Below, in pieces: positions 1 through 64,000 of a stretch of DNA of 64,000 nt. How positions within the stretch are numbered: the stretch's first letter is position 1; the number at the start of each line of letters is the position of its first letter. The translations under genes were made by a program, and so were the position numbers. The DNA comes from Aequorivita sp. H23M31 (GTDB lineage Bacteria; Bacteroidota; Bacteroidia; Flavobacteriales; Flavobacteriaceae), in assembly GCF_004022485.1 (NCBI RefSeq), contig NZ_CP034951.1, forward strand, positions 310,001 to 374,000, written 5' to 3'. The notes under the pieces were generated by a model that made no database searches, had not been told where the DNA came from, and was given only the letters and a program-made list of their open reading frames with translations.

Positions 1-1
1 G

Positions 2-46
2 AACAGTGAAAACGGTACCGTATCGAATCTTTTGGTGAAAAAATAG
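2..46 (+). CDS. possible C-terminal end of a gene cut by the window edge
   Basis: The frame starting at base 2 is open for 14 codons and stops at TAG 44-46, giving a tail that ends LLVKK. Such endings occur in type IX sorting domains, but the piece is too short to assign. A second frame (3-38) is also open to a TGA, so the frame is uncertain. The terminator at 163-200 fits a plus-strand gene ending here. Confidence 0.25.
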   Translation, partial: NSENGTVSNLLVKK

Positions 47-162
47 TGGATTTTTAACTTAAATATTAGTATTAAAAAAATTATCTCATTTTTGTTTGTG
101 GAAATGATATTTTGTATATCTTAGTCACATAATAAAGATAATTACTGGGGGGTAATTAGAAG

Positions 163-200
163 CTCTGGTAGATCTTCGGATCTTACCGGAGTTTTTTTTT
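163..200 (+). terminator. Rho-independent terminator with TTCG tetraloop
   Basis: A 12-13 bp stem (163-174 with 179-191, one bulge) closes on a TTCG loop and is followed by nine T residues (192-200). It would end plus-strand transcription entering from the left. Otherwise 47-348 holds no convincing gene; the short open frame at 285-479 overlaps the end of the DUF3891 gene and looks accidental. Confidence 0.8.
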
Positions 201-348
201 GATATTTTCCAATATGCTAGAAAATTTCTCCTATAATATTTTACACCTTAATGGTATTTTTCATGAAGGGTAAGGATAAGGAATGTGGATTTTCCTCAAA
301 ACAAGCTCGAGAAGTATGGAATTTTCTCGTCAAAGAATTTCGAAAGTT

Positions 349-1116
349 TCAACCTTTTGAAATCTGGATTGAAAGTGTTTTTGCCTCGGCCTGAAGAAAG
401 GCCTTTTTCAGTCCATTTTTTCTTATTTCTTGTTTCAGAAGATATTTTTGATCAATACTTACTTCAAATGGATCTTTAAAGGGATAGGGCTCAATGTTTA
501 TTCTGTCTCGCTCCGGCCAATAGGCTATTAAATCCTTTTTTCCATTAGGGCTAAAACCAGAAGAGTTTTTAAAACCTTTCCTGAAAAAATAATGCTCCTC
601 GTCCTTGTTAGTTCCTGGACGATTTAGACAGAGATAAAGAGAAATGTTATCACAGAGTTGCAGAAGTTGAAATTGCTTATGTAGCAAATTTCCATCGCTT
701 AGTTCAAGTGAAGTTCGTAAACGATTTTGGCGTTTATTTTCCGCTTGTAAAAACTCCAGACTTAGTGGATCTGCCGTTTCCTTTTTAATAAAAGAGGTAT
801 AATGCATACTGCACAAAAGACCGGCATAAGGATTCATTTCTTCCGTTTCTGCCAGCCCTAATCGGTAATAATTCAATTTCTCCTCAATGGGATAGTCGAT
901 AAAGTCGTAAGGACGCTCTGTTATAGCGTTCCATTCAGGTAGAGCGTCCGGTAAAATCCAACTGCGGTCGTGCTCGTATATGGCAAATAAACAATCCTTA
1001 AAATGAGGATCGGCTAAAAAGAAATGTTCAAAATGCCGTGCAATCTCTCCCGACAAATGGGCGTGATCATTTTGGCGGGTAAGGATGTATTTTTCATTTT
1101 CCTCACGAACAATCAT
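349..1116 (-). CDS. DUF3891 family protein
   Basis: A soluble protein of 255 residues with the DUF3891 pattern: an N-terminal R-Q-N-D-H-A-H stretch (about residues 14-20), a mid-protein MHYTSF segment and a charged C-terminal helix. The clustered histidines near the start recall the D-H-x-x-H helices of HD-like or metal-binding folds, but the function of the family is unknown. There is no signal peptide. It starts 3 nt after the stop of the PLP enzyme, so the two are probably co-transcribed. It ends with TGA (351-349), which shows that UGA is a normal stop for this host. Family call fairly sure, function unknown. Confidence 0.7.
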   Translation of the reverse strand: MIVREENEKYILTRQNDHAHLSGEIARHFEHFFLADPHFKDCLFAIYEHDRSWILPDALPEWNAITERPYDFIDYPIEEKLNYYRLGLAETEEMNPYAGLLCSMHYTSFIKKETADPLSLEFLQAENKRQNRLRTSLELSDGNLLHKQFQLLQLCDNISLYLCLNRPGTNKDEEHYFFRKGFKNSSGFSPNGKKDLIAYWPERDRINIEPYPFKDPFEVSIDQKYLLKQEIRKNGLKKAFLQAEAKTLSIQISKG

Positions 1117-1119
1117 TTT

Positions 1120-2322
1120 TTATTTCAAAACGTTAACTTTTACCATGCACTCACGCATCATTTTATAGGTGCGCTCAATGTCGTTATCCAATCCAATGGA
1201 AAAACGGATTAAACCGTCACTAAGTCCCATTTCCTTTTGTTCGTCTTCTGGAATTTCAGATGAAGTGGAAGAACCTGGAGCGCTAAATAAAGTTTTGTAA
1301 AATCCTAAACTGACCGCAAGATATCCAAGGTTGCGCTCTTGCATCAATTCCATCAATTCGTTTGCCTTATCGAGACTGCCTACATCAACGGTCAGCATGC
1401 CACCGAAACCGTATTCCGCATTCATCATTTTTTTGAAAAGCTCATGCCCGGAATGTGATTTTAATCCTGGATAAACAGTCCTTAAACCGTCTTTTTCAAA
1501 TTTTTTAGCTAAATATAGCGCGTTTGTGCTGTGCTGTTTTATTCTTATGTGAAGTGTTCTCAGGTTTTTTAAAATGGAAGCTGCCCGTAAACTGTCCATA
1601 GCTGGTCCTAATAACATATTCGCACCATCATTTACATTTCTCAGGCTGTCGATAAACTCTTGCGAGCCACAGGTTACGCCACCCATAGTATCGCTACTGC
1701 CGTTAATGAATTTTGTAAGACTGTGCAAAACGATATCGGCTCCTAATTCTGCGGGCGAAATACTTAAAGGTGAAAACGTATTATCGACCAACAATTGCAG
1801 ATTGTGTTTTTTGGCAATTTTTGAAAGCCCCTTAATATCGGCAATCTCCAGAAGTGGATTACTCACTGTTTCGCAATAAATAATCATAGTGTTTTTGGTA
1901 ATCGAACTTTCTACTTGCTCAAGATTTGTAATATCCACAAAGGAAGTCTCAATATTTAATCTTGGTGCGAAGTTCTTCAGAAAAGCATAAGTTCCTCCAT
2001 AAATCGTTCGGCTGGAAACTATATGATCTCCAGCTTTGCATAGTTGTAGAATTGCAGGGGTAATAGAGCCCATTCCAGTTGCGGCAACATGTGCGGTTTC
2101 TGTTCCTTCCATCGCAGCAAGGGCTTGACCCAAATAAAGGTTTGAAGGAGTAGAATGGCGAGAGTATAAGTAACATCCTTCGGCATTCCCCTCAAAAGTA
2201 TCAAACATAGTTTTAGCGGAAAGAAAGGTATATGTGGAAGAATCGGAAATAGAAGGATTTACACCTCCAAATTCTCCGAAATATTGTAGATCCTGAATTT
2301 TGTCTGCTGGTTTAAAAGCCAT
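1120..2322 (-). CDS. Cys/Met metabolism PLP-dependent enzyme (cystathionine gamma-synthase / methionine gamma-lyase type)
   Basis: A fold-type I PLP enzyme of about 400 residues that acts on sulfur amino acids in the cytoplasm (gamma-elimination, gamma-replacement or beta-elimination; the sequence alone does not decide). Visible landmarks are the Y-S-R motif near residue 53, the glycine-rich TGMGS segment, the VDNTF aspartate that binds the PLP pyridine, and the SLTK lysine (K204) that forms the internal aldimine. The start at 2322 (MAFKPAD) fits the family; the longer frame to 2379 adds a 19-residue tail unlike the family. It heads a two-gene unit with the DUF3891 gene and is divergent from the S41 peptidase gene. 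Confidence 0.9.
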   Translation of the reverse strand: MAFKPADKIQDLQYFGEFGGVNPSISDSSTYTFLSAKTMFDTFEGNAEGCYLYSRHSTPSNLYLGQALAAMEGTETAHVAATGMGSITPAILQLCKAGDHIVSSRTIYGGTYAFLKNFAPRLNIETSFVDITNLEQVESSITKNTMIIYCETVSNPLLEIADIKGLSKIAKKHNLQLLVDNTFSPLSISPAELGADIVLHSLTKFINGSSDTMGGVTCGSQEFIDSLRNVNDGANMLLGPAMDSLRAASILKNLRTLHIRIKQHSTNALYLAKKFEKDGLRTVYPGLKSHSGHELFKKMMNAEYGFGGMLTVDVGSLDKANELMELMQERNLGYLAVSLGFYKTLFSAPGSSTSSEIPEDEQKEMGLSDGLIRFSIGLDNDIERTYKMMRECMVKVNVLK

Positions 2323-2489
2323 AATGATTTTTTTTGGTGTCCTGCAAATTTGCAAAAATTGGGAAGCATATAAAAGCAAAGGGACTTTAATTATTTAAAA
2401 AAAAATGGTAATTATGTCCCTTCAAATTGCAATTCCTTTGGGGATTCTTCATTTTTACAAAAAAACAACGATTAATCAAATTGATAATA

Positions 2490-4073
2490 ATGAAAATAAA
2501 ACTACTCCTCCTTGCCACTTTAATTGTTTTCTCTTCTTGTGGCGGTGTCAAGAAATATAATGAGCAGATCGGTAAACTCCATTCTCCACAAGAACTGAAA
2601 GATGATGTGGACGCAGCGTACAATCAGTTAAAAAAATATCATCCCAGATTGTATCAATACACCTCCAAAGAAGTATTGAATTTTAAATTTGATAGTTTGA
2701 AACAGTCTATTAAAACTCCACTATCCAGTAGAGATTTTTATGAGAAACTTTCGCCTGTAATAGCAAGTGTAAGACAGGGCCATTTGGTTATCAGTCCCCC
2801 AAACATAAAACGCAACCGAAAAGAACGAAAGGAATTTCGTGAGAAGGCTTTTTCTTTTTACACCATGAAATTTGAATATCTCGATGAAAAACTATGGCTC
2901 ATCAATGCTATGGGCAAGGATACATTGCTTATTGGGAGTGAGGTATTGGCAGTAGAGGATAAATCACCAAAAGAGCTTATTGAAAAGTACAATAACTTGA
3001 TCGCGAGCGATGGCTATAATAAAACGTTCTATGATGGTTTTGTCGGATCAAGATTCCCCGGATTTTATATAAAAAATAATGGCTTCCAAGACAGTATCCG
3101 TATAACATTTAAAAACACCGATTCAATCTTTACGCAAACTATTCTCTGGAAAAACAAAAAGGATGCAGAAACAATTTCCAAAGATTCTCTTGCTGCTGGT
3201 GTTGGAGAGAAAATCGCTGTAAAAAAATTAACCAAGGAAGAAAAAAAAGCTAAGCAAATAAAGAAATACAATAGCAAAAGGGGATATATAGCTAGTACAA
3301 AAGAGTATACACGAACCTTTTCCTTAATTGGAACTGATAGCCTAACTGCGTATATGAAGATTAGAAATTTTTCTAATGGAAATCCGGATGATTTTTATGA
3401 AGAAACTTTTAATACCATAGATTCATTAGGGATTACCAATATGATTTTGGATTTACGGAATAATGGCGGAGGGAGCTTAGCCGAAATAGATGATCTATAT
3501 TCATATTTCACAGATTCTCCATACACACTTGTAAGACCGAGTGAAGTTAATACCAGAACTCCCTTTTTTCCATTTTTAATAAACAATACAAATCCTGGTG
3601 TTGTTCAAGGCTTGGCAGTTTTGTTTAGTCCAGTCATTTTAACCCACAATCTCCTAAAAACTAAAAAGGTTGATGATACCATCTATTATAGATTTAAAGC
3701 CTCAAAAGAGCATAAACCGAAACCTAATAATTACAAAGGCAACCTATATGTTTTGGTAAATGGAAATTCCTTTTCGGCTTCCTCTATTCTTTCTACCCAA
3801 TTAAAAGGAACCAATCGGGCCACCTTTGTAGGACAGGAAACTGGAGGAGCTTATAATGGAACTGTTGCCGGACTTTTTAAGGGTTATGAACTTCCAAATT
3901 CCAAGGTTTCTTTGCGAATAGGAATGATGCAGGTTGAAACATATTATAAGGTTGAACCCGATGGTTATGGAGTGCCGGTAGATAAGGAGATTACACCTAC
4001 AAGAGCCGATAGAGAAGCCCAAAGAGATCCAGAAGTTGAGTGGGTCTTAAATGATATCAAGATTAAAGGATAA
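2490..4073 (+). CDS. S41 family peptidase, lipoprotein
   Basis: A 527-residue protein with a lipoprotein signal (hydrophobic helix then S-S-C-G, Cys17), so probably anchored in the cell envelope. The C-terminal half carries S41 (tail-specific protease / tricorn core) signatures: an RNNGGGS loop and the VNGNSFSAS stretch, whose S429 before Ala is the likely nucleophile, followed by a GQETGG loop. A lysine-rich segment (about residues 250-265) sits between the N-terminal domain and the catalytic part. No PDZ domain is obvious. The start at 2490 puts the signal peptide at the N-terminus; the frame is open back to 2427. The IS256 element begins 8 nt after the stop codon and probably removed the native terminator. 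Confidence 0.85.
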   Translation: MKIKLLLLATLIVFSSCGGVKKYNEQIGKLHSPQELKDDVDAAYNQLKKYHPRLYQYTSKEVLNFKFDSLKQSIKTPLSSRDFYEKLSPVIASVRQGHLVISPPNIKRNRKERKEFREKAFSFYTMKFEYLDEKLWLINAMGKDTLLIGSEVLAVEDKSPKELIEKYNNLIASDGYNKTFYDGFVGSRFPGFYIKNNGFQDSIRITFKNTDSIFTQTILWKNKKDAETISKDSLAAGVGEKIAVKKLTKEEKKAKQIKKYNSKRGYIASTKEYTRTFSLIGTDSLTAYMKIRNFSNGNPDDFYEETFNTIDSLGITNMILDLRNNGGGSLAEIDDLYSYFTDSPYTLVRPSEVNTRTPFFPFLINNTNPGVVQGLAVLFSPVILTHNLLKTKKVDDTIYYRFKASKEHKPKPNNYKGNLYVLVNGNSFSASSILSTQLKGTNRATFVGQETGGAYNGTVAGLFKGYELPNSKVSLRIGMMQVETYYKVEPDGYGVPVDKEITPTRADREAQRDPEVEWVLNDIKIKG

Positions 4074-4080
4074 ATTTAAT

Positions 4081-4104
4081 GGGACTATCTCATAAAGTGT
4101 GTAA
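4081..4104 (+). repeat. left terminal inverted repeat of the IS256-family element
   Basis: Pairs with 5399-5422 in inverted orientation, with 19 of 24 positions identical; the inner AAGTGTGTAA part matches exactly. Confidence 0.85.
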
Positions 4105-4147
4105 ATAATAAAATAGCGGGGGCCGGCCCCCGCTATTTTATTATTTA
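4102..4147. repeat. perfect 46-bp palindrome inside the IS left end
   Basis: Every base from 4102 pairs with its partner to 4147 (centre between 4124 and 4125) with no spacer. The core is a GC-only run, GGGGGCCGGCCCCC, flanked by AT-rich arms. In RNA it would form a 21-23 bp hairpin with T-rich and A-rich ends, so it could stop transcription from either side. It lies between the terminal repeat and the transposase start, where it could shield the transposase from outside promoters. Confidence 0.9.
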
Positions 4148-4174
4148 GTTTTTAATCTTTAACTTTTACACATT

Positions 4175-5371
4175 ATGAAGAAAGACGATTTAATTTCAGA
4201 TGATTTTCTGAAGCAGTTCAAGACCCACGAGGAGCTCAGCGATTTTTTAAAGCAGATCCAGAAACGTGGGATCGAAAAGATGCTCGAAGGTGAGCTCGAC
4301 GGCCACCTAGATTACGACAAACACCAGAGGTCCAATGGAGGCAACTCGCGCAACGGGCACTCCCGGAAGAAAATAAAAACCTCCTTTGGCGAATCCGAGA
4401 TTGCCGTCCCCAGAGACCGTGAGGCCTCGTTCAATCCCATGATCGTACCCAAGCGGGGCAATATGGTCGATGGCCTTGAGAACGTCATCGTGTCACTCTA
4501 TGCCAAGGGAATGAGCAACAGCGATATTGAGGAGCAGATACGTGAGGTCTATGATTTTGATGTGTCCACCTCGACCATATCCAGGATCACGGAAAAAATA
4601 TCGGGCGATATAGTTGCCTGGCAGAACCGTCCCTTGGAGCCGGTCTACTTGATTGTCTGGATGGATGGCATCGTATTCAAGGTCCGCGAGAACTCCAAGG
4701 TTATTAACAAGACCATCTACATAGCCGTTGGCCTGCGCAGGGACGGTAAAAAAGAGGTCTTGGGGCTATGGCTTGGCAAGAACGAATCAGCAGCTTTCTG
4801 GATGAGCGTATTGACCGATATAAGGGCGCGCGGCACAGAAGACATCCTTATCACGGCCACCGATAACCTCAATGGTTTTACGGATACGATCAAGAACGTG
4901 TTCCCCGAGTCCAAGACCCAGATATGCGTGGTACACCAGATACGCAATGCCTGCAGGTACGTCGTATGGAAGGATAAAAAAGCCTTTACCGCAGATATGA
5001 AGCATATCTATAACGCCCCAAACCAGGAGGCCGCCAAGATGGCCCTAGAGGATTTTGCCCAAAAATGGAACGATAAATATTCCTATGCCATCAAGAGCTG
5101 GCGCGACAACTGGGAAGAGCTCACAGTGTTCTATGAGTTCCCGTTGGAGATACGCAAGATCATCTATACCACGAACCTTATCGAGAACCTGAACGGGAAG
5201 ATAAGAAAGTACACCAAGAACAAACTTTCCTTCCCAACGGACGATGCCGTGATGAAATCCGTATATTTGGCAGTAAGGGAAGCCACCAAAAAATGGACAA
5301 TGCCCGTCAGGAACTGGGGCATTATATTAAACCAGTTCCTAACGATCTATGAAAAAAGGGTCAGACTCTAA
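4175..5371 (+). CDS. IS256-family (mutator-type) transposase
   Basis: A 398-residue transposase that cuts and joins its own element's ends. The DDE triad can be read: D164 in [10 protein letters not shown]230 in TATDNLNGF, and E337 in [10 protein letters not shown]. The CVVHQIRNA stretch between the second D and the E is a strong IS256 family mark. The N-terminal part (about residues 1-120), with a basic HSRKKIK stretch, is the DNA-binding region. Length is usual for the family and no frame damage is visible, so the element may be active. Codon use is richer in G and C at third positions than in neighbouring genes. Confidence 0.95.
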
Positions 5372-5398
5372 AAAAGTCCAACCCCTGTTATTTTAAAC

Positions 5399-5422
5399 TT
5401 ACACACTTAACGGGATAGTGTC
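5399..5422 (-). repeat. right terminal inverted repeat of the IS256-family element
   Basis: Inverted copy of 4081-4104 with five mismatches near the outer end. It follows the transposase stop by 27 nt. Confidence 0.85.
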
Positions 5423-5514
5423 AATTTTAAACACTCAATTTGTCACCCCTCCTTCGGTTTATCCGCCCAAGGAGTGTGCGCAAACTTTTAAACCCTTGAA
5501 CATCTGAACATCTG

Positions 5515-5588
5515 AACTCCTCAACTCCTCAACTCCTCAACTCCTCAACTCCTCAACTCCTCAACTCCTCGACTCCTCAACTCCTCAG
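5515..5588 (+). repeat. tandem octamer array (AACTCCTC)n
   Basis: About nine consecutive copies of AACTCCTC, the last ones slightly diverged, run through the gap before lpdA; a shorter repeat, CATCTGAA, precedes them. Period eight changes the reading frame, so the array is non-coding. It ends about 70 nt before the lpdA promoter box. No other feature is seen in 5423-5658. Confidence 0.85.
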
Positions 5589-5658
5589 CTCCTCAGTTCC
5601 CCCAAAATCCTCCCAAACTTTTAAACCCTTAAACTTTTATCACAATACTCAGTATTTG

Positions 5659-5666
5659 TACCTTTG
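5659..5666 (+). promoter_or_regulatory. Bacteroidota -7 promoter box for lpdA
   Basis: TACCTTTG matches the TAnnTTTG consensus of the primary sigma factor in this phylum and lies 25 nt before the lpdA start. The upstream -33 element is weak (T-rich). Confidence 0.55.
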
Positions 5667-5691
5667 CCACTTCATTTAAAATACGAAAAAA

Positions 5692-7092
5692 ATGTCAAAA
5701 TATGATGTTGCAGTAATAGGGTCTGGCCCTGGGGGATATGTAGCCGCCATTCGTTGTGCACAATTGGGCTTAAAAACCGCTATCATTGAAAAATACAATG
5801 TATTGGGCGGAACCTGTTTGAATGTGGGCTGTATTCCGAGTAAGGCTTTACTGGATTCGTCCCACCATTATGCCGATGCATTAAAACATTTTGAGGAACA
5901 CGGAATTGAAATTCCGGGCGATATAAAGTTGAACTTTAAAAAGATGATAGCGCGAAAAGCCGCTGTTGTCGATCAAACCACCAAGGGCATTGAATTCTTG
6001 ATGGATAAAAATAAAATCGATGTTTATACGGGAACAGGTGCTTTTAAAGATGCTACCCACATCGTTATCTCTGGTGAAAAGGAGCAAACCATTGAAGCTA
6101 AAAACACAATTATCGCTACGGGAAGCAAACCGAGTTCACTTCCATTTATCAAATTGGATAAAGATCGAGTTATAACTTCTACCGAAGTTTTGAGTTTAAA
6201 GGAAGTGCCAAAACATCTGGTGATAATAGGAGGTGGGGTTATTGGTCTTGAGCTCGGTCAAGTATATCATCGTTTGGGAGCTGAGGTTTCCGTAGTAGAA
6301 TATATGGATCGCATTATTCCAACTATGGACGGAGGACAAAGTAAGGAACTGCTTAAGGTTTTAAAGAAGCAGGGAATGAAATTCTATCTATCCCATAAAG
6401 TTTCCGCAGTTTCCAAAAAAGGAAAAGAAGTTACCGTAACAGCCACGGATAAAAATGACAAGGAAGTAACAATCAAAGGAGATTACTGTTTGGTTTCCGT
6501 AGGAAGAAGACCTTTCACCGACGGTTTAAAAGCTGAAAATGCTGGAATAAAAGTTACCGAGCGCGGAATGATCGATGTAAACGATCAACTCCAAACAAAC
6601 ATAAAAAACATTTACGCCATTGGCGACGTAGTCCGTGGAGCGATGCTCGCGCACAAAGCTTCGGAAGAAGGAACCATGGTTGCTGAAATTATTGGAGGAC
6701 AAAAACCACATATTAATTATAATCTTATCCCAGGGGTGGTTTACACTTGGCCAGAAGTTGCTTCCGTAGGAAAAACCGAAGAGCAACTTAAAGAAGCCAA
6801 TGTGGAATACAAAGCAGGACAATTTCCTATGCGTGCATTGGGTAGAGCTCGCGCTAGTGGAGATTTAGATGGTTTTGTGAAAATTCTGTCTGATAAGAAA
6901 ACGGACGAGGTTCTAGGAGTGCACATGGTTGGCCCACGTGTAGCTGACTTGATTGCTGAAGCCGTTGTAGCAATGGAATATCGTGCAAGTGCCGAAGATA
7001 TTGCCAGAATGAGCCATGCACACCCGACGTATGCTGAAGCAGTGAAAGAAGCCGCTCTTGCAGCTACAGATAATCGACCACTACATATTTAA
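5692..7092 (+). CDS. lpdA: dihydrolipoyl dehydrogenase (E3)
   Basis: A flavoprotein of 466 residues that reoxidises dihydrolipoamide on 2-oxoacid dehydrogenase complexes and the glycine cleavage system, making NADH. The sequence shows the FAD-binding GSGPGGYVAA fold (residues 10-20), the redox disulfide in GGTCLNVGC (C42, C47), the NAD-binding IGGGVIGLELG segment, and the C-terminal HAHPTYAEA active-site motif with H444 and E449. Length is typical. It stands alone with its own promoter and terminator, not beside E1/E2 genes. Confidence 0.97.
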   Translation: MSKYDVAVIGSGPGGYVAAIRCAQLGLKTAIIEKYNVLGGTCLNVGCIPSKALLDSSHHYADALKHFEEHGIEIPGDIKLNFKKMIARKAAVVDQTTKGIEFLMDKNKIDVYTGTGAFKDATHIVISGEKEQTIEAKNTIIATGSKPSSLPFIKLDKDRVITSTEVLSLKEVPKHLVIIGGGVIGLELGQVYHRLGAEVSVVEYMDRIIPTMDGGQSKELLKVLKKQGMKFYLSHKVSAVSKKGKEVTVTATDKNDKEVTIKGDYCLVSVGRRPFTDGLKAENAGIKVTERGMIDVNDQLQTNIKNIYAIGDVVRGAMLAHKASEEGTMVAEIIGGQKPHINYNLIPGVVYTWPEVASVGKTEEQLKEANVEYKAGQFPMRALGRARASGDLDGFVKILSDKKTDEVLGVHMVGPRVADLIAEAVVAMEYRASAEDIARMSHAHPTYAEAVKEAALAATDNRPLHI

Positions 7093-7113
7093 TACTTTAT
7101 TATAGTAGTATAG

Positions 7114-7144
7114 AAAAAGTCCCGCAATTGTGGGACTTTTTTTA
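7114..7144 (+). terminator. Rho-independent terminator of lpdA
   Basis: The arms AAAAGTCCC and GGGACTTTT enclose an 8-nt loop and are followed by T residues, 22 nt after the lpdA stop. The A-rich upstream arm means it could also work on the other strand. Confidence 0.85.
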
Positions 7145-7152
7145 TTCCCTTA

Positions 7153-7322
7153 ATTTATCCTGTAAGGTTTCTTTTGAACCTTGGGCCGCAACAGAAAATA
7201 GGCCGTTGCATATATAGTTGCTTTATCCTGCAAGGTTTCTTTTGAGCCTTGTAGGTATTCTAATTTCTAGCAATGGTTATAGTATCTTTATCCTGCAAGG
7301 TCTTTTTTTGACCTTGTAGGTA
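7153..7322. repeat. three copies of a palindromic repeat, CCTGCAAGGT...ACCTTGTAGG type
   Basis: Copies lie at about 7153-7184, 7222-7257 and 7287-7322. Each begins TTTATCCTG and holds arms CCTGCAAGGT / ACCTTGTAGG around a T-rich loop. The first copy is degenerate at its 3' arm. In RNA each forms a short hairpin. They look like dispersed intergenic palindromes (REP-like). No gene lies in 7143-7539. Confidence 0.75.
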
Positions 7323-7380
7323 TAAACTTCAATTTCTTAGAACGATTATGCTAGGAAGTTACATTGAATTTTAAAAGAGG

Positions 7381-7502
7381 GTGTCTAAAAATTAGTTTTA
7401 GAGGTCAGTTCGAGCGCAGTCGAGAACCCTAAGTTTCTCACTTACAATTAGGTCTCGACTGCGCTCGACCTGACAAACTGATTGTTTTTTACTTTTAGAC
7501 AT
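7381..7502. repeat. long imperfect inverted repeat with a GAGCGCAGTCGA core
   Basis: Outer arms (GTGTCTAAAA at 7381 and TTTTAGACAT ending about 7502) and inner arms (7402-7428 and 7451-7474, core TCGAGCGCAGTCGAGA) face each other around a short AT-rich centre. The core recurs as GTGAGCGCAGTCGAA seven times in 42088-42710, so it is a dispersed repeat of this genome, possibly a miniature element or a shared terminator. Confidence 0.7.
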
Positions 7503-7539
7503 CCTTTTCTTTTTTGGTCAAAAAATTTAAATCTTAAAC

Positions 7540-8520
7540 CTAAATCCCTTTAGGAATAATTCCTTTGTCTTGCAGGTTTCTACGTTTGGCCACACTCATT
7601 GCTTTTATTTCGTCCGCACTATACGCTCTGTAAATGGTATTAGCTCCCTTTCTATTAGTTTTTTCTTTTGCATTTTGTTTAGCTTCTCTGCGTCGCCTGT
7701 CTGTTTCTTTGGCTTTTTGTGCGGCTTCTAGCCTTTTAACCTTCATTCTTTCAGCGTGATCTTTATTTTTTGCTTCGTGGATGGCTTGTTTTGCTTCTTT
7801 TGCAAGTTGCTGCTTTTGTGCAATTTCTAATTGTTTATTTTTTTCGTTTTCTATATAAGTTACTTCATTTTTAACTACAACTTCCAACCTATCGGCTATG
7901 GTCTTCATAGCTTTAGCAATAGCTTGCTTTTTGGCATATTTAAAACTAATGGACTGATGAAAGCCTATAACTTCAGTATTTAATAACACCGAAATATGTT
8001 GTATTTTTTCTTCATCCTCGGTGATTACTAATTTTGGTTTGGTATCAAAATGCTGTTTGCATAAAAAGATAAGTTGATCCCAATGGTTCTTAAGCTTATA
8101 ATTTTGAGGTAGCAAATGATTATTAGGCAATATGACTAGCTGAAAAATAAAATCCTGCAGTTGTTTTTCGGTCGCATTTTCATACACAAGTCCAAAAAAA
8201 GCATAGCTAAAAATATGTTTCTGTTTAGCCACATCATCCTTGTTTGCAATTCTTTGGATAGTGCGAATGTATTTATCAAAAAATGTATCCAAGAAACTTT
8301 GCTTAAAAATATTTCCTAAAAAATGTTGCAACTGCATTCCATTTCCGGCGGTGTTTTTGAAAATCCATTCGGCTACTTTTCCTTTAAAAGCAAACTGCCC
8401 GAGAAAGACATAACGCGAATTGTTTTTTTCTGAAAAACTATTGTGGGTGAGTACCTGTTGCAAATGGTGTTTTTCATAGTCAATTGCATAACGCTCAAGC
8501 AAGGTTTCTAGCTGTTTCAT
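7540..8520 (-). CDS. degenerate RNase III-like protein with basic C-terminal coiled coil
   Basis: A protein of 326 residues not recognised as a named gene. Residues 5-55 follow the RNase III plan (LQQVLTHNSF, then SRYVFLGQFAFKGKVAEWIF), but the acidic signature NERLEFLGD of active enzymes is replaced: E by S and D by Q, so catalysis is unlikely. Residues about 165-210 (STLLN-like turn, then SFKYAKKQAIAKAMKTI) resemble the last strand and helix of a dsRNA-binding domain. The rest, about 215-300, is a long Lys/Arg/Ala/Glu coiled coil fit for RNA or ribosome contact. The start lies 17 nt past the tRNA at 8537-8626 on the same strand, so they are probably one transcript. It ends with TAG. The RNase III link is inferred by eye. 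Confidence 0.6.
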   Translation of the reverse strand: MKQLETLLERYAIDYEKHHLQQVLTHNSFSEKNNSRYVFLGQFAFKGKVAEWIFKNTAGNGMQLQHFLGNIFKQSFLDTFFDKYIRTIQRIANKDDVAKQKHIFSYAFFGLVYENATEKQLQDFIFQLVILPNNHLLPQNYKLKNHWDQLIFLCKQHFDTKPKLVITEDEEKIQHISVLLNTEVIGFHQSISFKYAKKQAIAKAMKTIADRLEVVVKNEVTYIENEKNKQLEIAQKQQLAKEAKQAIHEAKNKDHAERMKVKRLEAAQKAKETDRRRREAKQNAKEKTNRKGANTIYRAYSADEIKAMSVAKRRNLQDKGIIPKGI

Positions 8521-8536
8521 AAACCGCGAAAATTTG

Positions 8537-8626
8537 CACGCCCGTCAGGAATCGAACCTGAACTGAGGGGTTGGAATCCCCAAAACGGCACCGAAAGCCG
8601 TTGTGCTGCCGTTACACTACGGGCGT
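8537..8626 (-). tRNA. atypical tRNA, anticodon UCG, long variable arm
   Basis: A full cloverleaf: 7-bp acceptor (ACGCCCG/CGGGCGT), D arm GTGTAACGGCAGCAC, 5-bp anticodon stem ACGGC/GCCGT with loop TTTCGGT (anticodon UCG at 8594-8592), a 23-nt variable region with a GGGG/CCCC stem, and T arm TCAGG/CCTGA. The discriminator is G73 and CCA is not encoded. UCG would read CGA (Arg); the body and loop look more like a glutamine tRNA with U35 changed to C. The long variable arm is abnormal for both Arg and Gln. The D arm differs by one base from that of the neighbouring UCA tRNA, so the two are probably paralogues. It starts 5 nt after the CCA of that tRNA. Confidence 0.8.
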
Positions 8627-8631
8627 AAAAG

Positions 8632-8725
8632 TGGAGCAGCGTGTGGGAATCGAACCCACGCTTACGTACTGGAGGTACGTCGTCAAGCTTTGAAGGCTTG
8701 TGTGCTGCCATTACACCAACGCTGC
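8632..8725 (-). tRNA. UGA-decoding tRNA, anticodon UCA, glycine-like body with long variable arm
   Basis: A full cloverleaf: acceptor GCAGCGT/ACGCTGC (7 bp), D arm GTGTAATGGCAGCAC, anticodon stem CAAGC/GCTTG with loop CTTCAAA (anticodon UCA, complement of TGA at 8691-8693), a 24-nt variable region with a perfect 6-bp stem ACGTAC/GTACGT, T arm GTGGG/CCCAC, discriminator U73 and encoded CCA (8634-8632). G1-C72, C2-G71, U73 and C35 are glycine identity elements, and one change (C36 to A) would turn a Gly UCC anticodon into UCA. Selenocysteine tRNA shares the loop CTTCAAA, but its 8-bp acceptor and G73 are absent. It likely serves the TGA-containing genes at 9196-10809 and 12095-13105. Confidence 0.85.
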
Positions 8726-8849
8726 ATATAAATAGTATTGAAAATTGTTGAGCAAATAGAATTGCCACCATCTGGGGAAGTGGTAATATGAAAAATTCCA
8801 TACGAAGTAATTTGAGAATATGCATTTGCCGTTTGCCGTCTTTCATAAA

Positions 8850-8878
8850 GTAAACATAAAATAAATTTTGTTTTTCAA
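8850..8878 (-). promoter_or_regulatory. candidate promoter for the tRNA/RNase III-like transcript
   Basis: On the minus strand a TTG (8878-8876) is followed after 17-19 nt by TATGTTTA, close to the TAnnTTTG -7 box. It lies about 120 nt before the first tRNA and overlaps the divergent promoter candidate for the leader at 8918, so the two transcription units could be controlled together. Confidence 0.35.
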
Positions 8879-8899
8879 CACTTTTTTTACGTACTTTTA
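8867..8899 (+). promoter_or_regulatory. candidate promoter of the recoded T9SS gene
   Basis: TTTG (8867-8870), a 21-nt spacer, then TACTTTTA (8892-8899), near the TAnnTTTG consensus. Transcription from here would give a 5' leader of about 290 nt before the ATG at 9196. Confidence 0.4.
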
Positions 8900-8917
8900 A
8901 AACCGTAATCGTTTTTT

Positions 8918-9195
8918 TACACGAAAACCAAAACTAAACCATAAGACAAAAGCGGCATAGGGTGTTGTTGCCTTCATGAACCGACTGGAAGAAAAGGGAT
9001 ATTATAATTTTTTACAACCTTGGTAAGCTTGTGATACATTCGTTAAAGAAGTTAGGGTAGGGATGCCCGATGAAGTCTCGAAACATGCACACGCGGAACA
9101 ATACCAAAGACACAAAAAGGTTGTAGCTGAAAAAATCTCTTGAGGCTTATTGAACATTGGCAAGTAAAGAACAAAAAACCCATAAAATTACAATT
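8918..9195 (+). promoter_or_regulatory. left copy of a conserved 5' leader (possible structured RNA)
   Basis: This untranslated stretch aligns over its whole length, with scattered changes and small gaps, to the leader of the kinase gene on the other strand (13380-13106). Shared blocks include AAGACAAAAGC, CATAGGGTGTTGT, CCTTCATGA, CTGGAAGA, ACCTTGGTAA, GGTAGGGAT and CTCTTGAGGCTTATTGAAC. The blocks span non-coding sequence and are not in one frame, so an RNA role in translation or stability is more likely than a peptide. The alignment continues into codons 1-8 of the gene. Confidence 0.7.
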
Positions 9196-10809
9196 ATGAA
9201 AAATGTTCAAAATTGAAATAGAAAAGCATCGCTCGTTTTTAAGGAAGTGGATGGCGTAGTTACAAAATCCATTACTTTGTGCGAGCTGGGTGCCAGTGCT
9301 CTGTTGGCAAACCAAGACTTTTCAGATCCTTCAGCAACATTCTCTCTTAAGAAAGGCGCTGCTGTCGCTGGAATCGCTCTTGCTAGTTTGGCAGGAATTC
9401 CTGAAGCATCGGCTCAAGAATATCCCTCTACTCCTCAAATCGCCTTAGAAGTCGATCAGACACAGGCAGTCCTAAAAGCTGTGTTTATCGCCAAGCCTGA
9501 TTATCAGTTCAATACACGTCCTGATTCATCTAGTACTGGTTTTTCCATGCATAGATATAATCCTGCTACTTTAGGTTTTGATCAGCTTGCTGTGGTATCT
9601 AGAGCAAATCCCAATGGCGTAATTACCGATATTGAATTTATCGGAGGAGCAAGTGCTCAGACTCCGTGAGTAAGATATACCATGTCCTTAAGTACCCTAA
9701 CGGACGGTATATATGTTCTTGATTTTATAGGAAGATATGGTGGTAGTCAAAATGCTACAGAAACATATGTTCTTCTCGAAGTACGTGATGGTAAGATAGG
9801 ACTGAGAGCAACAGCAGCAGGACTTGAAGGATTATGAGCAAGTCGAAACAATCTCTATAGTCCCGAGATAAGCGAGTCCCTCTTTGCCAATAACGTGGAT
9901 ATTACCTCTATCGTAGTGAATGAGAGTAATGATGGATTTACCTTAACGGGTGAAGTTGAACAACTGACTTCGGTAGCTCCAGCAGCAGGAACAGTTCCTC
10001 TGGACGTGGCACAAGCAGGACAAGGAGCAAGCAATGGAAAATTTGTAGCTACGTTGGAAGATATGAGTACCATCGAAGTAACTGGAAGCTTTACCTGGAA
10101 TGCAAGTAATAATAAACGGATCGTGACTGCTCAGTTACCTGCTTCGTGTGAAGGTAAAGTACTTACGATAAAACCCAAAGACCACTCGAATTTTTCAAAT
10201 ACTTTTCAGGTATGAGATTATGAATATGCAGCGACTGATGGTATCGGTAAGATCAATAATGCAGCATCTGAAACCATCGAAGGACCACACTTTGACCTTG
10301 CCCAAGGATATGAGAATGCCGTTCTAAATACTGATGGAACCTATGATATCTCTTATAGTATCGACAATGTACCAGCAGATCACACGCCTAGCGCTAGTTT
10401 TGATGGTACTCCTGGAGTATTCTCTGCGGGTAATACAGAAGTAGTTTTCTCTCACGTGACGATCATTCCTAACAATACTTATGATGTTGTGATGACAGAC
10501 GGAGCATGTGAGACTATACAAGTATTTGATGCGAATGCTCTCGGAGTAATGGATTATATCAATATGGCCAATGATCTCAAGATCGCCAGAAATCCACTCC
10601 ACAACAATATCTTAGAATTAGAATATCCTAAGAATATATCATATCTGGATGTTACCGTCTATGATATGACGGGTAAGAAAATAGCCGAGTATAAGAATAC
10701 TGCACAAGATACCGCTCTTGTCGTCAATGCAGGATCAGGAATCTATATCGCACAAGTTGTCGATCCTATTACTGGGACAGGGAAGAATTTAAGGTTTGTT
10801 ATTCAATAA
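9196..10809 (+). CDS. T9SS-sorted secreted protein with four in-frame UGA codons (probably read as glycine)
   Basis: From ATG 9196 to TAA 10807-10809 one frame runs 538 codons with no TAA or TAG and no shift, but with TGA at codons 7 (9214), 158 (9667), 214 (9835) and 340 (10213). Each side of every TGA is normal protein sequence. Residues 52-74 (KKGAAVAGIALAS... ending ASAQ) look like a signal peptide with a long N-terminal extension. Residues about 462-537 form a type IX sorting domain (KIARNPL, YDMTGKKI, GIYIAQV), so the protein should be exported and surface-anchored or released. TGG is also used (W in SFTWNAS), so UGA need not mean Trp. The middle part is unrecognised. A standard annotation would give three unrelated fragments; the first would start at a false GTG, 9247. 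Confidence 0.8.
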
Positions 10810-10828
10810 TATATCTTATCCCTTAATT

Positions 10829-10869
10829 GAAAAAGAGTAGATGCAATTATGTATCTACTCTTTTTCGTT
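10829..10869 (+). terminator. terminator of the recoded T9SS gene
   Basis: The arms GAAAAAGAGTAGAT (10829-10842) and ATCTACTCTTTTTC (10853-10866) form a 14-bp stem with T residues after it. The arm GAAAAAGAGTAGAT recurs at the stop codon of the kinase gene (12095 region, minus strand), another sign that the two genes descend from one cassette. Confidence 0.85.
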
Positions 10870-10952
10870 TTTTGAAGCCTTCAACTTGACTCCGTAAATC
10901 TTTTTAAAAGTCCAGTTAATTTAACCATTACAACACGGCTATTCTCCTCATT

Positions 10953-11398
10953 GAATAAGGTAATAAGGTTGGGGTGGTTTTGTGTTACTAAGGTAATAAG
11001 GTTTTTTTGTATGTTTTTGTGGTTACTGAGGTAATAAGGTTTTTTTGTATGTTTTTGTGGTTACTAAGGTAATAAGGTTGAATTGGTTATTTGTTGGAAG
11101 GTTACTAAGGTAATAAGGTTTTTTGTATGTTGTTGTGGCTACTAAGGTAATAAGGTTTGGTTGTTATGTGTTTGTGGTTACTAAGGTAATAAGGTTTTAT
11201 TCCAATTCCCTGAACTTTTGCTTGGGTGTAATATTTTTTTTATTCACTCGGTCATACCCTTATTACCTTAGTAAATTGGAATGTAGGTGAATCGACCGAC
11301 TTTATCACCTTAGTAAATAGGAATACGTGTGGATGGACAGACCTTATTACCTTAGTAAAAAGAAATGCGAGTGCACCGACAGCCCTTATTACCTTATT
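10953..11398. repeat. REP-like array, left part (11 copies of TTACTAAGGTAATAAGG)
   Basis: Seven copies lie on the plus strand (10953, 10985, 11021, 11059, 11101, 11138, 11177), then four inverted copies (11257, 11299, 11341, 11383). Spacing is 30-60 nt. Each holds a small hairpin TTAC-TAAG-GTAA followed by TAAGG, the layout recognised by Y1 transposases (hairpin plus guide bases). The last inverted copy overlaps the stop codon of the transposase gene at 11394. Spacers are unequal and partly similar, so this is not a CRISPR array. No gene lies in 10871-11393. Confidence 0.85.
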
Positions 11399-11834
11399 CC
11401 CATTTTAGAGTGCGCTGATAAAACTTGACAAACTTGTCATATTCCTCCTGAAAGGTTACTTTTTTATGGTGCTCTGGTTGGTTCAAAATATACTTGCAGA
11501 CTTTATCCACATCAGCCTTTGAAACCGAAAAAGCAGAGCCCGATTCTTGCCATTGGAAATTTCCCGCACATAATTTTTCTTTGCCAATAAATTGGGACGA
11601 GCCATCAGCTACCTTAGTCAAGAGCTCAACTTCCGAGATTCTAGGATTTCGAGATACTAGAATATGAACATGTTCCGGGTTGGCATAGATCGCATACAGC
11701 TTGCTCCCTGTATTGTTCACGATTCCCGTAATGTACTTTTCTATTCGCTCTCTACTCTCTTCTTTGATAAACGGATACCTGTTTTTGGTAATCAGGATAA
11801 AATGCGTGTACAGGTTGTTATAATCTATTTTCAT
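11394..11834 (-). CDS. REP-associated tyrosine transposase (IS200-like Y1 / RAYT)
   Basis: A single-domain HUH nuclease of 146 residues that cuts and rejoins single-stranded DNA at hairpin repeats. The HUH motif is EHVHILVS (about residues 53-60), and the catalytic tyrosine is in KYILNQPEHHKK near the C-terminus, the classic IS200/RAYT ending. The frame is complete and free of TGA. Copies of one hairpin repeat flank it on both sides, with those on the left facing in two directions, as in REPtrons. It may have spread these repeats here or been recruited to them. It sits between the two recoded genes, but nothing ties its function to recoding. Confidence 0.88.
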   Translation of the reverse strand: MKIDYNNLYTHFILITKNRYPFIKEESRERIEKYITGIVNNTGSKLYAIYANPEHVHILVSRNPRISEVELLTKVADGSSQFIGKEKLCAGNFQWQESGSAFSVSKADVDKVCKYILNQPEHHKKVTFQEEYDKFVKFYQRTLKWE

Positions 11835-11867
11835 AGTAATAGAGTTGCGATGGTTAGGTGTTTGTGG

Positions 11868-12027
11868 GTTATTAAGGTAATAAGGTAGGGGAGGTTTTGT
11901 GTGTTCGTAGTTACTAAGGTAATAAGGTTGAGTTGGTTATTTGTTTGTGGTTACTAAGGTAATAAGGTTTTGGTTATCGTCTAAGATTTACTTTATCGTA
12001 TGTTTTGTTCACTTAGGTAATAAGGTT
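11868..12027 (+). repeat. REP-like array, right part (4 copies)
   Basis: Four plus-strand copies of the same repeat (11868, 11911, 11951, 12009) lie upstream of the transposase start. Together with the left part this makes 15 copies. Nothing else is visible in 11835-12094. Confidence 0.85.
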
Positions 12028-12094
12028 TTAATTATCGTCTATTTTTTTTGAGTGTCTAATTGTCAAAGTTAGGAGAGTTTCTATAATTGCGTAT

Positions 12095-13105
12095 CTACTC
12101 TTTTTCGTTTAATAAAGCTTTTATTTTGGCTTGGGTAGCGACATTCCATCCAAAGTTTCTCTGATTTGCAGGAGAGAATAAATTTGTAATCATCATCAAA
12201 CTTGAAAGTTGGGTGTATTCAGTAATTCTGTAATCTTTGGAATAATGCATATAAGTGTCAAGAAATAGTTTGACAATGCTTTTATAGTCCTTATTATTAA
12301 GAATATAAGCAATCTTTATCTGTGTCAAAAAAATGCCAATATCTATTCCTGCTTCTCCATAGGGTATATCACTAAAATCTATTAGAAATATTTTACCTCC
12401 GGGTCAGATTATGATATTGTCGCCATGAAAATCGCCATGAAGATGGACACAGGGACGATTTTGGTCTACTTTCATCATTTTCATATATCCCTCGAAAGCT
12501 TTTTCAATCTGTTGGGCAAACCATGGACTGTCGGCAACTTCCAAAGTCATAGATTCATAATACGGTAGTAGGGATTGGGTGTTCGTAATCAACTCTCTAA
12601 AACCTCTACGATATACTGTTTTAGGATTATGTAGTCCGTTATAAACCTGACTATGAATCTGTGCAATATGCTTTGCGACAGCTTTTATATTGCTTGAAGA
12701 ACACTTTAACAGGTTCATAGTTTGTCACGACACATACTCCTGCAAATGATAATGATTGTTATCCTGTTGCTTATAGCCATAAGATTTCACATTATTATAT
12801 TGGTGATTAAGGTCATACATCATATCGGACAGGATGAGGCTTTGTGATATATCACTATCATAGTCATAACCCACAACATTTTTCCTTGCTATCTTTAAAA
12901 TATACTTTCTTTTTCCTCACTCCAAAATATACACATGACAAAGATGTCAGGAGGTAAGATAATTGACACTTGTACTTTTGTCGTTAGTAAGTGTGTTAAA
13001 GTACTTTATAAGGGAATGGTCAATTGTGGATAACAGCGCTACTATCTCAGATCGTTCATCAACTACAGGAATAACTTTTAAGTTTCAATCTTGATTATCT
13101 TTCAT
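12095..13105 (-). CDS. APH/choline-kinase-like phosphotransferase with five in-frame UGA codons (probably read as glycine)
   Basis: From ATG 13105 to TAG 12097-12095 the frame runs 337 codons with TGA at codons 7 (13087), 53 (12949), 63 (12919), 127 (12727) and 234 (12406) and no TAA, TAG or shift. The kinase fold is complete only across the TGAs: LTS-UGA-HLCHVYILE-UGA-GKRKYILKIA, with K71 as ATP-binding lysine; the hinge EYVS-UGA-QTM; catalytic loop HGDFHGDN (H223, D225, N230); then UGA, PGGKIFLIDFSD with metal-binding D243. APH kinases normally have glycine in the first loop and in the hinge (EYxxGxTL), so Gly is the best reading. TGG codons also occur. Substrate unknown: a small-molecule kinase, possibly drug-modifying. 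Convergent with the T9SS gene. Confidence 0.82.
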
Positions 13106-13380
13106 ATCTATTTAATTTTTTCACTGTACATACTACTTTCATTGAGTTCAATAAGCTTCAAGAGAACACAATACAAACACCTTTCTTTTTCTTTGGAATT
13201 GTTCATCTTAGGTATCATTCAAAACTTTATTGGGTATCCCTACCGTAATTATTTAATGAATTTACCCCAAGTTTACCAAGGTTTTTGTAAGATATATCAA
13301 TCTCCTATCTTCCAGCAAGTCATGAAGGCGACAACACCCTATGATGCTTTTGTCTTGTGGTTTAGTGCAATTGTTTCGTA
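13106..13380 (-). promoter_or_regulatory. right copy of the conserved 5' leader, before the recoded kinase
   Basis: Inverted homologue of 8918-9195. The match begins near 13380 and runs through ATG 13105 into codon 8, so both genes begin Met-Lys-x-x-Gln-x-UGA-Asn. A 17-codon open frame ending CCT TGG TAA is found at the same place in both leaders (8976-9026 and 13323-13273), but insertions break frame agreement between them, so it is probably not a conserved peptide. The open frame at 13091-13411 on the plus strand is the shadow of this leader. Confidence 0.7.
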
Positions 13381-13390
13381 TATAAGGAAC

Positions 13391-14145
13391 GTATTAGTAT
13401 TACGAATATAGAGATTGTTATCAATTTTGCATATAAAAAAATCTAGAAAATGTTTAGTAATATCGAAATCGAAAACGAAACTGAAATCGAGGGTGAAGTT
13501 GAAATGGTAGAGGAAATAATTTTTCCAATGTCGCCTTACTTAACCAATTAGGGTTCACAAAATCTATTTTCCCCTTTAGAGCCTGTCCCGAACTGGCTTC
13601 GGGAGGTAGGGAATCTAACCTATATTTCCAATTCCCCCTCGGGGGGCTAGGGGGACAGGCCTTTAGAAACTGCCTCTCGGCTTCGCTTGCCTTCCCAAGG
13701 CACGTAGGCAGGCTCGGGAACTGAAATAGAAATCGAAAACGAAGTTGAAGTTGAAGTCGAATTTGAAGAAAATAGTTTCCGTTAATTATTTGAGGAATTA
13801 AGGATAGCAAAATCTTTTTCCTCCCCTTTAGAGCCTGTCCCGAACTGGCTTCGGGAGGTTGGGGTCTTATGAAACCGAAATCGAAACTGAAAACGAAATC
13901 TAGCATCGAAAAATTCTATGCAATATTTTCATTTCCCTCTATAGCGGTTAGGGGATCTAACCAATATTTCCATTCCCCCCTCGGGGGCTAGGGGGACAGA
14001 CCTTTAGAAACTGCCCCTCGGCTCCTTTCGGGAAACGGAATTGGAAATCGAAATGGACGATGAATATGAACCTTATACAAATAAATCCCCCATCATTAAC
14101 TAATAACTCCCAAATTCAATACCTTCGCATTAAATCCGAATTATT
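13391..14145. repeat. intergenic repeat mosaic (GAAATC-type and CCCCCTCGGGGG-type modules)
   Basis: No gene is supported here. Short runs of GAAATCGAAA-type hexamers (13460-13500, 13720-13770, 13870-13905, 14040-14065) alternate with GC-rich modules: TTTAGAGCCTGTCCCGAACT (13577 and 13828), and CCCCCTCGGGGG followed by CTAGGGGGACAG (about 13630 and 13978). The same module types recur at 42090-42830 and 47680-48180. The 150-codon minus frame at 13454-13906 is low-complexity repeat. Confidence 0.75.
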
Positions 14146-14448
14146 ATGGCGCTTACCAATAATGATATCATGAAAAAATTGCGTGTAGCCCATAAACTGC
14201 GCGATGAGGATATTGTAAAAATATGCTCCTTGGTCGATTTTGCTGTGAGCAAGAGCGAACTGGGAGCAATTTTCCGTCACGAAAGCCATGAAAAATATAT
14301 GGAGTGCGGCGATCAATTTCTTCGTAATTTCCTCAATGGACTGATTATTCATTTACGTGGCCCAATGCCTGAAAAAAAGAAGATAGAGCCTAATGTTGGG
14401 CCCAAACCAACTGCAAAGCCTAAAGCCAAACCAAAGCTGAAGCGTTAG
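14146..14448 (+). CDS. DUF1456 family protein (YehS-like), single repeat
   Basis: A protein of 100 residues. Residues 1-70 carry the DUF1456 unit: LTNNDIMKKLRVAHKL, then DIVKICSLVDF, then the signature ECGDQFLRNFLNGL. E. coli YehS has two such units in about 156 residues; here only one is present, followed by a Pro/Lys-rich tail (PKPTAKPKAKPKLKR) that probably is disordered and may touch nucleic acid. The function of the family is not established. Start ATG 14146 begins directly with the domain. It ends with TAG. Confidence 0.85.
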   Translation: MALTNNDIMKKLRVAHKLRDEDIVKICSLVDFAVSKSELGAIFRHESHEKYMECGDQFLRNFLNGLIIHLRGPMPEKKKIEPNVGPKPTAKPKAKPKLKR

Positions 14449-15158
14449 TTTTCAATTTCAATTTCATCTGGTTGGTCTTTTGAGACAAATCTCTGGTTTT
14501 AATATCTATGCGCGAACTTTCTTAGCGTTGGGTCTTGAAAAATATGCCGGTTTTTATCCAAAGCATTTAAGTTGAAAAGCTTTTGTGATTCAGATTTAAT
14601 TCGTTTCTGAGTGTTTCTTAATGGATTCATGCTGCTGGATATTTTGGGGTTAATTTAAATATTTTTTGTTTCGTCTTTTCTCATTCCATTTATAGGCGTG
14701 TGAATTTACAGGTCTACGGATACTGTTTTCTGTGTTTAACGTTCTCATGGTCTTGTTTTTTGATATAACTATTCTATACTTCTATTAATTTCTTTTTTTC
14801 CTGTTTGTTTCCTACCGGATTACCTAAATCTTCTTAAGCTATTCCAGTAGTATAATTTTGAGGTTGTCATTTTTGAGATCACGTGGTGTTTGTCTTGAGT
14901 TTTCATTTTGAATTTATTTATTGGGTTATAACTAAAAGACGCAGGACAAAAAGATTTGTTACAGTACTATGTTATGCAATATAGTAATTTGGCTTAATTT
15001 TAACTTTTTCGGAAATGGGGGAGAGGCAAATTTCCTGAATATAAATGTTTAACACAGGTTTAACCGATGTTGCGAACGTATTATATTGTGGGAGTGTAGA
15101 CTTCATCTTATATTTGCCACACTATTAACCCTATAAGTATCCTCATTTTTGAATTGTA
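14449..15158. other. 710-base gap with no recognised gene
   Basis: AT-rich, with frequent stops in all frames I checked. No tRNA or clear repeat was seen. Only the promoter near 15086-15116 at its right end is supported. Confidence 0.5.
15086..15116 (+). promoter_or_regulatory. promoter upstream of the VTT-domain gene
   Basis: TTG (15086-15088), a 20-nt spacer, then TATATTTG (15109-15116), a full match to TAnnTTTG with good spacing, 43 nt before the ATG. Confidence 0.6.
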
Positions 15159-15773
15159 ATGAATACCGTGCGTAAATCCGAAACGAACAAGCTTAAACGT
15201 ACCCACCTGTATTATAAATACACAGGATTCTATTCCTTTGTGGGGCAAAGCCTTAAAAAGGCAATTCCTCCAATATTGGTTGTGGTGGGAATATTGATTT
15301 TATTGAATGCATATGTTGTGGATTTTGGACAACTTTTTACCTATGTTACCGAAAGATATGCGCCAATAAACGTTCTTTTGGTTTTTCTTGCATCCGAATC
15401 TTTATTGGGATTGGTTCCTCCCGAAATTTTTATTGCCTGGAGCAATAAAATGCCAGAGCCTATTCTGTATCTATCCTTATTGGCACTTATGTCTTATTTG
15501 GGCGGGATTATTTCCTACTTTATTGGCAAATGGATATTTACCATTCCAAGAGTATACGCCTATTTGGAAGGAAGTATGAAAAAACATCTCAAGCATATCC
15601 GAAAATGGGGAGGTTTCTTGATCGTAGTAGGCGCATTGTTGCCGATACCTTATTCCATGACCAGTATGGCTGCGGGAATGATCCACTACAAATTTTCCAA
15701 ATTCCTTTTGTTTGGTCTGCTTCGATTTGTGCGCTTCTACCTATACGCGATCGCTATCTTCAATTTAATTTAA
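15159..15773 (+). CDS. VTT-domain (DedA/SNARE-associated type) inner-membrane protein
   Basis: A membrane protein of 204 residues with about five hydrophobic segments, beginning after a basic N-terminal tail of about 35 residues. The family core is visible: the LVPPEIFIAW re-entrant segment near residue 88, the GGIISYFIGKWIF helix, and the late GALLPIPYSMTSMAAGM segment, equivalent to the conserved F/R-x-x-P-x-x-R...G stretch of DedA proteins. Relatives are lipid scramblases or flippases for undecaprenyl phosphate and other phospholipids; the exact substrate here is not known. It may be co-transcribed with the MFS gene 65 nt downstream. Confidence 0.75.
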   Translation: MNTVRKSETNKLKRTHLYYKYTGFYSFVGQSLKKAIPPILVVVGILILLNAYVVDFGQLFTYVTERYAPINVLLVFLASESLLGLVPPEIFIAWSNKMPEPILYLSLLALMSYLGGIISYFIGKWIFTIPRVYAYLEGSMKKHLKHIRKWGGFLIVVGALLPIPYSMTSMAAGMIHYKFSKFLLFGLLRFVRFYLYAIAIFNLI

Positions 15774-15838
15774 AGATTAGTGAGGCGTTCATTCGTAATA
15801 AAACGTTCCTCATTATCCCAGCTGCTTAATTCTTTCCA

Positions 15839-17104
15839 ATGAAGAAAAATGACCCCTATGCGGCATTACGGTTTAGGGAGTTCAATATTTTTCTATTCCT
15901 TCGCTTCGCAATGGTCTTTGCCTGGACTATGCAATTTGTAGTAATTGAATGGGAAGTTTATAGCATAACAAAAAATCCGCTTTTACTAGGACTAATTGGT
16001 CTTGTGGAAGTGGTTCCAGCTGTTTCCTTGGCTTTATTTGCCGGTCATATTGTGGATCAACGGGAGAAACGGGGGTTGCTAGTAAAATGCATCTTGGGCT
16101 TTTCTGTGGTCAGTCTCGGACTTTTTCTTCTTACTTGGCCTAAGATTATTGGCGGTTTGGATACGAATACTACATTATATGCAATTTATTTTTTAGTTTT
16201 TCTGGGCGGAATCGTGCGTGCTTTTATGGGTCCGACAATTTTTTCTTTATTCTCATTATTAGTTCCAAAACGCGTATATCCAAATGCCGCTACTTGGAGT
16301 AGTTCGGTTTGGCAGATGGGTGCAGTAATCGGTCCCGCTACTGCTGGATTTTTTATTCATTGGATTGGTGTGCATTGGTCTATGTGTTTTGTTTTTGCTT
16401 TTTCCCTGATTGCGCTGATCCTGCTTTTCAGAATTCCCCGAAAACCTATTCTGAATCCAAAGATTGGAGAGCCGGTAATGCAGAGTTTAAAGGAAGGAGT
16501 GAAATATGTCTGGAATACCAAAGTTATTTTAGGTGCTATTACCTTGGATATGTTTGCCGTACTTTTTGGAGGAGCAGTGGCCTTGCTTCCAATCTATGCC
16601 CAGGACATTTTGAAAGTTGGTTCTGAAGGTTTCGGAATTTTACGGGCCGCACCGGCGGTTGGTGCTTTGGTAATTATGTTTACCTCAGCATATTTTCCGC
16701 TTAATAAAAATGCAGGATTAAAACTTCTGGCCGCGATATTCGGATTTGGGATCTGTATTATCGTTTTTGGTATTTCCACTTGGTTCTGGCTTTCGGTTGT
16801 AGCTTTGTTCCTAAGCGGAGCAACAGATGGAATCTCAGTAATTATTCGTCAGACCATTTTACAACTTCGCACACCCGATGCAATGCGTGGGCGGGTGGCT
16901 TCGGTCAATTCCATGTTCGTAGGATCTTCAAATGAACTAGGAGCTTTTGAAAGTGGCCTTACCGCAAAATTGATGGGAACAGTTACAGCCGTGGTTTTCG
17001 GTGGCGTAATGACCCTGATTACAGTGGTGGGTACAGGTGCCGCACTTCCAAAGCTTCGCAGATTGGATTTGCGAAAGGATTTGGAGGAGAACGAAAGGGC
17101 TTAA
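15839..17104 (+). CDS. MFS transporter (EntS/MFS_3 type)
   Basis: A 12-helix permease of 421 residues. The first half opens with the RFAMVFAWTMQFVVIEWEVY helix pair seen in MFS_3 exporters, followed by the cytoplasmic loop DQREKRG between helices 2 and 3 (the D-x-x-G-R-R equivalent). A central basic loop (RIPRKPI, about residue 200) separates the halves. Relatives export siderophores or drugs; nothing next to it points to a substrate. Start ATG 15839. Confidence 0.88.
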   Translation: MKKNDPYAALRFREFNIFLFLRFAMVFAWTMQFVVIEWEVYSITKNPLLLGLIGLVEVVPAVSLALFAGHIVDQREKRGLLVKCILGFSVVSLGLFLLTWPKIIGGLDTNTTLYAIYFLVFLGGIVRAFMGPTIFSLFSLLVPKRVYPNAATWSSSVWQMGAVIGPATAGFFIHWIGVHWSMCFVFAFSLIALILLFRIPRKPILNPKIGEPVMQSLKEGVKYVWNTKVILGAITLDMFAVLFGGAVALLPIYAQDILKVGSEGFGILRAAPAVGALVIMFTSAYFPLNKNAGLKLLAAIFGFGICIIVFGISTWFWLSVVALFLSGATDGISVIIRQTILQLRTPDAMRGRVASVNSMFVGSSNELGAFESGLTAKLMGTVTAVVFGGVMTLITVVGTGAALPKLRRLDLRKDLEENERA

Positions 17105-17280
17105 CCTTTAATTCTTCAGATTTCTTTTCATTTGACGATAATATAGGCTCGGCTGGATATGCTGTTTATGCCTTTCCACGTATATTCGCAATTCTGAAAT
17201 ATGAAAATGCAAAAGTTTTATAGCAAAACCACTATGGATTGAAAAATCGAAGGGTTTAAAACGCAATGAAATTACAAACC

Positions 17281-17505
17281 ATTATTAGGTTATTAAGTTA
17301 CTCAGTTACTCAGTTACCTAGTTACCCAGTTATTCAGTTACTCAGTTACTCAGTTACTCAGTTACTCAGTTTTTCAGTTGTTTAGAGTGAACGTCTTAAT
17401 AACTTAATAATCAATAACTTAATAGCTCACGTCTTAATAACTTAATAATCTATAACTTAATAACTCACGTCTTAATAACTTAATAATCTATAACTTAATA
17501 ACTCT
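17281..17505. repeat. tandem simple repeats before the symporter gene
   Basis: Two unlike arrays: first about ten copies of CAGTTACT (17290-17372), then about three copies of a unit of about 37 nt holding TTAATAACTTAATAATCTATA plus ACTCACG (17393-17505). No gene is seen in 17105-17577. Confidence 0.8.
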
Positions 17506-17577
17506 TATGGCGAGATTATTTTTCCAACCTGAAAGTTTTGCACCTAAGTGCATAGTTTCACCTAACGACTGTCATCT

Positions 17578-18759
17578 ATGAAGCGCTTATTTTCCAATCT
17601 ACTTTTCAGGGTTTTTCTAGCAATTGTCTTCGGAATAATCTTCGGACTTTATCTCCCCGAATCCGTCAATAGAATTTTTACAACTTTCAATGCTTTCTTT
17701 GGTCAATTCCTGAATTTTGCAATTCCACTGATTATTATGGGATTGATTATGCCAGCCATTTCGGATCTTGGGAAGGGGGCAGGAAAGTTACTTTTAATAA
17801 CTGCTGCCATAGCTTATGGATCTACACTTTTTTCAGGTTTTATGACTTATTTTGCTGCTTCAAGCATATTTCCATCCCTATTGGCTTCTCAAGTAGATGC
17901 TACTGCCCAAATTGCCGAAACTGGGAAGGAACTAACGCCTTACTTCAGTATAATAATTCCGCCAGTTTTAGATGTAATGTCGGCTTTGGCTTTGGCATTT
18001 GTAATTGGTTTAGGGTTATCCTATCAGGAAAAATCAAGTTTGAAATCCGTGGTCAAGGATTTTCAAGTCATCATAATGCAATTGATAGAAAATGTGATTG
18101 TTCCGCTTTTGCCACTCTTTATTTTGGGAATTTTTGCAAGCATGGCCTATAGCGGAAAAGTATATTCCATTCTCTCTGTTTTTCTCAATATAATCGGGGT
18201 TATTTTCGCTCTTCATATCGGCTTGTTGCTAATACAATACTTAATAGCCGGCTCAATTGTGGGGAAAAATCCCATCCGCTTGTTGGCGAATATGATGCCT
18301 GCCTATTTTACTGCCCTAGGAACCCAATCTTCGGCAGCAACGATTCCCGTGACCTTGGAACAGACCAAAAAGAATGGCGTCTCCGATAAAATCGCAGGTT
18401 TTGTAATTCCCTTATGTGCCACCATACACTTGTCTGGAAGTACCATGAAAATAACCGCCTGCGCAATGGCATTAATGATTTTGGAAGGCATGCCATTTAC
18501 CTTCACGCTATTTGCCGGATTTATAGCTATGTTAGGAATTGCGATGATCGCAGCTCCAGGAGTTCCCGGAGGTGCGATTATGGCGGCGATAGCTTTGTTG
18601 CAGTCTATGTTAGGTTTTAACGAAGAAATGATTGGGCTTATGATCGCCCTGTACATCGCTATGGACAGTTTTGGTACCGCTTGCAATGTCACCGGAGATG
18701 GTGCCATCGCTCTGGTAATAAACAAAATAACAAAACAAGGTATCGCTTATTCGACTTGA
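17578..18759 (+). CDS. dicarboxylate/amino acid:cation symporter (DAACS, SDF family)
   Basis: A glutamate-transporter-fold protein of 393 residues that imports a C4-dicarboxylate or acidic amino acid with Na+ or H+. Conserved elements: hairpin 1 TQSSAATIPVTLE (serine-rich motif, about residues 254-266), the helix 7 segment TIHLSGSTM (family NMDGT position, here altered to LSGST), hairpin 2 APGVPGGAIMAA, and the helix 8 motif DSFGTACNVTGDGAIALV. The departure from NMDGT in the ion/substrate site suggests atypical coupling or substrate. It ends with TGA (18757), a host gene using UGA as stop. Confidence 0.9.
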   Translation: MKRLFSNLLFRVFLAIVFGIIFGLYLPESVNRIFTTFNAFFGQFLNFAIPLIIMGLIMPAISDLGKGAGKLLLITAAIAYGSTLFSGFMTYFAASSIFPSLLASQVDATAQIAETGKELTPYFSIIIPPVLDVMSALALAFVIGLGLSYQEKSSLKSVVKDFQVIIMQLIENVIVPLLPLFILGIFASMAYSGKVYSILSVFLNIIGVIFALHIGLLLIQYLIAGSIVGKNPIRLLANMMPAYFTALGTQSSAATIPVTLEQTKKNGVSDKIAGFVIPLCATIHLSGSTMKITACAMALMILEGMPFTFTLFAGFIAMLGIAMIAAPGVPGGAIMAAIALLQSMLGFNEEMIGLMIALYIAMDSFGTACNVTGDGAIALVINKITKQGIAYST

Positions 18760-18780
18760 GCCACCAAATTTCAAGAAATG

Positions 18781-19437
18781 TTATTTGGAAAAATCCCATT
18801 TGGAAATTTTCATCAGAAATTCCTTGTTCACTTTGTGAATTCCTTCAAACACTTCTATTTTTAATCGGTCTTTAAAAAGTTTACTTCCTTTTAATTGTTC
18901 CTCGGTTTTTCGTGCTTCGGTAACGTATTGGTCTTTGTCGCCATAAAGATAAATAACCTTAGCAGTAGGATCTAGAAATTCAAAATCCTCTGGTTTCAGC
19001 TCCACTGGAATACCTCCTGAATGGAGAATCAGCATATTGCATTGAATTTTTCGTTTCGCAATCCACCGTGCAGCGATTGAAACTCCCTGAGAATATCCCA
19101 ATACGATTAGATTGGGAATTTCATCTGTAATTTCGTTTTCAAATACTGCATCCACATAATTAAGTACGTTTTCAGTTTCCATTATGGTGTTTTCCTTAGT
19201 CAACCAAGAAGCACCAACATGTTTAAAGCGTTTGTCCTGATAGTATTTGGAGGGTGCTTGAGGCGCAATTATGTAATTTTCTTCAGAATTGAGTTCAGAG
19301 AAATAATTAATGAAGTATTTGCTTAAATAGCCCAAGCCGTGAAAAACCATCCAGACGTTTTTCGTCTTTTCGGTGAAGGAATTTAGGGTGGAATAGCTAT
19401 TTGAAGTGGTGTAGGAGACCTGTTTTTCGATGCTCAT
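18781..19437 (-). CDS. alpha/beta-hydrolase esterase (phospholipase/carboxylesterase type)
   Basis: A cytoplasmic serine hydrolase of 218 residues. The nucleophile elbow is GYSQG (Ser near residue 115). The oxyanion region is FHGLGYLSKYF, the acid is in LYGDKDQYV, and the histidine is in GIHKVNKEF. Most similar in plan to small carboxylesterases that deacylate lysolipids or thioesters. It converges on the symporter gene, 21 nt apart, with no clear terminator between them. Substrate unknown. Confidence 0.8.
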   Translation of the reverse strand: MSIEKQVSYTTSNSYSTLNSFTEKTKNVWMVFHGLGYLSKYFINYFSELNSEENYIIAPQAPSKYYQDKRFKHVGASWLTKENTIMETENVLNYVDAVFENEITDEIPNLIVLGYSQGVSIAARWIAKRKIQCNMLILHSGGIPVELKPEDFEFLDPTAKVIYLYGDKDQYVTEARKTEEQLKGSKLFKDRLKIEVFEGIHKVNKEFLMKISKWDFSK

Positions 19438-19488
19438 TTTGTGGGGTTCAATTTTGTATGTTTACAAAAGTAAGGGATTAAAAAGACT

Positions 19489-19713
19489 ATGGAACCTTCA
19501 ATAATTGATATAGAAGTTTATTTGTACAGAAAAGAGACGGTCGCAGAATAATTCAACACGGGTTTTGAAGAAGGTGATGATGCAGAATGTTATTATCAAA
19601 AGTCCTCAGATTTTAAAACCCAAATAACCTTCAGTATCTGCATGAAGAGAAAACCTATTATTTTTTTAAAACTTCTTTCAAAACTCCTTATGTTTAATTC
19701 CAAACCTCAATAG
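19489..19713 (+). pseudogene. small broken gene with one in-frame TAA
   Basis: A frame of 75 codons from ATG 19489 to TAG 19711-19713 is interrupted only by TAA at 19549-19551 (codon 21). The second part (FNTGFEEGDDAECYYQKSS) is acidic and protein-like. No family recognised. It may be a decayed gene or chance; no frameshift is needed to join the halves. Confidence 0.35.
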
Positions 19714-19725
19714 AAATCATAAACA

Positions 19726-20751
19726 ATGCTTACCGTTATAGAATTTGAGAAATTATTATCGAAATCTGAAAGTTCGGTTTTGGATTTCAAAAAGGAACTT
19801 TACGATTTTCAGAATCATCAGGATGGAACTTCAAAATTTATTAAAGACATACTTTCCTTTTGCAATACAGTAAGAAATGAAACATCATATATAATTTTTG
19901 GTATAAAAGAAATGGGGGATAGCTCTCTAGATTTATTAGGAATTTCGGAAAATATTGATGATTCAATTCTTCAAGAAAAGGCTAGAACAAAAATATTTCC
20001 ATCACCAGGCTTTAAATATTATACACTTTCTTATAAAAGCAAACTATTTGGAATTTTAGAATTTCCAGTGACCAAGTATGAAGTTCCACTATCGCCAACA
20101 ACGAAAATGAAAGGTTTAGAACCTGGAAAGTTTTATTTCAGAAATGGAACTTCTAATACCGAAGCTTCTGGACTAGAGTCCATTCATATTGGCAAATGGC
20201 TAGATAGCCTTCCAAATTTCAAAGTTAATTCAGAACAAAAGATAAAAACCTCAGATTTTATAATTAGGTTATCGAACGAAGATGAAAAGCTTTCAAAAGT
20301 TTTACCGGAATTGTTAGCATTCGCTACTGAAAATAATTGGGTAAATCTTGTTGAATTTTGTTCAATTCAGATTATTGGGATCCGAAGTCAAACCGATGAG
20401 GAGTATCCATATAGAATGCAAAAAGTATGGGGATCCATTTACCAAGCAGAATTTAATTCTAATCCATATTTGGTATTAACTCAAAATAAATTGCAAAAGG
20501 AATTAAATGAAGACAAAAATTTCTTTTCTTTAAAATTAACCTTCACTCAAAGTTTACTTGAATTAGAAAATATAATCAAGAAATTTGATGAGGATTCTGG
20601 ATTTAGTATTACAATTCAAAAGAGGAATATGAAGGAAATATCAAAGGATGGCCCAGATAGGCCATTCTTTATTTATTGTCTTGAAGATGATTATAAATCG
20701 GTTTATAGCAATATTAGACAAAAAGCAATCGATTATTTAATGCTAAAATAA
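19726..20751 (+). CDS. AlbA_2 (Schlafen-type ATP-binding) domain protein
   Basis: A protein of 341 residues. The N-terminal half has the AlbA_2 pattern: E-S-S-V-L-D-F-K-K at residues 13-22, then a FIKDILSFCNTVRNE helix, SYIIFGIKE, and a later GKFYFRNGTSNTEAS segment (about residue 140), which matches the family's YxRxGSxTxxA end. Such domains occur in putative regulators and in host-defence or toxin-antitoxin contexts; the C-terminal 170 residues are unrecognised. Codon use is very AT-rich. It stands alone, so its role cannot be read from neighbours. Confidence 0.75.
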   Translation: MLTVIEFEKLLSKSESSVLDFKKELYDFQNHQDGTSKFIKDILSFCNTVRNETSYIIFGIKEMGDSSLDLLGISENIDDSILQEKARTKIFPSPGFKYYTLSYKSKLFGILEFPVTKYEVPLSPTTKMKGLEPGKFYFRNGTSNTEASGLESIHIGKWLDSLPNFKVNSEQKIKTSDFIIRLSNEDEKLSKVLPELLAFATENNWVNLVEFCSIQIIGIRSQTDEEYPYRMQKVWGSIYQAEFNSNPYLVLTQNKLQKELNEDKNFFSLKLTFTQSLLELENIIKKFDEDSGFSITIQKRNMKEISKDGPDRPFFIYCLEDDYKSVYSNIRQKAIDYLMLK

Positions 20752-20953
20752 TGGAATCTTCCAATACCTTTTCTCGTCTGCTTTTGAATGCGATTATCTA
20801 AACTTATACTTTGTTAAACCGGTTACTTATTTTCCATAATTAATTTTAACATATAAAATGAAATTGCTTACTCCGAAAAGTCGCTCATTTAATAACACTC
20901 CCTATTCTAAATCCCAATTCGTATTTTTACCACCCAATCCCAAACCCCAAAAA

Positions 20954-21373
20954 ATGACCAAATCAGAAATCCTTACTGCCTGCAACAATATGTGCAAAAA
21001 CACCCTTATGGAAACTCTAGATATCGAGTTTACCGATGTGGGTGATGATTTTTTGGTAGCCCGAATGCCCGTAACCCCAAGAATCCACCAACCCGATGGA
21101 GTTTTACACGGAGGTGCTTCCGTAGCTTTGGCAGAGAGTGTAGGCAGCGCGGGAGCATTTATCTTTTTAAATTCTGATGAAGTCGTTATCCGTGGTTTGG
21201 AAATTTCTGCCAATCACGTAAAAAGTGTACGCGATGGCTATGTATATGCGCACGCCAGTATTCTTCATAAAGGTCGCACCACCCAACTTTGGCAGATAAA
21301 GATCACCAATGAAGAAGGTGACTTGGTTTCCCTAGTAAAACTCACCACCATTACTCTCCCAAAACGCAATTGA
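20954..21373 (+). CDS. menI: hotdog-fold acyl-CoA thioesterase, probably DHNA-CoA thioesterase
   Basis: A thioesterase of 139 residues. The hotdog active site is VLHGGASVALAESVGS (His-Gly-Gly then catalytic Glu), followed by HVKSVRDGYVYA. Its stop TGA (21371-21373) overlaps the ATG of the isochorismate synthase gene in TGATG, and menD follows, so it most likely hydrolyses 1,4-dihydroxy-2-naphthoyl-CoA in menaquinone synthesis. The start at 20954 (MTKSE) is chosen over 20858 because the longer version adds a Pro/Ser-rich tail unlike the family. A general PaaI-type role remains possible. Confidence 0.82.
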   Translation: MTKSEILTACNNMCKNTLMETLDIEFTDVGDDFLVARMPVTPRIHQPDGVLHGGASVALAESVGSAGAFIFLNSDEVVIRGLEISANHVKSVRDGYVYAHASILHKGRTTQLWQIKITNEEGDLVSLVKLTTITLPKRN

Positions 21374-22437
21374 TGGATTTCAAGACCCTGATTGAAAAAG
21401 TTTCTCTGCAATACGAGAAAAAACTGCCCTTTGTGATTTTTTCTAAAACAAGCAGTGAAACTGTTCGCTGTTATTGTCAGCAAAACGACAACTTATATAT
21501 CGACGATTCTCTGAGCAATAACGGTTTTGTGTTATCTCCATTTGATAGTCGTTTGGAAAGTTATCTTATTCCTAAAAACGAATCAGAAAGCTTTGAAACA
21601 TATTTTAAAATTTCTGAAATAGAGAAGGAGCGGGTTGAAGTTTCAGAATTGGAAAGCGATCGAATTGCTTATGAAGAATTTATCTCTGAAACAATAGACA
21701 CCATCCAAAAAGGGGATGCAGCAAAGATTGTCGTATCACGAAAGAAGGATTTTCAACTTTCCGATTTTTCGATAGCAAGTTTGGTAGAACGTCTTTTCTC
21801 TGCTTATCCAACCGCATTTAGATATGTTTGGTTTCATCCCAAAACGGGAATTTGGTGTGGAGCAACGCCTGAGATCCTTGTCAATATTGAACAGAACAAA
21901 TTTAGAACCATGGCATTGGCAGGAACCCAGCCATACACTTCGGGAGAGATTACTTGGCGTAAAAAGGAAATGGAGGAACAGCATTTCGTGACTGAAGCAA
22001 TTTTAGAAAATCTAAACGGAATTGTAAATGACATTGAAGTCTCTGAAACCCGAAATCATCGCGCTGGTTCGCTTTTACATCTTTGTACAGATATTTCGGG
22101 AAAATTGGGTGAAGAGGAGGGAGCTCTAGCCAAGATTGCCTGGGCATTGCATCCTACACCTGCTATTTGCGGTACGCCTCAAAAATATGCCAGGGATTAT
22201 ATTATTGAAAACGAAGGATATCCACGCGAATTTTATACTGGTTTTCTCGGTCCCATTGAAGAAGATAACGCTTCTGCCACGTTAATGGTCAATTTAAGAT
22301 GTATGAAAATTGAAAATGAAACGGCATCTATTTTTGTAGGTGGAGGAATCACGGCAGATTCTCATCCAGAAGAGGAGTGGAAGGAAACCCAAAATAAAAT
22401 GCAGACTATGCTACAAGTATTGCAGCCAATGCTTTAA
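21373..22437 (+). CDS. menF: isochorismate synthase
   Basis: A chorismate-binding enzyme of 354 residues that converts chorismate to isochorismate, the first step of menaquinone synthesis. Signatures: GDAAKIVVSRKK with the general-base lysine, FRTMALAGT, the LHPTPAICGTP active-site helix, and the C-terminal FYTGFLGPIEE and LRCM segments with metal-binding acids. The N-terminal third is divergent. Translation is coupled to the thioesterase gene through TGATG; menD begins 30 nt after its stop. Confidence 0.9.
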   Translation: MDFKTLIEKVSLQYEKKLPFVIFSKTSSETVRCYCQQNDNLYIDDSLSNNGFVLSPFDSRLESYLIPKNESESFETYFKISEIEKERVEVSELESDRIAYEEFISETIDTIQKGDAAKIVVSRKKDFQLSDFSIASLVERLFSAYPTAFRYVWFHPKTGIWCGATPEILVNIEQNKFRTMALAGTQPYTSGEITWRKKEMEEQHFVTEAILENLNGIVNDIEVSETRNHRAGSLLHLCTDISGKLGEEEGALAKIAWALHPTPAICGTPQKYARDYIIENEGYPREFYTGFLGPIEEDNASATLMVNLRCMKIENETASIFVGGGITADSHPEEEWKETQNKMQTMLQVLQPML

Positions 22438-22467
22438 AATTTTGCGCGTCTTCGTACCTTTGCTTTA

Positions 22468-24150
22468 ATGAAATTCTCCACAAAATTACTCTCGCAGACC
22501 CTTGTACAATTATGCTTGGAAAAGGGCATCAATCATATCGTTATTTCTCCTGGATCCCGTAATGCTCCGTTAACCATCGGATTCGGCGAACATCCCAAAT
22601 TTAAATGTTTTAGCGTTGTCGATGAACGCAGTGCGGCTTTCTTCGCCTTGGGAATGGCGCAGCAACTTAAAAAACCCGTTGCGGTTGTTTGTACTTCTGG
22701 CTCGGCGTTGCTGAATTATTATCCAGCTATTGCAGAAGCCTTTTATAGCGATATTCCGCTAGTGGTCCTTTCCGCAGACAGACCTGCCGAATTTATAGAC
22801 ATAGGAGATGGGCAAACCATCCGCCAGGAAAATGTATTTGAAAACCTTATTCTATACAGTGCCAATTGTAAAGAAGGAGAGGAATTTCAGGTGCATAATG
22901 AAACAGAAATAAACATTGCCCTGAATACTGCTTATGAGCTTAATGGTCCTGTGCATATAAATATTCCGTTTTCTGAACCTCTTTATAAAACCACCGAGCA
23001 TCAATTGGTATGGCCGCAGAATGTACCACCAAGATTGCCGATAATTTCTTCCGGAGAAAATATTTCTCAAGAAGTGTTTACGGATTTTGTGGAGCAATGG
23101 AACAGCAGTAAACGAAAAATGATCCTTGTAGGAGTTTTAGCTCCCGATAGTTTGGAGCAAAGGTTTGTAGAACAACTTGCAAATGACGAAAGTGTTTTGG
23201 TTTTGACCGAAACCACGTCTAACCTCCATAATCCGAATTTTATTTCGGCTATTGATCAACTGATTGCTCCGCTCACCGAAGATGATTTTAAATTGTTACA
23301 GCCTGAGGTTTTGCTCACTTTCGGAGGAATGATAGTTTCCAAAAAGATAAAGTCATTTTTACGGACCTTTCCCCCCAAAACCCATTGGCACATAGATTCC
23401 AAAAGAGCATACGATACTTTTTTTGCATTGGATCAGCATTTTAAAGGAAGCATAAATGAGTTTTGTGCTGAATTCCTTCCGAAGACAGTAGAAGTAGCGT
23501 CTGAATATAAAAAGCACTGGCTTCAAATTAAAAATTATCGATTAGCCCGGCACGAAATTTATGAAACTCAGATTCCCTATTCTGATTTTATGGTTTTTTG
23601 TACGGTGCTAAGTGAACTTCCCCAAAATATTCAACTTCAATTGAGCAATAGCGCTACAATCCGTTATGCACAGCTTTTCGATATTCCCAGTTCGGTTGAG
23701 GTTTTCTGCAATCGGGGGACTAGTGGGATTGACGGTAGCACAAGCACGGCAGTAGGAGCAGCCTATGCTTCAAAATTGCCTACCGTTTTTTTAACTGGCG
23801 ATCTCAGTTTCTTTTATGACAGCAACGGTTTATGGAATGATTGTATTCCAAGTAATTTCAAAATTGTGGTTGTCAATAATGGAGGAGGGGGTATTTTCAG
23901 AATTCTCCCAGGAGATAAAGATTCAGAATTGTTCGACACTTATTTTGAAACCAAACATAGCCTAAGCGCAAAGCAACTTTCGGAAATGTTTGGTTTTAAT
24001 TATGCAGTCATCAATGACAAAGAGGATTTAAGAGAAAAAGTGAAGGATTTTTTCGGCTCAGAAAACGGTCCGTCTTTGTTGGAGATATTTACACCTTCAA
24101 CGGTCAATGACGCTGTGTTGTTGGAATATTTTAGGTTTGTTGGTATTTAA
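22468..24150 (+). CDS. menD: SEPHCHC synthase (MenD)
   Basis: A ThDP enzyme of 560 residues that joins isochorismate and 2-oxoglutarate. The N-terminal ThDP-pyrimidine domain shows ISPGSRNAPLTIG and the activating glutamate in VDERSAAFFALG. The C-terminal ThDP-binding domain shows TGDLSFFYDSNGLWN and NNGGGGIFRILPG. Length is typical. A TACCTTTG box (22455-22462) just before the start suggests an extra promoter beside read-through from menF. Confidence 0.96.
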   Translation: MKFSTKLLSQTLVQLCLEKGINHIVISPGSRNAPLTIGFGEHPKFKCFSVVDERSAAFFALGMAQQLKKPVAVVCTSGSALLNYYPAIAEAFYSDIPLVVLSADRPAEFIDIGDGQTIRQENVFENLILYSANCKEGEEFQVHNETEINIALNTAYELNGPVHINIPFSEPLYKTTEHQLVWPQNVPPRLPIISSGENISQEVFTDFVEQWNSSKRKMILVGVLAPDSLEQRFVEQLANDESVLVLTETTSNLHNPNFISAIDQLIAPLTEDDFKLLQPEVLLTFGGMIVSKKIKSFLRTFPPKTHWHIDSKRAYDTFFALDQHFKGSINEFCAEFLPKTVEVASEYKKHWLQIKNYRLARHEIYETQIPYSDFMVFCTVLSELPQNIQLQLSNSATIRYAQLFDIPSSVEVFCNRGTSGIDGSTSTAVGAAYASKLPTVFLTGDLSFFYDSNGLWNDCIPSNFKIVVVNNGGGGIFRILPGDKDSELFDTYFETKHSLSAKQLSEMFGFNYAVINDKEDLREKVKDFFGSENGPSLLEIFTPSTVNDAVLLEYFRFVGI

Positions 24151-24191
24151 TCTTTTCCGTAAAACTCGGAACTTGAAACCTGAACCCCTTC

Positions 24192-27100
24192 CTATTCCAC
24201 CGTCTTCAAATTATCATCCGAATTTCTGTCAATCAACTTATTATAAGGATCAATCCCGGCTTTTAATGGTTTTTTATCGGTGACTATCGTAAAAGTATTA
24301 TCTCCCGGCTTTAACCATTTCAATTCAAAATACAAAGGATTTTTTATGGTGACACCCTCGTTATTCACGATATCTTCGCCGAATAAACCTATATCGACAA
24401 GGTTTTTCTTATTGTCAATTTTCTCTTCTCGTCCCGTATTATCATAATAGATTTTTTGACTATTTACGGTAAAAGTGGTTTCCCATTTTCCATTTGCCAA
24501 TTCTTTTGTTTTGGCATCCATAACCCTGTTTTCATAAAGTACAATTTCCTTAAAACCGTCATCAATTTTATATTTAAGGGAATCGGGCGTTACGGCGTGA
24601 ATCGCTTTATATAAATCTTCCGAAGTGGGATAAAAGCCTTTTTCATTGTATTTATATTCATTCATAAAGTTTTTTAATCCTTTATTGAGTACATCCTCGC
24701 CCATGGCATCTTGAAGATCGTACATAATCATAGAACCTTTTTCATACCAAATATGTCCACCGGTTTCTACATCTATCAAGGCTCTTTCAGGTTTAAAACT
24801 GAACTTTCTGCCTGCCAGATATTTATCCAATGAACTTTTTAGGAAAGTTTTGATTGCGTTCTCCCCGTATTCATGCTTCATCGTCATTAAGGAAGTATAT
24901 TCCGCAAGGGTTTCTGAAATAATATTTCCCCCGGAAGTTTTGCTGGGAGTTACGATATGGCCCCACCATTGGTGTGCTACTTCGTGAGAAGTAATTCTAA
25001 AAGCATAATTATAGCTATCTGCTTTTGAAAAATCGGCCGCAAAACCAAAGTCCTCAGAGTACGGAATTGTGGTCGCAAAAGATTGTGCAAAAGTTGCATA
25101 GGCTGGAAATTCTATCACACGAATCACCGAATATGGATATTCCAAAAAGTTTTTCGAATTGTAATCCAACGCCACTTTTATCCCTTTGATAAAATATTCC
25201 AAGTTTTTATTGTGTTTTGGAGAATGGTAGATTTCTATATCTACCTTTTTCCCACTCGGAGCTATCCAACTATCTTTTTCAATTTCATAGGCCGCAGAAA
25301 CAAAACTGAAGAAATAATCGGTTTTATTTTCCAGTTTATACTGAAAATAACTTCTGTCATCCTCATCCCAATGTTTTGTCAGCTTTCCGGGAGCCACGGC
25401 AACTTGTCCTTTTTTGGTACTTACAACCGCTTCAAAATGGAGATAGTCGCCATCTTCATTAAATAAGTTTTTACGAAGTGCCGTACTATCTGTTCTTGAT
25501 GAAAGAATATAATCTAGTTCTTCCAAGCCATATTTTTTCCGTGCTCCATTTTCCAACAAAACCCGTTCGTAATGAAAGGAAGGAAAAATATCATCCCTAA
25601 AAAATGTACCATTCCCCAAGATTGCAGTTTCGCTATCTGAGGAAAAGCCGTGGGTCGTAGCTTTTGTTTCAATTACCAAGGAAGCAGTTTCTTCAGGTTG
25701 CAAACTTTCTGGCAGTTTATAAATAAAAGCCCGATAGTCTTCATCTCTTTCAAAAGGTTCCAGCTCTTGACCATTATAAACCACTTTTGTGATTTTAGTG
25801 TCGGCAATAGGAAATTTAATCTCCATAAATAAGGTGTCAATAGGCGTGTCAAAGTTGTTGATCACCTTAAATTCACCCTTTGCCACAACATCTCTTTCTT
25901 CTGGGAAAATATCGATAAACGCTTTTAGATCGATGACTTGAATATGGGGCTTGTCAATGTATTTAGCGTACTTCTTCTCAGCTTCCGCACTGATTCTGTT
26001 GCTATAATCACCATTTTCCAACTGGTTCAAAACCTTTAAATTGTAATAACTATAAGCTCCTACCGAAACAAAAGCCAAGATAAAAAACAGCATTATTCCC
26101 AATGTTTTTCCGCTAAAGCGTTTTTTTGCGATCTGTAGTCGTTCTTTTGCCGAGGAAAGAAAACCTCGATTCCAAAATAAGATGCCAATCGTTGCCAGAA
26201 TTCCTGTAAATAGGATCCAATATAGATTTAACCAAAAACTACCGAATAGGTAATGACCAAATCCATTTAAATCGCTTAAAAATCCGCTGGGAGTACCACC
26301 AAAAATAACTAGGGGATTTGTTGTTTTAAATGCTAGGGTGAAGAGAAGTGGAAGACCTATATAAATTATAATAACCAGAAAATGTCCAAGGAATTTATTG
26401 TTCACCAAAACGTGGATAAAAAATGCCAAAAGCACGGTCATTACATATGAGGGAAAAATTGTAGTGAAATTAAAAATTAAATAAACATCCACTTCGTAAT
26501 GAAAATAGCCGTTAAAAGTTTGGTATAAAATTCCTACAACTACATTCAATAATGTCAAAACCACGGCGACACCCATTAATGCAATTATTTTTGAGAGATA
26601 TAGGGTAAAATTGCTAACCGGCAAGGCATCATAGAATTCAAATGTTTTGTTCTGTCTGGTTCTGTGCACTGCTTCGCCAGCATAAATCACCAAAATAATT
26701 ACCGAAAACAAAGAAAGCCCACCTGAAATCTGCGACACCATATAACGGGTTAAGGGTAGGGAAGGAGTGCCGTAAATTTGATTGGATTGAAAGGTGATAA
26801 ATCCTGCAACGATAATTCCTATTACAATCAAGATGATAAACACGGTTTCCTTTACGATAGAAAGGAATTCGATTTTACTTAAAGAAAGAAGATTTTCCCG
26901 TCGTGCTTCGGCATTAAAGACCTGGGTGATATTGGGGATAAAGGAAGACGGAACATATTCTTCTTTTCCTTCTTTAACCGATTTCTTTTTTGAAGTGGTC
27001 AAAAATCCCTTATAAGAGAATTTAAATAAGGTGAAAAAGAAAATCAAAAATGAAATTCCCAACCATAATAATCTATTTAAAGCAAATTTCCCTGAGAGTG

Positions 27101-27794
27101 ATAGCTGGCTATTGTTAAGCTCATCTACCGTCCAATATTTAGTGATATAGGAGTATGCTTTTTCACCAAAAGGATCAAAATATATACTCATCCATTCGGT
27201 GTCCAAGCTTGATAATAATTGCCCGGATGCGATGGTTAGGATCAGGATTACAATTCCTCCCAAGTATAAAATCGACATCCGTTTGAAAAACGTCATTAAA
27301 CAGAAAAACAAACTTCCTATAAAAAAGGCGTTGAAAGTCAATAAGTATATAAAGGGCTGAAAATAGGCGGTAAAATCGAAGGAAGTATAGGTGCCGTAAT
27401 CTGGACGTTCTAAAAATGCGCCCATACCGAAACCGATAATTGCACCTAAAACAGCCGCAATGTTCATAATGGTTACAATGGTAAAACTTCCGAAGAACCT
27501 TCCCAGGATATAATTTTTTTCTGAAATGGGAAATGTAAAATAAGTCTGTGCCGTTCTATGTTCCTCATCACGATACACGGCTACACCCATAATAGCTGCA
27601 TAAAAGAATAAGCTAATAATGCTCATTCCCCCCAAGATACCAACAATGGCATTGGGGCTGTTGGTATATTGTGCCGTAACCGAATCAGTAAAAACGCTCA
27701 ATAAAAGTGGAATAAGAAACATCAACGCAATGTAGATGTAGGTCGCAGGTCGCCGAAACCGATATTTCAGTTCGAATAAAAAGATCTCTAACAT
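24192..27794 (-). CDS. ABC-2 permease fused to an M1-family aminopeptidase
   Basis: A protein of 1200 residues. Residues 1-560 hold about 12 membrane helices in two ABC-2 permease units, separated by a basic loop near residue 285. After another helix (about 590) comes a periplasmic M1 zinc peptidase domain: HEVAHQWWGH (H937, E938, H941) with ETLAEY about 19 residues later supplying the third ligand. This fusion is known in Bacteroidota, usually annotated as ABC transporter permease/M1 aminopeptidase. It follows the ATPase gene by 2 nt. It may process peptides near the transporter; the substrate is unknown. Confidence 0.9.
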   Translation of the reverse strand: MLEIFLFELKYRFRRPATYIYIALMFLIPLLLSVFTDSVTAQYTNSPNAIVGILGGMSIISLFFYAAIMGVAVYRDEEHRTAQTYFTFPISEKNYILGRFFGSFTIVTIMNIAAVLGAIIGFGMGAFLERPDYGTYTSFDFTAYFQPFIYLLTFNAFFIGSLFFCLMTFFKRMSILYLGGIVILILTIASGQLLSSLDTEWMSIYFDPFGEKAYSYITKYWTVDELNNSQLSLSGKFALNRLLWLGISFLIFFFTLFKFSYKGFLTTSKKKSVKEGKEEYVPSSFIPNITQVFNAEARRENLLSLSKIEFLSIVKETVFIILIVIGIIVAGFITFQSNQIYGTPSLPLTRYMVSQISGGLSLFSVIILVIYAGEAVHRTRQNKTFEFYDALPVSNFTLYLSKIIALMGVAVVLTLLNVVVGILYQTFNGYFHYEVDVYLIFNFTTIFPSYVMTVLLAFFIHVLVNNKFLGHFLVIIIYIGLPLLFTLAFKTTNPLVIFGGTPSGFLSDLNGFGHYLFGSFWLNLYWILFTGILATIGILFWNRGFLSSAKERLQIAKKRFSGKTLGIMLFFILAFVSVGAYSYYNLKVLNQLENGDYSNRISAEAEKKYAKYIDKPHIQVIDLKAFIDIFPEERDVVAKGEFKVINNFDTPIDTLFMEIKFPIADTKITKVVYNGQELEPFERDEDYRAFIYKLPESLQPEETASLVIETKATTHGFSSDSETAILGNGTFFRDDIFPSFHYERVLLENGARKKYGLEELDYILSSRTDSTALRKNLFNEDGDYLHFEAVVSTKKGQVAVAPGKLTKHWDEDDRSYFQYKLENKTDYFFSFVSAAYEIEKDSWIAPSGKKVDIEIYHSPKHNKNLEYFIKGIKVALDYNSKNFLEYPYSVIRVIEFPAYATFAQSFATTIPYSEDFGFAADFSKADSYNYAFRITSHEVAHQWWGHIVTPSKTSGGNIISETLAEYTSLMTMKHEYGENAIKTFLKSSLDKYLAGRKFSFKPERALIDVETGGHIWYEKGSMIMYDLQDAMGEDVLNKGLKNFMNEYKYNEKGFYPTSEDLYKAIHAVTPDSLKYKIDDGFKEIVLYENRVMDAKTKELANGKWETTFTVNSQKIYYDNTGREEKIDNKKNLVDIGLFGEDIVNNEGVTIKNPLYFELKWLKPGDNTFTIVTDKKPLKAGIDPYNKLIDRNSDDNLKTVE

Positions 27795-27796
27795 GA

Positions 27797-28672
27797 TTAT
27801 ACGGTTTGTGGTTGGTTAATACTGTAGAAATAAAAATCTTCCAAATTATTGCTGACTGCCTCGAAACCTTCTCCAGGATGGGTTTCACTGAAAACATTCA
27901 CATTCATATTTCCACTTCGCAAATAAGTTGATAGCACCGTATATTCTGATTGATATCTTTCGATTTCGTCTTTTTCAATTCGTTTACGGTAAATTTTATT
28001 GTTCAACGATTGGGTCAATTCCTGTGGATGTCCTTGAACCACCACACGTCCGTCATTAAATACAGCCATATTCGTACATAGATTAACCACATCATCCACA
28101 ATGTGGGTAGATAGAATAACCACTGCATTTTCGCCCAATTCGCTCAATAAGTTGTGGAACCGATTGCGTTCCAAAGGATCCAGTCCTGCGGTTGGTTCGT
28201 CCACGATAATTAATTTGGGATTTCCTATCAACGCTTGTGCGATTCCGAATCGCTGCCGCATTCCGCCAGAATAATCACCCAGATTTCTTTTTCTGAATTT
28301 ATAGAGATTCACCTTATTTAATAAATCTGCTACATAAGCTTTGCGATCAGCGGTGCTGTGGATTCCCTTAATTTTGGCAATATGATCCAGCATCATTTCT
28401 GCGGTAACTTTGGGATATACCCCAAAATCCTGTGGCAAATACCCCAATACCTTTCTCAATTCCTCCGGTTGGCTAAAAACGTCTATTCCATCAAATTCAA
28501 TGGAGCCACTATCTGCAACTTGTAGAGTGGCAATGGTTCTCATTAAAGTGGATTTTCCTGCACCGTTAGGTCCTAATAGTCCGAACATTCCGTTGTGGAT
28601 TTCAAGGTTTACGTCGTTTAACGCTTGTGTCCCATTTGGATAGGTTTTATTAAGGTTTTTAATAGAAAGCAT
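27797..28672 (-). CDS. ABC transporter ATP-binding protein
   Basis: A cytoplasmic ATPase of 291 residues that powers the permease-peptidase next to it. Walker A is GPNGAGKST, the Q-loop is in YLPQDFG, the signature is YSGGMRQR, Walker B is LIIVDEPTAGLD, and the switch histidine is in STHIVDD. The last 80 residues are a small extra domain common in ABC-2 exporters. Start 28672 (MLSIKNL) is preferred; the upstream extension to 28717 is not family-like. Confidence 0.93.
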   Translation of the reverse strand: MLSIKNLNKTYPNGTQALNDVNLEIHNGMFGLLGPNGAGKSTLMRTIATLQVADSGSIEFDGIDVFSQPEELRKVLGYLPQDFGVYPKVTAEMMLDHIAKIKGIHSTADRKAYVADLLNKVNLYKFRKRNLGDYSGGMRQRFGIAQALIGNPKLIIVDEPTAGLDPLERNRFHNLLSELGENAVVILSTHIVDDVVNLCTNMAVFNDGRVVVQGHPQELTQSLNNKIYRKRIEKDEIERYQSEYTVLSTYLRSGNMNVNVFSETHPGEGFEAVSNNLEDFYFYSINQPQTV

Positions 28673-28779
28673 ATTGTGATGGTTTATAGTTGATGTTTGA
28701 ATTGTGTTAGTAGGCAACCGGGGGAAATTGTTACGCCTTTATTTATCTTACGAAGAAATATTGTTCTTATATTAAAGTA

Positions 28780-29655
28780 TTATTTATGAAGTACTTTAAA
28801 AACTTTCTTTTCAAAATTGGTTGAATGTGCCAAGATGAAATACGTTCCTGTGGGAAATTTTGAAAAATCTACCGTTATTTCTTCTTGATTCGCGGATTTT
28901 AAAGCGATCAATTTCCTTCCGTTAAGATCAAAAACTTCTAGGGAACTAATTTTTTCGGCATTATAAATTCTACAATTTCCATCCTTGAAGTTGGTAGTAA
29001 CAATTACATCATTTAGAGCATTTTGCGGTGTACCTAAAATCATAGATTCACAATCTTCTCTTTTTGAAAAGAAAAGTTCTCCATTTTTAAAGAAACAGGT
29101 AAGGATTCCCACGCCATTTATATTCGGAAAACCTCCGGGAGCATTTATGAGGGATAGCGAGCCCACTCCTTCTATCCAAACAGCCGGGGTTGAACTTATG
29201 GGATTGCTTGGAGTTGGGGAAAGATAAAAATGGCGGTATTCGTTTCCATCTACCAAAGGTCTTGGAACGATTGAATCAACTTTATAAAATCCACCATCAG
29301 CAGGAAAAGGAGTGATCGGATTTTTAATGTCGATAGAATCTCCAACATTCAAGGAAAAATCATATAAAAGATATTCTGTGTTTCCGCTTGCAGCCGCCAA
29401 GTTCAAATACACCTTTCGTGATTCCACTTCTTCCCGAAGTAGGAATGTTCGGGAGATATAATGGTAACCATCCAGAATTTTATATGCTTTTCCATCCACT
29501 AAGGTATCTCCATCTGTACGGTACATATCGGTTAGGCATCCCGTATAGCAATAAGTAAATTGCCATTCGTTAAAATTGTCCAACAACGGTTTATAATCTT
29601 GGGAAAAGCAAGAAAAGGTGAAGAAAATACTTAAAAAAAATAGGAGGTTTTGCAT
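28780..29655 (-). CDS. T9SS type A sorting domain protein, secreted
   Basis: A protein of 291 residues with a signal peptide (hydrophobic residues 3-17, cleavage near FSCFSQ). The last 75 residues form a type IX sorting domain: KISSLEVFDLNGRKL, then FPTGTYFILAH and a basic end KVFKVLHK. The body (about 20-200) is unrecognised and holds several cysteines (YCYTGC, LTCFF, REDCES). It should be exported through the outer membrane. Single gene, convergent with nothing; its upstream gap to the CDF gene holds no clear motif. Confidence 0.85.
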   Translation of the reverse strand: MQNLLFFLSIFFTFSCFSQDYKPLLDNFNEWQFTYCYTGCLTDMYRTDGDTLVDGKAYKILDGYHYISRTFLLREEVESRKVYLNLAAASGNTEYLLYDFSLNVGDSIDIKNPITPFPADGGFYKVDSIVPRPLVDGNEYRHFYLSPTPSNPISSTPAVWIEGVGSLSLINAPGGFPNINGVGILTCFFKNGELFFSKREDCESMILGTPQNALNDVIVTTNFKDGNCRIYNAEKISSLEVFDLNGRKLIALKSANQEEITVDFSKFPTGTYFILAHSTNFEKKVFKVLHK

Positions 29656-29792
29656 GGAATTAAGTTTGGGTTCGAAATTACTGAAATATTTTTTGCGTCC
29701 GATTTTTATTCTGAAATTATTCTTTAAAGCATAGAAGGTCGAGGTTTTTTAGAATGGAGTTATCTTTGATGGAAATTACTTTAATGGTTTAG

Positions 29793-30668
29793 ATGAATAA
29801 TGAACAAACCGCCATACGGACAGTTTATTTCAGTATTATAGCCAATACCTGCTTGGCTATAATAAAGGGTCTCGCGGGATTCTTTGGGAATTCGTATGCC
29901 CTTATTGCAGATGCTATAGAATCTACAACGGATATTGTCTCTTCATTTTTGGTTTTGGTAGGATTTAAATATGCCAAGCGACCTGCAGACGATAACCATC
30001 CTTATGGTCACGGAAAAATCGAACCTTTAATAACCTTTGGAGTGGTGGCATTTTTGGTTATTTCGGCTACGTTAATTGCTTACACGAGTATTCAAAACAT
30101 CCAAACCCAGCATGCGGCTCCTAAAGCATGGACGCTAATAGTTCTGGCGGTTATTATTATTTGGAAGGAAGTTTCTTTTCAAATAGTAATAAGAAAAAGC
30201 AGACAGACAAATAGCACCTCGCTTAGAGCAGATGCCTGGCACCACAGAAGTGACGCGATTACCTCTATAATGGCTTTCATCGGAATCTCCGTTGCGGTAA
30301 TAATGGGAGAGGGTTACGAAAATGCCGATGATTGGGCAGCATTGTTCGCCTCCGCATTTATTCTATATAACAGTTATTTAATCTTAAGGCCAGCGTTGGG
30401 CGAGATAATGGACGAGCAACTTTATGATGATTTAATAGAAGAAATCAGAGAAAGATCAATGGAAGTGCCAGGAGTTTTGGGAACGGAAAAATGTATGATT
30501 AGAAAGTCTGGAATGAAATTCCACGTAGATCTGCACGCCATGGTCGATAGTGAAGTCACAGTTAGGGTAGGTCATGATATTTCGCATCAGCTAAAGGATT
30601 ATTTAAAAAAGAAAATCCCCAATTTGGGTCAGGTTTTAATCCATATTGAGCCGAATGATTATCATTAA
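29793..30668 (+). CDS. cation diffusion facilitator transporter
   Basis: A metal/H+ antiporter of 291 residues with about six membrane helices and a cytoplasmic C-terminal domain (about residue 205 on). Helix 2 site: ADAIESTTDI. Loop: HPYGHGKIEPL, the family mark. Helix 5 site: ADAWHHRSDA (H-x-x-x-D). The C-terminal part ends in VLIHIEPNDYH. The helix 2 site has A-x-x-x-D-A-I-E-S, as in many zinc or iron exporters. Start ATG 29793. No metal regulator is next to it. Confidence 0.92.
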   Translation: MNNEQTAIRTVYFSIIANTCLAIIKGLAGFFGNSYALIADAIESTTDIVSSFLVLVGFKYAKRPADDNHPYGHGKIEPLITFGVVAFLVISATLIAYTSIQNIQTQHAAPKAWTLIVLAVIIIWKEVSFQIVIRKSRQTNSTSLRADAWHHRSDAITSIMAFIGISVAVIMGEGYENADDWAALFASAFILYNSYLILRPALGEIMDEQLYDDLIEEIRERSMEVPGVLGTEKCMIRKSGMKFHVDLHAMVDSEVTVRVGHDISHQLKDYLKKKIPNLGQVLIHIEPNDYH

Positions 30669-31126
30669 TTTGAATATTCTGACCCTTAAGGATTTGGGCT
30701 ATCGCCTTATTTTTCATTGTTGTCCTATTAAAATTGGATGATCCCGTAGAAGTCAGACCAATAAAGACTTTCGGGAGATTCCGTAATATGACACTCTTTT
30801 TCAATTTGTTTAGGAACAAAACCGAAATATCATAATTTCGACTTTCTTTAACTTTTAAGAGTCATATCTCCAATGTTTGTACGCTTTAGTTGTGGTTCAT
30901 GGTTCCTTTAGCGAAGCGACTTGCCCGAAAGTGCCTTTTGGGTACGGGCGGGTCCTGTATCTTTTCCCGGACAAAACTGAATTAGTTTAAATGCCTTCTT
31001 CAAAGTATTTCTAATTTATTCATAAAAATACCGTACTTTCGCGCCCTCGAAAAATGGAACATACCGAATTATAAATCAATGCATAAATCGGATTCATTTT
31101 TCTCTTTATAAAATAGAAATTAATAG
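30669..31126. other. 458-base gap, no gene supported
   Basis: Contains a GC-richer patch (30900-30970) with CGAAAGTGCC and ACGGGCGGGTCC, like the repeat modules elsewhere. A minus-strand frame at 30562-30819 overlaps the CDF gene and is a shadow. Confidence 0.5.
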
Positions 31127-31582
31127 ATGAGACGTATCAACGAATACAAAAAACTCTTTGGGGTTGAAAAGCAAATAGATTTAAAAACCCTTAAAACCAG
31201 CTATCGGAATTTAGTAAAAGAATGGCACCCAGATAAATTTCAAGATGGAGATGCCCTTCAAGAAGAAGCAGAAGTTAACAGCCGTAAAATAATAGATGGA
31301 TATCATTTTTTGGTAAGTATTGCTCCCGAAACCAAAGCTGCCAATTTGGAGGAATATAAAGAAACCATCAACAATTCAGGTATTGCCGATTTCCAGCACA
31401 AGGGTATGGTCTTGGAAATTAATTATTTGGATGGGTCAACCTACGAGTATTTTGGAGTTACCAGATTACTTTATATTAAGATGGTAAACAGCGATAAACT
31501 CAATCGTTTCGCAAAACGTAATATTTATCCAAATTATATCTACAGAAAATCAAAACGTGCCTTGGAAGAGGTTGAGGACTAA
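31127..31582 (+). CDS. J-domain protein with C-terminal KTSC domain
   Basis: A cytoplasmic protein of 151 residues. Residues 3-70 are a J domain with helix II SYRNLVKEWHPDKF containing the HPD motif (about residues 37-39), so it should stimulate an Hsp70 (DnaK). Residues about 85-145 match the KTSC domain (Y-x-G-V at YEYFGV, then a late YIYRK), found in small RNA-associated or lysyl-tRNA-synthetase-linked proteins. No zinc fingers or Gly/Phe region, so a type III J protein. Single gene with a terminator 115 nt downstream. Confidence 0.85.
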   Translation: MRRINEYKKLFGVEKQIDLKTLKTSYRNLVKEWHPDKFQDGDALQEEAEVNSRKIIDGYHFLVSIAPETKAANLEEYKETINNSGIADFQHKGMVLEINYLDGSTYEYFGVTRLLYIKMVNSDKLNRFAKRNIYPNYIYRKSKRALEEVED

Positions 31583-31696
31583 GGGCTGGAGGATTGTTTT
31601 GGGTTTTAAGTTGCGAGTTCCAGGTTCGAAGTTCTAAGTTCCAAGTTTGTGTTCTTTACTTTGAATACTTGATTTTTTTTTAAAAGTTTTTCATTT

Positions 31697-31736
31697 AAAA
31701 GACCAAATGAAGTAAAAGTTCTGTTTGGTCTTTTTT
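31697..31736. terminator. bidirectional terminator between convergent genes
   Basis: The arms AAAAGACCAAA (31697-31707) and TTTGGTCTTTT (31724-31734) with T residues after and A residues before; it serves the J-domain gene (+) and the DUF4374 gene (-). Confidence 0.8.
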
Positions 31737-31755
31737 ATTTGTGTTTAAGTATAAT

Positions 31756-33084
31756 TCAATTCCCCAACTTATAAAACCTCGTCGGTCTATATTTATTAGC
31801 TATCTGCATTTCCTTCATAATAGTTCCACTTCGGTCAATTGAATACACGCCATTAAAGTTCGGGGAAATTGCATTGGGAACTGCCATAAACAACTTGTCG
31901 TCAACAATGTTGAATACATTCATACGTGAAGATGGATTGGATGAAGGAATATCTAGTTTCGTATAACTGTTTGGCGAATTGGTGTCAAACTCGTAGTAGG
32001 ACAGTTTTAAGCCATTTCTGGTTTCTACTTCCTCACTGGATTCGAAAAGATAAGGCTCTTGGGAAATATGTAAATACAATTTGTTATTGTACGAAGCAAT
32101 AGACTGTGCAATCCTACCTTCACCAAACAAGGATTCAATATCGATTTCCCAATTTGGATCAAATTCCGTTTCGCCCGCTTTAATCCTAAAAACTTTTGAA
32201 GGGTTATGTTTGTTGAACTGGTTCCAGCCCCAAGAACAGAAATAAAGATTTCCAGCTTCGTCCTTGACTGTGGAATTGTTTTCTGAAACAAAAAATCCAA
32301 CAGTTTTTGCACCGTGATATTGGATTATTTTCTCAAAACTAAAACTGGGAATGTCTATTACGGCCAAATAGAAATTCTCTTCCGATTCTGCAATTAGATT
32401 AAAACTGGGATCTTCCAGAAAAACGACACTTACATAAAGTTTGTCCTCTTTATAATCCATAACCAAAGAACCTGTTCTAACTAAATTGTTCCCGAATTCA
32501 TCTTCAAATGCGGCATCGGGACGAAAGGATTTAATGAAAGGGCGGAGGTCCAATTCCTCTTTTAATGTCATTGTCAACGGATCGAAGGATTGAATGGTCT
32601 GTCCGCCACTGTCTTCATTATAATAAAAACCAAGATGGTCGTTAACCAATGCCAATTTACGCGAAGGGAACAGATTTTCCTTTCCAATATATATTTCGCT
32701 ATCAATAAAAATTTGATTTGAAGTATTCAGGGTAAGTCTAAAAAGGCCTGGAGTGGAGGAGTAGCCATTTTTATCTTTGGCCATACTAAAAATGAAATTT
32801 TTGAACGAATGATGTCCCGAAGAGGTAGATGGATCAGAATTGATAAATATGCCGTTATCCTGAATTAGGTCGTATGTTTTATTTCTGTCAATACCAGCAA
32901 GGTTAAAACTAAAAAAACGGGTGATATCGGCCGTGGAGGCATCTTCAGTTGCTAAAACGTAATTAAAGGATGAATAATCGGTTTTCGGGTTTTTGTTCTG
33001 ATCATCCAGGTTGTCCACGTGACAAGAACTCAATATCAAAAAGAGCAATGCACAAAAAACCTTATTTACTATTGAAAACCTCAT
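31756..33084 (-). CDS. DUF4374-type lipoprotein, probable partner of the TonB receptor
   Basis: A protein of 442 residues with a lipoprotein signal (LLFLILSSC, Cys21). The chain is rich in beta strands, with spaced aromatic/GGQ and KLYVS motifs as in a beta-propeller, and matches the DUF4374 pattern of envelope proteins coded after TonB-dependent receptors in Bacteroidota. It starts 4 nt after the receptor gene on the same strand, so the two form an operon, probably for a siderophore or other iron or cofactor complex. Ligand unknown. Confidence 0.75.
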   Translation of the reverse strand: MRFSIVNKVFCALLFLILSSCHVDNLDDQNKNPKTDYSSFNYVLATEDASTADITRFFSFNLAGIDRNKTYDLIQDNGIFINSDPSTSSGHHSFKNFIFSMAKDKNGYSSTPGLFRLTLNTSNQIFIDSEIYIGKENLFPSRKLALVNDHLGFYYNEDSGGQTIQSFDPLTMTLKEELDLRPFIKSFRPDAAFEDEFGNNLVRTGSLVMDYKEDKLYVSVVFLEDPSFNLIAESEENFYLAVIDIPSFSFEKIIQYHGAKTVGFFVSENNSTVKDEAGNLYFCSWGWNQFNKHNPSKVFRIKAGETEFDPNWEIDIESLFGEGRIAQSIASYNNKLYLHISQEPYLFESSEEVETRNGLKLSYYEFDTNSPNSYTKLDIPSSNPSSRMNVFNIVDDKLFMAVPNAISPNFNGVYSIDRSGTIMKEMQIANKYRPTRFYKLGN

Positions 33085-33088
33085 AAAC

Positions 33089-35479
33089 TCAGAAACTAAA
33101 AGTTATTTTAACTCTAAAATGTCTGCCTGGACTCTGCATTTTGAATTCGTTATAAATGTCGGCATCAAAAATATTTTTAAGCTCTGCACTAAAAGATACA
33201 CTCTGTTTGGTAAAGTCACGAACATAGATAAAACCAGCATTATGGGTATGTTGATTAGGGATTATCCTACTGGTATTGATTTTTGACGTGCCAAACAGGC
33301 CTAGAAATCCATCCGGTTCAAACTGCTTTTCTATATAATCGAGATAATATTGGTGTACGTATGAATAATCCCAGAAAAAAGAAAAATCACTCGTAAGCTT
33401 TAATATTTCCTTCAGGTTATAAGAAGCGCTTAGGTTTCCATAATAGAATGGCATATTGGCCACGCGTGCATCTTTAAAATGCTGGTTGTTTAAATATTTA
33501 TCTCTTGATGATTGAAGACGGAAATCATTCCAAGTTAAATTTCCAGATAATAATAAATTATCGACTGGTTCATAATTAGCCTGTAACTCGACGCCTAACC
33601 CCTTAACGTTGTCAAGATTAAGATATTTCGCCTGATATTGGTTTAGATCTTTTAGACGGATTAAATTCTGGGTATTCCGGTAGTAGGTATTTATTTCAAA
33701 TCCATATTTTATTGTGGCATACGTATATCCCAAGTTTATATTCCTGCTTTCCTCTGGAGTCAATTCATAATTTGCTATTATAAAATTGTTGTCGCCAAAC
33801 AATTCCTGTTGTTCTGGCAGGCGGAAAGTGTTTTCGTACGAAGCCCGAATATAGCTGTTGGGATTTATGTTGTATTTCAATGCTTGTGAAAAACTAACTC
33901 CACTGTTTGTCACTTCTCTGTCCACAATATCGTTTTCCAATGGATTATCAGAGGCATTATATTGTCCTGCAAAGTGACCGGATAAATATTTTAGCTGTGT
34001 ATTCGATTCCAACTTTTGATCGAAAAACTGTGAATTCAAAGCAAGATTGGTTATAACTTTGTCATAATCTGTTCCTTCTGGATTTAAATCCCCGGTATTA
34101 GATTTTCGGTTATAGAGACTTAAAACGGTATTCGATTCTATCTGGAAATAATTGTTTATCAAGTAATTGAGATTGGTCCGGGAAGTAAACTGTTCAAAGC
34201 TGTTATGAAGGTAGCCATTTTTAAGGAGAATATTTCCCATTTCAGACCCTGAATTTGTTTTATGTGAAATCCCTTTCCAATCGTAATAAACATTCTTTGC
34301 CTGATCGAAAATCTCAAAATCAAGATTGCTATAGACCAAAAACTGGTTTAAACTCAGTTTGTTTTCAAAAAAATGTTTTTTGTATTTAAGCGACGGAATA
34401 AAATTGCCATGTTCCTTTCTATAAACCTCACCGAAAGGCCGCGCTCTTGAAAATTGATCGTTTTGAATATCTTTTTCCAATCCATAAGAATTCACTTTAA
34501 GCTCAATTAAATCCGCCCAGGTCAATTCCCGTGCTTGTAGCGAGAATTCTAGTGAGTGTTGGTTAAATCCATTATGAAACAACCGTTCACGGATATAAGT
34601 AACCTGACCGGTACCTGGATCTTTATAAGGAAGGTTATCAACCTTATAATCATTTTTTGAATAGTTATAGAAGCTGTTGATCCCTAGGAATAAGTTTTTA
34701 TTCAACTTGATATTTGCATTCGCAGTGGCGATATGCGTGTTGTAAGACCCAGTTTCATACGAAACCGTTCCTGATGTTTTTGTACTGGTTTTTGGAACAA
34801 TATTAATTGCACTTCCCAATGCATCTACTCCAATTTTTGTAGGTAGAACCCCTTTATAAACTTCTACTCGGCTGATGGCGTTAGTGGGAATTTTGGTCAA
34901 TCCAAAGTTGGAACCCATATAGTCTATTGGAATATCATCATATAAAAACTTTACGGCATTCCCGGAAAATCCTCCCACGATAATATTGCTCGCAGATCCA
35001 AGACCGCCAACATTTCTAATTTTCACCCCCGGACTTTTGTTGACTAAATCCTCAACAGAGTTGGCTCGTCTCGTATTTGCTTCCACCGGAATAACATCTG
35101 CTTTAATGGCGCTGTTTTTTAATTTTTCGCTGACGGTGAGTGTTTGCAACATCACTTCTTCTAAGCTATAATTCATCGTACCTAAATGAAGAATTACCTC
35201 CGAAACAGAACCGGAAACAACTACCACTGTTTCTACTGGAAAATTGAATCCATCATAAACAGCAAACAAATTGTAAATTCCAGGTGCGAGGTTTTTAAAA
35301 ATAAATTTTCCTTCACTATCCGTCTGCACTACGGTATTGGTTTCTACAAGATGAATGGTTATGTTTTCCAATTGTTCATCTAGAGAATTTATTATTTTTC
35401 CCCGGATTATCTCGGTATTCTGGGCCAAGGTAATCTGGACAAAAAGAAGTAAGAAAAGTGCCGAAAAATTCCTTAGCAT
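33089..35479 (-). CDS. TonB-dependent outer-membrane receptor
   Basis: A receptor of 796 residues: signal peptide (about 1-19), carboxypeptidase-like regulatory beta domain (about 20-105), plug domain (about 115-240: VEDLVNKSPGVKIRN, SNIIVGGFSG, VEVYKGVLP) and a 22-strand barrel ending VKITFSF, with terminal Phe. The lack of a SusD partner and the DUF4374 neighbour point to siderophore-like rather than glycan uptake. It heads the operon; no Fur-type box was identified with confidence. Confidence 0.92.
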   Translation of the reverse strand: MLRNFSALFLLLFVQITLAQNTEIIRGKIINSLDEQLENITIHLVETNTVVQTDSEGKFIFKNLAPGIYNLFAVYDGFNFPVETVVVVSGSVSEVILHLGTMNYSLEEVMLQTLTVSEKLKNSAIKADVIPVEANTRRANSVEDLVNKSPGVKIRNVGGLGSASNIIVGGFSGNAVKFLYDDIPIDYMGSNFGLTKIPTNAISRVEVYKGVLPTKIGVDALGSAINIVPKTSTKTSGTVSYETGSYNTHIATANANIKLNKNLFLGINSFYNYSKNDYKVDNLPYKDPGTGQVTYIRERLFHNGFNQHSLEFSLQARELTWADLIELKVNSYGLEKDIQNDQFSRARPFGEVYRKEHGNFIPSLKYKKHFFENKLSLNQFLVYSNLDFEIFDQAKNVYYDWKGISHKTNSGSEMGNILLKNGYLHNSFEQFTSRTNLNYLINNYFQIESNTVLSLYNRKSNTGDLNPEGTDYDKVITNLALNSQFFDQKLESNTQLKYLSGHFAGQYNASDNPLENDIVDREVTNSGVSFSQALKYNINPNSYIRASYENTFRLPEQQELFGDNNFIIANYELTPEESRNINLGYTYATIKYGFEINTYYRNTQNLIRLKDLNQYQAKYLNLDNVKGLGVELQANYEPVDNLLLSGNLTWNDFRLQSSRDKYLNNQHFKDARVANMPFYYGNLSASYNLKEILKLTSDFSFFWDYSYVHQYYLDYIEKQFEPDGFLGLFGTSKINTSRIIPNQHTHNAGFIYVRDFTKQSVSFSAELKNIFDADIYNEFKMQSPGRHFRVKITFSF

Positions 35480-35622
35480 AGAAAGGGGAGATAATTAAAG
35501 CGCTTGTTATATATTTAATCGAGCGCAACTTTTCCGATCATATTAGATAGGAGATTGAGATGCGCCCGATTGAATATTGAAGGTTCTGGAAAAGAACCTT
35601 ATTCTAATTGTATTTTACTTAT

Positions 35623-36162
35623 TTAATCAAAAAAACCGCACTGGTACGTATTTCCATCAGGGTCTGTAACTGCTGGGAATTTAGTTTTGTCGATTGCTTC
35701 TTTTACCAATCTGAAAGACGCATAGGAACCATTTGATAATTCGGCCTCAAAAGTTAATACTGGTTTATCTCCAGTATTGTCGATCCCAATCTGTACGGGA
35801 GTTAGAGCGAAGCTATACGGTGGGTTTCTTGGATTGGTTTGGTTGATGGTAAATCCATCTGTATCACCAGACCAAGTCCAATAATCTTGAGCGTATGGGT
35901 CGAATAGTGGCCTGTCAAGATCACCTAAAATATAATAAAAAGATTTATCGGCATGGAATTCAAAACCAGTTACCAGTTCCCAGATACATGCATCGCTGGC
36001 AGGAAACCCACCTTCGGTCATAACTGAAAAATCGATATTGGTTACCCTCCAATCGCCTTCAAGAGTTACCTCCTCCTTAATAACATCATCATTATCATCA
36101 TTGGAACATGAGGTTAGTATTAATCCAAAAACAATAACACTTAATAAAACTAATTTTTTCAT
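35623..36162 (-). CDS. lipocalin-like lipoprotein
   Basis: A protein of 179 residues with a lipobox (LILTSCSND, Cys19) and acidic linker SNDDNDDV, typical of flavobacterial envelope lipoproteins. The segment LEGDWRVTNIDF at about residue 34 is the start seen in lipocalin-like domains; strands follow to FRLVKE. Two cysteines (DACIWEL and QCGFFD) may pair. Function unknown. It lies 143 nt upstream of the TonB receptor gene on the same strand, a loose link only. Confidence 0.65.
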   Translation of the reverse strand: MKKLVLLSVIVFGLILTSCSNDDNDDVIKEEVTLEGDWRVTNIDFSVMTEGGFPASDACIWELVTGFEFHADKSFYYILGDLDRPLFDPYAQDYWTWSGDTDGFTINQTNPRNPPYSFALTPVQIGIDNTGDKPVLTFEAELSNGSYASFRLVKEAIDKTKFPAVTDPDGNTYQCGFFD

Positions 36163-36383
36163 AGATTTTGATTTTTTTTATTTGAGTGCAAATTTACTGC
36201 TTATTTAGATTAAGGATAAATAGAATTGAATGTTTTTTACCACTATTTCATAAAACTGATATTTATCAGTTTGCCCTATCATCACTCAAATCAAACAGTT
36301 TCAAAAAAGATGGCTTCTTTCGTAAACATTTTGAAAATTGTTTACAAAAGAAGCCAAGATTAATTCAGGTAAGATTTCCTTTT

Positions 36384-37991
36384 TTAAAATACCACCTCAG
36401 GGTGCACTCCCCATCGGGTCATATCTGAAAAGGCAAAATCCAGTTTATATTTTTCTGGAATCTCACCGTTTAACATGCAGCCTGGTTTAATGGAAGGAAA
36501 CAGTTCCTCATAAGTTATCATATCATTAAAAGAAATACGACGATAAATATGAGAACGGGTCAGATTTTTGGTTTCGTCCAGTCCAGAAGCACCCAAAAGT
36601 TCTACGAAATTCTTAATGGTTTTTTCGTGATAATTGGCCACTCGTACTTTTTTATCCTCGGGCACCAATCCTTTTGTCAATTTTGGATCTTGAGTGGTTA
36701 TTCCCGTAGGGCACTTGTTGGTGTTACATAATAAGGCCTGGATGCATCCCAATGCCAACATCATGGCGCGGGCCTGATAACAGGAATCTGCACCTAAAGC
36801 AATAGCACGTGCCACGTGAAAGGCAGATGTAATTTTACCCGAAGCAATTATTTTAATATGCTGACGGATACCCATCCCTCTTAGGATGTTATGGACAAAA
36901 TCAAGTCCATCTATTAATGGAGCACCTACATAATTACTGAATTCTGGAGGAGCGGCTCCAGTTCCACCTTCACCACCGTCAACCGCAATAAAGTCTGGAT
37001 AAATATCCAGTTCAACCATAGCTTGGCAGATGCCAATAAATTCACTCTTATAACCAATACACAATTTAAACCCAACAGGCTTGCCTCCAGATAAGTCACG
37101 CAGCTCTTTAATGAATTTGACCATTTCCAATGGATTGTTGAAAGCAGAGTGAAATGGTGGCGAATTAACTCTAGTATGTGGTTTGATGTGTCGGATCTTG
37201 GCGATTTCAGCTGAGTTTTTCTCAGCCGGCAGGATACCACCGTGTCCAGGTTTAGCACCTTGTGAAATCTTAAGCTCGATCATTTTCACATTTGGCAGCT
37301 TTGCTTTCTCGGCAAAAAGTTCGGGATTGAAATTTCCGTGTTCATCTCGGCAACCAAAATAAGCCGTGCCAATTTGCCAGATTAAATCTCCCCCGTGTTT
37401 TAAGTGGTAATCACTTAAACCACCTTCACCTGTGTTATGTGCAAAATTTCCAATTTTGGCACCGGCGTTCAAAGACTCAACAGCGGCGGCACTAAGGGCA
37501 CCAAAACTCATTGCAGAAATATTTAGGATACTTGCAGAATAAGGTTGCTTACAATCCTTATTTCCAATCATCACCCGCGGGTCATGATCTAGAGTATCAA
37601 AAGCCTTTGGGGCAATGGAGTGACAGATCCATTCGTATCCTTCGGCATAAACGTCCAGTTGCGTACCGAAAGGGATGGTATCACGAACCGCCTTTGCTCT
37701 TTGATAAACAGTAGAACGATCCACTCGGTTAAAGGGACGTCCGTCGATATCAGATTCGATAAAATACTGGTACATTTTTGGTCGTAATTCCTCCAGCACG
37801 TAACGCAATCTTCCCAATACGGGATAATTACGCATAACAGTATGATGTGTCTGGGAAATGTCATAATATCCCAGAATAGTAAATGCCAAAACAATTGCAG
37901 AAACTACATACCAATTTGAACTCAGAAAAAATCCAAGGGCAAGGGATATCAATAGGGAAATAGTCGAAATAATATAAAACTGGGTGCGCAT
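36384..37991 (-). CDS. FMN-binding glutamate synthase family protein (GltB-like, membrane-anchored)
   Basis: A protein of 535 residues. Residues 5-42 form two membrane helices. The rest is the FMN/[3Fe-4S] synthase domain of GltB: SMSFGALS, HNTGEGGLSDYH, KISQGAKPGHGG, the VDGGEGGTGAAP FMN loop, and the iron-sulfur motif LLCNTNKCPTGI (with C in LGCIQ). It lacks the glutaminase domain, so it is not a complete glutamate synthase; relatives are stand-alone oxidoreductases with unknown partner. Single gene. Confidence 0.88.
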   Translation of the reverse strand: MRTQFYIISTISLLISLALGFFLSSNWYVVSAIVLAFTILGYYDISQTHHTVMRNYPVLGRLRYVLEELRPKMYQYFIESDIDGRPFNRVDRSTVYQRAKAVRDTIPFGTQLDVYAEGYEWICHSIAPKAFDTLDHDPRVMIGNKDCKQPYSASILNISAMSFGALSAAAVESLNAGAKIGNFAHNTGEGGLSDYHLKHGGDLIWQIGTAYFGCRDEHGNFNPELFAEKAKLPNVKMIELKISQGAKPGHGGILPAEKNSAEIAKIRHIKPHTRVNSPPFHSAFNNPLEMVKFIKELRDLSGGKPVGFKLCIGYKSEFIGICQAMVELDIYPDFIAVDGGEGGTGAAPPEFSNYVGAPLIDGLDFVHNILRGMGIRQHIKIIASGKITSAFHVARAIALGADSCYQARAMMLALGCIQALLCNTNKCPTGITTQDPKLTKGLVPEDKKVRVANYHEKTIKNFVELLGASGLDETKNLTRSHIYRRISFNDMITYEELFPSIKPGCMLNGEIPEKYKLDFAFSDMTRWGVHPEVVF

Positions 37992-38762
37992 AATCGAATT
38001 TTATTGAATAAAAAGCTCTATTTCAGGAGTTGAAATCGTTTTTTGGAAAAATAGATGATTGACAATCAATGGTTTGCGGAAAGTGATTATTAGGTGCAAA
38101 TTACAATTAAATTCTGAAATAAAAATGAAAAACCTATTAAAGAGAAGTTAAGGCTAATATTTAAAATCGGTCTAATTTTAGTAGGGGTTAAAACGAAATT
38201 TCATCCTATGTAAGTGAAGACATTATTATGGCGAAATTCGATTTATTTTTGGTTTTATTTGCGTACGGGGCGTCCTTATTCTATCATCCTTGTCGTCTTA
38301 GTCTTTCTTTAGAAGCAAGAATGCCGAAAGGATTAAATTTATCGATTGCATTTAATAGATGTTTTTCGCCTATTTCAAATAAACATCTGGGTAGTTAAAA
38401 TCTGATAATACCGGATAATATTTTTTTGAGAAAACTATTAGAGCCAACCATTTCAAAATTATTTAAGGATGCAACTAAAATAGAATTTTCAACTGAAGTT
38501 TATAAATGAAATTCAAACCAATGGTTTAGATATTTGTACCTAATATGATTGCTAATTATAATGCAGATTTCCACACTTCAGAATATTGCTAAAGTTGCAG
38601 TCTTATACCGAAATTGTTTTTTTCCAAATCCCTTTTTCCAAATTCTTTCAATCTAATAAAATTGATTCTGTAAAACTTATATAAATCTTCTCGATTAAAA
38701 GATTAGTAATTTGGGCTTATTAAATTTGTGTATCTTAAGTCTCAATTTTAAAAAATGATATT
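37992..38762. other. 771-base gap with no supported gene
   Basis: AT-rich. A 56-codon frame from ATG 38228 (MAKFDLFLVLFAYG) to TAA near 38398 starts like a signal peptide but has no family look; other frames are short. No repeat was recognised. Confidence 0.4.
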
Positions 38763-39356
38763 ATGAAGAAATTTATGGTTATAGCTGTAATTTTTGTTGG
38801 CCTGACAGCCTTTTCCCAATCAAAAATCCTTCCAGCAGAAGTACAGATAAAAATGGCACTTTTAGCTGCTCCTGAAATGTATCGTGATGATGCGACAGTT
38901 TTAGGGTATGATAAGGATGGTAGACTTATCACCCTTCGCCAAGGAAATAATGGAATGATCTGTCTGGCGGATGATCCCAATAAAGAGGGAATAAGTATTG
39001 CGTGTTATAGTAAGGAGTTGGAACCTTTTATGGCACGAGGCCGTGCGTTAATTGCGGAAGGAAAAACTGAGGCCGAAAAGCGCGAGGTTCGTAAAAAGGA
39101 AATAGATGCCGGAACATTGAAAATGCCGGATGAGCCTGCCATGGTATATGTTTTAAGCGCTGAAGATAAGGATTTGGATCCTGAAACCGGTGAACTTACA
39201 ACCAGTTGGACCCGATATGTTTTGTACAAACCATACATGACAGGGGAAAGCACGGGATTGCCCACGAAACCGCAAGCGCCCGGAATGCCATGGTTAATGG
39301 ACGCTAACACTCACCGGTCGCATATTATGATCAGCCCCGCTAAGCCTCAGAAATAA
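38763..39356 (+). CDS. secreted protein of unknown function
   Basis: A protein of 197 residues with a signal peptide (MKKFMVIAVIFVGLTAFSQ, cleaved near residue 19). The mature part has GYDKDGRLITLRQGNNGMICLADDP, an acidic/basic helix around residues 100-120, and a C-terminal ANTHRSHIMISP. One internal cysteine pair (MICLADD, SIACYS). No family recognised with confidence. The ACYS and HRSHIM segments are the best search handles. Single gene between two gaps. Confidence 0.6.
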   Translation: MKKFMVIAVIFVGLTAFSQSKILPAEVQIKMALLAAPEMYRDDATVLGYDKDGRLITLRQGNNGMICLADDPNKEGISIACYSKELEPFMARGRALIAEGKTEAEKREVRKKEIDAGTLKMPDEPAMVYVLSAEDKDLDPETGELTTSWTRYVLYKPYMTGESTGLPTKPQAPGMPWLMDANTHRSHIMISPAKPQK

Positions 39357-39426
39357 TTGATAGAATCGGGTTTTTGGGATGGATACTTTCAGAGGAGTAT
39401 GTTTTGAAAATCAACTAAGATCAAAT

Positions 39427-39465
39427 AAAAAAGGCATAATATCAGAAACTCCGGTATTATGCCTT
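39427..39465 (-). terminator. terminator for the minus-strand gene at 39489
   Basis: The stem AAGGCATAATA (39431-39441) / TATTATGCCTT (39455-39465) is followed on the minus strand by a T run; it lies 24 nt after that gene's stop and can act weakly on the plus strand. Confidence 0.75.
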
Positions 39466-39488
39466 AAATGTTTATTGAGATTGATTTA

Positions 39489-39923
39489 TTATAATGTCAA
39501 ACTGAGAAAGCCCTTTTTCTGAAGCATTAAATTGTATGAAAATGCATTATCTACTGTTTTTATATAGTTTGATAATTTTCCAGAATTATTGGAATATTTT
39601 TTTAGAGAAAGCTCGCAAACCATAAGACGTATTTCCATTTCATCAAACATCTTTGCATATTTTTCTGCTATATTTTCATCAGTCAATGTTGCAACTTCCT
39701 TTCCGTAAAGGACAATTTGAAAATCTCCGAAGGCTTTTTCATCTTCCTTCATTAGTTGTGTAGCCGCCATTAAAATGGGTTCCAATTGTTCTACGCTCTG
39801 GGTTAATACAATATAATTAGACAATTCTTGCTTTTGTTCCTGGGCCTGTCTGCTCGTCATTTTTTGCGCGTTCGCACCAACTAGGATAAATGATAGAATA
39901 ATTGTGGAAATGATTGTTTTCAT
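39489..39923 (-). CDS. small secreted protein of unknown function
   Basis: A protein of 144 residues. The start at 39923 puts a signal peptide at the N-terminus (IISTIILSFILVGANAQ). The mature part is mostly helical (MTSRQAQEQKQELSNYI, LEPILMAATQLMKED, MFDEMEIRLMVCELSLKKY). No known family. The longer frame to 39980 adds 19 residues before the signal peptide and is unlikely. Confidence 0.6.
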   Translation of the reverse strand: MKTIISTIILSFILVGANAQKMTSRQAQEQKQELSNYIVLTQSVEQLEPILMAATQLMKEDEKAFGDFQIVLYGKEVATLTDENIAEKYAKMFDEMEIRLMVCELSLKKYSNNSGKLSNYIKTVDNAFSYNLMLQKKGFLSLTL

Positions 39924-40097
39924 ATTTGATGATTTAGAGTTATTAGTCCCCGAATATAAAGAAATAACAATTACAAACAACTTCGGACTTTTACTTTAAA
40001 CCTTGGGTAAAAAGAACTTGTAAGCTACCTTCAGTTTTAAGAGTGTAAATATTTATGCTGTGTAATAAATGTTACAGAACACGGTTTTCGGAAGGCC

Positions 40098-40105
40098 TAT
40101 GTTTG
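40098..40105 (+). promoter_or_regulatory. -7 promoter box before the DUF302 gene
   Basis: TATGTTTG, a full match to TAnnTTTG, 22 nt before the ATG at 40128. A -33 element is not clear. Confidence 0.5.
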
Positions 40106-40127
40106 TGCCATATAAAGAAATTTAATA

Positions 40128-40517
40128 ATGAGTTACTACATCAATACTACTTTAGAAAACACCACTTTTCAAAAGGCCCGGGAAAAAACAATTTCCGCTC
40201 TGAAAAAGGAAGGTTTCGGTGTTTTGACTGAGATAGACATAAAAGCGACTTTAAAAAAGAAATTGGATGCCGATTTCTATAATTATACAATTTTGGGAGC
40301 TTGTAATCCTGGATTGGCCTATCAGGCCTTACAAGCAGAAAATAAAATAGGCACTATGCTGCCCTGCAATGTAATTGTACAAGAACGGGAACAAGGTACT
40401 ATAGAAATATCTGCAGTAGATCCAGCGGCTTCAATGATGGCCGTAGATAATGAATCTTTGGCTGGAATAGCTACAGATGTTCGGGAAAAATTGACGAAAG
40501 TTATTAAAAGCATTTAG
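40128..40517 (+). CDS. DUF302 domain protein
   Basis: A cytoplasmic protein of 129 residues that is one DUF302 domain: FQKAREKTISALKKEGFGVLTEIDI, then ILGACNPGLAYQAL with the conserved Cys-Asn-Pro, then LLPCNVIVQE-type strand (here MLPCNVIVQER) and ISAVDPAASM. The two cysteines could bind a metal or haem; the family's role is unproven. It is often next to sulfur or metal-efflux genes, and here the efflux operon begins 215 nt downstream after a terminator. Confidence 0.9.
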   Translation: MSYYINTTLENTTFQKAREKTISALKKEGFGVLTEIDIKATLKKKLDADFYNYTILGACNPGLAYQALQAENKIGTMLPCNVIVQEREQGTIEISAVDPAASMMAVDNESLAGIATDVREKLTKVIKSI

Positions 40518-40566
40518 AAACGTTTTTTGGTTGGTTCGTTTCTAGATAGATAGTTGATTTGGTTTT

Positions 40567-40600
40567 TAAAAAGCACCCTACTCCTCAGGGTGCTTTTTAA
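40567..40600 (+). terminator. terminator of the DUF302 gene
   Basis: The arms AAAAAGCACCCT and AGGGTGCTTTTT with a 7-nt loop, 50 nt after the stop. Confidence 0.85.
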
Positions 40601-40704
40601 TTTAATTTTTCGACATCCAACTTCACTTGCCCGCAACTAGCATCTGTCATCCAACCTTATATTTTTTGGTAACATTAGTTACTGAGGGAACCTATTTTGT
40701 GACT

Positions 40705-40712
40705 TATGTTTG
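40705..40712 (+). promoter_or_regulatory. -7 promoter box of the RND efflux operon
   Basis: TATGTTTG, 20 nt before the TolC-family ATG. Confidence 0.5.
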
Positions 40713-40732
40713 CATCAAAATAATTTCAAAAA

Positions 40733-42034
40733 ATGAAAATCAACAATATAATAGGTGCTTTTTGCTTCTTACCGGCATTTGCTATTGCCCAGCAGACCGT
40801 GCCGATTTCCAAGGCTGAGGTTTTGGAGAAAGTAGTTCAACAAAATAGAAAACTTAAAATAGGGGAGCAGGAAGTACTTTCAGCCAAAGGAGATTTTAAT
40901 CAGACCAATGCGGTATTTTTACCCAATATCAGCGCTTCCCATTCTGCTATGGCAACCACAAATCCATTAATGGCTTTTGGGTTTAAATTGAATCAGGAAA
41001 TAGTCACCCAAGCTGATTTCGATCCCAATAAACTGAACAATCCCTCTCAGATAAATATGTATGCTACAAAGTTTGAAGTGCAGCAACCTATCATCAACGT
41101 TGACGGAATTTTCCAAAGGAAAGCTGCCCGAGCCAAATGGGAAGCTACCAGAATGCAATTGGCTCGCACCGGAGATTATCTTTTCCTTGAAACTGAAAAA
41201 GCCTATATGCAATTACAGCTCGCGTATAAAAATGTTACCGTTTTAGAATCCGCTTTAAAGGCCGGCGAAGAAAACCTTCGTTTGGCGAATAATAGTTTTA
41301 AGCAAGGTTACCTACAACAAAGTGATGTTTTGTCCGTGCAAGTTCGGGTGACCGAAATAGAAAATCAACTTCAATACGCGAAGAGCAATATTATAAATGC
41401 CTCCGAATATCTTGCAGTTTTAATGAATGAAGATTTAGAAGGGATTTTGAAACCAACAGATTCCTTAACGGTTACTTCGGAATTGATTTCACTTGAAAAT
41501 TCTTTGGATTCCCGATCCGATGTAAAAGCGATGGAATTTGCAACCGAAGCATACAAGCAAAATCACAAAGCTGATAAAATGGCTTTTCTGCCACGTTTAA
41601 ATGCCTTTGGAAGCTACGAACTTTATGATGATGAAATTTTTCAAGGAGATGCCAACGGATATTTGTTCGGTGCCGCTTTAACCTGGAACATTTTTGAAGG
41701 CTCCAAACGCTTCGGTAAATCTCAGTCCAGCAAAGCTGAATTTAACAAGGCAAATCTGGAACTGGAGCAATACAAATCTGAAAGTCAGTTAGAAGTAAAC
41801 AAAGCAAAGCGGATGTTAGAGGATGCCAAAAACAATCTAAGATTAACCGCACTGGCACTTCAACAATCTGAAGAAGCTTTAAGAATCCGTACCAACAGAT
41901 TTAAGGAAGGACTTGAACGAACTACGGATTTATTAACTGCCGAAACGCAATTCTCACAAAAGCAATTAGAATATTTCAACACGGTTTTCCAGCATAATTA
42001 CGCCTTGGCGTACCTAAAGTTTCTGACGAAATAA
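40733..42034 (+). CDS. TolC-family outer-membrane efflux protein
   Basis: A protein of 433 residues: signal peptide (IIGAFCFLPAFAIAQ, about 1-19), then two repeats of long coiled helices with barrel strands (YMQLQLAYKNVTVLESALKA; KQGYLQQSDVLSVQ; LTWNIFEGSKRFGKSQSS; FKEGLERTTDLLTAE). The R-F-K-x-G-x-x-x-x-x-D-L-L motif near the end is typical. It forms the outer channel of the pump made with the next two genes. The repeats between it and the adaptor (42088-42830) are long but the three genes keep one direction and order. Confidence 0.92.
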   Translation: MKINNIIGAFCFLPAFAIAQQTVPISKAEVLEKVVQQNRKLKIGEQEVLSAKGDFNQTNAVFLPNISASHSAMATTNPLMAFGFKLNQEIVTQADFDPNKLNNPSQINMYATKFEVQQPIINVDGIFQRKAARAKWEATRMQLARTGDYLFLETEKAYMQLQLAYKNVTVLESALKAGEENLRLANNSFKQGYLQQSDVLSVQVRVTEIENQLQYAKSNIINASEYLAVLMNEDLEGILKPTDSLTVTSELISLENSLDSRSDVKAMEFATEAYKQNHKADKMAFLPRLNAFGSYELYDDEIFQGDANGYLFGAALTWNIFEGSKRFGKSQSSKAEFNKANLELEQYKSESQLEVNKAKRMLEDAKNNLRLTALALQQSEEALRIRTNRFKEGLERTTDLLTAETQFSQKQLEYFNTVFQHNYALAYLKFLTK

Positions 42035-42087
42035 AGATTAAGAAAAATTAAATAGAAACTTTTTTTTCCACCGAAAACAAAACTAAA

Positions 42088-42830
42088 ATGTCAAGGTGAG
42101 CGCAGTGGAAATCCTTTTGAAATCGAAATCGAAATCGAAATCGAAATTGAAATCGAAATCGAAATTGAAATCGAAAACAAGCAATAATGTCAGGGTGAGC
42201 GCAGTCGAACCCCATTTGAAAACGAAATCGAAATCGAAAACGAAATTGAAAACGAGAACGAAATCGAAAACAAAACTAAAATGTCAGGGTGAGCGCAGTC
42301 GAAACCCTTTTGAAATCGAAATCGAAATCGAAATCGAAATCGAAATTGAAATCGAAATTGAAATCGAAATCGAAATCGAAATCGAAATCGAAATCGAAAT
42401 TGAAATCGAAAACAAAACTAAAATGTCAGGTTGAGCGCAGTCGAAACCCTTTTACAATCGAAATCGAAATTGAAATCAAAATCGAAATCGAAAACAAAAC
42501 TAAAATGTCAGGGTGAGCGCAGTCGAAACCCTTTTGAAATCGAAATCGAAATCGAAATCGAAATCGAAATTGAAATCGAAAACAAAACTAAAATGTCAGG
42601 ATGAGCGCAGTCGAACCCCTTTAGAAATCGAAATCGAAATCGAAATCGAAATTGAAATCGAAATTGAAATCGAAAACAAGCAATAATGTCAGGGTGAGCG
42701 CAGTCGAACCCCTTTTGAAATAGAAACCACTCGATGTATAGAATTCGATTAGTAAATTAAAAAAAAATGAAAATTTATAAGTAAACACGAATTCTTTTCT
42801 CCCTTCGGGGGACAGGGGGACCGATAAAAC
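42088..42830. repeat. large intergenic repeat block: GAAATC tracts plus GTGAGCGCAGTCGAA modules
   Basis: Seven modules of 80-140 nt start near 42088, 42187, 42280, 42422, 42506, 42592 and 42685. Each has ATGTCAGGGTGAGCGCAGTC, a short link (AACCCTTTTG), and a run of GAAATC hexamers of different length. A CCCTTCGGGGGACAGGGGG module closes the block (42800). Hexamers are a multiple of three, so long open frames (42096-42516) arise by accident. The block lies inside the efflux operon, in the 824 nt between the TolC and adaptor genes. Confidence 0.85.
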
Positions 42831-42858
42831 TAAACCCATTTTAAATAAAGCTATTAAT

Positions 42859-43938
42859 ATGAAACCATTATATACAACTCTGCTTATTTCAACCTTCTTC
42901 TTACTTGGAAGCTGCGGTGATTCCCAAAAGGAAACTGCCATCGACCAAACTCCTGCAGTGCCAGTCACTGTTAGTTCGGTTGGGGCAGAAAACAATACTC
43001 CATTTTTAACTGCAAGTGGAAAAATTGAAGCAGCAAACAGTTCTACTCTCAGTACAAGGATGATGGGTTTTGTGAATAAAATCCACGTAAATGTTGGTCA
43101 AAAAGTTAGCAGGGGACAATTGTTGGTAAGCATTAACAATTCCGATTTATCTGCAAAACAGGCGCAAACAAATGCTGGAATCACTGAGGCTCAGGCAGCC
43201 TTTAACAATGCCGAAAAGGATTATCAACGCTTTCAAAACCTTTTTGCTGAAAATAGTGCAAGCCAAAAAGAACTTGACGACCAACGCGCTCGTTACGAAA
43301 TGGCAAAAGCCAGATTGGAAGGAGCCAAACAGATGCGGAACGAAGTGCAGTCGCAGTTTGCCTATGTGGATCTCCGTGCTCCTTTCGACGGTGTAATTAC
43401 CAATAAATACATTGACGAAGGAGATATGGCAAATCCAGGAATGCCACTTATTTCTGTTGAAGGTCAAGGTGGATTTGAAGTTACCGCTTCGGTACCAGAA
43501 AGTGAAATCTCAAAGATCAATTCTGGAACAGAGGTAAAGGTATTGGTAAAATCACTCGGGACCGAACTATCAGGGAATGTTACCGAGGTAAGTTCTTCCG
43601 CTAGAAATACGGGAGGTCAATATCTTGTAAAAGTGGCTTTAGATAAAACTGATTCCAACATTCTTTCGGGAATGTATGCTACTGTTCAATTTCCTGTGGA
43701 AAAGAGTACTGATAGCTCAATGATTTTGATTCCGATAGAAGCGCTTGTAACCCGCGGAGAATTGACAGGAATTTATACTGTAAGCCAGAGCAACACGGCT
43801 ATTCTTCGCTGGTTGCGTTTGGGCCGTACTTATGGTGATAAAGTGGAAGTACTTTCTGGACTTGCCCCAGATGAGCAATTTATTGTTTCAGCCGAAGGAA
43901 AACTTTACAACGGTGCAAAATTAACCATTAAAGGATAG
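42859..43938 (+). CDS. RND efflux periplasmic adaptor (membrane fusion protein)
   Basis: A lipoprotein of 359 residues (lipobox LLGSCGDS). Order: first lipoyl half (VNKIHVNVGQKVSRGQLLVSI), alpha-hairpin (about 95-160, coiled coil), second lipoyl half (VDLRAPFDGVITNKYIDEGDMANPG), beta-barrel, and a membrane-proximal domain ending YNGAKLTIKG. It bridges the inner-membrane pump and TolC. It lies 91 nt upstream of the permease gene. Confidence 0.92.
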   Translation: MKPLYTTLLISTFFLLGSCGDSQKETAIDQTPAVPVTVSSVGAENNTPFLTASGKIEAANSSTLSTRMMGFVNKIHVNVGQKVSRGQLLVSINNSDLSAKQAQTNAGITEAQAAFNNAEKDYQRFQNLFAENSASQKELDDQRARYEMAKARLEGAKQMRNEVQSQFAYVDLRAPFDGVITNKYIDEGDMANPGMPLISVEGQGGFEVTASVPESEISKINSGTEVKVLVKSLGTELSGNVTEVSSSARNTGGQYLVKVALDKTDSNILSGMYATVQFPVEKSTDSSMILIPIEALVTRGELTGIYTVSQSNTAILRWLRLGRTYGDKVEVLSGLAPDEQFIVSAEGKLYNGAKLTIKG

Positions 43939-44029
43939 TGATGAAATGCGCACCCGCAATTATTAAATCAACTAAAGATGGATTGTTGGCGCATTCCATC
44001 TCACCTATAAAATCAAATATTCAATAGAG

Positions 44030-47000
44030 ATGAAGGACGGTATAGCAGGCAGGATTGCCAAACTTTTTATAGGCTCAAAGCTTACGGTTTTACTGATGAT
44101 CGTGTTTATGGTCATTGGAGTTTACAGTTCGTTTTTGATTCCTCGCGAGGAAGAACCTCAGATTGACGTGCCAATGGCAGACATTTTTGTGGGCTATCCA
44201 GGAGCGAGTCCAACGGAAGTGGAATCCAGGGTAGTAAAACCCTTGGAAAAATTGGTTTCCAATATTCCCGGAGTTGAATATGTGTATTCTACATCATCCA
44301 AAGAAGGAGCGATGGTAATAGTGCAATTCTTTGTGGGAGAAGATATAGAACGTTCCTTCGTAAAACTCTATAACGAAATGAACAAGCATATGGACAAAAT
44401 GCCTCCGGGCGTAACCATGCCGCTTGTGAAAACCCGTGCGATTGATGACGTTCCAATGTTGGGACTCACATTATGGAGCGAAAATTATGACGATTTCCAA
44501 TTAAAGCAGATTGCCGATGTACTGACGCAAGAAATTGAAAAGGTGGAAAAAGTTTCTGCCACTCAAAAAATAGGAGGTAGAAACAGGCAAGTGAGAGTTG
44601 TACTTGACAAAGATAAATTGGCCGCCAGTGGACTGGATTTCTTGGGAGTGTCTGAAATAATTAAAGCAAACAACCAGCAAATGAGCTCGGGTAGTTTTGA
44701 TAAGATTGATACCGAGTTTTTAGTCACTACCGGAAATTTCCTAAAAACAGCTTCGGATGTTGAAAATATAGTGGTTGGAGTTCAACAAAATCAGCCGGTT
44801 TATTTAAAGCAGGTTGCCACTATAAATGATGGTCCTGAAATACCCAGTAAATATGTTTCATTTGGTTATGGCGCAGGAAGTGAACTCGCTAACGATTTCA
44901 GATCAGAATATCCAGCGGTAACAATTTCCGTGGCAAAACGAAAGGGAGCGGACGCCATGAAAATTGCTGATGTTATTCTTGATAAGGTAGATCATTTGCG
45001 AAGCAACCTGATTCCTGATGATGTTCACGTAGAGGTTACCCGAAATTATGGTGAAACAGCATCCCAAAAAGTTTCCGAATTGCTGATGCACCTTATGGGA
45101 GCAATCTTGGCAGTGACCATGGTCGTTATGTTAGCAATGGGATGGCGTGGTGGATTGGTAGTATTTCTTTCAGTGCCAATTACCTTCGCATTAACATTAT
45201 TGAGTTATTACTTGCTCGATTATACGTTGAACAGAATTACACTTTTCGCCCTGGTATTTGTTACGGGTATTGTGGTTGACGACTCCATAATTATTGCGGA
45301 AAATATGCACCGCCACTTTAAGATGAAACGCTTGCCGTTTAAACAAGCCGCCATTTATGCCATTAACGAAGTAGGAAACCCAACAATACTAGCTACGCTG
45401 ACAGTTATTGCCTCAGTTTTACCAATGGCCTTTGTCTCGGGATTAATGGGTCCATATATGTCACCTATGCCAATTGGAGCGTCTATCGCGATGATTCTAT
45501 CATTGTTTGTCGCCTTGACGATTACTCCATATTTGGGTTATATATTTCTCCGTGAGAAAGAGAGACCTGCCCGCCGAGGTGGGAAGGGAAAGAAACCGAA
45601 AGTGGAGAAAACTTTGGAAGAAACTTTTATTTACAGAATCTATTCAAAATATGAAACACCGCTTCTAGAAAACAAAAAAACACGGATTCTGTTTTTGGGA
45701 ATTACGGTTGTTATGCTTTTCGGCTCTGTGATGTTATTTTTCACCAAATCTGTTGCAGTAAAAATGCTGCCTTTCGATAACAAGAATGAAATGCAAGTGG
45801 TAATCGATATGCCCGAAGGAACCACGTTGGAAAGAACAGCTGTGGTAGCTAAGGAAATTGGGCAGTATCTTTCCACTCAGCCTTTAGTAGTGAATTATCA
45901 AAATTATGTTGGTACGTCTGCACCTATAACCTTTAATGGATTGGTGCGGCACTACGACCTTCGAGGAGGAAGCAATATGGCGGATATTCAGGTAAATCTT
46001 ATTGACAAGGGTGAAAGAAGTATTCAAAGCCACGGTATTGCCAAGCAATTACGACCTGGAATTCAGGAAATTGGTAAAAAATTTGGAGCCAATGTGAAAA
46101 TTGTAGAAGTCCCACCTGGACCACCTGTTCTTTCCACCATCGTTGCTGAAATCTATGGTCCAGATTACGATCAACAAATTGCGGTTGCAAAGCATGTCGA
46201 AAACATTTTGAACGATACAGAAGATGTGGTAGATGTGGACTGGATGGTAGAGGCAGACCAGAAAGAGTACGAATTTGTAATTGATAAAGAAAAGGCGATG
46301 CGCTACGGTGTGGCTCCGCAACAGATTGTGCATACTATGAACTTAGCGCTTTCTGAAAGACCACTAACTCAACTATATGACGAAAAAGTTACCGAGCAAG
46401 TGGGAATATTGCTCTCTTTAGCCGAAAAGGAAAAGTCCACCTTACAGGATATCGCACAGTTAAAAATTGCTTCCAAACAAGGAAATATGGTTTCTGTGGG
46501 AGATTTGGTAGATATTCAGGAGACTATTAGAGCCAAGAGCATTTACCGCAAAAACCAAAAACGTGTAGTTTACGTTTTAGCTGATATGGCTGGGGAACTT
46601 GAAAGTCCTGTTTATGCTATTTTGGGAATGACCGATAAATTGAATAAAATTGAATTACCCGTAGGTTATAAAATGAATGAACTCTATTTAGGACAACCTG
46701 AATATGAAGATGATTTCACTGTAAAATGGGATGGAGAATGGCAGATAACCCTAGAAGTATTCCGCGATTTGGGAATTGCATTTTTGGGGGTAATAATCAT
46801 TATCTACATTTTAATTGTCGGGTGGTTCCAAAACTTCAAAGCTCCAATTGTAATGATGGTAGCCATTCCATTATCATTAATAGGAATTGTACTCGGCCAC
46901 TGGGTTTTGGGTGCGTTCTTTACCGCAACTTCCTTTATCGGAATGATTGCCCTCGCTGGGATAATGGTGCGGAATTCGGTGCTCCTAATCGACTTTATAA

Positions 47001-47308
47001 ATCTAAGAACAGCCGATGGTATTCCCCTAAAACAAGCAGTAATTGAAGCAGGCGCAGTACGAACTACTCCTATTCTTTTAACAGCGGGAACAGTAGTAAT
47101 TGGAGCATTTGTAATTCTATTCGATCCGATATTCCAAGGTCTTGCAATATCGCTTATGGGTGGGACTATTGTATCTACGGTGTTGACATTGTTGGTCGTG
47201 CCATTGGTTTACTATATGATTGAAAGAAAAAATCATCCGGAACCCGAGATCGTTGTTCAAAATGAATTGGAAAATACTGATCCGAAAGATGAACCTTTTC
47301 TTGGATAA
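44030..47308 (+). CDS. RND efflux permease
   Basis: An inner-membrane pump of 1092 residues with 12 helices and two large periplasmic loops. Helix 4 has GIVVDDSIIIAENMHRH, with the paired proton-relay aspartates, and the second half has GIMVRNSVLLIDFINLR. The N-terminal VIGVYSSFLIPREEEPQIDVPM region resembles the HAE/multidrug branch more than the heavy-metal CusA branch (no Met-triad seen). A basic insert (RPARRGGKGKKPKVEK) sits after helix 6. The drug or metal specificity cannot be read. Confidence 0.93.
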   Translation: MKDGIAGRIAKLFIGSKLTVLLMIVFMVIGVYSSFLIPREEEPQIDVPMADIFVGYPGASPTEVESRVVKPLEKLVSNIPGVEYVYSTSSKEGAMVIVQFFVGEDIERSFVKLYNEMNKHMDKMPPGVTMPLVKTRAIDDVPMLGLTLWSENYDDFQLKQIADVLTQEIEKVEKVSATQKIGGRNRQVRVVLDKDKLAASGLDFLGVSEIIKANNQQMSSGSFDKIDTEFLVTTGNFLKTASDVENIVVGVQQNQPVYLKQVATINDGPEIPSKYVSFGYGAGSELANDFRSEYPAVTISVAKRKGADAMKIADVILDKVDHLRSNLIPDDVHVEVTRNYGETASQKVSELLMHLMGAILAVTMVVMLAMGWRGGLVVFLSVPITFALTLLSYYLLDYTLNRITLFALVFVTGIVVDDSIIIAENMHRHFKMKRLPFKQAAIYAINEVGNPTILATLTVIASVLPMAFVSGLMGPYMSPMPIGASIAMILSLFVALTITPYLGYIFLREKERPARRGGKGKKPKVEKTLEETFIYRIYSKYETPLLENKKTRILFLGITVVMLFGSVMLFFTKSVAVKMLPFDNKNEMQVVIDMPEGTTLERTAVVAKEIGQYLSTQPLVVNYQNYVGTSAPITFNGLVRHYDLRGGSNMADIQVNLIDKGERSIQSHGIAKQLRPGIQEIGKKFGANVKIVEVPPGPPVLSTIVAEIYGPDYDQQIAVAKHVENILNDTEDVVDVDWMVEADQKEYEFVIDKEKAMRYGVAPQQIVHTMNLALSERPLTQLYDEKVTEQVGILLSLAEKEKSTLQDIAQLKIASKQGNMVSVGDLVDIQETIRAKSIYRKNQKRVVYVLADMAGELESPVYAILGMTDKLNKIELPVGYKMNELYLGQPEYEDDFTVKWDGEWQITLEVFRDLGIAFLGVIIIIYILIVGWFQNFKAPIVMMVAIPLSLIGIVLGHWVLGAFFTATSFIGMIALAGIMVRNSVLLIDFINLRTADGIPLKQAVIEAGAVRTTPILLTAGTVVIGAFVILFDPIFQGLAISLMGGTIVSTVLTLLVVPLVYYMIERKNHPEPEIVVQNELENTDPKDEPFLG

Positions 47309-47360
47309 TGACTCCTTTATAGAGCACAAACAAAAATCAGAAACCAGAAACATTTTTATT

Positions 47361-47666
47361 ATGAAACTATTAATTGTAACCGTCGTGGACCAATTTGAGA
47401 AAGAAGTGCTGCGGCTTTTCAAAGAATCGAGTATAGAGAGCTATAGCGGCTCTGATATTGAAGGATATAAGAATGGTTCTTCTTTTATGATGAATGCCAG
47501 TTGGTTTCCATCAGAAAAAAGCGGAGCAGATAGTTTGCTTTTTTTCTCCTTTACAGAGGATAAAAAAATAGATATATTCTTTAGCCTAGTAGCACAATTC
47601 AACGAAAAATTGGAAACCAATAATCCCATTCACGCGGTTGTGGTTCCCATTGAAAGGAGTATATAA
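47361..47666 (+). CDS. small PII-like (ferredoxin-fold) protein
   Basis: A protein of 101 residues, MKLLIVTVVDQFEKEVLRLF at the start, with the alternating strand-helix pattern of PII-like proteins and a closing HAVVVPIERSI strand. PII-like proteins that sense metals or small ligands are known at the end of RND efflux operons, and this gene follows the permease by 52 nt, so a regulatory role for the pump is inferred. Start 47361 is preferred; the frame runs back into the permease gene to 47220. No catalytic motif. Confidence 0.6.
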   Translation: MKLLIVTVVDQFEKEVLRLFKESSIESYSGSDIEGYKNGSSFMMNASWFPSEKSGADSLLFFSFTEDKKIDIFFSLVAQFNEKLETNNPIHAVVVPIERSI

Positions 47667-47679
47667 ACCTAAACAGAAA

Positions 47680-48180
47680 TTGAAATCGAAATCGATGCTT
47701 CGGCTCCGCTCAGCAACCGGAAGAAATTGAAATTGAAGATGAAGTCGAAGTCGAATTTGAGCGGGAATGCAATTTTCAGCATCCGAATGGCTCCCTTTAG
47801 GGTTGGGGTAGCAACTTCAAATTTATAGCGGACCATTATTCCCCCTTCGGGGGGCAGGGGGACCAACCTATGCTTCGGCTCCGCTCAGCCACCGGTAGAT
47901 TTCGAAATCGAAATCGAAATCGAAATCCAAATCGAAGTTGAAGTCGAAGTCTAATTTGAACGGGAATACAATTTTCAGCATCAGAATGGCTCCTTTTGGG
48001 GTCGGGGTTGCTATTCCGAATTGAAATCGAATTTGAAGAAATTTGAACGAATCATTGTTTCCCCTTCGGGGGGCAGGGGGACCAATCGATGCTTCGGCTC
48101 CGCTCAGCAACCGGGAAGAAATTAGAAATTTAAAACGGACTATTATTCCCCCTTCGGGAGTAGGGGGGACCAACCCAAAT
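47680..48180. repeat. intergenic repeat mosaic, second block
   Basis: Three copies of TGCTTCGGCTCCGCTCAGC (47697, 47871, 48089), three of CCCCTTCGGGGGGCAGGGGG or near it (47850, 48060, 48150), a duplicated AATTTTCAGCATCNGAATGG segment, and GAAATC/GAAGTC hexamer runs. The module types match 13391-14145 and 42088-42830. Minus-strand frames at 47669-48173 are repeat artefacts. Confidence 0.8.
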
Positions 48181-48221
48181 CAACAACTGAATCCATTTTT
48201 TAACCTTTAAAATTCCATATT

Positions 48222-48428
48222 ATGATTAACAGATATATCCGTGTTATTGCTGGTGTCTTTATTTTGATCAGTCTTTTATTAGCTATTTATGTCAATATCA
48301 ATTGGCTATGGTTCACTGCTTTTGTTGGCTTCAATTTACTTCAATCTTCTTTTACGAACTGGTGCCTTATGGAAAAAATCCTGAAGAGAATTGGCGTGAG
48401 GGAAGAGGGCGGTAGTTGTTCTATCTAG
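48222..48428 (+). CDS. DUF2892 (YgaP-type) small membrane protein
   Basis: A protein of 68 residues with two membrane helices: IRVIAGVFILISLLLAIYV, then WFTAFVGFNLLQSSF, followed by TNWCLMEKILKRIGV. The N-terminal NRYIRVIAG and the F-x-G-x-N-L-x-Q-S-x-x-T-x-x-C-P/L-M segment are the DUF2892 marks; the cysteine after the second helix is conserved. The family is linked to sulfur-transfer or metal stress in some bacteria. Single gene here. Confidence 0.85.
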   Translation: MINRYIRVIAGVFILISLLLAIYVNINWLWFTAFVGFNLLQSSFTNWCLMEKILKRIGVREEGGSCSI

Positions 48429-48618
48429 TTTTTTGTTTCAAATGATTTCTAATGATTTGGCCCCTTTTTCTAAGGAAAGCATATTTTTTGAAACAATTTG
48501 GTTAAAAGACCAATCATTCCAAGGGCTATATTTTATTTACCTTTAATATGATTTTGGTCATTTCCATTATTTAAATTTAAGGGTATCTTTGAGGAAGTAA
48601 TTATAAAATAGGAATTAT

Positions 48619-48918
48619 ATGACCATCCACATTCAGTATGTAAAAATGCCCACGAGTGAGTCGATGAGTGAATATGTAGAGAAGAGACTTCAAAAAATTG
48701 CCGATAAGTACGATTGGATTATCCGTGCTGAGGTAAGCTTCAAAATGGAAAACAACGTTTACGGAAAAGGCAACATCTGTGAGATAGAACTCAGCCTTCC
48801 CGGTCCAAAGATATTTGCTTCTTCGAAAGATGCATCCTTTGAAGCTGCCGCAAAAGAGACTATTCTCGATTTGGAACGACAGTTGAAAAAGAAGAAAGCC
48901 AAGATGACAACCCACTAA
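48619..48918 (+). CDS. ribosome hibernation-promoting factor, short type (HPF/RaiA)
   Basis: A protein of 99 residues with the beta-alpha-beta-beta-beta-alpha HPF fold: SMSEYVEKRLQKIADKY, RAEVSFKMENN, NICEIELSLPG, and the closing basic helix KDASFEAAAKETILDLERQLKKKKAK. It binds the 30S decoding centre and silences ribosomes in stationary or starved cells. Co-directional with the universal stress gene 14 nt downstream, so both likely respond to the same stress signal. A TATCTTTG box (48584-48591) lies upstream. Confidence 0.9.
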   Translation: MTIHIQYVKMPTSESMSEYVEKRLQKIADKYDWIIRAEVSFKMENNVYGKGNICEIELSLPGPKIFASSKDASFEAAAKETILDLERQLKKKKAKMTTH

Positions 48919-48932
48919 AAATAAGAGTAACA

Positions 48933-49769
48933 ATGAAAAAAATATTAGTTCCCGTAGATTTCTCAAAACATTCTGAAAATGCCCTAGAAGTTGCCGCAGC
49001 AATTGCTAAAAAGCAAGATTCCGAGATTGTGGCGCTTCATATGATGGGTCTCAATGACGCTGTGGTAACCCGAAATCAATCAAAAGAAGTCTTTGAAGCC
49101 ATGTATTATATGAGACTGGCCGAAACAAGGTTTGCCGAATTATTGGATAAGGATTATTTAAAGGGTGTAAAAATTACCGATGCCGTACACAACTATACAA
49201 ATTTCAGCGAAATCAATGATATCGCAAAGGAAATGAATATAGATCTAATTGTTATGGGCTCACACGGAACCACTGGAATGATGGAAGTTTTTGTAGGAAG
49301 TAATACTGAAAAAGTGGTCCGTACTTCTGAAATTCCCGTTCTGGTAATTAAACATCGTTCGGAAAATTTTAATCCGAAATCCGGAATTTTTGCCTGTGAT
49401 TTTCTTGCCAATGCTATAGGACCGTATAAGCGTGCAAGACGAATTTTTGATATGTTTGGCATCGATATGCAATTGTTGTACATCAATTTGGCCGGGGACT
49501 TTAGAAGCACACGCGAAATTGAAAAACGTATCCTGAAATTTTTGACCGATGCAAACGATCCAAATCCATTAAGGACTTTGAACAATGTGGTTCAGTATAA
49601 CGACTATTCGGTAGAGGCAGGAATTTTTGCATACAGCCAAGTGGCCAATGCAGATATTATTGCCTTACCTACGCAAGGGAGACAGGGCTTGGCCCACTTT
49701 TTTTCCGGAAGTATTGGAGAGGATGTGGTAAACCATTCCGATTTGCCGGTAATGACATTTAGAGTTTAG
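48933..49769 (+). CDS. universal stress protein (tandem Usp domains)
   Basis: A protein of 278 residues with two Usp domains. Domain 1 (about 1-143) has the ATP-binding motif GSHGTTG...GSNTEKVV, in the G-x2-G-x9-G-S/T pattern, ending VPVLVIK-like. Domain 2 (about 150-278) has a degenerate motif (PTQGRQGLAHFFSGSIGED). It begins 14 nt after the HPF gene, so one operon. Other Usp genes lie at 55661-60869. Confidence 0.9.
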   Translation: MKKILVPVDFSKHSENALEVAAAIAKKQDSEIVALHMMGLNDAVVTRNQSKEVFEAMYYMRLAETRFAELLDKDYLKGVKITDAVHNYTNFSEINDIAKEMNIDLIVMGSHGTTGMMEVFVGSNTEKVVRTSEIPVLVIKHRSENFNPKSGIFACDFLANAIGPYKRARRIFDMFGIDMQLLYINLAGDFRSTREIEKRILKFLTDANDPNPLRTLNNVVQYNDYSVEAGIFAYSQVANADIIALPTQGRQGLAHFFSGSIGEDVVNHSDLPVMTFRV

Positions 49770-49796
49770 TTAATTGGCTATCGACTTCAATTAACG

Positions 49797-49833
49797 TAAA
49801 AGCAGGAATCCTCTTTTGGTTCCTGCTTTTTTC
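49797..49833. terminator. terminator between Usp and deoD genes
   Basis: The arms AAAAGCAGGAA and TTCCTGCTTTT with T residues after and A residues before; it can serve both convergent genes. Confidence 0.85.
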
Positions 49834-49889
49834 ATTGTTTGTTCCGAAGTAAAAGACGTCCCTTAATTCCAAGTATTCCTGAACTATTC

Positions 49890-50591
49890 TTACGGAACCG
49901 TGTTTAGGGCAATCTCTATCATTTGTGAAAAACTGCCTTCCCGTTCTTCCGCCGTCGTTTGCTCGCCGCTTACCAGTGAATCGGAAATGGTTAAAATAGC
50001 TAAGGCTTTTACTTTATGCTTTGCGGCGATGGTATATATTCCTGCAGCTTCCATCTCGACGCACATTACCCCAAAATCTGCCCATTTTTTGTAGTTATCA
50101 AAATTATCTTCGTAAAACTGGTCGCTTGATAGAACATTTCCTGCTTTTATTGGAATATTTTTTTCCCTTGCATATAGAGCTGCTTTCATAAACAGTTCAT
50201 AGTCGGCAGTAGGAGAGAAGTCGCAGTTTACAAATCGCGTATTGTTAATTCCCGAAGTTGAAGAAGCAGCCATGGCAATTACTATATCACGAAGATTAAT
50301 ATCCTTTTGGTAGCTTCCTGCAGAACCAACCCGAATCAAATTTTTTACTCCATATTCATTGATAAGTTCATGACAGTAAATAAGAGCAGAGGGAATTCCC
50401 ATTCCCGTACCTTGAACTGAAACCCGTTTCCCTTTATAGGTTCCTGTATAACCCAACATCCCTCGAACTTGGTTATAACATTTTGCATTCTCCAGAAAGG
50501 TTTCCGCAATCCATTTGGCACGCAATGGATCGCCAGGAAGTAATACGGAATCAGCAATTTCGCCCGGCTTGGCCTCAATATGTACGCTCAT
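49890..50591 (-). CDS. deoD: purine nucleoside phosphorylase, DeoD type
   Basis: A protein of 233 residues that cleaves purine nucleosides with phosphate. Motifs: [12 protein letters not shown] phosphate loop, the RVGSAGSY segment, [12 protein letters not shown] ribose-binding glutamate, and [10 protein letters not shown] with the catalytic aspartate. Start 50591 ([11 protein letters not shown]) is the family start; it overlaps the end of deoC by 17 nt, so translation is coupled. Pathway: nucleoside salvage together with DeoC. Confidence 0.95.
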
Positions 50592-51249
50592 TATCTTCTT
50601 TTTTCGATCCTCCAGATACAATTTCAACTCCGGAAGAAGTTCCCAGACGGCTCACGCCCATTTTTACATATTTTTCGGCCGTGGCTGCATCTTTTATACC
50701 GCCTGATGCTTTTACTTTTAAGTTTTTACCTACAGCATCAAGCATTATTTTAACGTCGTGTTCCGTTGCACCGCTTGAACCAAAACCCGTAGACGTTTTA
50801 ACATAATCTGCGCCACCTTTTATAACCAACGTACAAGCAGTTTTTATTTCATCGTCAGATAGATAGCAAGTTTCAATGATAACCTTTAAAACCTTATCTC
50901 CAATAGCTTTTTTAACCTCTTCGATTTCCTTGGTTACTGCCTCTGTCCATTGACTCTTAAAAAACCCAATGTTCATTACCATATCAATTTCATCGGCTCC
51001 GTAATCGATAGCAATCAGTGCCTCACGAATTTTTGATTCGGGAGAGGAAGCCCCTAATGGAAAGCCTACTACAGTGGCGATTTTGACATTGGAGTTTTTT
51101 AATTTTTCTTTCGCCAAGGGGACATAGCTACTGTGGATGCAAATGGCATAAAATCCATATTTTATAGCCTCCTCACACAGTTTGTCTATATCTTCCGTAG
51201 TTGCGGTAGGTTTTAGAAGCGTATGGTCTATATTTTGATTAAGAGCCAT
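50575..51249 (-). CDS. deoC: deoxyribose-phosphate aldolase
   Basis: A TIM-barrel class I aldolase of 224 residues that splits 2-deoxyribose 5-phosphate to acetaldehyde and glyceraldehyde 3-phosphate. The Schiff-base lysine is in [16 protein letters not shown]; a second conserved lysine is in [11 protein letters not shown]. The N-terminal [10 protein letters not shown] is typical. It overlaps the thioredoxin stop by one base (TAATG) and deoD by 17 nt. Confidence 0.96.
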
Positions 51250-51551
51250 TACTTTTGATGGTTTTTAATAATGGAAACCAAGTCATTTTTTTGCAAAACC
51301 CCGCTTTGTCTCCAAAGTTGTTTTCCGTTTTTAAACAAAATCATTGTGGGTACGCCGCGAACCTGAAACTGGGAAGCCAAGTTCTGATTTTTGTCAACAT
51401 CTATTTTCACTATTTTTACGCTATCTCCTAAATCAGATTTTACGTCTTTAAGAATGGGCGCCAACATTTTGCAAGGTCCGCACCAATCGGCAAAAAAATC
51501 CACTAGGACTGGAATTTCAGAATTGATTATGTCTTTGAAATTACTTTTCAT
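51249..51551 (-). CDS. trxA: thioredoxin
   Basis: A thioredoxin of 100 residues with the active site FADWCGPCKMLAPIL (C24, C27), cis-Pro in VRGVPTMILF, and usual length. It has no signal peptide, so it is cytoplasmic. It is first gene of an operon with deoC and deoD; the link between redox and nucleoside salvage is positional only. Confidence 0.93.
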   Translation of the reverse strand: MKSNFKDIINSEIPVLVDFFADWCGPCKMLAPILKDVKSDLGDSVKIVKIDVDKNQNLASQFQVRGVPTMILFKNGKQLWRQSGVLQKNDLVSIIKNHQK

Positions 51552-51672
51552 AACGTTCTCATTTTAGGTAAATCAAATTTTCTGATTGACTCAAATTAAC
51601 AAAAATAGTTATTAAAACTTTTAGCCGTCTAAATCCTCTCTTTTCTCTGTTTACTTACCCACTGAAAACCAC

Positions 51673-52536
51673 CTAAAGAATCAAGGGATTTCTCTTATGT
51701 TTCCTCAAAACGGGCATCAACATTTCTAACGGAATTTTAATAGAATAAGTTCCTGTGTACGAGGGGCAAATAACACAATCGTCGAAGTAGAATTCGGCTG
51801 CGTCGTCAGTAACTACAAAATTATTCTTGGCATCGAAGAAATTATCCGCTGAAATAGCCCAACAATCGTAATACATCTCGCCAGAATTTATTTTTTCGGC
51901 CAGCAATCCATTAAGGATTTCACGCAACTCTTCCTCAGATCCTGAATTGAAAAAATCCTCGTAATTCATAAAAGTCGACCGTTCCAGATCGAAATTCATA
52001 GTTTCAAAAGTATAGCTTGCGTGTGCAGCACCGGCATAGTGGTTTTCCTTATAAAATAGAATACTCAATAGACGATCGTTCAGGTTGTACACCTTATATT
52101 CCACAACCCATTTCTCATCACCGTGAGGGATACCCAAGGAATCACAGAGCCGTTTTTCTTCTCTTATTTGTTTCTCGATTCCCTTTATATTAAGGTAGTG
52201 GTTGTCGATATATTCGTTAAAGTTGGCGTAGGATGGTTTTATCTTTTCATTCAAATATGGATATTGAAAATCGATGGTAAGATTGTCATCCTTCTTTAAA
52301 AAAGATTTAGATATCAACAAACTTTCCAGTTCTTCCTTCTGATCTTTTTTATCAAGTAGTTCACGGCGCTTGAGATCTAGGAACCTAACTTGCAACAAAT
52401 CCTTATCGGAAAGTCTAAGAGAATCGGCTTTCTGAAAAATGCTGTCTTCAACATCATTGTCAATCGGTTCTTTTCTTGAATCGTTTTTACAACTTACAAG
52501 AAGGAGGAGAATAAAAATGGGCAGTATAGATTTCAA
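51673..52536 (-). CDS. DUF3298/PdaC-type lipoprotein
   Basis: A lipoprotein of 287 residues (ILLLLVSCKND, Cys16) with a charged N-terminal coil and a C-terminal domain of the DUF3298/RsiV type: HYAGAAHASYTFETMNFDL, MNYEDFF, LREILNGLLAEKI, ADNFFDAKNNFVVTDDAAEFYF and the closing IPLEMLMPVLR. Such domains occur in RsiV-like anti-sigma and peptidoglycan-linked proteins; function here unknown. Single gene. Confidence 0.75.
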   Translation of the reverse strand: MKSILPIFILLLLVSCKNDSRKEPIDNDVEDSIFQKADSLRLSDKDLLQVRFLDLKRRELLDKKDQKEELESLLISKSFLKKDDNLTIDFQYPYLNEKIKPSYANFNEYIDNHYLNIKGIEKQIREEKRLCDSLGIPHGDEKWVVEYKVYNLNDRLLSILFYKENHYAGAAHASYTFETMNFDLERSTFMNYEDFFNSGSEEELREILNGLLAEKINSGEMYYDCWAISADNFFDAKNNFVVTDDAAEFYFDDCVICPSYTGTYSIKIPLEMLMPVLRKHKRNPLIL

Positions 52537-52610
52537 TATTATTTAATTTAGATCGTAAAAATAGCAAAACAATCTAAGTGCATAAAAGTATTAGCATTTC
52601 TTTGCAGGGG

Positions 52611-53015
52611 CTAGTCTTTAAGTATCTTCTTAAGTTTGGCCAACATTATCAATTCGCTCTTATTTTTTCCAGCAAAAGCATCTGCTATTACGTTGGCGGT
52701 TTCCCAAATTAATTGCTTTCTTTTTATGGTAAAAAGGTTTTCGTGGTCCTTTTTATAGTCGGCAAAGCTGTCAAAACAATCATTGGCATCCAACTCCTCA
52801 TAATCAAACCAATCAAATACTATTTCAATTTGATAGACGGCATCGGTATGAAAAGGATCTTTATAGTTGTCCATGTTTTTCCATTGTTGCGATACAATAT
52901 TTTTCAGTGCCGTATATTCTGCTTCCCTTACCACCTTGTCCGCGGCTGCAATGGCATAAAACAGTTCACCCATTTTCTGGTAAAAAAGAAGGGGAGGTTT
53001 TTGTGGTGTATCCAT
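52611..53015 (-). CDS. TerB-like helical protein
   Basis: An acidic helical protein of 134 residues. FYQKMGELFYAIAAADKVVREAEYTALKNIV and a late LIWETANVIADAFAG fit the TerB-like fold, with the acidic D-K-V-V-R-x-A-E-Y turn at the metal-binding place. Start 53015 (MDTPQKPPL) is chosen; the longer frame to 53060 runs through the promoter region. It is divergent from the histidine kinase gene, 113 nt apart. Role unknown; TerB-like proteins are often stress-linked. Confidence 0.65.
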   Translation of the reverse strand: MDTPQKPPLLFYQKMGELFYAIAAADKVVREAEYTALKNIVSQQWKNMDNYKDPFHTDAVYQIEIVFDWFDYEELDANDCFDSFADYKKDHENLFTIKRKQLIWETANVIADAFAGKNKSELIMLAKLKKILKD

Positions 53016-53128
53016 ATTATTTAATGTTGGGGCGGTTTTAAAAGATGGTAAAACTATCAAGTTATTCCCTAGTATATTATGACATTAATCATTTCGATTA
53101 AAATGTTTAAAATACTTATTTTTGGCTT

Positions 53129-54364
53129 GTGAAAGTTTTGGAAGAAAAAAAGGACAGTATATTCAGAATTCTTTCTGAAGCTATATCCGAAGGTATAATA
53201 ATCGTTAATGAATCCCAGGTAATTGTCACTTCCAATGAGGCGGCGGACAGGATGTTCGGTTATAAGCAAGGTGAACTATTGGGTGAGAATCTGAATGTTT
53301 TAATTCCTATGGGTTATCATTCTGAACACACTGAAAGAGCCAATGAATATCTAAAAAAGAATGATCCGCGTCAAATGGGCCACGGACGCGATCTTTACGC
53401 CCGTAAAAAGGATGGTAGCATTTTTCCTGTTGAAGCAGGGCTCAACCCATTTCTTATTAATGAAATGCGTTATGTAATGGCACTCGTAACAGATATTTCG
53501 GTTCGCAAAAGCCATGAAATTCAGATTGTGGAGCTTAACAATCAGCTAGAGCAAAAAATCCAGAGACGTACGGCTGCTCTTCAAAAGAGCGTGAGCGAAC
53601 TGGAAGCTGAAGTAGGTCGTCGTGTAGAGGCGGAACATAAAATATCTGAATCCCTGAGGAAGGAACGCGAACTTGGAGAATTGAAAACTAAATTTTTATC
53701 CCTCGTTTCACACGAATTTAAAACTCCCTTAAGCGGTATTCTTACTTCGGCTGTACTTGTATCAAAATATACCGAGTCCGAACAACAGGACAAAAGAGAT
53801 AAACATATTAAGACGATAAAGAGCAAGGTAAATTATCTCAACAATATTTTAAACGACTTTTTATCTATTGAAAGGTTGGAATCGGGCAGGGTTACCTTTA
53901 AGCTTGAGACCTTTCCGCTTAGTAAGGTTATAAATGAAGTTATTTATAATGCCAATATGCTTCTCAAGGATGGGCAAAGGATTACTTATCCCAAAAACAT
54001 CGATGATATATTTTTAAATTTTGATGAGAAAATCTTAGAACTTTCCTTGACCAATTTAATCAACAATGCCGTAAAGTATTCTTCTGAATTTTCTGTTATT
54101 GATGTGGAAGTAGAGCAGTTCGAAAATGAACTTGCTATTAAAATTAGTGACCAGGGAATTGGTATTCCGGAAAAAGATCAAAAGTTTATATTCAACAGAT
54201 ATTTTAGAGCTGAAAATGCATTATTAAATCAGGGAACTGGAATTGGTCTGAACATTGTAAAAAGTTATTTAAAGAGTCTAGGCGGAAAAATCACTTTTAA
54301 AAGTGAAGAGAATAAGGGGAGTGTTTTTACCATTTTTATACCTAAGGAAAATAAAGATATTTAG
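53129..54364 (+). CDS. PAS-domain sensor histidine kinase
   Basis: A soluble kinase of 411 residues: PAS domain (about 10-130, with ADRMFGYKQGELLGENLNVL, the haem/ligand-type PAS also seen in FixL), coiled coil (about 130-185), HisKA with H195 in SLVSHEFKTPLSG, and HATPase with NLINNAVKYS, DQGIGIPEKD and GTGIGLNIV. No membrane helix, so it senses an internal signal, perhaps oxygen or redox. The start is GTG; no better ATG lies before the PAS domain. Its stop is directly joined to the ATG of the response regulator, so the two form one system. Confidence 0.9.
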   Translation: MKVLEEKKDSIFRILSEAISEGIIIVNESQVIVTSNEAADRMFGYKQGELLGENLNVLIPMGYHSEHTERANEYLKKNDPRQMGHGRDLYARKKDGSIFPVEAGLNPFLINEMRYVMALVTDISVRKSHEIQIVELNNQLEQKIQRRTAALQKSVSELEAEVGRRVEAEHKISESLRKERELGELKTKFLSLVSHEFKTPLSGILTSAVLVSKYTESEQQDKRDKHIKTIKSKVNYLNNILNDFLSIERLESGRVTFKLETFPLSKVINEVIYNANMLLKDGQRITYPKNIDDIFLNFDEKILELSLTNLINNAVKYSSEFSVIDVEVEQFENELAIKISDQGIGIPEKDQKFIFNRYFRAENALLNQGTGIGLNIVKSYLKSLGGKITFKSEENKGSVFTIFIPKENKDI

Positions 54365-55408
54365 ATGAAAACAATATTGTTAATTGAAGATGACACCGCA
54401 CTACGCGAAAACACCGCCGAACTTTTGGAGCTTTCAGGATATAAGGTTGAAACAGCCCCAAATGGAAGGATAGGTATAGAGAAGGTAAAACAAACCAGTC
54501 CGGATATTATTATATGTGATATCATGATGCCGGAAATTGACGGCTACGGGGTTTTGGAAGCGGTTACTTCTCATGAGAGCTCGGCCCATATTCCCTTTAT
54601 CTTTTTGTCGGCAAAAACGGAACATAAAGAAATTAGGAAAGGAATGGATATGGGTGCAGATGATTATCTGACCAAACCATTTGACGAAGAAGAATTGATA
54701 AGTGCGGTGGAAAGTCGATTGGCAAAGGCGCAGATTATTGCGAGCAGAGAAAAAGCAGTGGCTCCAGAAAACGAAGAGTCTTTAAGAAATCTCAACCAAT
54801 TGAAAAACTATTTTTGCGATGAGGGGGAGGAGATCAGCTTTAAAAAAGGAGAGGAAATCTATCGTGAAGGGGATCACTCCAATAGACTTTATCTTATTTT
54901 AAAAGGGGTTGTGAAAACCCATACAATGGATCATAATGCCAAAGAGCTCATTACTGGTCTTTATAAAGCCGATGATTTCCTCGGATTTACCACTTTTGAT
55001 GAAATTATTCCCTATTACGAAACTGCTACTGCGGTAGAAAATTCGGATTTGGTGGGAATTCCGAAAAAGCAATTGGTGGAAATTCTGAAGAATAGTCAGG
55101 AAATATCCTTGGAGCTTATGAATTTACTTTCAGACAATCTTTCTGAGATTAAAAAGCAATTGCTACGTATGGCCTATAGCTCAGTTAGAAAAAAAACTGC
55201 GGCTACAATTCTTCAATTTGTAGAAGTAATGGATGTGGCCCCAGAAGTTCCAATCCGTATTTCTAGGAGTGATCTGGCAACCACTGCGGGTATTGCTACA
55301 GAAAGTTTGATCCGAACTCTTTCCGATTTTAAGAGAGACGGATTGATAGATATTGAAGGTCGTAATATTCACATTGTCAATCCTGAAGGATTGCGACAAA
55401 TGGAATAG
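54365..55408 (+). CDS. response regulator with CRP/FNR-type output
   Basis: A protein of 347 residues: receiver (1-120; D52 in IIICDIMMP, K in YLTKPFDEEE), then a cyclic-nucleotide-type domain (about 140-255: FKKGEEIYREGDHSNRLYLILKG) and a Crp-family helix-turn-helix (about 280-345: RSDLATTAGIATESLIRTLSDF). The fusion of a receiver to a CRP/FNR transcription factor is uncommon. ATG follows the kinase stop with no gap. The Usp genes downstream are likely targets, by position. Confidence 0.9.
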   Translation: MKTILLIEDDTALRENTAELLELSGYKVETAPNGRIGIEKVKQTSPDIIICDIMMPEIDGYGVLEAVTSHESSAHIPFIFLSAKTEHKEIRKGMDMGADDYLTKPFDEEELISAVESRLAKAQIIASREKAVAPENEESLRNLNQLKNYFCDEGEEISFKKGEEIYREGDHSNRLYLILKGVVKTHTMDHNAKELITGLYKADDFLGFTTFDEIIPYYETATAVENSDLVGIPKKQLVEILKNSQEISLELMNLLSDNLSEIKKQLLRMAYSSVRKKTAATILQFVEVMDVAPEVPIRISRSDLATTAGIATESLIRTLSDFKRDGLIDIEGRNIHIVNPEGLRQME

Positions 55409-55660
55409 CAAGGAGCTCAAGTCTTTTTAAAACACTATATCAAGTATTCTTTTATTCGTTTTACTTCAAATCTGATTTTTGTCATTTCCTACATGGGTTT
55501 ATACCGATAGTTTTGTCGTAAACTAGGTGAGGTAAGATTTTCCATTCCAGTTTTACAATATTGGGAAGTCTTCTTAATAGAAAATGCCGACAATGAACGG
55601 GATATTGACTCAGGGGAAGAAACCGAGGTTTCGGTTGGTTATAACGAATAAGATATAGAG

Positions 55661-56500
55661 ATGAAAAATATATTAATGCCGACGGACTTTTCGGAAAATT
55701 CACTTAATGCCATTCGATATGCAATGGATTATTTCGCTGATATTCCTGTGAATTTTTACATTCTTCATATTTTACAAAAAGATGAGTCGGTTAAGAATGA
55801 AATGTCCGCTTCTTATGTGGATTCTACGAACGACAACCAAATAGTCCATAATCCTGCTTCACTTTTAAAAGAAGAAATCCAAAATCTTCAGACCCTCGCA
55901 AAAAATCCTTACCATAAATTCGTTCCATTATTAGAGCAAGCAATTTTAGTGGAAGCCATCAGAAAACAAATTTCAGAAAATGAAATTGATGTTGTTATTA
56001 TGGGAACAAAAGGTGACTTGCAATCCAATTATGGGGAAATGGGAAGTCACACGTATGAAGTTATCACAAAGGTAAAATGTCCTATAATGGTAATTCCTGA
56101 AAACGCAACATTTGATGGAATTAAGAATATTGCGTTCGTGACCGATTATAACTGTATTTATAGGAACCGTGTAATTTCAACACTTTCTGAAGCGCTTCAT
56201 CTACACCGTTCTCCACTTCGAGTGCTGAATATTAGATCCCGAAACACTGCTCTAAATACGGCCCAAACAGATAATAAGGGATTTCTGCATTACTTTTTTA
56301 AAGAGATAAAACACAGTTTCCATTTTTTGGAAAACCATAATGTTGAAAATGGAATCCAAGATTTTGTGGACACGTGGGAAATAAGTATGGTGGCCATTGT
56401 AGCAAAAAACCTAAATTTTATTCAAAGATTAATGCTACGTCCCACTTCAGGAGGGTGTAACTATCATACAGAAATTCCTTTTCTTGTTCTTCATGAATAA
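55661..56500 (+). CDS. universal stress protein (tandem Usp domains)
   Basis: A protein of 279 residues beginning KNILMPTDFSENSLNAIRYA, the standard Usp start. Domain 1 motif GTKGDLQSNYGEMGSHTYEV is the G-x2-G pattern with a longer spacer before GS; domain 2 is degenerate (MVAIVAKNLNFIQRL). It lies 252 nt after the response regulator on the same strand and starts the run of Usp paralogues. Confidence 0.88.
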   Translation: MKNILMPTDFSENSLNAIRYAMDYFADIPVNFYILHILQKDESVKNEMSASYVDSTNDNQIVHNPASLLKEEIQNLQTLAKNPYHKFVPLLEQAILVEAIRKQISENEIDVVIMGTKGDLQSNYGEMGSHTYEVITKVKCPIMVIPENATFDGIKNIAFVTDYNCIYRNRVISTLSEALHLHRSPLRVLNIRSRNTALNTAQTDNKGFLHYFFKEIKHSFHFLENHNVENGIQDFVDTWEISMVAIVAKNLNFIQRLMLRPTSGGCNYHTEIPFLVLHE

Positions 56501-56574
56501 GCCGGTTTCTATAAGCCAGGGTTTAGGATATAGAGTACCTTGTTTTCCCGAAACAAAATTTACCTAAATTTCGC

Positions 56575-56769
56575 TCAATTATTCTCTTTCTTTTTAAGAG
56601 CTCTTCTGCTCATTAACACCGACAGGATTATCGCAACGTTGCCAATGATTCCATTATATGGTCCATGAGGAGGAGTGTAATTAAAGTTTTATTGAGAAAT
56701 ATTATAGATCATAAGACCGATGCTTTCAATTATTACAATATAGGCTAAAATATATTTTACCCTGTTCAT
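56575..56769 (-). pseudogene. small membrane-protein gene broken by one TAA
   Basis: On the minus strand a 65-codon frame from ATG 56769 to TGA 56575 is interrupted only by TAA (56691-56689, codon 27). The parts read MNRVKYILAYIVIIESIGL... and NFNYTPPHGPYNGIIGNVAIILSVLM...; together two membrane helices with a basic end. No frameshift. Either a recent point mutation, or two short accidental frames. The rest of 56501-56820 shows nothing else. Confidence 0.5.
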
Positions 56770-56820
56770 TTAAATATTTCAAAAGGAAAGGCTCTGCTTT
56801 TATAGAGCCCATATGAGTCC

Positions 56821-57066
56821 TTAATCGGTATTTTCAAAATATCCCTCTTCTCTTCCAATAGGATGGTCTTCATAGAAATCCTTAAAAGTTTTTTTGGTTG
56901 TATAGTTATCAGTCAAAATTTTGTAAACCGAAATTACCAGAAAAATTTGACCCAATACCGTAATATAAAATATCCAGCTAAAGGGAATATCTAGGTAAAT
57001 GAAAATGGTTAACATTAAGAGAATTAAAGAAGTTATTATGAGATAAGTAATGCCTGAAAGTTTCAT
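56821..57066 (-). CDS. small two-helix membrane protein
   Basis: A protein of 81 residues: helices LSGITYLIITSLILLMLTIF and FSWIFYITVLGQIFLVISVY, then a charged end KKTFKDFYEDHPIGREEGYFE. Start 57066 gives the usual short N-terminus; the frame is open 11 codons further. Family unknown. Located within the Usp region, opposite strand. Confidence 0.6.
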   Translation of the reverse strand: MKLSGITYLIITSLILLMLTIFIYLDIPFSWIFYITVLGQIFLVISVYKILTDNYTTKKTFKDFYEDHPIGREEGYFENTD

Positions 57067-57297
57067 GGTATTAATATTTTTAATCTTTCCTGAAAACACT
57101 CTTTTGGTTCACGAATAAATATTCATCATAGTATACCGCAGGTATCCAGAATATTGTATTAACCATTAAATTTACGAAAACGATCTAAAGACATCTCTTA
57201 AGACTTCCATAAAACCCTATAGGTTGTTGATAATTATCATATATTTCACATCTACGAATTGTTACCTTTACATAGAAATTTAAAAAAAAAGACCGCA

Positions 57298-58143
57298 ATG
57301 CGAAAAATACTTATCCCAACTGATTTTTCGGAAAATTCCTTAAATGCTATTAAATACGCCACTGAGCTTTTTAAGCATGGACCTTGTGAAATCTATTTAC
57401 TTCATGCGTTTTCCGATGCGGTATATGAGGCCAAGATTCAGTATGATGAATTGGATTTTGAAGACTTGCGGATTCGTACGCTAAAAGCCACAGAAGAATC
57501 ACTTGAGGTCTTACAAATACAGGTTTTGGAACATTCTCCAAACCCCAAGCATTGCCTTCATTGTATAGCTGAATTTGGGATGCTCGTAGATGCGGTCAAT
57601 GATGTGGTAGAAAAGGAGAATATAGACGTAGTGGTTATGGGCACTAAAGGGGAGACCGGCGACAAAAAGATTACCTTTGGTAGCAATACTCTTCAGGTTA
57701 TAAAGTATGTAAAATGTCCCGTTTTGGCGGTGCCCGATGTTTATGAGGATGTCCATCCGCGACATATTTTGTTTCCCACGGATTTCCTGTTGCCCTATAA
57801 ACGGAGGGAATTAAAAATGTTGGCAACCATTTCTAAAAATTTCGCTTCAAAAATCGAGTTTTTGTACGTTTCGAAATTCCCTGGTCTTTCATTGAGACAA
57901 AAGGATAATAAAAGCTTTTTGGAAGCTTCTCTTGCCGAAAACCAATTTCATTTTACCCAAACCAGCGATATGGATATTACCAGCGCCATAAACAAGTATA
58001 TCGACGAAAATCCAGTAGATATGTTGGTTATGGTAAATACTCGGCATTCGTATTTAGAAAATATTCTTTACCAATCGACTATTGAAAAAATAGGATTGCA
58101 AATAGATATTCCATTTTTGGTAATGCAGAATTTGCCTCGTTAA
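57298..58143 (+). CDS. universal stress protein (tandem Usp domains)
   Basis: A protein of 281 residues starting RKILIPTDFSENSLNAIKYA. Domain 1 nucleotide motif GTKGETGDKKITFGSNTLQV; domain 2 without a full motif. The frame is open back to 57259, but the ATG at 57298 is the family start. Confidence 0.88.
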   Translation: MRKILIPTDFSENSLNAIKYATELFKHGPCEIYLLHAFSDAVYEAKIQYDELDFEDLRIRTLKATEESLEVLQIQVLEHSPNPKHCLHCIAEFGMLVDAVNDVVEKENIDVVVMGTKGETGDKKITFGSNTLQVIKYVKCPVLAVPDVYEDVHPRHILFPTDFLLPYKRRELKMLATISKNFASKIEFLYVSKFPGLSLRQKDNKSFLEASLAENQFHFTQTSDMDITSAINKYIDENPVDMLVMVNTRHSYLENILYQSTIEKIGLQIDIPFLVMQNLPR

Positions 58144-58231
58144 AATCTTTACTATATTTTTAAATGCCCGAGGACTATTTTTTATGAAATTGGAAAATTG
58201 AGCGGGTAAAAATCAACAAATAAAACGCACA

Positions 58232-59080
58232 ATGAAAAACATACTTGTCCCAACTGATTTTTCCAACAACGCCTATGCTGGTTTGTTTTATGTTTCCAAA
58301 TTATTTGCAGAAGAAACTACTCGCATTACCATCCTTCATTCTTTTGAAGATGAATTGAGCAAACTTACCAGCCGAGTGGATGTAGGTAGATCTGAAGCAG
58401 TAATTAAAAGTCTATTCGAGCATTCCGATGAGGATGGTAATAAATTACTTAAAAAAATAAAACATGATACGGATAATGAGGATCATACCTACGAGGTTAT
58501 CTCCACTCCGGCATCATTGACCCGTACCATCAATAAATTGGTTTCAACCGAGGGGATGGACTTGGTGGTTGTAGGGAGCAAGGGACGGACCGCTGCCGCA
58601 GATGTATTAATGGGGAGTAACACCACAAAAATTATTCAAAATCTAAAAGGATGCCCTCTTCTGGTCGTTCCACAGCAGGTGGAATTCGTAATTCCCTTGA
58701 ATATCGCCTTTTCCACGGATTTTCTAGAGTTTTATCAACTTTCAAAACTAAAGCCAATCACCCGTTTGGTTAGGCACTTCCGGTCCCAAATTCATATCGT
58801 CCACGTTGGAAGAGAGGAGGAAATGACCGTCCTTCAAAAGCAAAACCTAGAGCATTTTAGAAATGATCTTTCGGAATATGATACTGAATTTCATTTTGTA
58901 CCCAAAATGGGCAATGTTTCAAAAACGCTACATGAATTTATTGATGCCAAATCAATTGACCTGTTGTCCTTGGTATATCACAAACACGCTTTTATCAAAG
59001 CACTTTTCCGCGAGCCTGTAGTGAGTAATGTAGGTCGCCATACACACGTTCCTACATTGGTAATTCCAATTTCTATTTAA
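58232..59080 (+). CDS. universal stress protein (tandem Usp domains)
   Basis: A protein of 282 residues. KNILVPTDFSNNAYAGLFYV start; motif GSKGRTAAADVLMGSNTTK is the best ATP-type Usp motif in the cluster. Domain 2 (from LNIAFSTDFLEFY) is degenerate. It lies 88 nt after the previous Usp gene and 18 nt before the next. Confidence 0.9.
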   Translation: MKNILVPTDFSNNAYAGLFYVSKLFAEETTRITILHSFEDELSKLTSRVDVGRSEAVIKSLFEHSDEDGNKLLKKIKHDTDNEDHTYEVISTPASLTRTINKLVSTEGMDLVVVGSKGRTAAADVLMGSNTTKIIQNLKGCPLLVVPQQVEFVIPLNIAFSTDFLEFYQLSKLKPITRLVRHFRSQIHIVHVGREEEMTVLQKQNLEHFRNDLSEYDTEFHFVPKMGNVSKTLHEFIDAKSIDLLSLVYHKHAFIKALFREPVVSNVGRHTHVPTLVIPISI

Positions 59081-59098
59081 TCCCAAAACTATTAAATT

Positions 59099-59950
59099 AT
59101 GAAAAAACGAATATTGATTCCCACAGACTATTCCACAAATGCTTTTAATGCCATTAAATATGCATTGGAGCTTTATAAGGAAGAGAGTTGCGAATTTTTC
59201 ATATTTCATAGTTATTACCTTTCAGGATTTTCAAAAGACAACCTTTTGACCCCGGAACCTACTGATGCGGAGCTGGAAAGAGTTCGTATTAAATCAGAAC
59301 GGAATATGTCGAAACTAAAGGTGCAAATGAAAAGTTTTGAAGAAAACCCCCATCACTCGTTCCAATATATGGATGTGTTCGGTTCTTTTTATGATGTAAT
59401 GGAAGAGACCGTAAAAAAAGAAAGTATCGAATTCGTCATTATGGGAACCCAAGGTGAATCTGATAAGAAAACCGTGGTTTTGGGAAGTAATGCCGTTAAT
59501 GTTATGGAAAGGATAAGAACCTGTCCGGTAATGGCAATTCCTGCTACTGTTGCCTTTTCAAAACCGAATGAAATAGTTTTCCCAACTAGTTTTTTAACCG
59601 ATTATAAAGAAACAGAATTGGATGTATTAAGAGAGATTTCACGTCTTACCGATGCTCCAATTCGAATTTTGCACGTTCAGAAGGACAAAAAATTGTCTAA
59701 GACGCAAATGAAGAATAAAGCTCTATTGGAATCTATTTTGGGTTCTGTGCCTCATACCTACCATACTCTTTACGATCTTGAGATAAAGGATGGCGTGCGC
59801 TCCTTTGTACAGAGCAGAGAAAGTGATATGATTGCTTTTATCAACAGAAAACACAATTTCTTTGGAAGTATTTTTTCCAATCCAATGGTCAAGGAACTTG
59901 GAAAATATTCCAATGTGCCATTATTGGCAGTACATGATGTGAAAAAATAA
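59099..59950 (+). CDS. universal stress protein (tandem Usp domains)
   Basis: A protein of 283 residues. KRILIPTDYSTNAFNAIKYA start; motif GTQGESDKKTVVLGSNAVN. Domain 2 begins EIVFPTSFLTDYKE and lacks the motif, ending VPLLAVHDVKK. Very close in plan to the genes at 57298 and 60018. Confidence 0.9.
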   Translation: MKKRILIPTDYSTNAFNAIKYALELYKEESCEFFIFHSYYLSGFSKDNLLTPEPTDAELERVRIKSERNMSKLKVQMKSFEENPHHSFQYMDVFGSFYDVMEETVKKESIEFVIMGTQGESDKKTVVLGSNAVNVMERIRTCPVMAIPATVAFSKPNEIVFPTSFLTDYKETELDVLREISRLTDAPIRILHVQKDKKLSKTQMKNKALLESILGSVPHTYHTLYDLEIKDGVRSFVQSRESDMIAFINRKHNFFGSIFSNPMVKELGKYSNVPLLAVHDVKK

Positions 59951-60017
59951 ACTAATCTTTATTCCATAGAGATTTTTATTCTTGGGGAATAAAGAAAAAT
60001 AAGCTCAGGTTTTGATT

Positions 60018-60869
60018 ATGCCGAAAAACATTTTAATTCCATCCGATTTTTCATCTACTTCATTCAATGCTATTGAATATGCATTTGATCTTTTTAAAGA
60101 GTGTGAGTGCACTTTTTTCATTTATCATGCCTACTATATCATAGCTTCTTCACGAACCAATCCTATGTTTCCCGTGCCCGATGAGTATGAGTACAACCAA
60201 GCACATATAGAAATTGATACGAAAATGGAGGCCTTCCGCAAGAAAGTTTTATCTCTTTCACAAAATGAAAAGCATACGATTCATTTTGAATTTGAATATG
60301 GGTTTCTAGTAGAAAAGGTGAGCAAGAAAGTAAAAAAGGAAAAAATTGACCTAATAATAATGGGCACCCGTGGTACAACCCAGGATCGTGATATCGCCTA
60401 TGGAAGGAACGCTATTGATGTAATGGAGAAAGTAAGGGATTGTCCCGTGCTGGCAATTCCTAAAAAGGTAAAATTTAAGTTCCCCGGAAAAATCGTTTAT
60501 CCTACAGATTTTAAAAGTAACGTGGATATTAATGAAATAGAATCTTTTAAAACCATTGCTCGGATATCCAATGCATCTATCCAAATCTTTCATATTGGAA
60601 AAGAAGAAAATTTAAATCAAAAGCAAAAAGAAGGAAAAAAACAATTGGAAAATCATTTGGCCTCCTTTGAGTATTCTTTTCATTGGATTGAAAATACCAA
60701 ACTGTTGGAAGGTCTTCTGGTGTTCGTAAAAGAACAGGAGGGTACAATGATCTGTTTTGTGAACAGAAAACATTGGTTCTTTTCGAACATTTTCTCAAAC
60801 CCATTAATAAAGAATCTGGGTGTGGATACTACCGTACCTCTTATGGCTCTGCACGGTTCTTCCAGCTAA
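60018..60869 (+). CDS. universal stress protein (tandem Usp domains), altered motif
   Basis: A protein of 283 residues. PKNILIPSDFSSTSFNAIEYA start. The motif is GTRGTTQDRDIAYGRNAID: the usual final Ser of G-S-N is Arg, which should weaken phosphate binding. The ATG at 60018 is preferred to a TTG six bases earlier. The next gene begins 4 nt after its stop. Confidence 0.88.
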   Translation: MPKNILIPSDFSSTSFNAIEYAFDLFKECECTFFIYHAYYIIASSRTNPMFPVPDEYEYNQAHIEIDTKMEAFRKKVLSLSQNEKHTIHFEFEYGFLVEKVSKKVKKEKIDLIIMGTRGTTQDRDIAYGRNAIDVMEKVRDCPVLAIPKKVKFKFPGKIVYPTDFKSNVDINEIESFKTIARISNASIQIFHIGKEENLNQKQKEGKKQLENHLASFEYSFHWIENTKLLEGLLVFVKEQEGTMICFVNRKHWFFSNIFSNPLIKNLGVDTTVPLMALHGSSS

Positions 60870-60873
60870 TAAA

Positions 60874-61728
60874 ATGGCAAATAAAGATAGTCCTATTGAG
60901 ATAGTAAAACATTCTGGAGAACGGGTCGATTTTTCCATTGATATTTTAAAGGCTTCCCTTCGTAGAAGTGGGGCAAGCGAGGACTTGATAACTGAGATCG
61001 CTGCACGCGTTCAAGGTGAATTGTATCCTGGAATTTCTACTAAGGAAATTTATAACCGCGCCTTTGCTCTGCTCAAGAAACAGAAAACCGCCGTCGCTTC
61101 TAAATACAAACTGAAAAAAGCAATTTACCAACTAGGTCCAACTGGTTTTCCCTTTGAAAAATTTGTTTCGGCAATATTCAGTTATGAGGGCTACCAAGTA
61201 AAAACCGGACAAATTATGCAGGGAAAATGTGTAACCCATGAAGTAGATGTAGTTGCTAAAAAGGATGATGAATTTATCGTTGCGGAATGTAAATTCCACA
61301 TGGATCAGGGTATTAATTGCAATGTGAAGGTTCCGCTTTATATCAATTCCCGCTATCGCGATATCCAGGATTTTTTCCGTGATTCAAATCCCGACAACAT
61401 TCCTAACCAAGGTTTGGTTATAACAAATACCCGGTTCACAAACGATGCTTTGGATTATGGCAAATGTGCTGGTCTTCATCTCCTTAGTTGGGATTATCCT
61501 TTTGGAAATGGTCTAAGAGATAGAATCGATCGATTGGGTCTATATCCTGTGACGGTATCCACTATTTTGACCAATCGGGAAAAACAGTTTCTGCTCAGTC
61601 GCGATGTTGTCCTGTGCAGACAGTTAATAAATGATGATTTTTATTTGGATCATCTCGGTATTTCGGAGAATCGTAAAAAACGTATCCTAAAAGAAATCCA
61701 TCTATTGTGCAATGGCCAAAACAATTAA
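60874..61728 (+). CDS. ATP-cone plus Mrr-like restriction-endonuclease-fold protein
   Basis: A protein of 284 residues. Residues about 5-90 are an ATP-cone (IEIVKHSGERVDFSIDILKASLRRSGAS ... IYNRAFALLKKQ), as in ribonucleotide reductase and NrdR. Residues about 110-190 show a PD-(D/E)XK nuclease core: HEVDVVAKKDDEFIVAECKFH (D, then E-x-K), close to Mrr_cat. The last 100 residues resemble a helix-hairpin DNA-binding end. A nucleotide-gated DNA nuclease is inferred. Start 60874 follows the last Usp stop by 4 nt, so it is translated with the Usp operon. Confidence 0.8.
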   Translation: MANKDSPIEIVKHSGERVDFSIDILKASLRRSGASEDLITEIAARVQGELYPGISTKEIYNRAFALLKKQKTAVASKYKLKKAIYQLGPTGFPFEKFVSAIFSYEGYQVKTGQIMQGKCVTHEVDVVAKKDDEFIVAECKFHMDQGINCNVKVPLYINSRYRDIQDFFRDSNPDNIPNQGLVITNTRFTNDALDYGKCAGLHLLSWDYPFGNGLRDRIDRLGLYPVTVSTILTNREKQFLLSRDVVLCRQLINDDFYLDHLGISENRKKRILKEIHLLCNGQNN

Positions 61729-61758
61729 ATCTATTTTGAACTTGCGAGATGTTAATTC

Positions 61759-62172
61759 TCACTCAGGTTTATTATAGTTTTGCGGTCTTTTATTAATATC
61801 ATAATAAATAAACCCAGAGAGCGAGAGCGTAATTAAAATTCTAAAAATCATCGCTCCTATAGTTCGATTTTCATAAGTTCCTCCTGACTGTATATGAATA
61901 AAGAACAATGCAAAAGTGTATATTAATAACAGCGCTACGGATAGCATGGCCCAGAACGCCCATATTCTGGACTTTATAAATCCGTAAGCGGCTATCAGAT
62001 ATATAAATCCAGCTGTAAGATTTGTCTTCACAATAAAGGATACGTAATTCCCCTGCTTTGCCCGAATCCCGAACCAATCGAACAGAACGGAACTGCTCAT
62101 AAATATTGTTATTAAGGCAAGGGCCATTAATACAAATGTGACAATGATTTTAAAAATTTTGTCTTTCTTCAT
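61759..62172 (-). CDS. four-helix membrane protein
   Basis: A protein of 137 residues with four hydrophobic helices: IIVTFVLMALALITIFM, NLTAGFIYLIAAYGFI, FWAMLSVALLLIYTFALFFI and IFRILITLSLSGFIYY. Short loops, ends with a charged tail (DINKRPQNYNKPE). No family recognised. It converges on the ATP-cone gene, 30 nt apart. Start ATG 62172. Confidence 0.65.
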   Translation of the reverse strand: MKKDKIFKIIVTFVLMALALITIFMSSSVLFDWFGIRAKQGNYVSFIVKTNLTAGFIYLIAAYGFIKSRIWAFWAMLSVALLLIYTFALFFIHIQSGGTYENRTIGAMIFRILITLSLSGFIYYDINKRPQNYNKPE

Positions 62173-62715
62173 CTTTCCGGAGTGTTAATTTCAATATGAA
62201 GGGTTTTGGTATTTGGACATAATTATAGGTAACAAAATTTGTATTAATCAGAGTTCTATGAATGGGTGATTTCTCTGCTATTACAAAACAATAAAATTCA
62301 CTAGGTCACTTCACTAATCGTGGAAAACTATTTCTCAAGCCTTAAAGCGTTTTTTAGAATCACTGATAGGTTCAGGGAAAACACCTATTTTAGGAATCAT
62401 CAAATAACGATTACCCTCTTGATTATTTTTTACTTATCCCGGTCCAAAACATTTAGACGAACTGGCTTTATGGGGATAAGTCGAATATCTGTCTACCAAG
62501 GCTTTTCAGATTGATAATCTTCTTCCTTCATACATCTACAAATGGAGGTAAACCATTTCAATGTAAACTAATTATTGTTTTAAAAATTACATCTTGTGTG
62601 TTTTATTGATATGTCTTTCCGGAAATCTTTTGGGATTTGTTATAACCGCGTCCGCGTGCCGCCATTACCGTGGCGGAGCGCACGCGGTCTTATTTTCAAA
62701 AACCATATTTTTTGA
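62173..62715. other. 543-base gap; GC-rich hairpin only
   Basis: No gene supported; the 64-codon frame at 62320 starts at GTG and has no family look. A GC-rich hairpin is listed separately. Confidence 0.5.
62645..62688. repeat. GC-rich hairpin after the lipoprotein gene
   Basis: The outer arms ACCGCGT/ACGCGGT and inner arms CCGCCA/TGGCGG form an imperfect stem in a strongly AT-rich setting. On the minus strand it lies 28 nt after the gene at 62716 but lacks a T run, so it may be an RNA-stabilising or foreign repeat element rather than a terminator. Confidence 0.6.
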
Positions 62716-63204
62716 TTAGTTGAAAAACTTGAAATAGTTATCAAGGTTTTCTTTTATACTTTCAGTTATTTCCGAACCTCTCTCAGTGGTAGAAACTTTA
62801 CCTAATTCATTTATTTTCTCGATTAATGGATGTAAAAAAATGTGGAGATTATCATGGGAAGGACCTTGCATCGTACATTTTTTTACCACATAGTTTTTCA
62901 TCTCATTTAAATCCGAAGCCAGCTTATGATAGTCTTCGACGGTCTCTTTCTCATTACTTTTTATAAGATCGATCATTTTTTCTACTCCTTCGGTGGTCTC
63001 TGGATTCGCCTCCCATTTATTGCCCTTGTCGAGTTGAATTTCGTTTATCCACTCATTGCCCAATAAGTCGCCGTCTGTTTCGTGTGAATGTTCGTGGACC
63101 ATTTCGGTAGCTTCAAGAGAATCCTTGGTTTCTTTATTCTTGTTTTCGTTACAGCTTATTAAAAGAGCTGAAAAGATTGCTACGGTTAAGATTGTTTTTT
63201 TCAT
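62716..63204 (-). CDS. lipoprotein with His/Cys-rich segments, possibly metal-linked
   Basis: A protein of 162 residues with a lipobox (FSALLISCNEN, Cys18). The linker has MVHEHSHETDGD, a histidine cluster. The mature helical part has VKKCTMQGPSHDNLHIFLHP, with one Cys and three His in a pattern that could bind a metal. Function not known. It is 79 nt downstream of the VIT-family gene on the same strand, which may mean a shared metal theme. Confidence 0.65.
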   Translation of the reverse strand: MKKTILTVAIFSALLISCNENKNKETKDSLEATEMVHEHSHETDGDLLGNEWINEIQLDKGNKWEANPETTEGVEKMIDLIKSNEKETVEDYHKLASDLNEMKNYVVKKCTMQGPSHDNLHIFLHPLIEKINELGKVSTTERGSEITESIKENLDNYFKFFN

Positions 63205-63283
63205 AATTGGTATTTTAAAAGTTTAAGAGTTTGAATTTTTGAGTGCTTGCCTGAATATGATAATTCATTTCTTTTTTGATTCA

Positions 63284-63997
63284 TTAAATATTTACTCCAA
63301 AGAGATATCCTACAAATGCGGTAATTCCCATTGCCATGGTTCCCCAAAAGGTTATTCTTAATATTGCAATCCCGATAGGGGATCCTCCCGTCCTGGCGGA
63401 TACGGTACCCAAAATTATGAGGAAAAAAATTGCGGAGCCATAAAGTGTATATTCCATACTTTCCAAAGGTAGGAACAGGGTGACAATAAGTGGAAGAATT
63501 CCTCCGGCAATAAATGAGGCACCCGATGCGAGGGCGGCCTGCATAGGTTTTGCCTGACTTATTTCATTGATTCCCAATTCATCTCTAACGTGGGCTGCCA
63601 GCGCATCCTTGGCAGTAAATTCCTTCGCCACTAGAAGTGCAGTTTCCTTTTTCAGACCTCTTTGCTCGTAAATTTCTGCTAATCTAAGTAATTCCAATTC
63701 TGGCATTTCTTCCAATTCGATTCTTTCGCGCTCGATATCGGCTTTTTCTATATCTGTTTGCGAACTTACAGAAACATATTCACCTGCAGCCATGGATAAA
63801 GCTCCTGCAACCAAACCCGCCACTGTGGCCAAAACAATAGGATCTCTTGACACCCCAGCCGCGGAAACTCCAATTGCAATACTGGCTACGGACAAAATCC
63901 CGTCATTAGCTCCTAGTACCGCCGCCCGCAACCAATTACTCCTATGGATGAAATGATTGTCTAAATAATTATCTAGATTCTCCGTATTCGTTCCCAT
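63284..63997 (-). CDS. VIT1/CCC1-family transporter
   Basis: A membrane protein of 237 residues with five helices. The N-terminal LRAAVLGANDGILSVASIAIGVSAAG and AGALSMAAGEYVSVSSQTD are the family marks (D and M/E residues of the ion path), and a cytoplasmic helical domain (about 85-150) carries several glutamates. Relatives move iron or manganese out of the cytoplasm. ATG 63997 lies three bases from the window end, so the promoter is outside. Confidence 0.9.
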   Translation of the reverse strand: MGTNTENLDNYLDNHFIHRSNWLRAAVLGANDGILSVASIAIGVSAAGVSRDPIVLATVAGLVAGALSMAAGEYVSVSSQTDIEKADIERERIELEEMPELELLRLAEIYEQRGLKKETALLVAKEFTAKDALAAHVRDELGINEISQAKPMQAALASGASFIAGGILPLIVTLFLPLESMEYTLYGSAIFFLIILGTVSARTGGSPIGIAILRITFWGTMAMGITAFVGYLFGVNI

Positions 63998-64000
63998 ATT

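Follow-up and report, generated by a model that had tools for sequence, protein, structure and literature searches.

How can two genes that hold nine in-frame TGA codons be read in a bacterium whose other genes still end in TGA? This question is raised by a locus of Aequorivita sp. H23M31, analyzed here in a window of 64,000 nucleotides (contig NZ_CP034951.1, positions 310,001 to 374,000). The genes, herein referred to as g1 and g2, lie beside a pair of tRNA genes in what appears to be an accessory island.

In-frame TGA codons and the code of the host

The genes and their surroundings are as follows:

8933..9195, forward strand: g1 leader, judged non-coding from how its differences are distributed; conserved in g2 and possibly structured
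9196..10809, forward strand: g1, 537 codons with 4 in-frame TGA codons
9214..9216, forward strand: TGA at codon 7 of g1, common to codon 7 of g2
10828..10867, forward strand: terminator-like hairpin 3' of g1
11394..11834, reverse strand: IS200-like Y1 transposase between g1 and g2, with GTTACTAAGGTAATAAGGTT repeat arrays on its flanks
12095..13105, reverse strand: g2, 336 codons with 5 in-frame TGA codons
13085..13087, reverse strand: TGA at codon 7 of g2, common to codon 7 of g1
13106..13366, reverse strand: leader of g2, conserved with the g1 leader

The TGA codons were found at positions 9214, 9667, 9835, and 10213 of g1 and at positions 13087, 12949, 12919, 12727, and 12406 of g2 (frame 13105-12095), and no TAA or TAG occurs inside either frame. 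The g1 product is a protein of secreted type whose C-terminal T9SS sorting domain is weak, and the g2 product is a choline-kinase/APH-type kinase. By host codon usage, frame 0 gives the best score for all 11 segments between the TGA codons, so no frameshift shows across 873 codons. These frames, together with the UCA tRNA found by ARAGORN, bear out the initial annotation, which had reported nine in-frame TGA codons beside such a tRNA, with no other stop and no frame break. Its view that decay would hardly produce this pattern by chance also stands, but its figure of about 1 in 20,000 does not. The two genes contain fewer sense codons that a single change would turn into TGA (77) than into TAA (147) or TAG (108), and the probability of nine TGA out of nine under decay is therefore lower, 1.9e-6 to 4.5e-7 for transition weights of 1 to 4.

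The first check proposed in the initial annotation, a search for full-length homologues, gave no close ones: for each gene, 345 genomes of the phylum yielded none, and plasmids searched with g2 and phages searched with g1 were likewise negative. In six distant kinase ORFs, the residues aligned with the five UGA columns of g2 are Gly in 3 of 20 cases (from two columns), Asp in 4, and Trp in 1, so that at the protein level the evidence for glycine at UGA is weak.

Over the leader and gene start, 212 of 347 aligned columns are identical between g1 and g2, and the TGA at codon 7 is kept despite this divergence. The exact gene-start pattern occurs in the genome only at g1 and g2, with 17 more places having 2 or 3 mismatches. 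Compared with column shuffles, RNAalifold gave z = -3.1; of 53 pairs, 7 showed two-sided changes and none was broken. This is only suggestive of a leader structure, the covariation being fitted to two sequences by RNAalifold itself. No Rfam match covers either leader, promoter scans gave no excess over chance, and the exact leader pattern had no match in the genome-contig collection. Its single viral match (L016) falls within a phage ORF and is regarded as a chance hit. The 3' end of g2 has a sequence related to the g1 hairpin (12074-12131, 58 nt, 74%). The transposase could represent the island's mobile component.

The 41 window ORFs taken as likely genes end in TAA (27), TAG (8), or TGA (6), and the next in-frame stop after the TGA-ended ORFs lies 5 to 35 codons on. 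UGA is thus still a stop in the host, and a code change would, as had been proposed, not be genome-wide. CGA and CGG are used 9.3 times per 1000 host codons, and the host retains a tRNA-Arg UCG of its own (L169). Free activity of the cassette tRNAs should therefore be costly, and the UGA stops and CGA/CGG codons of the host imply some restriction on them.

The tRNA pair and its tandem arms

The tRNA genes and the adjoining protein gene are the following:

7540..8520, reverse strand: gene for P0002, 326 aa, immediately downstream of the two tRNA genes, with a weak likeness to RNase III
8537..8626 (start 8536 by ARAGORN), reverse strand: UCG tRNA gene, found by ARAGORN, arm-1 anticodon UCG
8567..8581, reverse strand: arm 2 of the UCG tRNA, loop AUUCCAA or UUCCAAC
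8632..8725, reverse strand: UCA tRNA gene, found by ARAGORN, arm-1 anticodon at 8693-8691
8664..8680, reverse strand: arm 2 of the UCA tRNA, 5 bp, loop CCUCCAG, with the Gly anticodon UCC in the 34-36 register
8684..8700, reverse strand: arm 1 of the UCA tRNA, 5 bp, loop CUUCAAA, anticodon UCA

The Rfam tRNA model gave 61.9 bits for the UCA tRNA and 54.0 bits for the UCG tRNA (cut-off 29). The pair had been described as suppressor-type tRNAs for UGA; the UCA tRNA would suit this, but the second tRNA has the anticodon UCG, and its predicted role is to insert Trp at CGA/CGG.

The acceptor of the UCA tRNA is GCAGCGT/ACGCTGC with U73, and the gene encodes CCA. Its G1-C72, C2-G71, and U73 are common to the host tRNA-Gly and are also found in the host tRNA-Thr. 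For tRNA-Gly UCA of the Gracilibacteria/Absconditabacteria type, the published rule is G1:C72, C2:G71, G3:C70, and U73 (PMC8629427, available part). Three of these four elements are present in the window tRNA, with A3-U70 in place of G3-C70, and all four in the UCA tRNA of a Chitinophagaceae MAG (L041). The acceptor of the UCG tRNA, ACGCCCG/CGGGCGU, shares A1-U72, C2-G71, G3-C70, and G73 with the host tRNA-Trp, and the 5' acceptor strand ACGGGTG is identical in the L041 UCG tRNA and the host tRNA-Trp. The rule given for Trp-charged tRNA UCG is G73 and a base other than A20, with A/G1:U72 as support (PMC8629427, same part); the UCG tRNAs of the window and of L041 both have G73, C at position 20 (numbered by eye), and A1-U72. 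From these acceptor identity elements, the UCA tRNA is predicted to be a Gly acceptor and the UCG tRNA a Trp acceptor reading CGA/CGG. Judged by tRNA identity, glycine is the likeliest residue at UGA, and CGA is likely read as tryptophan via the UCG tRNA. Trp decoding is barely testable in g1 and g2, because together they contain only 3 CGA/CGG codons.

The acceptor branch of the UCA tRNA consists of a 7-bp acceptor and a 5-bp T stem. Three known forms were compared with it. The 13-bp branch and G73 of tRNA-Sec are replaced here by 7+5 bp and U73. The selC* tRNA-Cys form (8/4, bulged A51a, U73; PMC7609411, in part) shares U73, but the branch here is 7/5 and has no bulge; the 12-bp branch of allo-tRNAs, divided as 8/4 or 9/3 in the same excerpt, is likewise divided here as 7/5.

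In both window tRNAs, a second anticodon-like arm is located in tandem with the first. The arm-2 loop CCUCCAG is identical in the L041 UCA tRNA, and position 33 of this arm is C33, not U33, in both UCA tRNAs. In the UCG tRNA of the window, the register of arm 2 is ambiguous (UCC or CCA, 4/5 pairs either way); the best pairing in the L041 UCG tRNA is the UCC register. The initial annotation does not include the second arm.

On a model of viral tandem-arm tRNAs with five helices (R1, built from 23 viral tRNAs), the four cassette tRNAs of the window and L041 scored 66.0 to 77.4 bits; none of 31 host tRNA loci exceeded 45.4. The cassette tRNAs have this five-helix architecture. The viral combination of a CCA arm 2 with a Trp acceptor is not found in the cassette UCA tRNA, which has UCC and a Gly-type acceptor.

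Viral relatives and spread of the cassette

In total, 48 distinct viral UCA tRNAs with tandem anticodon-like arms were found. The motif UCCA was present in arm 2 of all 15 distinct tRNAs from two scans without a UCCA requirement; the other 33 came from a scan pattern requiring it. Among ordinary class II variable regions of the same viral loci, UCCA occurred in 2 of 85. The viral arm 2 is mostly a Trp anticodon loop (CCA) with a covarying stem: 214 of 240 cells in the 48 tRNAs pair in register, versus 67 to 110 when slid. The acceptors are Trp-like, with G73 in 47/48 and A-U or G-U at 1:72 in 43/48. At the 216 viral TGA sites having a non-TGA partner, Trp was the commonest aligned residue (64/216) and Gly was found in 9/216, a count that includes L050 despite its mostly Glu partners and probably off-frame ORF.

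Coding cover rose by at least 0.15 with TGA rather than TAG as sense in 17 of 43 viral loci (all loci of at least 3 kb, one per distinct tRNA); the other 26, among them 1 with the reverse, showed no clear gain with TGA as sense. Among loci without an ARAGORN UCA tRNA, 4 of 40 gained from TGA as sense and 2 showed the reverse. Two of these four gainers, L081 and L130, contain a two-arm UCA sequence missed by ARAGORN. The UCA tRNAs that ARAGORN does find are labelled SeC, so more tandem-arm tRNAs may be mislabelled in databases. Scans of viruses for a UCG/CCA tandem-arm tRNA gave 19 stretches, each either an ordinary tRNA or not a tRNA; a search for an amber/Gln tandem arm gave one stretch, an ordinary tRNA-Gln; and the exact Gly-type arm pattern had no viral match.

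The same tRNA pair with an adjoining P0002 homologue (34% identical) was found in L041. A search of the 1.9-Mb MAG genome did not recover the leader (best E 0.26). The tRNA pair is absent from 27 genomes of the same genus. P0002 was found in 1 of 299 genomes of its own family and 1 of 395 of the phylum, in each case its own genome; in the family of the MAG, it was found in 2 of 244, of which one is the MAG and the other has only a weak partial match. No P0002 was found in plasmids, phages, or viral contigs, and no place in phages and plasmids matched the tRNA DNA over 80% of the query. The weak RNase III likeness of P0002 comes from PF14622 (E 1.1e-4, 22.8 bits, below the 35-bit cut-off) and PDB RNase 3 (E 0.28); its homologue P0001 has no RNase III profile match.

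Reading of the island and comparison with known systems

The best reading, to which we give a probability of roughly 0.6, is an accessory island in which two tandem-arm tRNAs, predicted to insert Gly at UGA and Trp at CGA/CGG, lie beside g1 and g2, whose nine UGA codons are likely Gly, with arm 1 decoding and arm 2 serving the synthetase. We infer charging, read-through, glycine as the residue, some control, and the following tandem-arm mechanism. Arm 1 (UCA or UCG) would pair with the codon on the ribosome, and arm 2 would present the usual anticodon of the synthetase, UCC for GlyRS and CCA for TrpRS. The right amino acid would be kept despite the changed decoding anticodon, and the in-frame UGA codons of g1 and g2 would be read as glycine. 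The leader, the RNase III-like protein, or both would control the cassette, sparing the UGA stops and CGA codons of the host.

Decay of g1 and g2, with ordinary nonsense mutations to TGA beside unrelated tRNAs, would suit orphan genes without close homologues next to a transposase. It is an unlikely explanation in view of nine TGA out of nine (P about 1e-6), 873 codons free of frameshift, the shared TGA at codon 7, and the adjoining Gly-type UCA tRNA. Doubtful to much the same degree is a mistranslation weapon or anti-phage device, in which the tRNAs would cause Gly to be inserted at UGA codons, and Trp at CGA codons, of recoded phages or of the infected cell, the protein would restrain them, and g1 and g2 would be passengers or effectors. 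The UGA stops and CGA/CGG codons of the host would indeed be affected, there are UGA-recoded viruses that carry the same kind of tandem-arm tRNA, and the cassette is accessory and rare; but UGA lies in the coding frames of g1 and g2 as if needed there, and P0002 has no match in PADLOC or PHROGs.

A plain variable arm with charging by SerRS, as in class II tRNAs such as allo-tRNAs or tRNA-Ser, would make UGA serine and would account for the long variable-like arm and for G73 in the UCG tRNA. We consider it improbable: C2-G71, present in both tRNAs, is a listed antideterminant against SerRS (E. coli tRNA-Leu), the UCA tRNA has U73 and a 7+5 bp branch rather than 8/4 or 9/3, and a UCCA arm-2 loop is no class II feature (2/85). 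Least probable by far is insertion of selenocysteine or cysteine. The SeC label and the U73 shared with the host tRNA-Cys speak for it; against it are the 7-bp acceptor with a 5-bp T stem, U73, and UCC in arm 2, and, judged by eye, the UGA sites do not resemble redox motifs and are spread over a kinase and a protein of secreted type. The local UGA-recoding island anticipated by the initial annotation fits best, given nine TGA out of nine, coding segments throughout, the TGA at codon 7 of both genes, the Gly-type UCA tRNA, and the absence from 27 genomes of the genus.

More tentatively, and with slightly less than even confidence, these tRNAs could form a two-headed class with one arm for the ribosome and the other for the synthetase, used by phages for UGA = Trp and by this chromosome for UGA = Gly and CGA/CGG = Trp on private genes in a standard-code cell. 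GlyRS and TrpRS read the anticodon, so the amino acid may be lost when a tRNA changes its codon. A tandem anticodon arm would offer a simple, natural solution that could also serve genetic code expansion; if true, the decoding anticodon is freed from having to satisfy the charging enzyme. A chromosomal island with a second code for a few genes would show codon meaning to be mobile and local, not a property of the whole genome.

Several known systems resemble parts of this arrangement. Nematode nev-tRNAs also have a long arm with Gly-type anticodons, but they were misacylated with Leu in vitro, and UGA decoding is not mentioned in the available text (PMC4300185). The E. coli thrS operator likewise presents two anticodon-like stems to a synthetase, but as a regulatory mRNA, not a tRNA (PMC9976931, in part). 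The selC* tRNA-Cys and allo-tRNAs share the long extra arm, UCA or odd anticodons, and identity from the tRNA body; unlike the 7/5 cassette tRNA, they have 8/4 or 9/3 branches, and the portion of the source used describes no anticodon-like second arm (PMC7609411). Phage sup-TCA tRNAs with UGA = Trp, e.g., that of Lera phage, are UCA tRNAs beside standard-code hosts (PMC12386605, partial text), and the viral UCA tRNAs in the present scans share the tandem-arm architecture; Lera phage is compared by description alone, the accessible text making no mention of a second arm. Unlike them, the cassette UCA tRNA is Gly-type in arm 2 and acceptor, lies on the chromosome, and has a UCG tRNA and the gene for a protein as partners. 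In Absconditabacteria, UGA = Gly and CGA/CGG = Trp apply genome-wide (PMC8629427, as far as available). The island shares with them the same two codons and predicted amino acids, the Gly-type acceptor of the UCA tRNA, and the Trp-type G73 of the UCG tRNA; unlike them, its host still uses UGA as a stop and has a normal tRNA-Arg UCG, and the cassette tRNAs are two-armed.

In-frame TGA codons beside a tRNA pair

The genome carrying the window consists of a single contig of 3.68 Mb (window, G000:C1:310001-374000). Two genes, g1 and g2, adjoin a tRNA pair in which arm 1, the first anticodon-like arm, has UCA in one tRNA and UCG in the other:

8537-8725, minus strand: tRNA pair, arm-1 anticodons UCA and UCG
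9196-10809, plus strand: g1, four in-frame TGA codons, zero internal TAA or TAG
13105-12095, minus strand: g2, five in-frame TGA codons, zero internal TAA or TAG

The UCA tRNA and the nine in-frame TGA codons without TAA or TAG, both reported in the initial annotation, were thus confirmed. Its plural "suppressor-type tRNAs" would fit only the UCA tRNA; the second tRNA has UCG. Chance decay, already considered improbable there, would give nine TGA of nine with P = 1.9e-6 to 4.5e-7 (transition weights 1 to 4). This probability is low because the sense codons of g1 and g2 one step from TGA (77) are fewer than those one step from TAA (147) or TAG (108). The absence of frameshifts was upheld as well, frame 0 scoring best against host codon usage in 11 of 11 inter-TGA segments. 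TGA terminates 6 of the 41 window ORFs taken as likely genes; UGA is therefore still a stop elsewhere, and the proposed change would be local and not genome-wide.

The g1 product resembles a secreted protein, and its tail matches the T9SS sorting domain weakly (E 8.9e-5, under the cut-off). The g2 product matches the Choline_kinase (2.2e-9) and APH (2.1e-8) profiles. The homologue search suggested by the initial annotation, made in 345 phylum genomes for each gene, yielded no close relative: g2 matched in 5 and g1 in 4 genomes, own genome included, the others being marginal (E 1e-4 to 8e-4). The residues facing the g2 UGA codons were counted in a rough alignment with six distant kinase ORFs, an unrelated enolase ORF being left out.

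Residues facing UGA codons of g2 (rough kinase alignment)
Codon 7: Phe, Phe, Ala
12949: Gly, Thr, Thr, Phe
12919: Ser, Ile
12727: Gly, Gly, Lys, Lys, Asn
12406: Asp (4), Trp, Ser

The proposed reading of UGA as Gly is matched by 3 of these 20 residues; the assignment therefore draws chiefly on the identity of the tRNA.

Leader, neighbouring elements and distribution of the pair

A leader of about 260 bases 5' of the ATG is common to g1 and g2. In the leader alignment, 212 of 347 columns are identical and the differences (28, 28, 32) lack codon periodicity. The columns extend about 65 bases into the genes, both of which open MK-x-x-Q-x-X-N-x-K with TGA as codon 7. A search for further genes with this leader had been suggested; no copy beyond g1 and g2 was found in the genome (remaining matches E 0.08 or worse), nor any in 27 same-genus genomes. 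The g1 and g2 units are convergent; a 58-nt sequence 3' of g1 (10834-10891), forming a terminator-like hairpin, has a 74% relative at the g2 3' end (12074-12131).

A Y1 (IS200-like) transposase gene lies between two arrays (10936-11396 and 11853-12043) whose GTTACTAAGGTAATAAGGTT repeats run in either orientation, an arrangement like that of REP-associated elements. Low-complexity GAAATCGAAAACGAA-type repeats interleaved with others occupy 13462-14070 (13570-13611 and 13822-13863 are 98% identical). A Mutator-family transposase gene (4175-5371) is located some 3 kb away from the cassette of tRNA genes. Elsewhere in the genome, three low-scoring tRNA-like sequences (37, 37 and 31.6 bits), spaced about 360 bases apart, were found near a tRNA-Val (L178, G000:C1:1928403-1929194).

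The tRNA pair is absent from the 27 same-genus genomes. An exact-pattern scan of genome contigs, which would miss more diverged carriers, found a single further carrier, the Chitinophagaceae MAG contig L041, whose UCG and UCA tRNAs share the form of those in the window. In both places a protein gene directly follows the pair, encoding P0002 (7540-8520) in the window and P0001 in L041 (34% identity). No further full-length relatives of P0002 were found in 299 own-family, 395 phylum and 244 MAG-family genomes. The T9SS tail, together with a family size of at least 236 genera, suggests that the host belongs to the Flavobacteriaceae. The pair and the protein gene may constitute a mobile cassette. 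P0002 bears a weak resemblance to RNase III (PF14622 at E 1.1e-4, below the cut-off; RNase 3 of the PDB at E 0.28); judged by eye, it appears to have lost the catalytic acids and to continue with a dsRNA-binding part.

Predicted charge and the second anticodon-like arm

The amino-acid identity of the window tRNAs was judged against the host's own tRNAs. The UCG tRNA is identical to host tRNA-Trp at A1-U72, C2-G71, G3-C70 and G73; its position 20, numbered by eye, is C, not A. The UCA tRNA shares G1-C72, C2-G71 and U73 with host tRNA-Gly and differs by A3-U70. Since host tRNA-Thr has the same three features, the choice of Gly over Thr rests on the second anticodon-like arm (arm 2), which reads UCC. 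The identity rules in the available text of PMC8629427 and PMC9976931 give Gly and Trp for the pair, with an exception at 3:70. From sequence, the UCA tRNA should thus be charged with Gly and the UCG tRNA with Trp. The acceptor branch does not fit an identity as tRNA-Sec, allo-tRNA or selC*. The host encodes a tRNA-Arg UCG of its own (L169), and CGA/CGG make up 9.3 per 1000 codons of window ORFs; the activity of the pair must therefore be regulated, restricted or low. Candidate factors that would limit decoding to g1 and g2 are the leader and P0002. In the 1.9-Mb MAG genome (completeness not stated) no copy of the leader was found, so it may not be a general part of the system.

In both window tRNAs, arm 1 follows the D stem and has 5 bp and a 7-nt loop containing UCA or UCG; arm 2 comes next, in the place of a long variable arm. 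Arm 2 of the UCA tRNAs in the window and the MAG has 5 bp and the loop CCUCCAG, which puts UCC at the anticodon positions; that of the UCG tRNAs has a loop readable as either UCC or CCA. According to the available text of PMC9976931, GlyRS depends on C35 and C36, and TrpRS on the CCA anticodon. Because UCA cannot fully supply either requirement, a tandem arm is proposed, in which arm 1 would decode the codon and arm 2 would satisfy the synthetase.

Viruses were scanned to judge whether arm 2 exceeds chance. Scans without an arm-2 requirement gave four loci in one and 14 in another, with UCCA in arm 2 of 15 of 15 distinct tRNAs. The scan requiring UCCA gave 107 stretches, 62 of them with an ARAGORN UCA tRNA (48 distinct, all with a long second arm). 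The arm-2 stems of these 48 show several pair types at each position and are paired in 214 of 240 cells, a count that falls to 67 to 110 when the register is shifted; the loop is N-U-CCA-A-N in 46 and GUCCAUA in two. By automatic best register, the arm-2 anticodon positions read CCA in 44 of 50 tRNAs (48 viral, L041 and window) and UCC in three (window, L041 and the locus L132). Of 85 variable regions of ordinary class II tRNAs in the same loci, only 2 contain UCCA. Among the 48 viral acceptors, 47 have G73, and the 1:72 pair is A-U or G-U in 43. With a covariance model built on 23 viral tRNAs, the scores of the four cassette tRNAs range from 66.0 to 77.4 bits; on 31 host tRNA loci the best score is 45.4 (a tRNA-Ser), and tRNA-Trp reaches 44.0. 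The viral tandem-arm UCA tRNAs (L037-L040, L043-L145), Trp-type in acceptor and mostly CCA in arm 2, are labelled SeC by ARAGORN.

UGA in viruses and comparison with known codes

Coding cover was counted in 43 viral loci of 3 kb or more, one per distinct tRNA. It rose by at least 0.15 with TGA rather than TAG as sense in 17 loci (reverse, 1), compared with 4 of 40 loci without an ARAGORN UCA tRNA (reverse, 2). The other 26 of 43 lack a clear gain, and some of these may use the UCA tRNA rarely or never. In ORFs of 39 hand-picked loci, 278 TGA sites were aligned, of which 62 have TGA-only partners. At the other 216, the commonest partner is Trp (64), followed by Ser (18), Glu (18), Tyr (15), Cys (14) and Gly (9). 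At TGG sites, the most frequent partners are Trp (233) and TGA (84). Viral UGA thus most often occupies the Trp positions of relatives, in line with acceptor and arm 2. Arm 2 could alternatively serve a structural purpose; the viral match supports arm 2 marking the amino acid.

A tRNA with two anticodon arms was not seen described among the literature matches listed, which covered few subscription papers. The available text of PMC12386605 describes a phage that reads UGA as Trp and has a sup-TCA tRNA of isotype Trp or Arg. For Absconditabacteria, UGA = Gly together with CGA/CGG = Trp is predicted in the available text of PMC8629427, the same prediction as that made here for the window tRNA pair.
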